Part shown: positions 1 through 43,619 of the stretch, one piece after another
How the letters are laid out: each line of letters starts with the position of its first letter
Numbering within the stretch: the first letter of the stretch is position 1
Assembly (NCBI GenBank): GCA_020722545.1
Contig: DYKQ01000012.1
Location: forward strand, 1 to 43,619
Direction of reading: 5' to 3'
DNA: 43,619 nucleotides
DNA from: Thiomonas intermedia
GTDB lineage: Bacteria > Pseudomonadota > Gammaproteobacteria > Burkholderiales > Burkholderiaceae_C
The notes under the pieces: model-generated
The model's database searches: none
Told to the model about the DNA's origin: nothing
The model's input: only the letters and a program-made list of their open reading frames with translations
Program-made: the position numbers and the translations under genes

Positions 1-58
1 CTCACGTTGGAATCACGTCCCGCCTTCAGGCTCATGTGTCATTGGAAGAGGCTAGGAG

Positions 59-87
59 TTGACAACGGCTTTACTCCCTTGCACAAT
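59..87 (+). promoter_or_regulatory. Putative sigma70 promoter of the spc operon upstream of rplN
   Basis: TTGACA (59-64), 17-nt spacer, CACAAT (82-87, 4/6 match to TATAAT). In E. coli the spc operon promoter also lies just upstream of rplN. Confidence 0.55.
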
Positions 88-278
88 TTAATGCTTCGCC
101 GTTTTGCTGCCATTTTTTAATGGGTGCGCAGAAAGGCGCGAAGCCAGCCGATGTTCGTGATGCTGCATGTTGGCGCACGGTGGCTGCTGAATAAAACTGA
201 GCAACACAGATCATTCCCGCACCAGGGAGCCAAGACTGGCGCATTTTTTGTGCGACTAAGTTGGGTGAAGGAAATTAC

Positions 279-647
279 ATGATTCAGACGCAATCCAGAC
301 TGGATGTCGCCGATAACACGGGCGCCAAATCCGTCATGTGCATCAAGGTGCTGGGCGGCTCCAAGCGCCGCTACGCCGGCGTGGGCGACATCATCAAGGT
401 CAGCATCAAAGAAGCCGCCCCGCGCGGTCGCGTGAAAAAGGGTGAGGTTTACAGTGCCGTCGTGGTACGTACCGCTAAAGGGGTCCGCCGTGCGGACGGC
501 TCCTTGATCAAGTTTGACGGCAATGCGGCCGTTCTGCTCAATGCCAAACTCGAGCCCATTGGTACGCGCATTTTCGGCCCGGTGACGCGTGAACTGCGCA
601 CTGAGCGCTTCATGAAGATCGTGTCTCTGGCGCCTGAGGTTCTTTGA
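279..647 (+). CDS. rplN: 50S ribosomal protein L14
   Basis: [27 protein letters not shown]...; ATG at 279 preferred over the TTG at 261; canonical spc order. Confidence 0.98.
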
Positions 648-680
648 GCCCTGCTCTGAGCTGTCGAAAAAGGATTTGTG

Positions 681-998
681 ATGAACAAGATTCGCAAAGA
701 TGACGAAGTGATTGTCATTGCTGGCAGCGACAAGGGTCGCCGCGGCAAAGTGGCGGCGCGTGTGGATGCCGACCACATCGTGGTCGAGGGCGTGCACACG
801 GTCAAGAAGAATGTGCGCCCCAATCCGATGAAGGGCGAGGCGGGTGGCGTGGTGTCCCGCGACCTGGCGATTCATCAAAGCAATGTGGCTATTTACAACC
901 CCGCGACCGGCAAGGCGGATCGCGTCGGCTTCAAGACTCTGGATGATGGCGTCAAAGTGCGCGTCTTCAAATCCAGTGGCGAGCAGATCAAGGGCTGA
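681..998 (+). CDS. rplX: 50S ribosomal protein L24
   Basis: [24 protein letters not shown]...; KOW-type L24; synteny. Confidence 0.97.
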
Positions 999-1009
999 CC
1001 GGAGGATTT

Positions 1010-1549
1010 ATGTCGCGCCTGCAGACGATTTACAAAGACAAAGTCGTGCCCGAATTGATGGCCAAGTTTGGTTACAAGTCGGTCATGGAGGTGCCCCGCC
1101 TGACCAAGGTAACGCTCAATATGGGTGTGTCCGAAGCGGTGGCTGATAAAAAAGTGATGGAGCATGCGGTGGGTGATCTCACCAAGATCGCGGGCCAAAA
1201 ACCGGTTGTGACCAAGTCGCGCAAGGCGATTGCCGGATTCAAAATCCGCGAAAACCTGCCGATCGGTTGCATGGTGACCTTGCGTGGTGGTCGCATGTAC
1301 GACTTCCTCGATCGTTTTGTGACCATCGCCCTGCCGCGTGTGCGCGATTTCCGCGGCATCTCCGCGCGTGCTTTCGATGGTCGCGGCAACTACAACATCG
1401 GGGTCAAAGAGCAGATCATCTTCCCGGAAATCGAGTACGACAAGATCGACGCGCTGCGTGGTCTGAATATCAGCGTGACCACGACGGCGAAAACCGACGA
1501 GGAGTGCAAGGCCTTGCTTGCCGCGCTCCGCTTCCCTTTCAAGAACTGA
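1010..1549 (+). CDS. rplE: 50S ribosomal protein L5
   Basis: [40 protein letters not shown]...; synteny. Confidence 0.98.
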
Positions 1550-1558
1550 AGAATCATC

Positions 1559-1864
1559 ATGGCCAAACTGTCCCTGATCAACCGCGAAAAGAAGCGCGAA
1601 AACTTGGTTGCAAAATTTGCGCCGAAGCGTGCTGAACTGCAGGCTATCGTTGATGACGCCTCCAGGTCCTTTGAAGAGCGCCACGAGGCGCGCTTGAAGA
1701 TTCAGCAGATGCCGCGCAATTCCAGCCCGACCCGACTGCGCAATCGCTGCGCCATCACCGGCCGACCGCGCGGCACTTTCCGCCAGTTCGGGTTGTCGCG
1801 CAGCAAGATTCGCGAGCTGGCGTTCCGCGGGGAAATCCCCGGCGTGACCAAATCCAGCTGGTAA
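1559..1864 (+). CDS. rpsN: 30S ribosomal protein S14
   Basis: [16 protein letters not shown]...[39 protein letters not shown]; no Zn motif (C- type). Confidence 0.98.
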
Positions 1865-1954
1865 TCGGTCATACAGACAAGTTGAGTTCGGTTCTCACGT
1901 ATCGATTTTGCGTTGCTTGCCGACTAGACGCCAAAAGTTTTTAGGAGAGTATTG

Positions 1955-2353
1955 ATGAGCATGAGTGATCCCATCGCCGACATGCTGACGCGGATTCGTA
2001 ACGCGCAGATGGTCGAGAAGGCGAAGGTAACGATGCCAGCTTCCAAGATCAAGGCTGCAATCGCTCAGGTCCTGCACGAAGAGGGCTATATCGACGGCTT
2101 CAATATCCGTCGTGAGAGTGATGCCAAGGCCAATCTTGAGATTTCGTTGAAGTACTACGCGGGCAAGCCGGTGATCGAGCGCCTCGAGCGCGTCAGTCGC
2201 CCGGGCCTGCGGGTCTATCGCGGCAAAGAAGCCATTCCCCAGGTGATGAATGGCCTGGGCGTTGCCATCGTTTCGACTCCCCGCGGGCTGATGACCGACC
2301 GCAAGGCGCGTCAAGTCGGTGTGGGTGGTGAAGTTCTCTGCTACGTCGCTTAA
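1955..2353 (+). CDS. rpsH: 30S ribosomal protein S8
   Basis: [33 protein letters not shown]...; ATG at 1955 after an AGGAG-type RBS. Confidence 0.98.
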
Positions 2354-2366
2354 GGAGAGAACAGAC

Positions 2367-2900
2367 ATGTCACGTATTGCCAACAATCCGGTTTCAGTGC
2401 CGGCAGGTGTTGAGGTCAGCCTCAGTGCCGAGACCATCGCCATCAAGGGCGGGCTCGGCAAGCTGGAGCGCGCCCAGTACGCCGGCGTGCGGATCGCTCA
2501 GGAGAATGGGGAGCTGACTTTCGCCCCGGCCGACGAGTCTCGCGAGTCGCATGCCATGTCGGGAACCATGCGTGCCCTGGTTGCGGGCATGGTTCACGGC
2601 GTGTCCAAGGGTTTTGAGCGCAAGCTCACCCTGGTGGGCGTGGGCTTCAAGGCTCAGGCTCAAGGCGACAAGTTGAATCTTTCGCTGGGTTTTTCCCATC
2701 CCATCGTCAAGGACATGCCTGAGGGCATCAAGGTCGAAACGCCGACTCCCACCGAGATCGTCATCAAGGGTGTGGACAAGCAACTCGTTGGCCAGATCGC
2801 TGCCGAAGTTCGCGCCTATCGTCCGCCTGAGCCCTACAAGGGCAAGGGCGTGCGTTATGCCGACGAAGTGGTGGTGATCAAGGAAACCAAGAAGAAGTAA
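2367..2900 (+). CDS. rplF: 50S ribosomal protein L6
   Basis: [31 protein letters not shown]...; start trimmed from the ORF track to the ATG at 2367 after AAGGAGAGA. Confidence 0.98.
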
Positions 2901-2911
2901 GGGCCAGGATC

Positions 2912-3271
2912 ATGATCAGCAAAAACATTTCCCGCCTGCGCCGCGCCCAGGCAACTCGCCGCCGTATCGCGCGGCTGCGCGTGGTTCGCCTGTCGGTGCA
3001 TCGCACCAATCAGCATATTTACGCCAACATCATTTCCGCCGAGGGCGACCGCGTGCTCGCCTCTGCATCAACCGTGGAAGCGGAAGTTCGCAGACAACTC
3101 AGCGGGCATGGCGGCAACCTCGCGGCTGCGGTTGTTGTGGGCGCTCGTATTGCCGAGAAGGCCAAGGCGGTCGGCATCGACACCGTCGCTTTCGACCGTT
3201 CGGGTTTTCGCTTTCATGGGCGCGTCAAGGCGCTCGCTGAGGCTGCGCGTGAAGCCGGCCTGAAGTTCTGA
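2912..3271 (+). CDS. rplR: 50S ribosomal protein L18
   Basis: [29 protein letters not shown]...; synteny. Confidence 0.98.
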
Positions 3272-3284
3272 GAACGAGCACATC

Positions 3285-3803
3285 ATGGCTAAAGTTCAAA
3301 ACAAGTTTGCCAACGAAGCGCGCGACGACGGTCTGCGCGAGAAGATGATTGCGGTCAACCGCGTCACCAAAGTCGTCAAGGGCGGTCGTATTCTCGGTTT
3401 CGCCGCCTTGACCGTGGTGGGCGACGGCGATGGCCGCATCGGCATGGGTAAAGGCAAGGCGCGTGAAGTGCCTGTGGCCGTTCAAAAGGCCATGGAGCAA
3501 GCGCGTCGCAATATGGTGAAAGTGCCCCTGAAGGGCGGCACGCTGCACCACAAGGTGATGGGCCAGCATGGCGCTTCCAACGTGATGATGCTGCCTGCTG
3601 TGCAGGGTACGGGCATCATCGCGGGTGGCCCGATGCGCGCCATGTTCGAAGTGCTGGGTGTGACCGATGTTGTGGCCAAGAGCCACGGTTCGTCCAACCC
3701 GTACAACATGGTTCGTGCAACGCTTGACGCTTTGACCAATATGAACTCCGCTCAGGAGATCGCCATGAAGCGTGGCAAGACCGTTGAAGAAATTCTGGGT
3801 TGA
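3285..3803 (+). CDS. rpsE: 30S ribosomal protein S5
   Basis: [47 protein letters not shown]... Confidence 0.98.
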
Positions 3804-3808
3804 ACATC

Positions 3809-3994
3809 ATGAGTGACAAGAAAACCATCAAGGTCAAGCTGGTTCGCAGCGTGATCGGTACGCGCGATTCGCATCGTGCGACGGTGCGTGGCCTCGGTCT
3901 GCGCAAACTGGGCAGCGTGCGTGAGCTGGAAGACACCGCGGCCGTGCGCGGCATGGTCCGCAAGGTCAGTTATCTGGTTGAAATCTGCGCATAA
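3809..3994 (+). CDS. rpmD: 50S ribosomal protein L30
   Basis: [36 protein letters not shown]...; ATG at 3809. Confidence 0.96.
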
Positions 3995-4089
3995 AGCCGA
4001 CTAGGGTCGGACGCGAGTCAGCCGCCGATCCAGTATCGCTTTACGAGCAACAGCAGAATTTGTGAAATTCGCGATTAGTGAGATTCAAT

Positions 4090-4536
4090 ATGCAACTCAA
4101 CACCCTCAAACCCGCCGCCGGCGCCAAGCACGCCAAGCGCCGCGTTGGCCGCGGAATTGGATCGGGTCTTGGTAAGACCGCAGGTCGCGGTCACAAGGGC
4201 CAAAAATCGCGTTCGGGCGGTTTCCACAAGGTGGGCTTCGAAGGCGGTCAAATGCCCTTGCAGCGCCGCCTGCCCAAGCGTGGCTTCAAGTCGCCGATTG
4301 CGCGCTACAGCGCGCAGGTCACGCTGGCTGATCTGAACCGCATGCAGGAAGACGAAATCGACATGCTCACGCTCAAGGCTCACGGTCTGGTGCCTGACCT
4401 GTCGCGTACCGTCAAGGTCATCGCTTCGGGTCAGCTCGCTCGCGCTGTCAAACTGCAGGGCATTCTGGCATCCAAGGGCGCACGCAGCGCCATCGAAGCG
4501 GCCGGCGGAAGTATCGCTGAAGTCGCAGCAGCCTGA
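4090..4536 (+). CDS. rplO: 50S ribosomal protein L15
   Basis: [44 protein letters not shown]... Confidence 0.98.
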
Positions 4537-4550
4537 GCGGACGTCTCGAC

Positions 4551-5870
4551 ATGGCCAGCACAGGCGTGATTCAGCAGGGTAAGTACGGCGACCTTGGTCG
4601 TCGTCTACTGTTCCTGCTCGGCGCACTGGTGGTGTACCGCATCGGTGCACACATCCCTGTGCCCGGAATCGATCCGACGCATTTGAAGCAACTTTTCCAG
4701 AACAATTCGAGCGGCATTCTGGGTCTGTTCAATATGTTCTCGGGTGGAGCGCTGGCACGCTTCACGGTGTTTGCTTTGGGGATCATGCCGTACATTTCAG
4801 CGTCGATCATCATGCAATTGCTCACCTACGTCGTGCCCTCGCTTGAGGCGCTCAAAAAGGAAGGTGAGGCAGGGCGGCGCAAGACGACGCAGTACACGCG
4901 CTATTTCACCTTGGTGCTGGCGCTTTTTCAGTCCTTCGGTATTGCAGTGGCTCTGCAGGCTTCTCCTGGTTTGGTCATCAGTCCTGGCATCGGTTTTCAG
5001 CTCTCAGCCGTGCTAACCCTGACGTCTGGCACCATGTTTCTGATGTGGCTGGGTGAGCAAATCACCGAGCGCGGTCTGGGCAATGGTATTTCGATCATTA
5101 TTTTCGCGGGTATTGTGGCTGGTTTGCCCTCCGCGATCGCCGGTCTGATGGAGTTGGTCAGTACGGGCGCGATGAGTGTATTGGTAGCGCTGTTCGTCTT
5201 GGCCATCGTGGTGCTGGTGACCTACTTCGTAGTATTTGTCGAGCGGGGTCAGCGCAAGATTCTGGTGAACTACGCGCGGCGGCAGGTGGGTAACAAGGTC
5301 TATGGCGGGCAAAGCTCGCACCTGCCCCTGAAGTTGAATATGGCAGGTGTGATCCCGCCGATTTTTGCGTCCTCCATCATTCTGCTTCCGGCAACGGCGG
5401 TGAGCTGGTTTGGCGCCGCCAAAGGAATGGGCTGGTTGAAGGATATTTCAGGCGCCCTTTCGCCAGGGCAACCGCTCTACATTCTGTTGTACGCCGCTGC
5501 GATCATTTTCTTTGCGTTTTTCTACACGGCCCTGGTTTTCAATAGTCGCGAAACCGCAGACCAGCTCAAAAAAGGTGGGGCGTTCATTCCCGGCATTCGT
5601 CCGGGTGAGCAGACCGCCAAATTCATTGACAAGGTGTTGATGCGTCTGACGTTGGTGGGTGCGATTTACATCACTTTGGTCTGCCTGCTGCCGGAGTTTC
5701 TTGTATTGAAATACAATGTGCCGTTCAGTTTTGGTGGAACTTCGCTGCTGATTATTGTGGTGGTCACCATGGATTTCATGGCGCAAGTCCAGGCTTATGC
5801 CATGTCGCATCAGTACGATGCCCTGCTGAAAAAAGCCAATTTCAAATCGGGTCTTGGCGGGGCGCGTTAA
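4551..5870 (+). CDS. secY: Preprotein translocase subunit SecY
   Basis: 439 aa polytopic membrane protein; [44 protein letters not shown] motifs. Confidence 0.98.
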
Positions 5871-5879
5871 CGGAGTTTT

Positions 5880-6098
5880 ATGGCCAAGGACGATGTCATT
5901 CAGATGCAGGGAGAGATTCTCGAAAATCTCCCGAACGCAACCTTCCGCGTCAAGCTGGAAAACGGCCACACGGTTTTGGGGCATATTTCTGGAAAAATGC
6001 GCATGCATTACATCCGCATTCTTCCGGGCGACAAGGTCACGGTTGAGCTGACGCCCTACGATTTGTCACGTGCGCGGATTGTGTTCCGTGCCAAGTAA
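5880..6098 (+). CDS. infA: Translation initiation factor IF-1
   Basis: [53 protein letters not shown]... Confidence 0.97.
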
Positions 6099-6116
6099 CG
6101 GTAAGAGAGGATCATC

Positions 6117-6230
6117 ATGAGAGTGAGCGCATCGGTTAAAAAAATGTGCCGTAATTGCAGGATTATTCGTCGCAAAGGTGTTGTGCGCGTGATTTGCACT
6201 GACCCGCGTCACAAGCAGCGCCAGGGTTGA
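6117..6230 (+). CDS. rpmJ: 50S ribosomal protein L36 (37 aa, below the ORF-track cut-off)
   Basis: Translated by hand: [37 protein letters not shown]; canonical position between infA and rpsM. Confidence 0.96.
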
Positions 6231-6263
6231 ACCCAAATCATTTTTTGAAGTTCGAGGTATTCA

Positions 6264-6629
6264 ATGGCACGTATTGCTGGTATTAACATTCCGCCACATC
6301 AACACTCCGAAATCGGCCTCACGGCGATTTACGGCATTGGTCGCACCACCGCGCGCGCCATTTGTGATGCTTCGGGCGTTCCCTACAACAAGCGGATCAA
6401 GGATCTGTCTGACGCCGAACTGGAGAAGGTGCGCGATGCCATCGGCAAGCTCACTATCGAGGGTGACCTGCGTCGCGAGATCTCCGTGAACATCAAGCGC
6501 CTGATGGATCTGGGTTGCTATCGTGGCTTCCGCCATCGTCGCGGTCTGCCCGTGCGTGGTCAGCGCACCCGTACCAATGCCCGCACCCGCAAGGGACCGC
6601 GCAAGGGCAGCATCACGCTGAAGAAATAA
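6264..6629 (+). CDS. rpsM: 30S ribosomal protein S13
   Basis: [30 protein letters not shown]...[21 protein letters not shown]. Confidence 0.98.
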
Positions 6630-6645
6630 GTAAGGAACATTGCAA

Positions 6646-7053
6646 ATGGCTAAACCGTCTTCCCAGAACTCCGCAGCCCAGCGCGCCCGTAAGAAGGTTC
6701 GCAAGAACGTCTCTGACGGCATTGCGCACGTTCACGCGTCGTTCAACAACACCATCATCACCATCACCGATCGTCAGGGCAATGCGCTGTCGGCATCGTC
6801 TGCGGGTGCGCAAGGCTTCAAGGGTTCGCGCAAATCCACGCCGTTTGCGGCGCAGGTTGCGGCCGAACAGGCGGGACGCGTGGCGCTGGAATACGGCATC
6901 AAGAACCTGGAAGTCTTGATCAAAGGCCCGGGCCCGGGGCGTGAGTCGTCGGTGCGCGCACTGAACAACCTCGGCATCAAGGTCACGCTGATCGAAGATG
7001 TGACGCCGATCCCGCACAACGGCTGCCGCCCGCCAAAGCGCCGCCGCGTCTGA
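6646..7053 (+). CDS. rpsK: 30S ribosomal protein S11
   Basis: [49 protein letters not shown]...[12 protein letters not shown]. Confidence 0.98.
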
Positions 7054-7179
7054 TTTTTGTTGAACTATCCCCGCGCCCTTTGGCTGTCCAGACGGCCTTG
7101 GGCGCGTTTTCAAGCCCACTGCCCGCATGCTCGGGCTCCCATGCAATTCATGGCATGGCAGTATTGAAAGGAATTCCAA

Positions 7180-7803
7180 GTGGCTCGTTTTATTGGCGCC
7201 AAAGGCAAACTCACCCGCCGCGAAGGCGCAGACCTCTTTCTCAAGAGCGCGCGTCGCGGTATTGACTCCAAGGTCAAGCTCGAAACCAAACCGGGTCAGC
7301 ACGGCCGCACTTCCGGTGCTCGCACGTCCGACTACGGCAAGCAACTGCGTGAAAAGCAGAAGGTCAAGCGGATGTATGGCGTGCTTGAGCGTCAGTTCCG
7401 TCGTTATTACGAAGAAGCGCAACGCCGCTCTGGCAATACCGGCACCAATTTGTTGATGCTGCTGGAATCGCGCCTGGACAATGTGGTGTATCGCATGGGT
7501 TACGGCTCGACCCGTGCTGAAGCGCGCCAGTTGGTCAGCCATCGCTCGATCACCGTCAACGGCAAGGTGTTGAACATCCCCTCGGCGCTGGTGAAGACGG
7601 GCGACGTGGTCGCGGTGCGTGAAAAGTCGCGCAATCAGGCCCGCATTCAGGAATCCGTGAAGCTGGCTGAGTCGAATGGCTTCCCTGCCTGGGTGCAGGT
7701 GGATGGCGCCAAGATGGAAGGCGTCTTCAAGAAGGCCCCGGACCGCGATGAATTCGCCAACGACATCAACGAGTCGCTGATCATCGAGTTGTACTCACGT
7801 TAA
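7180..7803 (+). CDS. rpsD: 30S ribosomal protein S4 (GTG start)
   Basis: [42 protein letters not shown]...; S4 RNA-binding domain. Confidence 0.98.
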
Positions 7804-7918
7804 TTTTTATCCACGCCCCGGACTCCCGGGGTGTGTTCGCGCCTTGCCCACGCTGGCAGCGGCCGCTCACCTCAGCCTTATCCGCGTAACGTGCGGAGGG
7901 TATTGAACAGGAAGCCTC

Positions 7919-8905
7919 ATGCAAACTGCACTTCTTCGCCCCAAGTCGATTCAGGTCGAACCTCTCGGTCACAACCGTTCCAAAGTGGTGCTCGAACCTT
8001 TCGAGCGCGGCTACGGACACACCCTTGGCAACGCGCTGCGCCGCGTCATGCTGTCGTCGCTGGTGGGTTACGCGCCGACCGAGGTCAGCATCAACGGCGT
8101 GCTCCACGAGTACTCCGTGGTCGACGGCCTGCAGGAAGATGTGATCGGCGTGCTGCTCAACCTCAAAGGCGTGGTGCTCAAGCTGCACAACCGTGACGAA
8201 GTCACCCTTTCGCTGCGCAAGGAAGGCGAAGGCGTGGTGACTGCTGCTGACATCCAGACGCCTCACGATGTCGAGATCATCAATCCGGATCACGTGATCG
8301 CGCATCTGTCGCAAGGCGGCAAGCTCGACATGCAGATCAAGGTCGAAAAAGGGCGCGGCTATGTCCCCGGCACCCTGCGCAACTTCGGCGAAGAAGGCGG
8401 CAAGAGCATTGGTCATATCGTGCTCGATGCTTCGTTCTCGCCCGTGCGCCGCGTCAGCTATGCCGTCGAAAGCGCCCGCGTCGAGCAGCGTACCGATCTG
8501 GACAAGCTGGTCATGGAAATCGAGACCAACGGCGTGATCAGCGCGGAAGAAGCCATTCGTTCGTCTGCGCGCATTCTGGTTGAGCAGTTGTCGGTGTTCG
8601 CCAGCCTGGAAGGCGCCGAGACGACGGAGGCCGCCGAGGCGGCTGCGGGTGGACAGACTTACGATCCGATCCTGCTGCGCCCGGTTGACGAGCTCGAACT
8701 GACGGTACGCTCGGCCAACTGCCTCAAGGCCGAGAACATCTATTACATCGGCGACCTGATTCAGCGCAGCGAAACCGAACTGCTCAAGACCCCCAACCTG
8801 GGCCGCAAGTCGCTCAACGAAATCAAGGAAGTGCTCGCCGCGCGCGGCTTGACGCTGGGCATGAAGCTCGACAACTGGCCGCCCAGCGGCCTGGACAAGC
8901 GCTGA
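7919..8905 (+). CDS. rpoA: DNA-directed RNA polymerase subunit alpha
   Basis: [22 protein letters not shown]...; alpha-[48 protein letters not shown]. Confidence 0.99.
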
Positions 8906-9033
8906 GCAAACCTCGTTCATCAAGCTCGTTGACTACAAGTTTTTTGATTGCAAGTTTCGCCGGGTGGAGTACCCGGCAGTGCAGGGCCAGTACCTGATCC
9001 GGCTGGCCTGATTCATAAGGAAAGGAAAGCACC

Positions 9034-9429
9034 ATGCGCCACGGAAACGGACTTCGCAAACTCAATCGCACCTCCAGCCATCGCAAGGCCATGTTTCGCA
9101 ACATGGCCAACTCGCTGATCGAGCACGAGGCCATCAAAACCACGCTGCCCAAGGCCAAGGAATTGCGCGCCGTGGTCGAGCCCCTGATCACCCTGGGTAA
9201 AAAGCCCTCGCTGGCCAATCGCCGTCTGGCGTTTGACCGCCTGCGCAACCGGGACTCTGTGGCCAAGCTGTTCAACGTGCTCGGTCCCCGTTATCAGACT
9301 CGTCCAGGCGGCTACACACGCACGCTGAAGTTCGGCTTCCGCGTCGGTGACAACGCACCGATGGCTCTGATCGAACTCGTTGACCGGCCCGACGTGGACG
9401 TTGCGCCGGTCGAAGACAAGTCGGAATAA
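9034..9429 (+). CDS. rplQ: 50S ribosomal protein L17
   Basis: [45 protein letters not shown]... Confidence 0.98.
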
Positions 9430-9482
9430 GCCAGGCGGAAACTAAAAATATCGGCGGGCCTTCTCGCCGCCATCCTGAAAAG

Positions 9483-9505
9483 CGCCCGCAGTTGCGGGCG
9501 TTTTT
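9483..9505 (+). terminator. Intrinsic terminator after rplQ
   Basis: CGCCCGC-AGTT-GCGGGCG followed by TTTTT. Confidence 0.8.
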
Positions 9506-9540
9506 CATGGCCGAAGCAGTTTTCACAGCGAGCCCGTAGC

Positions 9541-10500
9541 ATGTCCACCATGCCAGAAAGCACTGCCCGCCTGCCCGATACACCCGCTCTCTCCGTGCTG
9601 CTTGAACTCGATCAGGTCTATAAAAGCTATGGGCAGCTGCAGGTGGTCGATGGCCTGAGTCTGCGGCTGTCGCGCGGCGAGTGTTACGGCATCATCGGAC
9701 CTAACGGCGCCGGAAAAACCACCACCATTCAGCTTTGCCTCGGCCTGGCGCGGCCAGACCGCGGGCAGATTCGGCTGATGGGGCAGCCCGTGCCGCAGGC
9801 GGCCCGGCAGGCCCGCCTGCGTGTGGGGGTGGTGACGCAGTTCGACAGCCTCGATCCCGACTTCACGGTGGAAGAAAACCTGTTGGTCTTTGGTCGTTAC
9901 TTCGGCTTGCGCGACGCCGAGTTGCGTCCGCGTCTGCCGCAGTTGCTGGCGTTCGCCGCGCTCGAATCCAAAGCGCAGGCGCGCATCAGCGAGTTGTCCG
10001 GGGGCATGCGGCGGCGGCTGAGTCTGGCACGCGCGCTGGTCAATGATCCGGATCTGATCTTCCTGGACGAGCCGACCACCGGCCTCGATCCGCAGGCCCG
10101 CCACCTGATCTGGGAGCGCCTCAAGGTGCTGACCGCGCAGGGCAAATCGCTCCTGCTCACGACGCATTTCATGGACGAGGCCGAACGCCTGTGTCATCGC
10201 ATTCTGGTGCTCGACCACGGTCGCCGCATTGCGGAAGACACGCCCCGCGGCCTGATCGCCGCCCAGGTCGAAGCCGAAGTCATCGAGATGGACGGCGAGG
10301 GGCTCGACGCTGCAGAGCAATTGCTGCGCCCGCATGTGCAACGCCTGGAGCGCAGCGGCGATGGCTTGTTCGCCTACATGACGCACGGCGCCGAGGCCTT
10401 GCGCGCGCTGGAGGCGCTGCCCGGCCTGCGGGTCTTGCACCGCCGCGCCAATCTCGAAGACGTTTTCCTCAAGCTCACCGGACGGCAGCTGCGCGATTGA
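9541..10500 (+). CDS. ABC transporter ATP-binding protein, NodI/DrrA type
   Basis: Walker A GPNGAGKTT, signature LSGGM, Walker B DLIFLDEPTTGLDPQARH; adjacent NodJ-like permease. Confidence 0.92.
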   Translation: MSTMPESTARLPDTPALSVLLELDQVYKSYGQLQVVDGLSLRLSRGECYGIIGPNGAGKTTTIQLCLGLARPDRGQIRLMGQPVPQAARQARLRVGVVTQFDSLDPDFTVEENLLVFGRYFGLRDAELRPRLPQLLAFAALESKAQARISELSGGMRRRLSLARALVNDPDLIFLDEPTTGLDPQARHLIWERLKVLTAQGKSLLLTTHFMDEAERLCHRILVLDHGRRIAEDTPRGLIAAQVEAEVIEMDGEGLDAAEQLLRPHVQRLERSGDGLFAYMTHGAEALRALEALPGLRVLHRRANLEDVFLKLTGRQLRD

Positions 10501-10530
10501 CCCCGCGCGCGCCCGACCTGCCGATGCCCC

Positions 10531-11313
10531 ATGTCTGATCTCACTCTGCTTGAGCGCCACAGGTGGCGCTTTTTCCCCATTTGGCAGCGCAACTTTCTGG
10601 TGTGGAAGAAGCTCGCCGTTCCCAGTCTGATCGGCAATATCGCGGAGCCTCTGATCACTCTTTTGGCCTTTGGGTTTGGCGTGGGCGCCCTGGTCGGCAC
10701 GGTACATGGCGTGCCCTACATCCAGTTTCTCGCTTCAGGCGCGATCTGCATGAGCGTGATGATGGCCGCCAGTTTCGAGGCGCTGTATTCCGCGTTTTCG
10801 CGCATGCATGTGCAAAAAACCTGGGACGCCATCCGCGTCACCCCCACCTCTCTCGACGACGTGCTGCTGGGCGAACTCACCTGGGCGGCGACCAAGTCCG
10901 TGTTCAGCGGCGTAGCCATTCTTGCGGTCATCGTGGTTCTGGGCATCAGTCGGCAGTGGACGCTGCTCATCGCGCCGCCCTTGCTGCTGCTCACCGGGCT
11001 GGTGTTTTCCGCCATCGGTCTCATCGTCAACGCCAAGGCGCGCGGTTACGACTTTTTCACCTACTACTTCACCCTGATACTCACGCCGATGACGTTTCTG
11101 TCCGGCGTGTATTTTCCGCTGACCGCGCTGCCGCAGCCGCTGCAGTGGCTGGCGCAGGTGCTGCCCCTGAACGCCGCAGTCGAACTGGTGCGCCCGCTGT
11201 TTTTCGGACAATTCGACCCGCAGGGGGGGCTGCATCTGGCCGTGCTGGTGTTTGATTTGCTGCTGGCCTGGTGGGTGGCGCGCACGCTGACGCAGCGACG
11301 CTTTCGGGCCTGA
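10531..11313 (+). CDS. ABC transporter permease, NodJ / ABC-2 type
   Basis: WQRNFLVWKKLAVPSLIGNIAEPLITLLAFGFGVGALVG...; ABC-2 membrane topology; directly downstream of the NodI-like ATPase. Confidence 0.9.
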   Translation: MSDLTLLERHRWRFFPIWQRNFLVWKKLAVPSLIGNIAEPLITLLAFGFGVGALVGTVHGVPYIQFLASGAICMSVMMAASFEALYSAFSRMHVQKTWDAIRVTPTSLDDVLLGELTWAATKSVFSGVAILAVIVVLGISRQWTLLIAPPLLLLTGLVFSAIGLIVNAKARGYDFFTYYFTLILTPMTFLSGVYFPLTALPQPLQWLAQVLPLNAAVELVRPLFFGQFDPQGGLHLAVLVFDLLLAWWVARTLTQRRFRA

Positions 11314-11486
11314 GGGCGCCCCAGCGCCGATGCCGGGCAATTCAGCGGGTGCAGCAGGGCAAGCCCTAAGGCATTCAAATATGCCACTGGACTTATATTT
11401 CAACTTCCACGCGCTGCGCGACGCCTGATGGGCTGTCAGGATCTCACGCGGCACGCGACCAAACCATAAGACAAGGGAGACCGTTC

Positions 11487-13478
11487 ATGCGCCACAGCAT
11501 TCCATCCACTTCGCGAGCGCCGCGTTTCTGGGCAGGGCTCAGTCGGGCTCTGCTGGGCTTTTTCCTGCTCTGGGCCGGCGTTTTGCTGCCCGCGGCGCAC
11601 GCTCAGCAGGCCGATTTCCTGCCCCCGGACGAAGCCTTCCAGTTCACTGCCAAAGTGCAGAATGCCAAGACGGTGCTGCTGCAGTTCAAGGCGCACGACG
11701 GGTATTACCTGTACCAGGAGCGATTCCATTTTGAGTCACAGACGCCGGGCGTGGAACTCGGCAAGCCAGAATTTCCTCCGGCGCACAAGATCTTCGATAA
11801 AAACCTCGGCCACGAGGTGTTTCATTACCGCGGACTGGTGCCGATTCCCCTGCCCGTGCTCAAGGCGCCGGCCACCTTCAAGATGTTGGTGACGTATCAG
11901 GGCTGCGCCGACGCGGGGCTTTGCTACCCGCCGATCGAAAAGCTCGCCACCGTCAGTCTCAGCGGGTTTGGCGGCAACGCAACGGTGAGCATTTCCGAAC
12001 CCAACGACGACAGCGGCAGCGCACCCGCGGCAAGCGGCAGCGAAGCCAGCGGCCTGGTACAGGGCTTGATGGCTGGCGCCAGTGCGGCACAACCGGCGGC
12101 CTCTGCTTCCGCCGCAGTGGCGCCAGCTCCGGCTGCAACGGCATCGGCCTCCACCGCTCCGGCTGCAACGGCCGCGGTCGCTCAGGGTGGCGATTCGTCG
12201 CGCATTGGTCAGGCGCTGGCGTCGGGCAGCCTGCTCAGCATCATTCCCATGTTCCTGGTGTTTGGTCTGCTGCTGGCCTTCACGCCCTGCGTGCTGCCGA
12301 TGATTCCCATTCTGTCGAGCATCATCGTGGGGCAGGGTGACAAAGTGTCCCGCGGGCGCGGCTTCGCCCTGGCCGTGGCCTATTCGCTGGGCATGGCCAT
12401 TGTGTACACGGCCTTTGGCGTGGCGGCCGGTCTGCTCGGCCAAGGGCTGGCGGCCTCGTTGCAGAACCCCTGGGTGCTGTCGGTCTTCGCCTTGCTGCTC
12501 GTGGTGCTGTCGCTGTCGATGTTCGGTTTCTACGAACTGCAAGTGCCCAGCAGTCTGCAGAGCAAGTTGTCGTCCACCTCCGACAAGATGCAGGGCGGAC
12601 ACTTCGCCGGGGTTTTCATCATGGGTGGCATTTCCGCGCTCATCGTCGGGCCCTGCGTGGCCGCGCCGCTGGCTGGCGCCCTGCTCTACATCAGCCAGAC
12701 CGGCAACGCGCTCATCGGCGGGGTGGCGCTGTTCTCGCTGGCGGCGGGCATGAGCGTGCCCTTGCTGCTGGTCGGTCTGGGCGCGGGCGCCTTGCTGCCC
12801 AGGGCGGGCGGATGGATGAACGGCGTCAAGGCCTTTTTCGGCGTGCTGCTCATCGCCACCGCGCTGTACATGATCGCCCCGGTTCTGCCGACCTGGCTGC
12901 TGATGGTGCTGTGGGCTCTGCTTTTCCTCATCAGCGCCAGCTTCCTGCGGGCGTTCGACCGGCTGCCCGACGAGGCTTCGGGATGGAAGCGGCTGTTCAA
13001 GGGCTTCGGCGTGGCGCTGGCCGTGGCGGGCGCGGCGCTGATCGTCGGTCTGGCGGCGGGCAACCGCAATCTGCTGCAGCCGCTTGCCGGGCTGGGCGGC
13101 GGCGCAGCGGGCGCCGTGAGCGCAGCGCCTGCGGTGCAGTTTCAGCGCATTCACACGGTGGCCGATCTCGACCGCGTGGTCGCCAGCAGCAGCAAGCCGG
13201 TGATGCTCGACTTCTACGCCGACTGGTGCGTGTCGTGCAAGGAGATGGAGCACTTCACCTTCACCGATCCGGCGGTGGCGCAGCAGATGGCGGGCTTTAC
13301 GCTGATTCAGGCCGACGTGACGAACAACACCGCCGACGACAAGGCGTTGCTCAAGCGCTTCCAGCTGTTCGGCCCGCCGGGCATCATCTTTTTCAAGGAC
13401 GGCAAGGAAGTGGGCCGCGTGGTGGGCTTCGAGGATGCCAAGACCTTCCTGGCGTCGATGCAGCGCGCGGGGGTTTGA
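11487..13478 (+). CDS. dsbD: Thiol:disulfide interchange protein DsbD
   Basis: N-terminal DsbD alpha domain (CADAGLCYPP), CcdA-like membrane domain (FTPCVLPMIPILSSII; GPCVAAPLAGALLY), C-terminal thioredoxin domain with YADWCVSCKEME. Confidence 0.96.
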   Translation: MRHSIPSTSRAPRFWAGLSRALLGFFLLWAGVLLPAAHAQQADFLPPDEAFQFTAKVQNAKTVLLQFKAHDGYYLYQERFHFESQTPGVELGKPEFPPAHKIFDKNLGHEVFHYRGLVPIPLPVLKAPATFKMLVTYQGCADAGLCYPPIEKLATVSLSGFGGNATVSISEPNDDSGSAPAASGSEASGLVQGLMAGASAAQPAASASAAVAPAPAATASASTAPAATAAVAQGGDSSRIGQALASGSLLSIIPMFLVFGLLLAFTPCVLPMIPILSSIIVGQGDKVSRGRGFALAVAYSLGMAIVYTAFGVAAGLLGQGLAASLQNPWVLSVFALLLVVLSLSMFGFYELQVPSSLQSKLSSTSDKMQGGHFAGVFIMGGISALIVGPCVAAPLAGALLYISQTGNALIGGVALFSLAAGMSVPLLLVGLGAGALLPRAGGWMNGVKAFFGVLLIATALYMIAPVLPTWLLMVLWALLFLISASFLRAFDRLPDEASGWKRLFKGFGVALAVAGAALIVGLAAGNRNLLQPLAGLGGGAAGAVSAAPAVQFQRIHTVADLDRVVASSSKPVMLDFYADWCVSCKEMEHFTFTDPAVAQQMAGFTLIQADVTNNTADDKALLKRFQLFGPPGIIFFKDGKEVGRVVGFEDAKTFLASMQRAGV

Positions 13479-13524
13479 ATCAAGCGACGACCAGAGCGAC
13501 CAAGGTGGCTTTGTTCACAGCTTT

Positions 13525-15612
13525 TCACGCCGCTGCCACTTCCACCAGACAGTCGTAGAAGCACGGCCCGGCGCCCAGGTCGGTCAGGCGCTGGTGGGTG
13601 AGGGCATTGACGTTGTTGCCATCGGAGGAGAGCTTGCGCCACCAGATGCCCAGAGCGACGATCTGGCCGGGGCGCGTGCGGGCGCTGACGCGGGCGCGGA
13701 AGAGGCTGGCGCCGCGGCCGTTGAAGGCGCGCACGCTCTGGCCATCGACGATGTTGCGCGCTGCGGCGTCTTCCGGGTGGATGAGCAGCGCGGGTTCGCC
13801 TTCGAGCTTGCGCAGGCTGTCCACGTTCACGAAGCTGGAGTTGAGGAAGTTGCGCGCCGGCGGAGAGATCATCGCCAGCGGGTAGCGCGTGGCAAGCTCC
13901 GGTGCGGAGGCGGCGGACTCAAAGGGCAACAGCACTTCGGGCAAGGGGTCGCGTCCGGCGTCGGCCTCGCGCTGCGACCAGAATTCGCACTTGCCCGAAG
14001 GCGTGGGAAAACCGCCGTGGGCAAAGGGCGCGGCGGCGCCCGGCAGCTTGGCCCAGCCGCTGGTTTGCAAACTCTCCCAGTGGATGTCGCCGTTGCGCGG
14101 ATCGGGCGCGATGGCCTGCGCTGCGATCTGCTCGTCGCTCTCGGCAAAGCAGGGGTCGTTGAAACCCATGCGCGCGGCCAGCAGGCGGAAGATTTCGGTG
14201 TTCGGCTTGGCCTGTCCCAGTGGCGCAATGGCCGGGTTGTTCGCCATCCAGTAGCGGTGGCCGTACGACTTGTGCACGTCCAGATGTTCGAGCTGGGTGG
14301 TGGCGGGCAGCAGGTAGTCGGCGTAGTCGGCGGTATCGGTCTGGAAATGCTCCAGCACCACGGTGAACAGATCGTCGCGGGCGAACCCGGCGCGCACCTT
14401 GTCGCCTTCGGGCGCAACCGCCAGCGGATTGCTGTTGTAGACGATCACGGCTTCGACTTTCGGGCCGAATTCCGGCGAACTCGGCCGCAGCAGATCGTCG
14501 CCGATGGTCACCATATTGAGGGTGCGCGGGGTGCGTCCGGCCAGCAGATCGGGACGTTCCAGCGCGGCGCCGTTGGCGGCGAAATGACTGGAACTCGACA
14601 TCAGCAGGCCGCCGGCATCGTGCCGCCAGGCGCCCACGAGCGCCGGCAGGCAGGCGATGGTGCGCACCGCATTGGCGCCGCCGCGCACGCGCTGCAAGCC
14701 GTAATTCATGCGGATGGCCGCCGGGGTGAGCGTGCCGTAGTCGCGCGCCAGTTGGCGGATTTGCTCGGCGGGCACGCCGCAGACCTCGGCGGCGCGCTCG
14801 GGCGGCCACTCCAGCGCGCGTTCACGCAGTGCGGCAAAGCCCACGGTGTGCTGAGCGATGTAGTCGTGGTCGAGCCAGTCGTGCGCAATGAGTTCGTGCA
14901 TCAAGGCATAGGCCAGCGCGGCGTCGGTGCCGGGACGCGGTTGCACATGGTCGTGGCACTTCTCGGCGGTGTCGTTGCGCCAGGGGTCGATGCACACCAG
15001 CTTGGCGCCATGGCGCTTGGCGCGCTGCGCGTAAGTCCAGAAATGCAGATTGCTGGTGATGCTGTTGCTGCCCCAGATGACGATGAGCTTGCTGTGCTCG
15101 AACTGCTCGACGTCCAGCCCCATCTTGCCGCCGATCACCGCCTTGAGCCCGGCCTCGCCCGCGGTGGAGCAGATGGTGCGGTCGAGCAGGCTGGCGCCGA
15201 GCTTGTGAAAAAAGCGCGCCGCCATGCTTTCGCTCTGCACGAAACCCAGCGTGCCGCCGTAGGAGTAGGGCAGGATGGCCTGCGGGTCGCGGGCGGCAAT
15301 CTCTTTGAGCCGGGCGGCGATGTCGTCCAACGCTTCGTCCCAGCTCACCGGGGCGAACTGCCCGGCGCCTTTGGGGCCGACTCGCTTCATCGGCTGCAGC
15401 AAGCGGTCGGGGTGATAGGTGCGCTCGGTATAGCGCGACACCTTGGCGCACAGCGCGCCGTGCGTGGGGGGATGGTCGGGATCGCCGCGCACGCTGATGG
15501 CCACGCCGTCTCGCACGGTGACGAGCAGGGCGCAGGTGTCGGGGCAGTCGTGCGGGCAGGCGGCGCGCACGAGGGTGTCTTGGGCGGAGACTGCGTTGGA
15601 AGAGTCGGGCAT
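13525..15612 (-). CDS. Molybdopterin-dependent oxidoreductase, BisC/COG0243-type catalytic subunit, about 695 aa
   Basis: N-terminal 4Fe-4S motif CPHDCPDTC...CAK; SWDEALDDIAARL; IWGSNSITSNLHFW; C-terminal dinucleotide-binding-like region. Start set at MPDSSNAVSAQ (15612) rather than the 15870 ORF start. Confidence 0.9.
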   Translation of the reverse strand: MPDSSNAVSAQDTLVRAACPHDCPDTCALLVTVRDGVAISVRGDPDHPPTHGALCAKVSRYTERTYHPDRLLQPMKRVGPKGAGQFAPVSWDEALDDIAARLKEIAARDPQAILPYSYGGTLGFVQSESMAARFFHKLGASLLDRTICSTAGEAGLKAVIGGKMGLDVEQFEHSKLIVIWGSNSITSNLHFWTYAQRAKRHGAKLVCIDPWRNDTAEKCHDHVQPRPGTDAALAYALMHELIAHDWLDHDYIAQHTVGFAALRERALEWPPERAAEVCGVPAEQIRQLARDYGTLTPAAIRMNYGLQRVRGGANAVRTIACLPALVGAWRHDAGGLLMSSSSHFAANGAALERPDLLAGRTPRTLNMVTIGDDLLRPSSPEFGPKVEAVIVYNSNPLAVAPEGDKVRAGFARDDLFTVVLEHFQTDTADYADYLLPATTQLEHLDVHKSYGHRYWMANNPAIAPLGQAKPNTEIFRLLAARMGFNDPCFAESDEQIAAQAIAPDPRNGDIHWESLQTSGWAKLPGAAAPFAHGGFPTPSGKCEFWSQREADAGRDPLPEVLLPFESAASAPELATRYPLAMISPPARNFLNSSFVNVDSLRKLEGEPALLIHPEDAAARNIVDGQSVRAFNGRGASLFRARVSARTRPGQIVALGIWWRKLSSDGNNVNALTHQRLTDLGAGPCFYDCLVEVAAA

Positions 15613-15683
15613 GGCGACGGTTTTTGAAGTCAGGGAGTCAGTCCGCGAGTGTAGGCGGCAAATCCCCTGATCGCAGTTAGCGG

Positions 15684-15712
15684 TTGACAAAGTGGCGAGA
15701 ATCGGAAATAGT
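15684..15712 (+). promoter_or_regulatory. Putative promoter of the TetR gene
   Basis: Perfect TTGACA (15684-15689), 17-nt spacer, AATAGT (15707-15712, 4/6 to TATAAT). Confidence 0.5.
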
Positions 15713-15724
15713 ACGACCGTTCGT
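15713..15724. promoter_or_regulatory. Candidate TetR-family operator
   Basis: ACGA-CCGT-TCGT dyad immediately downstream of the predicted -10 element and upstream of a TetR gene. Confidence 0.45.
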
Positions 15725-15755
15725 TTTTTATCAATCCCTCCCGCACACGACAAAA

Positions 15756-16556
15756 ATGACTGCAAGTCACTCACCGATCTCTCCGCGCCGCACGCCGCAC
15801 CGAACGGCGGGCGCCAAAACGGCGGTAAAAGCGGCGGTAAAAGCGGCGGCAAAGCGCGGCGTGAGCGCAAGCCTGCCAGTCGAGCCGATCAGCAGTGGTT
15901 CGGCCAAGGGGCGGCAGACGCGGCAGGCCATCATCGACTGCGCGCTGCAGATGGCCGGGCGCATCGGGCTGGAGGGCTTGTCCATCGGGGTGCTCGCCGA
16001 CCGCATGGAGATGAGCAAATCGGGCGTGTTCGCGCATTTCGGTTCGCGCGAGGAGTTGCAGATCGCCGTTATCCGCCACTATCACGACCAGTTCGAGCAG
16101 GAGGTGTTTTACCGCGCCATCGAGCAGCCGCGCGGCATGCCGCGTCTGGCGGCGATGGTGCAGCACTGGCTGCAGCGGGTCAGCGTGGAAATGGAGACCG
16201 GCTGCATCTACATCTCCAGCGCGGTGGAATTCGACGACCGCCCGGGCACGGTGCGCGATGCGCTGGTCGCCATGATCCAGACCTGGCACGACGCGGTGCG
16301 CCGCGCCATCGTGCAGGCCATCGAAATGCGCCATCTCAAGCCCGACACCGATCCGCAACAGCTCATGTTCCAGATTCACGGCTACATCCTGGCGCTGCAT
16401 CACGACGCCCGGCTGCTCAAGCTGCCCAACAGCCTGGAGCTGGCCTGCCGCAGTCTTGACGCGCTGCTGCGCGACCACGCCACCCCCGAAGGATTGCCCC
16501 TGCTCTTGCCTTGCCTGGCCGCGGAAAGCGCCGCGAGCGACTCCGCCCCCCATTAA
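15756..16556 (+). CDS. TetR/AcrR family transcriptional regulator with Ala/Lys-rich N-terminal extension
   Basis: TetR HTH: RQAIIDCALQMAGRIGLEGLSIGVLADRMEMSKSGVFAHFGSREELQIAVI; preceded by AGAKTAVKAAVKAAAKRG. Confidence 0.92.
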   Translation: MTASHSPISPRRTPHRTAGAKTAVKAAVKAAAKRGVSASLPVEPISSGSAKGRQTRQAIIDCALQMAGRIGLEGLSIGVLADRMEMSKSGVFAHFGSREELQIAVIRHYHDQFEQEVFYRAIEQPRGMPRLAAMVQHWLQRVSVEMETGCIYISSAVEFDDRPGTVRDALVAMIQTWHDAVRRAIVQAIEMRHLKPDTDPQQLMFQIHGYILALHHDARLLKLPNSLELACRSLDALLRDHATPEGLPLLLPCLAAESAASDSAPH

Positions 16557-16603
16557 GCCCATTTTCAGCCCGTTTTTCGATTCACGATTTTCAGGAGACA
16601 GAT

Positions 16604-18400
16604 ATGCCCCAATACCACCCGCCCTTGCGAGATATGCAGTTCGTCATGCACGAAGTGCTCGACGCCACCACCCTGCTCAAGGAGCTGCCGCCCTATGCCG
16701 AGGTCGATGCCGACCTGATCAACCAAGTGTGCGAAGAGGCGGGCAAGTTCTGCAGCGAGGTGCTGCAGCCGCTCAACGCCAGCGGTGATGCCGAGGGCTG
16801 CCATTACGACGCCGCCACGCATGCCGTGACCACGCCCAAGGGTTTCAAGGCGGCGTGGGATCAGTTCGTGCAAGCGGGGTGGATCAGCCTGACGGCCGAC
16901 GCCGAATTCGGCGGTCAGGGCCTGCCGCACTTGGTGGGCAGCGCAGTGCACGAGATGCTGAACGCCGCCAACCAGGCCTGGACCATGTACCCCGGTCTGA
17001 CGCAGGGCGTGACCGAATTGCTGAACGCGCATGGCAGCGCCGAGCAGAAGGCGCTGTACATGCCCAAGCTGGTGGCCGGCGAGTGGACGGGCACCATGTG
17101 CCTGACCGAGCCGCATTGCGGCACCGACCTCGGCCTGATTCGCACCAAGGCCGTGCCGCAGGAAGGCGGCAGCTACAAGCTCAGCGGTCAAAAAATCTTC
17201 ATCTCCAGCGGCGAACATGACCTGGCCGACAACATCATTCACATGGTGCTGGCCAAGCTGCCGGGCGCGCCTGAGGGCAGCAAGGGGATTTCTCTGTTCA
17301 TCGTGCCCAAGTTCGTGCCGACTGCCGATGCGGGCGTGGGCGAGCGCAACGGCATTTTCTGCTCCGGCATCGAACACAAAATGGGCATTCACGCCAACCC
17401 CACCTGCCAGATGACGCTGGAAGACGCCACCGGCTGGATGGTGGGCGAGCCCAACAAGGGCCTGGCCGCGATGTTCGTGATGATGAACGGCGCCCGGCTC
17501 GGCGTAGGCATGCAGTCGCTTGGGCTCACCGAAGTGGCGTATCAAAACGCGCTGGCCTACGCCCGCGACCGCCTGCAGATGCGCGCCCTCACCGGGCCGA
17601 AGGCGCCCGACAAACCGGCCGATCCCATTCTGGTGCATCCCGACGTGCGCCGCATGCTGCTCACCGCGCGCGCCTGGGCCGAAGGCGGGCGCTTTCTGGC
17701 GTATTGGATTTCGCTGCTGCTCGACCAGTCGCTGCACCACCCGGACGTCGAGGTGCGCAAGGACGCCGACGACCTCGTCTCGCTGCTCACCCCCATCGTC
17801 AAGGCCTTCATCACCGACAACGGTCTGCAGGCCGCCAACGAATGCCTGCAGGTGTTCGGCGGGCACGGCTACATCCGCGAATGGGGCATGGAGCAATTCG
17901 TGCGCGACGCCCGCATCAACCTGATCTATGAAGGCACCAACACCATCCAGGCGCTCGACCTGCTGGGCCGCAAGGTGTTGATGGACGGCGGCGCGCGGCT
18001 GCGCAAGTTCGGCAAGATCCTGACCGATTTCATCGAAGAAGAAGGCGTCAACGAGGCCATGCAGGAGTTCATCAACCCGCTGGCCGATCTGGCCGACAAG
18101 GTGCAGAAACTCACCATGGAACTGGGCATGAAGGCCATGGCCGACAAGGACGAAGTCGGCGCGGCTGCCGTGCCGTATTTGCGCGTGGCCGGTCATGTGG
18201 TGTTTGCCTACGCCTTCGCCCGCATGGCGCAGGTGGCGCAGCGCAAGATGGCTGAAGGCGACGATTCGCCCTTCTACCAAGCCAAGCTGCAGACGGCGCG
18301 CTTTTACTTCGGGCGCCTGTATCCCGAATCCGCCGCCGCGATCCGCATGGCGCGCAGCGGCGCAAAGAACCTGATGGACACCGAGGCGGTGTTCGCCTGA
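16604..18400 (+). CDS. Acyl-CoA dehydrogenase, about 598 aa, DmdC-like long form with C-terminal domain
   Basis: MPQYHPPLRDMQFVMHEVL...; MCLTEPHCGTDLGLIRTKA; FGGHGYIREWGMEQFVRDARINLIYEGTNTIQALDLLGRKV. Confidence 0.93.
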   Translation: MPQYHPPLRDMQFVMHEVLDATTLLKELPPYAEVDADLINQVCEEAGKFCSEVLQPLNASGDAEGCHYDAATHAVTTPKGFKAAWDQFVQAGWISLTADAEFGGQGLPHLVGSAVHEMLNAANQAWTMYPGLTQGVTELLNAHGSAEQKALYMPKLVAGEWTGTMCLTEPHCGTDLGLIRTKAVPQEGGSYKLSGQKIFISSGEHDLADNIIHMVLAKLPGAPEGSKGISLFIVPKFVPTADAGVGERNGIFCSGIEHKMGIHANPTCQMTLEDATGWMVGEPNKGLAAMFVMMNGARLGVGMQSLGLTEVAYQNALAYARDRLQMRALTGPKAPDKPADPILVHPDVRRMLLTARAWAEGGRFLAYWISLLLDQSLHHPDVEVRKDADDLVSLLTPIVKAFITDNGLQAANECLQVFGGHGYIREWGMEQFVRDARINLIYEGTNTIQALDLLGRKVLMDGGARLRKFGKILTDFIEEEGVNEAMQEFINPLADLADKVQKLTMELGMKAMADKDEVGAAAVPYLRVAGHVVFAYAFARMAQVAQRKMAEGDDSPFYQAKLQTARFYFGRLYPESAAAIRMARSGAKNLMDTEAVFA

Positions 18401-18419
18401 ATCCCCCGAAGGAGCTGAC

Positions 18420-20819
18420 ATGACACAGACGATACACATCCGCAAGGTTGCCGTACTTGGCGCTGGCGTGATGGGCGCGCAGATCGCGGCCCATTGCATC
18501 AACGCCCGGGTGCCGGTGGTGCTGTTCGACCTTCCTGCCAAAGAAGGCAGCAAGAACGGCATCGTGACCAAGGCCGTGGCCAACCTCAAGAAACTCAGCC
18601 CGGCGCCGCTGGGCGACGCGGCTGAGGCCGGCCTGATCACCGAGGCCAACTACGAGACCGACCTCGAACTGCTGCAGAGCTGCGATCTGGTGATCGAGGC
18701 CATTGCCGAGCGCATGGACTGGAAGCACGATCTGTACAAAAAGGTCACGCCGCATCTGGGCGCGAACACCCTCTTCGCCTCCAACACCTCGGGCCTGTCG
18801 ATCACCGCATTGTCGGCAGGGTTCGACGCCGATCTGCGCAAACGCTTTTGCGGCGTGCATTTTTTCAACCCGCCGCGCTATATGCATCTGGTGGAACTCA
18901 TCCCCACCGCAGACACCGACGGCGCCATTCTCGACCGGCTGGAAACCTTCCTCACCACCACCCTGGGCAAGGGCGTGGTGCGCGCCAAGGACACGCCGAA
19001 CTTTGTCGCCAACCGCGTGGGCGTGTTCTCCATTCTGGCGGTGATCAAGGAGGGTGAAAAATTCGGGCTCGGCTTTGACGTCATCGACGATCTCACCGGC
19101 AGCAAACTCGGCCGCGCCAAGAGCGCGACCTTCCGCACCTCCGACGTGGTCGGCCTGGACACCATGGCCCATGTCATCAAGACCATGCAGGACACCCTGC
19201 CCGCGGATAAAGACCCCTTCGCCGCGCTCTATGCCACCCCGCCCGTGCTGGCGACGCTGGTCGCCAATGGCGCGCTGGGGCAGAAGAGCGGCGCCGGTTT
19301 CTACAAAAAGGTCGGACGCGACATCCTGAAGTTCGACCCCGCCAAGGGCGACTATGTGCCGGGCGGCGGCAAGGCCGACGAGATCGTGGTGCGCATGCTG
19401 AAAAAGCCCGCGCCCGAGCGGTTCAAGCTGCTGCGCGAATCAAGCAATCCGCAGGCGCAGTTCCTGTGGAGCATTTTCCGCGACGTGTGGCATTACGTGG
19501 CCCTGCATCTGGCCGACATCGCTGACAACGCCCGCGATCTCGACTTCGCCATCCGCTGGGGCTTCGGCTGGAACGAAGGCCCGTTCGAAAGCTGGCAGGC
19601 CGCAGGCTGGAAGCAGATCGCCGACTGGATCGCCGAAGACATCGCCGCAGGCAAGACGCTTTGCGGCGCACCGCTGCCCGCCTGGGTGAACCAGGTGGAC
19701 GGCGTGCACAAACCCGAGGGTTCTTACTCGGCGGCGAACAACGCCTACATCGGTCGCTCGAAGTTGCCGGTCTATGCCCGCCAGCCGTTCAAGCAGGCCG
19801 TGCTCGGCGAGAACGCGCCCGACCCGCGCACCGCGGGCAACACCGTGTTCGAGGATGAGTCGATCCGCCTGTGGACGGCGCCCGGCGCCGACGACGTGCT
19901 GGTCGCCAGCTTCAAGACCAAGATGAACACCATCGGCCCCGGAATCATCTCCGGTCTGCACAAGGCGGTGGAACTGGCCGAAGACCGCTACAAGGGCGTG
20001 GTGGTCTGGCAGCCGACCTCGCTGTCGGGCGGGCCCTTCAGCGCCGGGGCCGATCTGCAGGCGATGATGCCCGCCTTCATGGCCGGCGGCCCCAAAGCCA
20101 TCGAACCGGAAGAAAAGAAGCTGCACGATCTGATGCTCACCCTGCGCTACGCCCAGGTGCCGGTGGTGGCCGCAGTCAGCGGCATCGCCCTGGGCGGCGG
20201 CACTGAGCTGAGCGTGTATTGCGCCAAGCGCGTGGTGCATTTCGAGAGCTATATGGGCCTGGTGGAAATGGGCGTGGGCCTGATTCCGGGCGGCGGCGGC
20301 CTTGCCTATCTGGCGCGACGTGCCGCAGAGCAGGCGCAGGGCGGCGACATCCTGCATTTCCTCAAGACGGGCTTCCAGGCCGCGGCGATGGCCACGGTGG
20401 GCAAGTCGGCGCTGGAAAGTCGCAATCTGGGCTATCTGCTGCCCAGCGATGCCATCGTCATGCATGCCCACGAACTGCTGCACGTGGCGGTGGGTCAGGC
20501 GCGGGCGATGTTCGACGCGGGCTATCGTCCGCCGGTGCCCGGCCAGACTTTCCCGGTGCTCGGACGCAATGGCATCGCCACCATCCGCGCGCAATTGGTC
20601 AACATGCGCGACGGCGGCTTCATCTCCGCCTACGACGACGAGATCGCCACGCGCATCGCCACCGTGCTGTGCGGCGGCGATGTGGAAGAAGGCGCTTTGG
20701 CCGACGAGGCCACGCTGATGGCGCTGGAACGCAAGCATTTCTGCGAACTGCTCGGCCAGAGCAAGACCCAGGAACGCATCATGGGCATGTTGCAGACCGG
20801 CAAGCCGGTGCGTAACTGA
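18420..20819 (+). CDS. 3-hydroxyacyl-CoA dehydrogenase / enoyl-CoA hydratase fusion (FadN-like domain order)
   Basis: N-terminal NAD-binding VAVLGAGVMGAQIAAHC, HFFNPPRYMHLVELIPT; C-terminal crotonase region SGGPFSAGADLQAMM, SGIALGGGTELSVYC. Confidence 0.94.
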   Translation: MTQTIHIRKVAVLGAGVMGAQIAAHCINARVPVVLFDLPAKEGSKNGIVTKAVANLKKLSPAPLGDAAEAGLITEANYETDLELLQSCDLVIEAIAERMDWKHDLYKKVTPHLGANTLFASNTSGLSITALSAGFDADLRKRFCGVHFFNPPRYMHLVELIPTADTDGAILDRLETFLTTTLGKGVVRAKDTPNFVANRVGVFSILAVIKEGEKFGLGFDVIDDLTGSKLGRAKSATFRTSDVVGLDTMAHVIKTMQDTLPADKDPFAALYATPPVLATLVANGALGQKSGAGFYKKVGRDILKFDPAKGDYVPGGGKADEIVVRMLKKPAPERFKLLRESSNPQAQFLWSIFRDVWHYVALHLADIADNARDLDFAIRWGFGWNEGPFESWQAAGWKQIADWIAEDIAAGKTLCGAPLPAWVNQVDGVHKPEGSYSAANNAYIGRSKLPVYARQPFKQAVLGENAPDPRTAGNTVFEDESIRLWTAPGADDVLVASFKTKMNTIGPGIISGLHKAVELAEDRYKGVVVWQPTSLSGGPFSAGADLQAMMPAFMAGGPKAIEPEEKKLHDLMLTLRYAQVPVVAAVSGIALGGGTELSVYCAKRVVHFESYMGLVEMGVGLIPGGGGLAYLARRAAEQAQGGDILHFLKTGFQAAAMATVGKSALESRNLGYLLPSDAIVMHAHELLHVAVGQARAMFDAGYRPPVPGQTFPVLGRNGIATIRAQLVNMRDGGFISAYDDEIATRIATVLCGGDVEEGALADEATLMALERKHFCELLGQSKTQERIMGMLQTGKPVRN

Positions 20820-20839
20820 TCCGCCACCAGGAGAACGAC

Positions 20840-22039
20840 ATGAGCAAACAAGTTCAAGACGCCTACATCGTTGCCGCCACTCGCACGCCGGTGGGCAAGG
20901 CCCCACGCGGGCTGCTGAAAAACTATCGTTCCGACGACCTGCTGGTGCACGTCATCCGTGCGGCATTGGCGCAGGTTCCCAACCTCGATCCCAAGCTGAT
21001 CGAAGACGCCATCATCGGCTGCGCCATGCCCGAGGGCGACCAGGGCATGAATGTGGCGCGCATCGGCGCGCTGCTGTCCGGCCTGCCCGACACGGTAGGC
21101 GGCGTGACCGTCAACCGTTTTTGCGCGTCGGGTTTGACGGCCGTCCAGATGGCGGCAGACCGCATCCGCGTGGGCGAGGCCGATGTGATGATCGCCGGGG
21201 GAACCGAGAGCATGAGCCGCGTGCCCATGGGCGGTTTTCATCCCAGCTTCAATCCGGCCATCTTTGCCGACAACGAGCATGTGGGCATCGCCTACGGCAT
21301 GGGCATGACGGCCGAGAAGGTGGCGCAGCAATGGAAGGTGAGCCGCGAGGAACAGGACGCCTTCGCGCTGGCCTCGCACCAGAAGGCGCTGGCCGGCATT
21401 GCCGCGGGCGAGTTCAACGAAGAAATCACCCCGCTGGACATCGTCGAGAAGTTTCCCCGTCTGGGCACCGCCGAGGTGGACATCAAGACCCGCAAGATGA
21501 CCGTGGACGAAGGCCCGCGCGCCGACACCACGCTCGAAGCGCTGGCCCGCCTCAAGCCGGTGTTCGCGGCCAAGGGCAGCGTGACGGCGGGCAACAGCTC
21601 GCAGACTTCCGATGGCGCGGGCGCGCTCATCTTGGTGAGCGAGAAGATTCTCAAACAGTTCAACCTTGTGCCGCTGGCGCGCTTCGTCAGCTTTGCCGTG
21701 CGCGGCGTGCCGCCGGAGATCATGGGCATCGGCCCGAAGTTCGCCATTCCTGCAGCGCTGGAAAAAGCGGGGCTCAAGCTCGACGACATCGGCTGGATCG
21801 AACTGAACGAAGCCTTCGCCGCGCAATCGCTTGCCGTGGTGAAGGATCTGGGCATCAACCCCGATGTGCTCAACCCGCTGGGCGGCGCCATCGCCTGGGG
21901 CCACCCGCTGGGCGCCACCGGCGCGGTTCGCGCGGCCACGGCGATCTACGGCATGCGTCGCCGCAAGGCCAAGTACAGCATGGTGACCATGTGCATCGGC
22001 ACGGGACAGGGCGCTGCGGGCATTTTCGAAAACGTCTGA
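20840..22039 (+). CDS. Acetyl-CoA C-acyltransferase (thiolase)
   Basis: VNRFCASGLTAVQMAADRI; IAGGTESMSRVPMGG; LGGAIAWGHPLGATGAVRA; CIGTGQGAAGIFE. Confidence 0.95.
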   Translation: MSKQVQDAYIVAATRTPVGKAPRGLLKNYRSDDLLVHVIRAALAQVPNLDPKLIEDAIIGCAMPEGDQGMNVARIGALLSGLPDTVGGVTVNRFCASGLTAVQMAADRIRVGEADVMIAGGTESMSRVPMGGFHPSFNPAIFADNEHVGIAYGMGMTAEKVAQQWKVSREEQDAFALASHQKALAGIAAGEFNEEITPLDIVEKFPRLGTAEVDIKTRKMTVDEGPRADTTLEALARLKPVFAAKGSVTAGNSSQTSDGAGALILVSEKILKQFNLVPLARFVSFAVRGVPPEIMGIGPKFAIPAALEKAGLKLDDIGWIELNEAFAAQSLAVVKDLGINPDVLNPLGGAIAWGHPLGATGAVRAATAIYGMRRRKAKYSMVTMCIGTGQGAAGIFENV

Positions 22040-22070
22040 TCGCCCCAGGGCCGGGCACTCCCCACCCCAA

Positions 22071-22092
22071 CCCTCCCCACGCGTGGGGAGGG
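22071..22092. repeat. Perfect 22-bp palindrome CCCTCCCCACGCGTGGGGAGGG (REP-like)
   Basis: 11-bp arms are exact reverse complements; lies in the thiolase-ECH intergenic gap. Confidence 0.8.
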
Positions 22093-22131
22093 CGTGATTT
22101 CACCTCCTCCACGGCGTGGGGGCGGGAGGGG

Positions 22132-22205
22132 AATGGCCCGGTCCGATCCACCGCGCAGCTTGCTGCACTGCCTGGGCCCGCAGCCAACGCCCGGGCCATT
22201 TTTTT
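22132..22205 (+). terminator. Long-range hairpin with U-tract between thiolase and enoyl-CoA hydratase genes
   Basis: AATGGCCCGG (22132-22141) is an exact complement of CCGGGCCATT (22191-22200), followed by a run of T; internal GCAGC-TT-GCTGC hairpin in the loop. Confidence 0.55.
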
Positions 22206-22233
22206 GACCGGGCTTTTTACAGGAGACAACATC

Positions 22234-23010
22234 ATGAGTCAGGTGCAGGTGGAATTGCGCAGCGGGGTGCTGCACATCGTGTTCAATCGCCCCGAAAAAA
22301 AGAATGCGCTGACCCTGGCGATGTACGAGGCGGCCAACGAGGCCTTCGAACGCGCCGCTACCGACGCGGAAGTCAAGGCGGTGCTGATCGCAGGCGAAGG
22401 CGGCAGCTTCACCGCGGGCAATGATCTGCAGGACTTTCTCTCGGCGCCGCCGCAGGGCGAGGAAGCGCCGGTGCTGCAGTTTTTGCGCCATCTCGCCGGG
22501 CTGGACAAACCGCTGGTCGCAGCCGCCCAAGGCTTTGCCGTCGGCGTGGGCACAACGCTGCTGATGCATTGCGATCTGGTCTATGCCGCCGATGACGCGC
22601 AGTTCGTGCTGCCTTTCGTGCATCTGGGTCTGTGCCCCGAGGCGGCGTCCAGCCTGCTGCTGCCGCAGATCGCCGGTTACCAGCGCGCAGCCGAAAAGCT
22701 CTTGCTGGGCGAACCGTTCGACGCCGCCGAGGCCTTGAGCATGGGACTGGTCAACCGCGTGCTGCCTGCAGAAAGTCTGCGTGAATTTGCCGTGGCGCAG
22801 GCCGAAAAATTCACTCGTCTGCCTGCGCCCTCGGTGCGGGCGACCAAGCGCCTGCTCAAAGGCCTGGGCGATCAGGGGCCGCAGGCGGTGCTGGCGCGCA
22901 TGCGCTCGGAAGAGGCGGTGTTTCAGGCGCTGCTGGGCGCACCGGCTGCGCGCGAGGCGATGATGGCGTTTTTGCAAAAGCGCAAGCCCGACTTCTCGTC
23001 CATCACCTGA
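22234..23010 (+). CDS. Enoyl-CoA hydratase/isomerase family protein
   Basis: MSQVQVELRSGVLHIVFNRPEKKNALTLAMYEAANEAF...GGSFTAGNDLQDFL; RBS AGGAGA; ORF track start at 21121 is an artefact. Confidence 0.93.
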   Translation: MSQVQVELRSGVLHIVFNRPEKKNALTLAMYEAANEAFERAATDAEVKAVLIAGEGGSFTAGNDLQDFLSAPPQGEEAPVLQFLRHLAGLDKPLVAAAQGFAVGVGTTLLMHCDLVYAADDAQFVLPFVHLGLCPEAASSLLLPQIAGYQRAAEKLLLGEPFDAAEALSMGLVNRVLPAESLREFAVAQAEKFTRLPAPSVRATKRLLKGLGDQGPQAVLARMRSEEAVFQALLGAPAAREAMMAFLQKRKPDFSSIT

Positions 23011-23012
23011 GT

Positions 23013-23483
23013 TTAAATTCCACCGGCGTAGTCATTCTGCCGCCAGGCTTCGAACACGGCGACAGCCACCGAGTTCGACAGATTGAGGCTGCGCTGGCCT
23101 TCGCGCATGGGCAGCCGCAGTCGTTGCGTCGGGGCGAATTGCTCGCGCACCGCATCGGACAGGCCGCGAGTTTCGGCGCCAAAGACAAAACAATCGCCCG
23201 GCTCGAAGCGCACGGAGCCGATCAACCGACTGCCGCGCGTGGTGAAGGCGAACAGGCGCTCGGGGCGCGGCTGCAGCGTTTGCATCAACGCGTCCCAACT
23301 GGCGTGCGTTTGCAGCGTGGCGTATTCGTGATAGTCGAGCCCGGCGCGGCGGAGCTGTTTGTCATCCAGCGAAAAACCCAGCGGTTCAACCAGGTGCAGG
23401 GTGCAGCCGGTATTGGCGCACAGGCGGATGATGTTGCCGGTGTTGGGCGGAATTTCGGGCTCGACAAGAACGATGTGGAACAT
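23013..23483 (-). CDS. trmL: tRNA (cytidine(34)-2'-O)-methyltransferase
   Basis: MFHIVLVEPEIPPNTGNIIRLCANTGCTLHLVEPLGF...FGAETRGLS...LPMREGQRSLNLSNSVAVAVFEAWRQ (SPOUT family). Confidence 0.95.
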   Translation of the reverse strand: MFHIVLVEPEIPPNTGNIIRLCANTGCTLHLVEPLGFSLDDKQLRRAGLDYHEYATLQTHASWDALMQTLQPRPERLFAFTTRGSRLIGSVRFEPGDCFVFGAETRGLSDAVREQFAPTQRLRLPMREGQRSLNLSNSVAVAVFEAWRQNDYAGGI

Positions 23484-23512
23484 GGGTCGCAGGGCGGCAG
23501 ATCAACGGAAGA

Positions 23513-24232
23513 TCAGGGGGTGGAATCGCGGGGAGTGCGCAAGGCGATGGCGACCCAGACCGCTGCGGCGCCCTGGCGCAGCAGCACCCGGGTGGCTTCA
23601 TGCAGCGTGGCGCCTGAGGTCATCACATCGTCCACCAGCAGCAGGGTCTGGCCGTCCCAGCGGGTATCGCAGGCGTAGGCGCCGCGGATGTTGCGGCTGC
23701 GCGCGTGCAGCGGCAGGCTGCTTTGCGCGGCGCTATGCCGCAGCCGCTGCAGCGCGTAGGCATCGCCAGGGCGGTTCAGCGTGGCAGCGATGCGCCGCGC
23801 CATTTCCCACGCGGGGTTGAAGCCGCGCTCCAGCAGGCGCTCGCGCGAAAGCGGTACGGGCAGAATGTGGTCGGGCAGAGGCATGTCGGCTTGCGCCCAG
23901 CGCGCACCGAGCAGGTCGCCAAACCAGCGGCCCAGCGCGGGTTCTGCGCCGAACTTCATGCGCAGAATGAACTGATCGTTGGGAAATCGATAGTCGCCCA
24001 GCGCCAGGGCGCCCGCCCACCGCGGGGGATGCAGCAGACACTGGCCGCAGACCTGTCCCTCTTGCGCCACCGCCACCGCGCAGCGCGGGCAGCGTGGACG
24101 CAGGGGCAGGTCTTCATGCAGGCAATCGTCGCACAGCGGCTGACTGCTGCGCGCGTCGCAATGGGCGCAGCGACCGGGCCAGAGCGCAGACCAGCGCGAG
24201 GCAGGCAAAATAGGATGCTCAAGTGCGGACAT
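23513..24232 (-). CDS. comF: ComF family protein (phosphoribosyltransferase-like)
   Basis: N-terminal Cys pairs (CAHCDARSSQPLCDDC, CPRC, CGQC); PRPP-like motif LLLVDDVMTSGATLHEATRVLL. Confidence 0.92.
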   Translation of the reverse strand: MSALEHPILPASRWSALWPGRCAHCDARSSQPLCDDCLHEDLPLRPRCPRCAVAVAQEGQVCGQCLLHPPRWAGALALGDYRFPNDQFILRMKFGAEPALGRWFGDLLGARWAQADMPLPDHILPVPLSRERLLERGFNPAWEMARRIAATLNRPGDAYALQRLRHSAAQSSLPLHARSRNIRGAYACDTRWDGQTLLLVDDVMTSGATLHEATRVLLRQGAAAVWVAIALRTPRDSTP

Positions 24233-24296
24233 CGCCGCACTATATCGCCCGCGCCTGCGGTGTCGCCGCCTTCGTCGCAGTCCCTTGAATGAGCTG

Positions 24297-25238
24297 ATGG
24301 ATCGCCCCGATCAAATCCTTGCCGCACAACAACAGGCCCGCTGGCTGGCGGCTGCGGCCTGCGCGCGTGATCGCCTGGCGCGCTGGCCCGCGCCCTTCAT
24401 CTGGCAGGAAGCCGCGCGCCGCATGGCCGAACGTCTGCCTTTGCTGCGGGCGCAGGCGCAGCGCGTGCTCGACGCGGGCTGTGCCTGGGGCGATGGGCTC
24501 GACTTGCTGCAAAAGCAGTATCCCGCCGCGCTGATTCTGGGCTACGAGCCCTCGCCCCTGCTGGCGCAACTGGCTTCGAAGCGGTTTGCTCGTGCGGGTC
24601 TGGCGCGCTGGTTCGGGCGACCGAGCCGGGTGCAGGTGCAGGCGGTGGATGCGGCAGACCCCGAATATCCCGCGCAGGCCGACGTGCTGTGGTCCAACCT
24701 TTATCTCGATTGGCGCCATGACCGCATGCGGGTGCTCGAAGCCTGGCGGCGGCAGCTCCAGCCCGAAGGGGCGCTGTTTTTCACCACCTTCGGGCCCGAT
24801 ACGCTCAAGGAGCTTGGCGAGGTGTGCCGCACCCTCGGCCATTCCTCGCGGCCCATGGCGTTCACCGACATGCACGACCTGGGCGACGAACTGGTGCAGG
24901 CCGGATTTGCCGACCCGGTGATGGATATGGAGATGGTGCGCATGACCTGGCCGTCGGCGCAGGCGGCGCTGACCGAGCTGCGCGCACTCGGCGCCGTGCC
25001 TCACGCCGCGCATACGCGAGGCCTGCGCACGCCGCGGGCCTGGCAGGCTCTGGTCGATGCCCTGAACGCCACAGCGCTGGCGGATGGCCGCGTCACCCTG
25101 TCTTTCGAACTGGTCTATGGACACGCTTTCCGTCCGCGCACCGAGCGGGCACGGGCCGGAGTGGCCACTTTCGGCGTCGAACAATTGCGCAACACTGCGC
25201 GTCAACCCGGATTGCCGACCCGTGCCCATCGGGGCTAA
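24297..25238 (+). CDS. SAM-dependent methyltransferase, BioC-like
   Basis: VLDAGCAWGDGLDLLQKQYP SAM motif; LWSNLYLDWRHD; FFTTFGPDTLKEL. Start ATG 24297 or TTG 24285. Confidence 0.85.
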   Translation: MDRPDQILAAQQQARWLAAAACARDRLARWPAPFIWQEAARRMAERLPLLRAQAQRVLDAGCAWGDGLDLLQKQYPAALILGYEPSPLLAQLASKRFARAGLARWFGRPSRVQVQAVDAADPEYPAQADVLWSNLYLDWRHDRMRVLEAWRRQLQPEGALFFTTFGPDTLKELGEVCRTLGHSSRPMAFTDMHDLGDELVQAGFADPVMDMEMVRMTWPSAQAALTELRALGAVPHAAHTRGLRTPRAWQALVDALNATALADGRVTLSFELVYGHAFRPRTERARAGVATFGVEQLRNTARQPGLPTRAHRG

Positions 25239-25268
25239 AACTGCGGCAAATCGTCGCGATGGATGGCG

Positions 25269-25294
25269 GTTACATAGATGGATCAAAATGTAAC
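25269..25294. repeat. Inverted repeat GTTACAT-N12-ATGTAAC
   Basis: 25269-25275 is an exact reverse complement of 25288-25294. Confidence 0.7.
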
Positions 25295-25303
25295 TTGTCC
25301 ATA

Positions 25304-25328
25304 TTGATCTGGCGCAAAATCAGATCAA
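25304..25328. promoter_or_regulatory. Inverted repeat TTGATCTG-N9-CAGATCAA, candidate regulator site upstream of the cox cluster
   Basis: 25304-25311 is an exact reverse complement of 25321-25328; centre about 50 bp upstream of the TATAAT at 25367. Confidence 0.55.
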
Positions 25329-25366
25329 CTGATGCCTTGATTTTCGATGCGTCATTCTGTCGCACC

Positions 25367-25372
25367 TATAAT
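25367..25372 (+). promoter_or_regulatory. Candidate -10 element (TATAAT)
   Basis: Exact TATAAT upstream of the DUF2244/cox gene cluster; no good -35 at canonical spacing. Confidence 0.45.
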
Positions 25373-25437
25373 CGCCCACTTCTACAGACCCGTCATGGCT
25401 TGGCTCAGATGCCGGATTGTGACCTCGATTGACGCAA

Positions 25438-25995
25438 ATGCACCACGCTGATCTTCCGCAAAGCGCATCCAGCCTCCCGCCGCAGGATGTTCCTGCCGTC
25501 GAGGCTGCGGTGGCGCTTGAGCAGGCGTGCGACCAAGCGCCCTATCGGGAGTCGGGCGATGGCTGGATGCGCGACTGGGTGTTTCGCCGCAACTGTTCCA
25601 TGTCACCGCGACAATTGATCGTGTTTTACGCCTCGCTGTGCGTGGTGTCGCTCATCGTGGCGTCCATCGCGTGGGATGTGGGCGGTTCGCTGGTGCTGCC
25701 GTTCACCGGCATCGAGCTGGGGTCGGTGGCGCTCGCGCTGGTGGTGTATGGGCGTCATGCCACAGACCGCGAACGAGTGCGCCTTTCGGCGCAGCAGTTG
25801 CAGGTCGAGTGGGAAAACGCGGGTGTCGTGCAGTCGGTCAGCTTCAATCCGCAATGGGTGCGGGTGTCGCTGCCGGATAGCGGGCTGATCGAAGTGTCTT
25901 CGGCTGGCCGCACGGTCTACATCGGCCGGTATTCGCGCCCCGAGCGGCGCGCCGTGTTGGCAAAAGATTTGAGGGCCGCGTTGCGGGCCCTTTGA
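25438..25995 (+). CDS. DUF2244 domain membrane protein
   Basis: WVFRRNCSMSPRQLIVFYASLCVVSLIVA...; two TM helices; position upstream of coxB is typical of the family. Start uncertain (ATG 25438 or TTG 25429). Confidence 0.85.
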   Translation: MHHADLPQSASSLPPQDVPAVEAAVALEQACDQAPYRESGDGWMRDWVFRRNCSMSPRQLIVFYASLCVVSLIVASIAWDVGGSLVLPFTGIELGSVALALVVYGRHATDRERVRLSAQQLQVEWENAGVVQSVSFNPQWVRVSLPDSGLIEVSSAGRTVYIGRYSRPERRAVLAKDLRAALRAL

Positions 25996-26035
25996 AGTGT
26001 TTTAGGGGCGAGATCAATTCTTGGAGTGGGGCGAC

Positions 26036-26902
26036 ATGAAAGCAATACATCAAATCCGTCTGGCCACCGCAGCATCGCTGCTGGGCGTCATGGGCGCGGC
26101 CCATGCCGCAGTGGAAAGTCTGCCGGGCGGGCCGCAGGTGCTGGGGCTGTATTTCCAGAACCCGGTTTCACCCATCGCCAAGCAGGAAAAATTCCTGATG
26201 GACATGATGCTCTGGGTCTGCCTGGGGATCGGTATCGTGGTGTTCGGGGCGATGTTCTATTCGGTTTACAAGCACCGCAAATCCAAGGGCGCCGTGGCGG
26301 CCCACTTCCATGAAAGCACCAAGGTTGAGATTGCCTGGACGATCATCCCCATTCTGATCGTGATTGCCATCCTGATTCCGGCGACCCGTACCGTGATCGC
26401 GCAGGAAAACCATAGCGACTCCTTCATGACCGTCAAGGCGACTGGCGCGCAGTGGAAGTGGGGCTACGACTACATGGCCGGTCCGGGCAAGGGCATTTCT
26501 TTCTGGTCCACGCTGACCACGCCTTATTCGGAAATCTACGAAGGCAAGGATCTGCCCAGCAACTTCGTGCTGGCCGTCGATCACGAACTGGTCGTGCCGG
26601 TGGACAAGAAGATCAAGATCATCACCACCTCGGATGACGTGCTGCACGGTTTCTACGTCAACTCGCTGGGTGTGCAGATGGATGCGATTCCCGGATTTGT
26701 GCGCTCGACCTGGTTCACCGCCGAAAAAACCGGCACCTATTACGGGCAGTGCGCCCAGATTTGCGGCAAATACCACGCCTTCATGCCCATCGTGATCAAG
26801 GTCGTGACCCTGCCCGAGTACGAGCAATGGGTCGCGCAGTGGAAAAAAGCCCATCCCGACAGCACCCCGCCAGCCGACGGCGCGGCGCCCAGCAAGACCT
26901 GA
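26036..26902 (+). CDS. coxB: Cytochrome c oxidase subunit II (CuA subunit)
   Basis: Signal peptide, two TM helices, CuA motif GQCAQICGKYHAFMPI; WKWGYDY. Confidence 0.97.
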   Translation: MKAIHQIRLATAASLLGVMGAAHAAVESLPGGPQVLGLYFQNPVSPIAKQEKFLMDMMLWVCLGIGIVVFGAMFYSVYKHRKSKGAVAAHFHESTKVEIAWTIIPILIVIAILIPATRTVIAQENHSDSFMTVKATGAQWKWGYDYMAGPGKGISFWSTLTTPYSEIYEGKDLPSNFVLAVDHELVVPVDKKIKIITTSDDVLHGFYVNSLGVQMDAIPGFVRSTWFTAEKTGTYYGQCAQICGKYHAFMPIVIKVVTLPEYEQWVAQWKKAHPDSTPPADGAAPSKT

Positions 26903-26991
26903 GCAGGTGTGGTGAGAGACAAACCATAAAAAGCAGTCGAGCTTAGAACGAAGTATCAACATTTTCTGGATTGGCAGGAAAGGAAAGCACC

Positions 26992-28623
26992 ATGAGCGCA
27001 GTCATCGATCACGCACCGCCATCGGCTCACGCCGGTGATCATGCCCACGAACATCCGCACGGCTGGCGCCGCTGGCTGATGTCCACCAACCACAAAGACA
27101 TCGGCACGATGTATCTGCTGTTTGCCTTGTGGATGCTGTTCGAGGGCGGCATCCTGGCCCTGGCTATCCGCACCGAGTTGTGGAAACCGTATGTCTGGCT
27201 GCTGAACCCTGAGTTGTTCAACGCCTTCGGCACCATGCACGGCATCATGATGATCTTCGGTTCGGTCATGCCCGCGCTGGTGGGCTTTGCCAACTGGATG
27301 ATTCCGCTGCAGATCGGCGCGCCCGACATGGCCTTCCCGCGGCTGAACAACCTGAGCTTCTGGCTGCTGGTTCCGGCTGGCATTTTGTTGACCGCGTCTT
27401 TCTTCGTGCCAGGCGGCGCGCCGGGTGTGGGCTGGACGCTGTATGCCCCGCTCACCCTGCAGCAAGGCATGGGCATGGATCTGGTGATTTTCGCCATCCA
27501 CATCATGGGCGCTTCGTCGATCATGGGTTCGATCAACATCATCGTGACCATTCTCAACCTGCGCGCCCCTGGCATGACGCTGATGAAAATGCCGCTGTTC
27601 GTCTGGACCTGGCTGATTACCGCCTATCTGCTTCTGGCGATCATGCCGGTGCTGGCTGGCGCCGTCACCATGACCCTGACTGACCGCCACTTCGGCACCA
27701 GTTTCTTCAGTGCCACCGGCGGCGGTGACCCGGTGCTGTATCAGCATCTGTTCTGGTTCTTCGGCCACCCCGAGGTGTACGTGATGATTCTGCCGGTCTT
27801 CGGTATCGTCAGCTCGGTCATCCCGGCCTTCGCCCGCAAGCGTCTGTTCGGCTACAGCTCGATGGTGTACGCCTCGGCTTCCATCGCCATCCTGTCCTTC
27901 CTGGTCTGGGCGCACCATATGTTCACCGCGGGCATGCCCACGACCGGCCAGCTGTTCTTCATGTACGCCACCATGCTGATCGCCGTTCCCACGGGCGTGA
28001 AGGTGTTCAACTGGGTGGCCACCATGTGGCGCGGTTCCATGACGTTTGAAACTCCCATGCTGTTCGCCGTAGGCTTCATTTTCGTGTTCACCCTGGGCGG
28101 TTTCACTGGCCTGATGCTGGCCATGGTGCCCATCGATACGCAGGTGCACAACACCTACTTCGTGATCGCGCACTTCCACTACGTGCTGGTCGCAGGTTCG
28201 CTGTTCGGCATTTTCATGGGCTTCTACTACTGGTCGCCGAAGTGGACCGGTGTGATGTACAACGAAACCGCAGGCAAGATCCATTTCTGGACCTCGATGA
28301 TCTCGTTCAATATCGCCTTTTTCCCGCAGCACTTCCTGGGTCTGGCTGGCATGCCGCGTCGCTATGTGGCCTACCCGGTGCAGTTCACCGATTTCAACCA
28401 GATCTCCACCATCGGCGCCTGGCTGTTCGGTCTGTCGCAGGCTTACTTCCTGTTCGCAGTGGTGATTCCGGTGTTGCGCGGCAAGGGCGAGAAAGCCCCT
28501 CAACGTCCCTGGGAAGGTGCGGAAGGTCTGGAATGGGAAGTTCCCTCCCCGGCGCCGTTCCACACCTATGAAACCCCGCCCAAGCTGAATGCCGATGCCA
28601 CCCGTGTGCTGGGCTACAACTGA
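26992..28623 (+). CDS. ctaD: Cytochrome c oxidase subunit I
   Basis: TNHKDIGTMYLLFA; FWFFGHPEVYVMILPVFG; HHMFTAGM; HNTYFVIAHFHYVL. Confidence 0.98.
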   Translation: MSAVIDHAPPSAHAGDHAHEHPHGWRRWLMSTNHKDIGTMYLLFALWMLFEGGILALAIRTELWKPYVWLLNPELFNAFGTMHGIMMIFGSVMPALVGFANWMIPLQIGAPDMAFPRLNNLSFWLLVPAGILLTASFFVPGGAPGVGWTLYAPLTLQQGMGMDLVIFAIHIMGASSIMGSINIIVTILNLRAPGMTLMKMPLFVWTWLITAYLLLAIMPVLAGAVTMTLTDRHFGTSFFSATGGGDPVLYQHLFWFFGHPEVYVMILPVFGIVSSVIPAFARKRLFGYSSMVYASASIAILSFLVWAHHMFTAGMPTTGQLFFMYATMLIAVPTGVKVFNWVATMWRGSMTFETPMLFAVGFIFVFTLGGFTGLMLAMVPIDTQVHNTYFVIAHFHYVLVAGSLFGIFMGFYYWSPKWTGVMYNETAGKIHFWTSMISFNIAFFPQHFLGLAGMPRRYVAYPVQFTDFNQISTIGAWLFGLSQAYFLFAVVIPVLRGKGEKAPQRPWEGAEGLEWEVPSPAPFHTYETPPKLNADATRVLGYN

Positions 28624-28631
28624 GATCAAAT

Positions 28632-28757
28632 ATGAGTAATCGCCAACTTCCCCCGGAAAAACGCCGTCAGAATTTCAAAACGGCGATGATCATGGTCAGC
28701 ATTGCCTTGGCGATTTACGTCGGTTATCTGATCAAGGCAGAGGTTCTCGGTTTCTGA
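28632..28757 (+). CDS. Cytochrome oxidase small assembly-type protein (41 aa, missed by ORF track)
   Basis: Translated by hand: MSNRQLPPEKRRQNFKTAMIMVSIALAIYVGYLIKAEVLGF*; single TM; 8 nt after the ctaD stop. Confidence 0.85.
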   Translation: MSNRQLPPEKRRQNFKTAMIMVSIALAIYVGYLIKAEVLGF

Positions 28758-28762
28758 CGAGC

Positions 28763-28804
28763 GAGAGCGGCAGGCCATCAATACAGGTGCTGTCGCTCTC
28801 TTTT
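28763..28804 (+). terminator. Terminator-like hairpin between the 41-aa ORF and the DUF2970 gene
   Basis: GAGAGCGGCAG (28763-28773) pairs with CTGTCGCTCTC (28790-28800; one G-U), followed by TTTTC. Confidence 0.5.
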
Positions 28805-28821
28805 CATCAAGGAAATGTGCG

Positions 28822-29034
28822 TTGAGCTCACCTTCTCAGCCCTCTTTCCTGCGCGCACTGGTTGCCGTACTCTGGTCTTTTGTCGGAATACGCAAATCGA
28901 GTGAGCGAAGCAAGGATTTTCATAATGCAAAACCCGAGCACATCATTGCGGCAGGACTGCTGGCCGCTTTGGTCTTTGTGGTCGGGCTGATATTGATCGT
29001 TAATTTAGTGATTTCAAGCGCAGCGCGCACATAA
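28822..29034 (+). CDS. DUF2970 domain membrane protein
   Basis: FLRALVAVLWSFVGIRKSSERSKDFHNAKPEHIIAAGLLAALVFVVGLILIVN; cox-cluster position; TTG start. Confidence 0.85.
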   Translation: MSSPSQPSFLRALVAVLWSFVGIRKSSERSKDFHNAKPEHIIAAGLLAALVFVVGLILIVNLVISSAART

Positions 29035-29045
29035 CAGGAGGCAAT

Positions 29046-29906
29046 ATGGCATCTACAACCCAGCCCCATGGCTATTTTCTGCCTGGGCCTTCCGCATATC
29101 CCCTGCTGACGGCGGCGGGTTTGCTGGCGATGGCGTTTGGCGCCGGGCTCTGGTTCAATGGCGTGCCGCACATGGAGTGGCTGCTGCTGGCCGGCTTCCT
29201 CTGGCTGGTGTATTTCGTGTATCACTGGTTCGGTCAGGCGATCGGTGAGAGCGAGAGCGGCAAACACAACCAGCGCGTCGATACTTCCTTTCGCTGGAGC
29301 ATGGCCTGGTTCATCTTTTCCGAGGTGATGTTCTTCGCCTCGTTCTTTGGCGCGTTGTATTACTCACGCGAATTTTCTCTGCCGGACCTCTCGGCCCTGC
29401 ACAGCAAGATTCTGTGGCCGAATTTCACGGGCGCCTGGCCCTCTACCGGCCCGGGCGGCTTGATTCCGTCGGTGCATGAGGCGCTAGGCCCATGGCCTAT
29501 TCCGACCATCAATACGGCACTGCTGCTGAGTTCTGGCGTCACTCTCACCATTTCTCACCATGCGCTGCGGGCATCGCATCGCGGCAAGGCCATTTTCTGG
29601 CTTTCGCTGACCATTGCCCTTGGTGTGTTGTTCCTTTTCATGCAGGGCTATGAGTATCACCACGCTTACACCGTCGAGGGGGTGAAACTGAGTTCCGGTA
29701 TTTACGGTTCGACCTTTTTCATGCTGACCGGTTTTCACGGTTTCCACGTGTTCCTCGGTGCCACTATGTTGTCTGTGGTGCTGATTCGTTTGATCAGGGG
29801 CAATTTCACTGCCGATCATCACTTCGCCTTCGAAGGCGCCGCCTGGTATTGGCACTTCGTCGACGTGGTCTGGTTGCTGCTGTACGTGTTGGTTTACTGG
29901 CTCTGA
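29046..29906 (+). CDS. coxC: Cytochrome c oxidase subunit III
   Basis: 286 aa; RWSMAWFIFSEVMFFASFFGALYYSRE; GFHGFHVFLGATMLSVVLIRLIRG; FEGAAWYWHFVDVVWLLLYVLVYWL. Confidence 0.97.
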   Translation: MASTTQPHGYFLPGPSAYPLLTAAGLLAMAFGAGLWFNGVPHMEWLLLAGFLWLVYFVYHWFGQAIGESESGKHNQRVDTSFRWSMAWFIFSEVMFFASFFGALYYSREFSLPDLSALHSKILWPNFTGAWPSTGPGGLIPSVHEALGPWPIPTINTALLLSSGVTLTISHHALRASHRGKAIFWLSLTIALGVLFLFMQGYEYHHAYTVEGVKLSSGIYGSTFFMLTGFHGFHVFLGATMLSVVLIRLIRGNFTADHHFAFEGAAWYWHFVDVVWLLLYVLVYWL

Positions 29907-29920
29907 CATCCACTCAGCAA

Positions 29921-29951
29921 AAAAATGCGCCGCAGGTTGCGGCGCATTTTT
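29921..29951. terminator. Bidirectional intrinsic terminator between convergent coxC and DUF2909 genes
   Basis: A-tract, ATGCGCCGCA-GGT-TGCGGCGCAT, T-tract. Confidence 0.85.
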
Positions 29952-29958
29952 GTTCGGG

Positions 29959-30162
29959 TTATTGCCCGACATCATGTGGGTGTATCCACCCCATTTTGTA
30001 GCTGATGATCAGAATCAAAAAAAGCAAGACCGAGAATCCGACCCGGAAAGTCAGTGCATACACAGCGCGATTGCTTTTGCCCCTATCCTTCATCACAAAG
30101 TAAAGCCCGGAAAACAGGCTGCCAATGATGAGCAGGAAGGCGATGGGGATCAGGATTTTCAT
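29959..30162 (-). CDS. DUF2909 / twin transmembrane protein
   Basis: MKILIPIAFLLIIGSLFSGLYFVMKDRGKSNRAVYALTFRVGFSVLLFLILIISYKMGWIHPHDVGQ; two TM helices; between coxC and SURF1. Confidence 0.85.
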   Translation of the reverse strand: MKILIPIAFLLIIGSLFSGLYFVMKDRGKSNRAVYALTFRVGFSVLLFLILIISYKMGWIHPHDVGQ

Positions 30163-30179
30163 GGTGCGGGCTTGTGCAG

Positions 30180-30977
30180 ATGTCTGAACAGATTACCTCA
30201 GATTCCGGGTTGCTGATGTCTGAGAAGGCCTTTGGCCCCAAAGAGTTGCTGATCATCATTTTCGGGCTGCTGGTGATTGGCGTGACGATGTCGCTCGGAT
30301 TCTGGCAACTGGGCCGCGCGCACGAAAAAGAGGCGCTGAATCTGCAGATGGATCAGCGCGAAAAGGCGCATCCCCTGCAGATCGGCCAGTCCGAAGTTCG
30401 GCTCAGTCGCGATGTCTGGCGGCGGGCCGCAGCGCGTGGCGTGTTTGCCGAGCAGTGGACGATTTACCTGCAGAACCGCCAGCAGAACGAGCAGACGGGT
30501 TTCTGGGTGCTGACGCCCTTGAAGCTCGCGGGCAGCGACACTTATTTGATGGTGCTGCGCGGTTGGGTGCCGCGAAATTTTCAGGCGATGGACTTGATCA
30601 AGCCCTATGAAACGCCTCAAGGATTGACAGTGATCGATGGACTTATCGCCCCGCCGCCATCAGAATTGTTTTCGTTTTTCGCCGAGCCGCCGGGTCAGGT
30701 CATACGCCAGAACGTCAATCTGCAGAAGTACGCGGACTTTCATCACATCAAGCTTCTGCCCTTCGTGCTGAGACAGTCGGGCGATCTGCACGATGGCCTT
30801 GGCAGGCAGTGGCCCGCCGCGAAAACCGGAGTCGGCGCCAATTATGGCTATGCCGCGCAGTGGTTTGGCATGAGTGCAACCGGCGCGGTGCTGCTGCTGT
30901 ATTTTGTTTATCAGCGTCTGCGCAAGACGAAGTCAAAGCGTGACGCAGAAGATACGACCGCACCGCGCCTGCTATGA
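30180..30977 (+). CDS. SURF1 family cytochrome oxidase biogenesis protein
   Basis: GFWQLGRAHEKEAL; YLQNRQQNEQTGFWVLTPL; NYGYAAQWFGMSATGAVLLLYF. Confidence 0.92.
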   Translation: MSEQITSDSGLLMSEKAFGPKELLIIIFGLLVIGVTMSLGFWQLGRAHEKEALNLQMDQREKAHPLQIGQSEVRLSRDVWRRAAARGVFAEQWTIYLQNRQQNEQTGFWVLTPLKLAGSDTYLMVLRGWVPRNFQAMDLIKPYETPQGLTVIDGLIAPPPSELFSFFAEPPGQVIRQNVNLQKYADFHHIKLLPFVLRQSGDLHDGLGRQWPAAKTGVGANYGYAAQWFGMSATGAVLLLYFVYQRLRKTKSKRDAEDTTAPRLL

Positions 30978-31041
30978 CCGCACGCCCAGCTCCGAATTGC
31001 CTGATTGATTGTTTTGATGTCTTTGAATTGATGCCCTGACC

Positions 31042-31692
31042 GTGAGCTCCCCCTTGACCTCCAGCCTGCCCCCCTCCGCCCAGCCGCCTGTGCGCAAACC
31101 GCGGTCGCTGTTGACGCTGTGGCTGCTGCTCGCCATGTCGGCAGCACCCATCGTGGCCGCGTTTTTTCTGTTCTACGTCGTCCATCCCGCGGGCAAGCCG
31201 CCTTACGGCAGTCTGGTCGAGCCGCAGCGCCCGATTCCCTTGAATCTGGGCCTCAAAACGCTGGATGGTCAACCCTACAACCTGAAACGGCTCGAGGGCT
31301 ACTGGCTGATGGTGATGGCAGCGCCGGGCGCCTGCGACAAAGAGTGCCAGCAATCGTTGTTTTACATGCGGCAGATCCGCATCGCTCAGGGCGATAACCG
31401 CGACCAGATCGTGCGCGTCTGGCTGGTCACGGACGATGCGCCGATCAATCCGGGCGTGTTGGAGCCGGCCGAAGGAACGTTGATCCTGCGCGGCAACCCG
31501 CAACAACTGGCCAGTTGGCTGCCCCACAAAGATGGCGGCTTGCAGGGGCCGACGTGGCTGGTCGACCCGTTCGGCCACCTGATGATGCAGTTTCCGGCCA
31601 ACCCCGATCCCACCCGGATGCGGCGCGTGCTCGCCAAGTTGCTCTACAACAACGCCGGCATCAAGTTCAAGCATGTGGAGCCCGTCCAATGA
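31042..31692 (+). CDS. SCO/thioredoxin-fold-like transmembrane protein of the cox cluster
   Basis: N-terminal TM, then LKTLDGQPYNLKRLEGYWLMVMAAPGACDKECQQSLFYMRQI (CX3C), LVDPFGHLMMQFP; GTG start. Confidence 0.8.
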   Translation: MSSPLTSSLPPSAQPPVRKPRSLLTLWLLLAMSAAPIVAAFFLFYVVHPAGKPPYGSLVEPQRPIPLNLGLKTLDGQPYNLKRLEGYWLMVMAAPGACDKECQQSLFYMRQIRIAQGDNRDQIVRVWLVTDDAPINPGVLEPAEGTLILRGNPQQLASWLPHKDGGLQGPTWLVDPFGHLMMQFPANPDPTRMRRVLAKLLYNNAGIKFKHVEPVQ

Positions 31693-32852
31693 GTGTCGCA
31701 AGCAATGCCATCTGGCAGTTTTCTCTGCACTGGGTGCAGGCGCTGGTGTGGGTGCTGGTGCTGGCCGGGGTGTTCTGGATGGGGCTGAAAATGCGCTGGT
31801 CCAAGCTCACCGCGGTACTGGTGTTCCTCACCCTCGATCTGGTGATGTTTGGCTCGTATGTGCGCCTGACCGACTCCGGCCTGGGCTGCCCCGACTGGCC
31901 CGGCTGTTATGCCAAGTTCACGCCGCTGCAGGCGCATGAGCAGATCGCGCAGGCGGTAGAAGAGCAGGGCGGCACCCAGGGCTATGTGAGCCCCTTCAAA
32001 GCCTGGGTGGAAATGATCCATCGCTACGTCGGCAGCATCATCGGCACGCTGATCATGGTGCTGCTGGCGCGGGTGATCTGGGCGAGAAAGCACGGAGAGG
32101 ACATCAAGCTCGGCCTGCCGATCGTGCTGTTTTTCTGGGTGATCCTGCAGGGCCTGTTCGGTAAATGGACGGTGACCCTGCAGTTGATTCCCCTTATCGT
32201 CACCTTGCATCTCATGGGGGGCGTCATCCTGCTGGCGCTACTGGCCTGGTTCTGGATGCGAAACCGGGCAGATCTGGTGAGCGTGAACGCCGGTACGCTC
32301 ACGCGCACCCTGCTGTGGATCGCGATGATCGCGGTCGGCATTCAGATTTTCCTCGGCGGCTGGACGAGCACCAACTACGCCGCACTGGCCTGCAGCGGCT
32401 TCCCCGCCTGCAATGGAAGTTTCGACCCCAACGCCAACTGGGCGCAGGGCTTCACGCTCTGGCGCCACCTGGGTCTGACCGGTGACGGCCAGCCGATCAC
32501 CGAGGCCGCGCTGGTGGCCATTCAGTGGGGGCACCGCCTGTTCGCCATCGTAGCCACTGCGGCGGTGTTCGCGGCCGTGGCGGCGCTCTGGCGTTTTTCA
32601 GCATTGCGCCGCTTGGCGATGTGGATTGCAATTGCCGTGGTGCTGCAAGTCGTTTTCGGCATCGTGCTGGTGACCGAGGGCCATCCCCTGATCGTCGCGG
32701 TGGCGCATAACGGCGGCTCGGCCATTCTGATTCTGCTGCTCGTGATGGGGATTTACCGAGTCAGCGCTACCGTGCGCCAACAAGCGCCTTCGGAATCGCT
32801 GGGTTCGGCCTTCGTCAAGGTGACGCCGCCCCATCCCTTGCCGAAACACTGA
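31689..32852 (+). CDS. ctaA: Heme A synthase, COX15/CtaA family
   Basis: [60 protein letters not shown] overlap with the preceding gene; ORF track start at 31515 is too early. Confidence 0.95.
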
Positions 32853-32872
32853 GGCCCGCTCAGGAGACTCTC

Positions 32873-33781
32873 ATGAATCATCAAGTTCTCAACAACACCC
32901 CCAGTCCCCTGCGAGTTGCGTCGCAGCTTTATGCGCTGACCAAGCCGCGCGTGGTGCAGCTGATCGTGTTCTGCGCGGTCATCGGCATGTTTCTCGCCGA
33001 GCCCACCCTGCCGGCTTGGCAACCGGTGTTGTTCGGCACGCTGGGCATCTGGCTGGTGGCCAGCGCCGCCGCCGCGTTCAACTGCTTGGTCGAGCAGAAG
33101 ATCGATGCGGTGATGCGCCGCACCGCCTGGCGGCCCTCGGCCAATGGCGAACTGAGCGCGCCGACCATCATCACGTTTTCTGGGGTGCTGTGCGCGGTCG
33201 GCATGTGGCTGCTCTACACCCAGGTCAACCCGCTGACCATGTGGCTGACCTTCGGCACCTTCGTCGGCTATGCCGTGGTTTACACCATTTTTCTCAAACC
33301 GGCCACGCCGCAGAACATCGTCATTGGCGGCGCCTCGGGCGCCATGCCGCCGGTACTGGGCTGGGCCGCTGTGAGCGGCCACGTCTCGGTCGAGGCCATG
33401 CTGCTGTTCCTCATCATTTTTCTGTGGACGCCGCCGCATTTCTGGGCGCTGGCGCTTTACCGGGTGGATGATTACAAAAAGTCCGGTCTGCCCATGCTGC
33501 CGGTCACGCATGGTTCCGAGTTCACCCGCACGCAGATTCTGCTCTACACCCTGCTGCTCAGCGCGGTGACGCTGCTGCCCTATGTGCTGGGCATGAGCGG
33601 CCTGATCTATTTGGTCAGCGCGGTGGTGCTCGACGGCATTTTCATCGCCTACGCCTGGGCGCTCAAACGCGAGTACAGCGATTTGCTCTCGCGCAAGACC
33701 TTCCGCTATTCCATCCTGTACCTTTCGCTGCTCTTCGCCGCCTTGCTGGTGGACCATTACCTGCACTTCCATTTCGTCTGA
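32873..33781 (+). CDS. ctaB: Protoheme IX farnesyltransferase (heme O synthase)
   Basis: [54 protein letters not shown]. Confidence 0.96.
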
Positions 33782-33792
33782 ACTCTCGTCTG

Positions 33793-34407
33793 ATGCCCCC
33801 ACGCTTTTCCGCCGCGCGCCGCTCGCTGGTTCTGTCTGCCGCCTTTGCGCCCCTTGCGCCTTTGGTGCTGGCGGCCTGCAGCAAGCCCTATGTGTTTCAC
33901 GGCGTGGACATCACCGGGGTGCCTTATGCCGACGGCTTTTCGCTGACCGACTTCAATGGCAAGACGCGAACCCTGGCTGACTTTGCCGGCAAGGTAGTGG
34001 TGATGTACTTCGGCTATACCCAATGTCCCGACATCTGCCCGGCATCGATGCAGGTGGTGGCGCAGGCCTTGGACGATCTGGGCGAGAAAGCCCGCGATGT
34101 GCAGTTCTTGTTCGTTACCGTCGATCCGGAGCGTGACACGCCGGAAATCCTCAAGGCCTACGTCACCCATTTCAACCCGACTTTCCTGGCGCTTACCGGC
34201 ACGCCCGCGCAGATCGCGCTGACGGCGAAAGACTTCAAGGTGTATTACAAAAAAGTGCCGGGCAAGACGCCGGGTAGCTACACCATGGATCACACCGCCG
34301 GGTTTTATGTGTTCGATCCCAAGGGCAAGATCCGGCTGTTCGAGCGCGAGGGCGTCTCGGCCAAGGATCTGGCACAGGACATCAACGCCCTGATTGAAGG
34401 GCATTGA
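33793..34407 (+). CDS. SCO1/SenC family copper-binding protein
   Basis: [20 protein letters not shown] (CX3C), [32 protein letters not shown]; lipoprotein-like N-terminus (LAAC). Confidence 0.94.
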
Positions 34408-34432
34408 GCCCGGGTCGCCAGTGTCCGCTGGC

Positions 34433-35341
34433 ATGACGACATCCCTACAGATAAAGACATACGTCGGCCGGTTTGCGCCGTCACCCACCGGGCCGCTGCA
34501 TGCGGGCTCTCTGGTCGCTGCGCTGGCCTCCTGGCTGGACGCGCGCGCGCATGGCGGGCTCTGGCTGGTGCGCGTGGAAGATGTGGACTTCACCCGCAAC
34601 CAGCCCGGCGCCGCCGAGCGCATCCTGCAGCAACTTGCGGACTGCGGTCTGCAGCCCGATCAGCCGCCCGTTTGGCAATCGCGGCGCGAGGCGCTCTATC
34701 AGCAGGCGCTCGACCAGCTCGTCACCTCCGGTCGCGCTTACCCCTGCGGCTGTTCCCGTGCGGACATTCTGGCGCTACTGGGCGCACAGGGCCGCCTGCC
34801 TGCGCGCGGGCAAGAGGCGGTCTATCCCGGAACTTGCCGCAGTGGTTTGCACGGCCGCAGTCCGCGATCGTGGCGCGTGCGTTTGCCTGACGATGCGGCG
34901 CAGCCCTTGCGCTGGAGCGACCGCCGCTTGGGCGCGCAGTCTCAGATGCTCAGCCTGGAGGTGGGCGACTTTGTGCTCAAACGCGCCGACGGCGCCTGGG
35001 CCTATCAACTTGCCGTGGTGGTGGACGATGCGGCGCAAGGCGTGACCGATGTGGTGCGCGGGGAAGACCTGGCCGCGTCAACCGCCCGGCAGATCGCCCT
35101 GCAGCGTCTGCTCGGTCTGCCGACGCCGCGCTATCTGCACACCCCGCTGGTGCGAGATGCGCAGGGACAAAAGCTCTCCAAGCACCAGGGCGCGGCAGCC
35201 TTCGTGGGCGGGGCGCAGAGCGTCCAGCAGGCGCTCGGTGTGCTGGGGCTGGACATTCGCGCGGGCGCCCTGCCCGAACTGCTGGCGCAGGCGGTGCAGG
35301 CGTGGCGCGACAAATGGGTCAAAGCGCAGCAAGTCGTTTGA
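34433..35341 (+). CDS. gluQ: Glutamyl-Q tRNA(Asp) synthetase
   Basis: [38 protein letters not shown]...[13 protein letters not shown]; lacks an anticodon-binding domain. Confidence 0.94.
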
Positions 35342-36482
35342 GAGCGGCGTCCAGCGTGGCGTCTTGTTTGGCGAAACAGAAACGAACCACGCCGCGCTGC
35401 CGTCCGTCGGGCTCGAAGGCCGATAGCGGAATGGCGGCCACGCCGATCTCGGCGGTGAGCCAGCGGCAGAAGGCGTCGTCCGGCAGGTCGCTGATAGCGT
35501 CGTAGCGCACGCACTGAAAGTAGCTGCCGCTGCAGGGCAGCAGTTCAAACCGGCTGGCCGCGAGCCCGGCGCGGAAGCGGTCGCGCTTGGCCTGATAGAA
35601 GCCGGGCAGATCGCGGTAAGGCGCCGGGTCGGCCAGATAGTCGGCCAAGCCATGTTGCATGGGCGTGTTGACGGTAAACACGTTGAACTGATGCACCTTG
35701 CGGAACTCGGCGGTGAGCGCGGCCGGGGCGGCGACGCTGCCGATCTTCCAGCCGGTGACGTGAAAGGTTTTGCCGAAACTCGACACCACGAAGGCGCGCG
35801 CCGCCAGGCCGGAAAACCGCGCGGCGCTCTGATGCTGTGCGCCGTCGAACACCATGTGCTCGTACACCTCATCGGCAATCAGCACGATGTCGGTGGGCGC
35901 GAGCAGCGCTTCGAGCCGCCGCATATCGGCCTCGCTCCAGACCGTGCCGCTGGGGTTGTGCGGGCTGTTGATGAGCAAGGCGCGGGTGCGCGGGGTGATG
36001 GCCGCGGCAATGGCGGCGAAATCCGGTCGGAAGTCGGCCTGCAAGGGCACGGTGCGGGCCACGCCGCCGCACAGGGCAATATTGGGCAGGTAGCTGTCGT
36101 AGCTGGGCGTGAGTACGATGACTTCATCGCCCGGATGCACCACGGCGAGCAGGGCCGTGAAAATGGCCTGCGTCGCCCCGGCGGTGATGGTGATTTCTGC
36201 GTCGGCGTCATAGCGCGTACCGTGCAGTGCGGCGATCTTGTCGGCCACCGCTCGCCGCAAGGCGGGAACGCCGGCCATGGGCGGATATTGGTTGGCGCCG
36301 CGGCGCATGGCCTGATCCACCGCGTCGATGAGGCGCGGGTCGCAGGAAAAATCTGGAAATCCCTGGCCGAGGTTGATGGCGCCGTGCTCCTGCGCCAGTG
36401 CCGACATGACGGTGAAGATGGTGACGCCGACTTGCGGCAGACGCGAGGCAATGTGGGGCGTTTGGTGAGTTTGGGGCGACAT
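35319..36482 (-). CDS. PLP-dependent aminotransferase, class I/II (YbdL-like methionine aminotransferase)
   Basis: [55 protein letters not shown]. Confidence 0.9.
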
Positions 36483-36497
36483 GGGGGACAGCGGCGA

Positions 36498-37448
36498 TCA
36501 GATGGAAAACACGTCTTGTCCGTCCAGCTCGCCACGCAGGGTTTGTTCCACCAGTTTGCGCGGCAGGCGGGGCGAGATCAGCTCGGTGAACAGGGGCACG
36601 AAACTGCGTTGCAGCACGCCGCGCTTGAACGCCACGCGCGTGAGCTGCTGACCGAACAGATGCCCGGCGGGAAGTGCGCGCAGTGCGGTGTCACGTTCAG
36701 CCGAGATGGCCATTTCGGCGATCAGCCCCACACCCAGCCCGAGTTCGACATAGGTCTTGAGCACGTCGGAATCGAGCGCTTCGAGCACGATCTGCGGCTG
36801 CAGGTTGGCATGGGCGAAGGCAGCATCGATCTGGCGGCGTCCGGCAAAGGTGGGCTCGTAAGTCACCAGCGGAAAGGTGGCCAGTTCGGCCAGGGTGAGC
36901 TCGGTGCGATCACACAAGGGGTGCCCGTGCGGCACGACGGCCAGATGCTGCCAGCTGTAGCAGGGCAGGGTGAGCAAGTCGGGAGAATCTTGCAGCGACT
37001 CGCTGGCCAGGCCCAGATCGGCGCGTTCTTCGCGCACGGCCTGCGCCACTTGGTCGGGCGTGCCCTGCAGCAGCTGCACCTGCACGGCGGGCATGCGGCG
37101 GCGGAACTCGGCAATCACCCAGGGCAGCTTGTAGCGGGCCTGGGTGTGAGTGGCGGCCACGGTGAGCTGGCCTGCATCGCGCGCGGCGTAGTCTTGTCCG
37201 ATGCGCTTGAGGTTGGCGACTTCGCGCAGGATGATGTCCACGCTGCGCAGCACCTCGACGCCCGGCTCGGTGAGTTTGCGGATGCGCTTGCCGTGGCGGC
37301 TGAAAATTTCCACCCCCAGCTCGCTCTCCAGCTCGATGATGGCCTTGGACACGGCGGGCTGCGAGGTATGCAGCGCCCGCGCCGCCTCGGTGAGGTTGAG
37401 CTTGCAGCGCACAGCCTCTTGCAGGAAACGGAATTGGTGCAGGTTCAT
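36498..37448 (-). CDS. cysB: LysR-type regulator, CysB family
   Basis: MNLHQFRFLQEAVRCKLNLTEAARALHTSQPAVSKAIIELESELGVEIFSRHGKRIRKLTEPG; HTQARYKLPWVIAEFRRRMP. Confidence 0.93.
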   Translation of the reverse strand: MNLHQFRFLQEAVRCKLNLTEAARALHTSQPAVSKAIIELESELGVEIFSRHGKRIRKLTEPGVEVLRSVDIILREVANLKRIGQDYAARDAGQLTVAATHTQARYKLPWVIAEFRRRMPAVQVQLLQGTPDQVAQAVREERADLGLASESLQDSPDLLTLPCYSWQHLAVVPHGHPLCDRTELTLAELATFPLVTYEPTFAGRRQIDAAFAHANLQPQIVLEALDSDVLKTYVELGLGVGLIAEMAISAERDTALRALPAGHLFGQQLTRVAFKRGVLQRSFVPLFTELISPRLPRKLVEQTLRGELDGQDVFSI

Positions 37449-37470
37449 CGCAATCCTTGTCCGCCCGGTT

Positions 37471-38568
37471 TTAGCGGAACCGCACCTGCCAGGCAAACAC
37501 CATCAGCCCCAGTCCGCCAAACAACAGCATGGGCATGGCTGCGGTGATGGCCGGCGGCCACGTTCCCAAAATGCCCAGACTGGAAAACAGGGTGTTGAGC
37601 AGGATGAACGCGATTCCCAGCACGATGCCCGCGAGCACTTTGCCGCTGACGCCTTTCGAGCGCGTGTGCAGATAAGCGAAGGGCAGGGCCAGCAGCAACA
37701 TCACCACGGCGCTGAAGGGATAGAACAGCTTTTTCCACAGCTGGATTTCATAGCGTTCGGCCGCCTGATGATTGGCGCGCAAATGCTGGATGTAGCGCCA
37801 CAGATCGATGGCCGACATCTTGTCGGGCGATAGCAGCAGCACCCCGAGCACGCTGGGCGAGAGCGAGGTCTGCCAGCGATAGCTCGGCAACTGGGTCACT
37901 TTCAAGGCGGCGCCGGTCTGTTGCGGGAGTTCGGTGCGGGTGACGTTGTGCAGCATCCAGGCGCCGCCGCCTTCATACTGGCCACTGGGCGCATGCAGTT
38001 CGGCAGCAATCTGCGCCTGGGCATTGAGCACATAGATGTGGATGTCGGTGAGATCGCCTCGGGTGTTGATGGCCTTGATGTTGACGGTCTGATTGCCGCT
38101 TCGGTCTGAATCGTTGCGCAGCCAAACGCCCGAAGCCAATTGGATGCCGATGCCTGACCCTCCCCCGGCCTGCAAGCGCGCCGACAGTTGCCCGGCTGCC
38201 GGGGCAAGCCACTCGCCGAGCAGGAACAAGGTGACGACCAGCGCCGCGGCCAGTTGCAGCAGCAAACCCAGCGCCGCGCGCGGGCTCAGTCCCGAAATTC
38301 GCAGAATGGTGAACTCGCTGCTCGCAGCCAAAGAGGCCAGCGCGAACACGCCGCCCACCAGAGTGGCGATGGGCAAGACTTCATAGGCGCGGCTGGGCAT
38401 GCTCAGCGCGACATGCAGCAGGGCGCCGCTCAGGCTGAAACTCGGCTTGCCCAGATTGCTCAGGTCGTTGAGCATGTCGATGAAAAACAGCAGCGCCAGA
38501 AAGGCCAGGGTCACCAGCCCCACGGCCCTGAGCACATGCAGCAGCAGAAAGCGGCGTACCGTGCGCAT
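37471..38568 (-). CDS. lptG: LPS export ABC transporter permease LptG
   Basis: MRTVRRFLLLHVLRAVGLVTLAFLALLFFIDMLNDL...; six-TM LptF/G architecture; next to lptF. Confidence 0.94.
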   Translation of the reverse strand: MRTVRRFLLLHVLRAVGLVTLAFLALLFFIDMLNDLSNLGKPSFSLSGALLHVALSMPSRAYEVLPIATLVGGVFALASLAASSEFTILRISGLSPRAALGLLLQLAAALVVTLFLLGEWLAPAAGQLSARLQAGGGSGIGIQLASGVWLRNDSDRSGNQTVNIKAINTRGDLTDIHIYVLNAQAQIAAELHAPSGQYEGGGAWMLHNVTRTELPQQTGAALKVTQLPSYRWQTSLSPSVLGVLLLSPDKMSAIDLWRYIQHLRANHQAAERYEIQLWKKLFYPFSAVVMLLLALPFAYLHTRSKGVSGKVLAGIVLGIAFILLNTLFSSLGILGTWPPAITAAMPMLLFGGLGLMVFAWQVRFR

Positions 38569-39701
38569 CAGGCGTGTGCTCCGGTTCGCGCGCGGCCCGG
38601 CCACAGGCGGTGCAGCCAGCCGTTGCCCCGCATCAGCAGCAGCAACAGGAACAGTGCCGCGCCGCCATGCACCAGCAGGAAGCCGCTGGTAAATCCCACG
38701 CGCCCTTCGCTGATCCAGCCTTGCAGCACATTGAGCAGATTGAAATAAATCAGGTAGACCAGGATGGCGCTGATCAGACTGCCCGCGCGCCCGGTCCGCA
38801 CTGAGCCCGAGGCCAAGGGCAGCGCCATCAAGGCCAGCAGGGCCGCAGACAGCGGCACGCCCAGCCGCCACGACAGTTCGCCCAGCCAGTTGGGAATGGC
38901 CGGGTTGAACAGATACTCGGTGGGCACGTTGCGGTTGGGCTGCGTGAGCCAGTTGACCGGCCCGGTTTTGTTGTCCGCCACATTGCTCAAGCCGGTGGTT
39001 GCATCAAGCCGCATGTCCAGCGAATCGAAGGAGGTGATGGTGTAGTTGGCCTGCCCCGGCGTATGTGCGTAGCGGTTGCCGTTGCTCAGCACCAAAAAGG
39101 GCTGACCATCGATGCGCTGCACCTGCGCCGAGCGCGCCGTGATCAGCACCGTCTGGCCCGAGGTGTCATCGCGGATGAAGATGTCGTGCGCCACTCCCCC
39201 GGCCTGCGCGCCCTTGTCGATGAAAAACACCCGCTTGCCCGAGGCCGATTCGCGGAACTGCCCCGGCGCCGCGCGCGAAATGTCGGAGCGTTGCTCGAAG
39301 CGAATGCGCAACGCCGTGGACTGCTGGTTGGCCCAGGGCCAGGCAAACAGGGTGAGCGCGGCGATCAACAGCAGAATGGGCCACGAAAAGCGCAGCACGC
39401 TGACCATCAACCGCAGCCGCCCCACCCCGGTGGTGCGCCAGATGGTCATCTCGGAATCGAGCCACATGCGGGTGAAGGTGAGCAGCACCGCCAGAAACAG
39501 CGACAGGGTGATGACGATCTGCAAATAGCTCAGCGCGGTCAGACCGATGAGCAGAAACACATCCTGCGGGCTGGCCTGACCCTCGGATGCCTGACCCAGA
39601 ATGCGAATGAGCATCAGGGTGATGACCACGGTGAACAGCACGGTGAATGCGCCGCCGAAATTGCGGCTCATTTCACGGCGCAGGGTCAAATCGAGGAGCA
39701 T
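38568..39701 (-). CDS. lptF: LPS export ABC transporter permease LptF
   Basis: MLLDLTLRREMSRNFGGAFTVLFTVVITLMLIRILGQA...; stop overlaps the lptG start. Confidence 0.94.
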   Translation of the reverse strand: MLLDLTLRREMSRNFGGAFTVLFTVVITLMLIRILGQASEGQASPQDVFLLIGLTALSYLQIVITLSLFLAVLLTFTRMWLDSEMTIWRTTGVGRLRLMVSVLRFSWPILLLIAALTLFAWPWANQQSTALRIRFEQRSDISRAAPGQFRESASGKRVFFIDKGAQAGGVAHDIFIRDDTSGQTVLITARSAQVQRIDGQPFLVLSNGNRYAHTPGQANYTITSFDSLDMRLDATTGLSNVADNKTGPVNWLTQPNRNVPTEYLFNPAIPNWLGELSWRLGVPLSAALLALMALPLASGSVRTGRAGSLISAILVYLIYFNLLNVLQGWISEGRVGFTSGFLLVHGGAALFLLLLLMRGNGWLHRLWPGRARTGAHA

Positions 39702-39804
39702 GAGAAAAACTGGCGGCTGGGGCGATGAGGGCGGCGGGCCGCTGGGGGGCGTAAAGCGAAGCGCGATGGAATAATGCGGCCACACTCACTCGGGAACCCT
39801 GAAC

Positions 39805-41268
39805 ATGAAATTCAGTATATCTGCCGTCAAAAAGCCGCTTCAGACCAAAACCGATGCCCTGGTGGTCTTCGTGCCCGAGGGGCGTGGCGCCAGCGGTCTG
39901 AACGATGCGGACGCACTCGACAACCTGATCGCCCAACTGGCCGTGGATGGCGATTTCAAGGCCAAGCCTGGCAGCGTTCTGTCACTGCACCGGCCCACCG
40001 CGGTCGCGGCGCGGCGTCTGCTGCTCGTGGGGCTGGCGGCCAAGCCGGAATTGCGCGACTGGAAAAAGGCGCTGCAGGCCGCCGCCCAGATGCTCAAGAC
40101 CTTGCCGGTCAAGCAGGCGCATCTGCTGTCGGTCAATGGCCTGGATACCCTGGCTGAACTCACGCCCACGGTGTTCTCCGAAGTGTTCTACCGCTTCGAT
40201 GCGACGCGTAACGTCGAAGACGCCGACACCCCTGCGCTCGAAGCCATTCAGCTCTGCGCCGTGGGGGGGGATGCCGTGCCGACTTCGGCGAAAGCCGCCC
40301 TGCAGCGGGCCGAGTCGGTCGCCATCGGCGTGCGCCTCACGCGCGAACTCGCCAATCTGCCGGCCAATTACTGCACGCCCGCCTATCTCGCTGAAATGGC
40401 GAAAAAGATGGCCAAATTCCACGGGCTGGACTGCAAGGTGCTCGGGCGTCCGGAAATGGAAAAGCTCGGCATGGGCTCGTTTCTGGCCGTGGCGCAGGGG
40501 TCGGTGCAGCCGCCCCGGTTCATCGTGCTGGAATATCGCGGCGCGGGCAAGAAAGACGCGCCGCATGTGCTCGTCGGCAAGGGCGTGACCTTCGATACCG
40601 GCGGCATTTCGCTCAAGCCCGGCGCCGAGATGGACGAAATGAAGTTCGACATGTCCGGGGCCGCGTCGGTGCTGGGCGCGTTCGAGGCCATCGCCCGCAT
40701 CAAGCCCAAGATCAACGTGGTCGGCCTGATCGCCGCCACCGAGAACATGCCTGATGGCGGCGCCGTCAAACCCGGTGATGTGGTGACCAGCATGTCGGGT
40801 CAGACCATCGAAATTCTCAACACCGACGCCGAAGGCCGCCTCATCCTCTGCGACGCGCTGACCTACGCTGCGCGCTACAAACCGCAGTCGGTGGTGGACA
40901 TCGCCACGCTCACCGGGGCCTGCGTGATTGCGCTGGGCAAGGTCAACAGCGGCCTGTTCACGGAAGACGACGCTCTGGCCGACGCGCTGCTCGAAGCCGG
41001 GCGCGCCACGCTCGATCCCTGCTGGCGCATGCCGCTTGAGACCGACTACGCCGATGCGCTCAAGAGCAATTTCGCCGACGTGGCCAATATCGGCGGGCGG
41101 CCCGCTGGCGCCATTACGGCCGCCTGCTTCCTGTGGCGTTTCGCGAAAGACTACCGCTGGGCGCACCTCGACATCGCGGGCACGGCCTGGAACAGCGGCG
41201 TCAACAAGGGCGCCACCGGTCGCCCTGTGCCGCTGCTGGTCAGCTACCTGCTGTCGCAGGCGCAGTAA
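39805..41268 (+). CDS. pepA: Leucyl aminopeptidase (cytosol aminopeptidase)
   Basis: VGKGVTFDTGGISLKPGAEMDEMKFDMSGAASVLG; NTDAEGRLILCDALTYA; divergent from lptF. Confidence 0.97.
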   Translation: MKFSISAVKKPLQTKTDALVVFVPEGRGASGLNDADALDNLIAQLAVDGDFKAKPGSVLSLHRPTAVAARRLLLVGLAAKPELRDWKKALQAAAQMLKTLPVKQAHLLSVNGLDTLAELTPTVFSEVFYRFDATRNVEDADTPALEAIQLCAVGGDAVPTSAKAALQRAESVAIGVRLTRELANLPANYCTPAYLAEMAKKMAKFHGLDCKVLGRPEMEKLGMGSFLAVAQGSVQPPRFIVLEYRGAGKKDAPHVLVGKGVTFDTGGISLKPGAEMDEMKFDMSGAASVLGAFEAIARIKPKINVVGLIAATENMPDGGAVKPGDVVTSMSGQTIEILNTDAEGRLILCDALTYAARYKPQSVVDIATLTGACVIALGKVNSGLFTEDDALADALLEAGRATLDPCWRMPLETDYADALKSNFADVANIGGRPAGAITAACFLWRFAKDYRWAHLDIAGTAWNSGVNKGATGRPVPLLVSYLLSQAQ

Positions 41269-41312
41269 GCGTTGTCCGAGCGTTGTCCGGCAATCCGCCG
41301 TCGCGCGCCATC

Positions 41313-41738
41313 ATGCCCTGCTCGGTCGAGTTTCGTGTGAACCTGCCTGACCCGCTGCGTTATGCCTGCGGGCTGCTGCGCACGGCGACGCAGCGCGGCG
41401 CTCGCGTGCTGGTGGCCGCGCCCGAGCCTTTGCTCACGGAACTCGATCAGTTGTTGTGGACTTTTCAGCCCGGCAGCTTTGTCCCTCATGTCTGGCAGGA
41501 CGACCCGCTCGCCGACAAGACGCCGGTCATCCTGGCGCCCCAGCCCGATCTGCCTCAGGCCGGGCGGGTGACTGCCCTGGTGAATCTCGGCCCCGATCTG
41601 GTGACCGGCTGGGAGTCTCTGGAGCGGGTGATCGAGCTCGTCAGTGAAAACGGGCCCGACAAGCCCGCCGCCCGCGAACGCCTGCGCGCTTATCGGGCCG
41701 CCGGGTACGATCCCGCCATCATCCCGTTCCGATCATGA
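41313..41738 (+). CDS. holC: DNA polymerase III subunit chi
   Basis: EFRVNLPDPLRYACGLLRTATQRGARVLVAAPEPLLTELDQLLWTFQPGSFVPHV; downstream of pepA. Confidence 0.92.
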   Translation: MPCSVEFRVNLPDPLRYACGLLRTATQRGARVLVAAPEPLLTELDQLLWTFQPGSFVPHVWQDDPLADKTPVILAPQPDLPQAGRVTALVNLGPDLVTGWESLERVIELVSENGPDKPAARERLRAYRAAGYDPAIIPFRS

Positions 41739-42097
41739 ATTCCGTGCCGCCCAACCCTGCCGTCCTGCCCGTGCTCACCGAGCGTCTGGAACCTGAGGAT
41801 GCCGTGATCAAGGAAGACATCGTCGCTCCCCCGTTTGCAGTCCAGCCCTCGGCCTATGCGCAGGCGGTCTATCGCGGCCCCGAGCTTGCACGGTCTGCAG
41901 ACGTTCCGTTGCTGGAGGCGCCCGCCATCGACCTCGACGAACTCTGGCTACGCATCGCACCTGGAATGCAGCAGCAGTTGCTGGAGCGGGTTGACGCCGA
42001 GCTGGATGCGCTGGCCCCCCAACTGGCCGCCAGGCTGTTCGACACCCTCAAGCCAACCCTGCACGCCTGGCTTGCCGAGGCGTTGAAGCGGGCATGA
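41735..42097 (+). CDS. Hypothetical protein (DUF2486-like position and layout)
   Basis: ATGA overlap with holC; C-terminal LRIAPGMQQQLLERVDAELDALAPQLAARLFDTLKPTLHAWLAEAL. Confidence 0.65.
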   Translation: MNSVPPNPAVLPVLTERLEPEDAVIKEDIVAPPFAVQPSAYAQAVYRGPELARSADVPLLEAPAIDLDELWLRIAPGMQQQLLERVDAELDALAPQLAARLFDTLKPTLHAWLAEALKRA

Positions 42098-42126
42098 AAC
42101 CATCGGGCTTGAGCTGAAATGGTTTT
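42097..42126 (+). terminator. Weak terminator-like hairpin
   Basis: AAACCAT (42097-42103) and ATGGTTT (42119-42125) are exact complements; short T-tract. Confidence 0.4.
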
Positions 42127-42282
42127 GTCAAGCGGTCAACCCAAACGCCAGCAGGCACATTGCTTGCTAGTGTTGGGAAAGGCGATCTGTTCAAAAATCT
42201 GTAACTCAGTTAATGTATCGCCCTGTCAGATTCAAGCTGACTTCACAACACAACACCTGTCTTTCCTTTTGGAGGCTCATTC

Positions 42283-43419
42283 ATGAAGCTGAAATACGTC
42301 GCTCCGGTGCTGGCCCTGTCCACGGCCATTGGCACTGCCTACGCTGCAGACACCGTCACCGTCACCATCGGTAGCGCATCGCCCCTGTCTGGCCCGCAAG
42401 CCAGCTTTGGCCAGGACAACGCCAACGGCGTGAAAATGGCCATCAAAGACCTGAACGCGCAGAACATTGTCATCGATGGCAAGAAGGTCGAGTGGAAGGT
42501 TGATGTCCAGGACGACCAGGCAGACCCGAAACAAGCCACCACCGTGGCGCAGAAGTTCGTTGACGAAAAGGTCAATGGCGTCGTCGGTCACCTGAACTCC
42601 GGTTGCACCTTCCCCGCTTCGCGCATTTACAACAACGCCGGCATTCCCGACATCACCCCCTCATCCACCGATCCCAAGATTTCGCAACAAGGCTTCAAGA
42701 CCTTCTTCCGCATCATCGCCAACGACAACGCGCTGGGCTCAGGTCTGGCCGACTATGCCAAGACCAAGCTGAAGGCCAAGACCGTCGCCGTGATCGATGA
42801 CCGTACCGCCTACGGTCAGGGCGTGGCTGACGTGTTCGCCAAGACGGCCCAGAAAGACGGCATGAAACTGGTGGATCGCGAGTACACCAACGACAAAGCC
42901 ACCGACTTCTCCGCCATTCTGACCAAGATCAAGGCTTCGCAGCCGGACATCATTTTCTACGGCGGCATGTATCCCCAGGCCGGCCCGCTGGTTCGCCAGA
43001 TGCGCCAACTGGGCATCAAAGCCACGCTGATGGGCGGCGATGGCATCTGCGCGCCGGAACTGGGCAAGCTCGCGGGTGAGGCCGTTGCTGGCGTCATCTG
43101 CGCCGAAGGCGGCTCCCCGCTGAGCCAGATGCCGGGCGGCGAAGCCTGGAAGAAGCGCTATGACGCCGAGTTTGGCGCCAACGCGTTCCAGCTTTATTCA
43201 CCTTACGCGTATGACGGCACCATGGTGCTGGCGCATGCGATGATGAAAGCCAACTCAGTCGATCCGAAGAAGTATCTGCCCTTCATCCGAAACATCGACT
43301 ACAACGGCGTGACCAAGAAAGATATCCACTTCACCAAGACCGGTGAGTTGGTGGACGCGACCATCACCATCTCGACGTTCGACAAGGACGGCAAGAAGAG
43401 TGTGTTGGCCGTGCAGTAA
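42283..43419 (+). CDS. Branched-chain amino acid ABC transporter substrate-binding protein (LivK-type)
   Basis: Signal peptide MKLKYVAPVLALSTAIGTAYA; VTIGSASPLSGPQASFGQDNANGVKMAIKDLNAQ; VVGHLNSGCTFPASRIYNNAGIPDITPSSTDPKI. Confidence 0.94.
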   Translation: MKLKYVAPVLALSTAIGTAYAADTVTVTIGSASPLSGPQASFGQDNANGVKMAIKDLNAQNIVIDGKKVEWKVDVQDDQADPKQATTVAQKFVDEKVNGVVGHLNSGCTFPASRIYNNAGIPDITPSSTDPKISQQGFKTFFRIIANDNALGSGLADYAKTKLKAKTVAVIDDRTAYGQGVADVFAKTAQKDGMKLVDREYTNDKATDFSAILTKIKASQPDIIFYGGMYPQAGPLVRQMRQLGIKATLMGGDGICAPELGKLAGEAVAGVICAEGGSPLSQMPGGEAWKKRYDAEFGANAFQLYSPYAYDGTMVLAHAMMKANSVDPKKYLPFIRNIDYNGVTKKDIHFTKTGELVDATITISTFDKDGKKSVLAVQ

Positions 43420-43468
43420 ACCCGGTGCGAGCAGACCGTCTGTTGCGGCAGCGGTCCATCAAACCCAG

Positions 43469-43490
43469 GCGCCCTTCGGGGCGCTTTTTT
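43469..43490 (+). terminator. Intrinsic terminator after the LivK-type gene
   Basis: GCGCCC-TTCG-GGGCGC followed by T6. Confidence 0.85.
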
Positions 43491-43529
43491 ATGGTGCGCC
43501 GACTCGGTCTGCGGGAGCGGCGCGCATAA

Positions 43530-43563
43530 AAAAGCCGAGAGATCTTGCGGCATCTCGGCTTTT
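43530..43563. terminator. Second, bidirectional terminator
   Basis: AAAAGCCGAGA (43530-43540) pairs exactly with TCTCGGCTTTT (43553-43563). Confidence 0.8.
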
Positions 43564-43619
43564 CAGCGTCGCAGACCTATCGATCTGCGTCCTTCAAGGC
43601 GACACTAGAAACACTAGGG

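Follow-up and report, generated by a model that had tools for sequence, protein, structure and literature searches.

An aa3 oxidase cluster without cox11 in Thiomonas and a Caa3_CtaG protein as the probable substitute for Cox11

The window analysed here, a stretch of 43,619 nucleotides of a Thiomonas intermedia contig, carries between 26.0 and 34.4 kb a betaproteobacterial aa3 oxidase cluster in which all the usual genes were recognised except cox11, on the basis of open reading frames and, for most genes, Pfam/NCBIfam matches. These data confirmed the gene order proposed in a preliminary description of this DNA (coxB, coxA, a 41-aa ORF, a 64-nt gap, DUF2970, coxC, a DUF2909-like gene on the opposite strand, SURF1, a CX3C protein, ctaA, ctaB and SCO1), together with the boundaries that it had given for the gap, the small ORF stopping at 28757 and DUF2970 starting at 28822, with 64 nt between them. 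The features are as follows.

26036..26902, + strand: coxB, aa3 oxidase subunit II (PF00116/PF02790), CuA motif CAQICGKYHAFM present
26992..28623, + strand: coxA, A1-type subunit I (TIGR02891 CtaD_CoxA, 703 bits), with GHPEVY, WAHHMFTAGM and HFHYVL motifs; pN/pS ~0.04 in the genus
28632..28757, + strand: 41-aa single-TM ORF, probable cytochrome oxidase small assembly protein, normally directly 5' of cox11 (NF038351, 21.1 bits; homologues in the family)
28758..28821, + strand: 64-nt gap at the cox11 slot of same-family relatives, without cox11 remnant
28763..28800, + strand: hairpin in the former cox11 slot, its structure found in all 10 congeners examined and its sequence mostly dissimilar among them
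28822..29034, + strand: DUF2970 small membrane protein, TTG start (PF11174)
29046..29906, + strand: coxC, subunit III (PF00510)
29959..30162, - strand: DUF2909-like twin transmembrane helix protein (NF033233)
30174..30977, + strand: SURF1 (PF02104)
31042..31692, + strand: CX3C protein, weak match to a redox-active disulfide family (NF058629, 33 bits against a cut-off of 230), with a homologue in the relative G013 (L136)
31689..32852, + strand: ctaA, heme A synthase (PF02628)
32873..33781, + strand: ctaB, heme O synthase, from homology and position (69% identical homologue in the G013 cluster)
33793..34407, + strand: SCO1 (PF02630)

The match of the 41-aa ORF to NF038351 ("cytochrome oxidase small assembly protein") is weak and lies below the cut-off of 27.5 bits; the ORF is conserved across the genus (pN/pS 0.06). 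Positions 29907-29958, which separate coxC from the convergent DUF2909-like gene, form a strong fold (z -4.8), likely a bidirectional terminator.

A Cox11 profile derived from 16 same-family relatives detected no Cox11 in six-frame searches of the window, nor was it found with PF04442 in the window's own assembly (2.41 Mb, 87% complete), an absence that is weak evidence when taken alone. Across the genus, PF04442 had no match in any of 13 Thiomonas genomes, comprising that of the window and 12 others (Thiomonas sp. 3As, G006, among them); three of the 13 are rated ~100% complete, two of those being in 2 contigs. The family-specific profile, read down to E<=10, was likewise empty in 13/13, yet it matched in all four positive controls (G013, G043, G065 and G040), including the remote Cox11 of G040. 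Cox11 was kept in 23/24 other sampled genera of the family (PF04442). The earlier suspicion that Cox11 might be missing from the whole genome is thus supported by both searches. The family loci examined have cox11 between coxA (followed by the small ORF where found) and DUF2970, and no remnant of it was detected by six-frame profile search in this slot, whether in the window, in the Thiomonas clusters or in other Cox11-less clusters. One of the latter, from another family (G090:C183, L215, ~7740-8480), has ~600 bp of non-coding DNA between the small ORF and DUF2970; this stretch gave no Cox11 profile match and is possibly a decayed gene. The preliminary description had itself named two observations that would speak against its reading: the order without cox11 did prove to be standard in the genus and to occur in some other families, and the cox11 gene at another locus that was to accompany it was not found. 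It would appear that cox11 was cleanly deleted from the operon, leaving the slot now taken up by the hairpin.

The oxidase itself bears the marks of an A1-type aa3 cytochrome c oxidase: CoxA scores above the TIGR02891 equivalog cut-off (671 bits), the CuB and heme motifs (GHPEVY, HH, HFHYVL) are kept, and CoxB has its CuA motif. Within the genus, pN/pS was 0.043 for CoxA and 0.05 for CoxB, and the cluster was present in 10/13 congeners with a CoxA identity of ~97-100%. Such strong purifying selection on CoxA implies that the aa3 oxidase is in use, and an oxidase so constrained presumably obtains its CuB from some source; the earlier argument that another copper route would be needed if Cox11 were absent gains support from the genus-wide absence. 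In two incomplete congeners (G010 and G012) ctaG1, described below, was present and aa3 CoxA was not found. Six congeners have a second A1-type coxA, 84-86% identical (G011:C72, L126:11040-13423; G001, G002, G003, G004 and G009). In G011 this gene is without recognisable coxB or coxC and adjoins what were judged by eye to be an Fnr/Crp-like regulator and an apparent relative of the window gene at 25429-25995; in G004 it follows a coxB.

Two unrelated factors have been named for CuB assembly, Cox11 and, tentatively, the Bacillus-type Caa3_CtaG (PMC9145763; PMC6431628). The latter family (PF09678) was found in 13/13 Thiomonas genomes, with E values of ~1e-45 to 1e-47, and in 3/24 other sampled genera of the family. 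In the window's genome the gene, here ctaG1, lies outside the window on another contig (C32:4691-5545, - strand). Its product is a member of the family, scoring 157.1 bits over positions 3-236 of the 237 in PF09678 (gathering cut-off 27.7), and is not a Bacillus-type equivalog, since its 19.2 bits against TIGR02737, the Bacillus CtaG equivalog model, are far below the cut-off of 279. ctaG1 is under constraint (pN/pS 0.18) and stands alone, in an order of aminotransferase, ctaG and rnr that is conserved wherever the contigs reach; a sequence comparison with solved structures gave no match for this CtaG family. A second, divergent CtaG is encoded in most Thiomonas genomes, within a separate oxidase operon that has its own SCO. 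In two genomes (G000:C69, L163; G006:C2, L164) this divergent heme-copper oxidase operon, with its SCO and CtaG, includes several c-type cytochromes and has a haemoglobin-like gene nearby.

The link between the two factors was followed in an order-wide sample of 299 Burkholderiales genomes, 195 of which have an A1 aa3 CoxA at E<=1e-150. Eleven of these 195 lack Cox11, and Caa3_CtaG was present in 11/11 of them vs 16/184 of those with Cox11 (Fisher p 4.5e-11, by a test that ignores shared ancestry). The 11 genomes are spread over five families and so amount to about five events rather than 11, which makes the p value look stronger than the evidence is; one of the 11, G144, is congeneric with two genomes that keep Cox11 (G065 and G107). 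Three genomes of family f4 (G086, G185 and G281) have Caa3_CtaG and no aa3 CoxA at the same threshold. When 46 CtaGs were placed in a tree, every one of the 11 Cox11-less genomes had a CtaG in one 30-row clade (support 100/99), whose branching departs from the families and thereby suggests horizontal transfer. The clade is marked by a cysteine in the motif YPxYxxCGRA, the first half of which is variable, some residues N-terminal of an invariant Asp; this cysteine was present in 30/30 rows inside the clade and 0/16 outside it, and could be a copper ligand. The Asp is invariant in both of our Caa3_CtaG alignments (46/46 and 27/27 rows) and, together with a His, occupies the candidate metal positions; an invariant Asp has been described for the family (B. 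subtilis D249; PMC8239418), and we equated the two, D249 being in an outer loop, by that description rather than by direct alignment. Several other genomes, among them G069, G090 and G144, which lack Cox11, have a CtaG gene of the same clade next to a SCO gene. Six sampled aa3-bearing genomes have both a CtaG of this clade and Cox11, which means that the two are not mutually exclusive, and such coexistence may come before replacement.

We consider it likely, from these patterns of presence and absence, that Thiomonas lost Cox11 and had it replaced by a Bacillus-type CtaG (Caa3_CtaG, PF09678), which probably substitutes for it as the CuB assembly factor. The copper of CuB would be delivered to CoxA, or positioned in it, by CtaG through the conserved His and Asp and the clade-specific Cys, with SCO and PCuAC still building CuA. 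Against replacement stands the fact that ctaG1 is unlinked to the aa3 operon in Thiomonas, and the existence of the second CtaG in an oxidase operon of its own leaves room, in principle, for CtaG1 to act on a different oxidase. The notion that Cox11 is present and was simply missed can draw on the 87% completeness of the window's genome, but an oversight due to incompleteness or extreme divergence was ruled out, to a vanishingly small residual likelihood, by its absence from all 13 congeners, the three rated ~100% complete included, and by a profile sensitive enough to pick up the remote Cox11 of G040. It is also very improbable that no insertion factor is needed because the aa3 oxidase is in decay or has no CuB. 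Further terminal oxidases do exist in the genus, strain 3As being reported to have cbb3, bd and aa3 (PMC2829063); however, the intact CuB and heme motifs, the low pN/pS of CoxA and CoxB, and a cluster kept in 10/13 genomes at ~97% or higher CoxA identity all speak against such decay.

The preliminary description had named SCO1, the CX3C protein or PCuAC as possible replacement routes, and the genome search for PCuAC that it called for did find this factor, usually as two genes per Thiomonas genome, next to 3-7 SCO-family matches (by Pfam, weak ones included). Such a supply would suit a direct loading of CuB by SCO and PCuAC, or by the CX3C protein, as proposed for cbb3, with Cox11 dispensable and CtaG incidental, and SCO may have assumed CuB insertion in C and some A2 oxidases (PMC6431628). 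We nevertheless find this unlikely and rejected these proteins as the replacement, because relatives that keep Cox11 have them too (SCO in all 61 relatives searched, PCuAC in 44/49 genera, a CX3C homologue in the Cox11-bearing G013) and they give no account of its loss, whereas CtaG does track it. They may remain needed for CuA or for upstream copper supply. Thus, of the earlier answer to the missing Cox11, the absence and the need for an alternative route stood and the routes named did not; the factor that follows the loss is a Caa3_CtaG encoded on another contig. The hairpin noted earlier in the gap proved to be real (-23.7 kcal/mol, z -2.65), and nine congeners likewise have a hairpin at this position (z -2.9 to -7.4), with <1% of shuffles equalling it in every case; cox11-bearing relatives have a cox11-DUF2970 gap of <40 nt and no comparable hairpin. 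A deletion scar, or a simple terminator set between coxBA and coxC, was suggested by the TTTT that follows the stem in the window; both readings seem rather improbable. A neutral scar would decay, and here a strong structure is kept in 10/10 congeners with little similarity of sequence (that of strain 3As resembles the window's, and some pairs show partial likeness), in a gap with no detectable remnant of cox11. An intrinsic terminator would be expected to retain its U-run, which is TTTT in the window's copy only, CTCTT in strain 3As and missing from most species, so that a GC-rich stem with a U-run conserved in relatives was not found and the terminator was rejected. The hairpin looks like a selected structure rather than a scar; our guess is that it serves as an mRNA stability or processing element, probably adjusting how stable the coxBA message upstream and the coxC message downstream are, or how strongly each is expressed relative to the other.

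Taken across the order, replacement of Cox11 by CtaG leads to a broader model, which we favour with somewhat less assurance: a CGRA-cysteine clade of CtaG, spread horizontally in Burkholderiales, would functionally substitute for Cox11 in CuB insertion, several lineages having made this exchange while keeping the other aa3 operon genes and the factors for CuA, and the vacated slot of Thiomonas having become a conserved regulatory hairpin. That Caa3_CtaG can stand in for Cox11 is already recognised as a possibility when phyla are compared. A search of open-access papers turned up no description of such a replacement for Thiomonas, or of a swap within an otherwise unchanged betaproteobacterial operon, although this is not proof that there is none. 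Few steps in the assembly of cytochrome oxidase are as poorly understood as the loading of CuB, and a genus in which only the CuB factor Cox11 is gone, SCO and PCuAC are kept and CtaG is present amounts to a natural complementation experiment, predicting that CtaG does the job of Cox11. If true, this would be natural-swap evidence for Caa3_CtaG as a CuB factor; closely related systems are available in which the prediction can be tested. For annotators, a missing cox11 does not necessarily mean a defective aa3 oxidase.

Cox11 (PF04442, the Rhodobacter and mitochondrial type, also called CtaG) would share with CtaG1 the job of CuB insertion in the same type of CoxA, within a cluster otherwise like that of relatives; the two are not homologous, Cox11 being a single-TM periplasmic protein with a CXC copper site and Caa3_CtaG a multi-TM membrane protein. 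The Cox11-less aa3 clusters of other Burkholderiales (families f4, f9, f30 and f34) resemble that of Thiomonas in keeping most other cluster genes and in having the same CtaG clade elsewhere in the genome, and differ in the neighbourhoods of CtaG, some of them beside SCO; the slot hairpin was looked at closely in Thiomonas only. With B. subtilis CtaG, which is needed for caa3 and not for the related aa3 quinol oxidase, and whose service to CuA or to CuB is still open (PMC9145763; PMC13344008), CtaG1 shares the Pfam family (157 bits, with the profile covered almost from end to end), the invariant Asp and the character of a cytochrome oxidase assembly factor found where Cox11 is not. Thiomonas CtaG1 differs from it in its score on TIGR02737 (19 vs 279 bits), its place as an orphan gene beside rnr and its CGRA cysteine, and in its proposed service to a proteobacterial aa3 oxidase of type A1, the relatives of which are served by Cox11.
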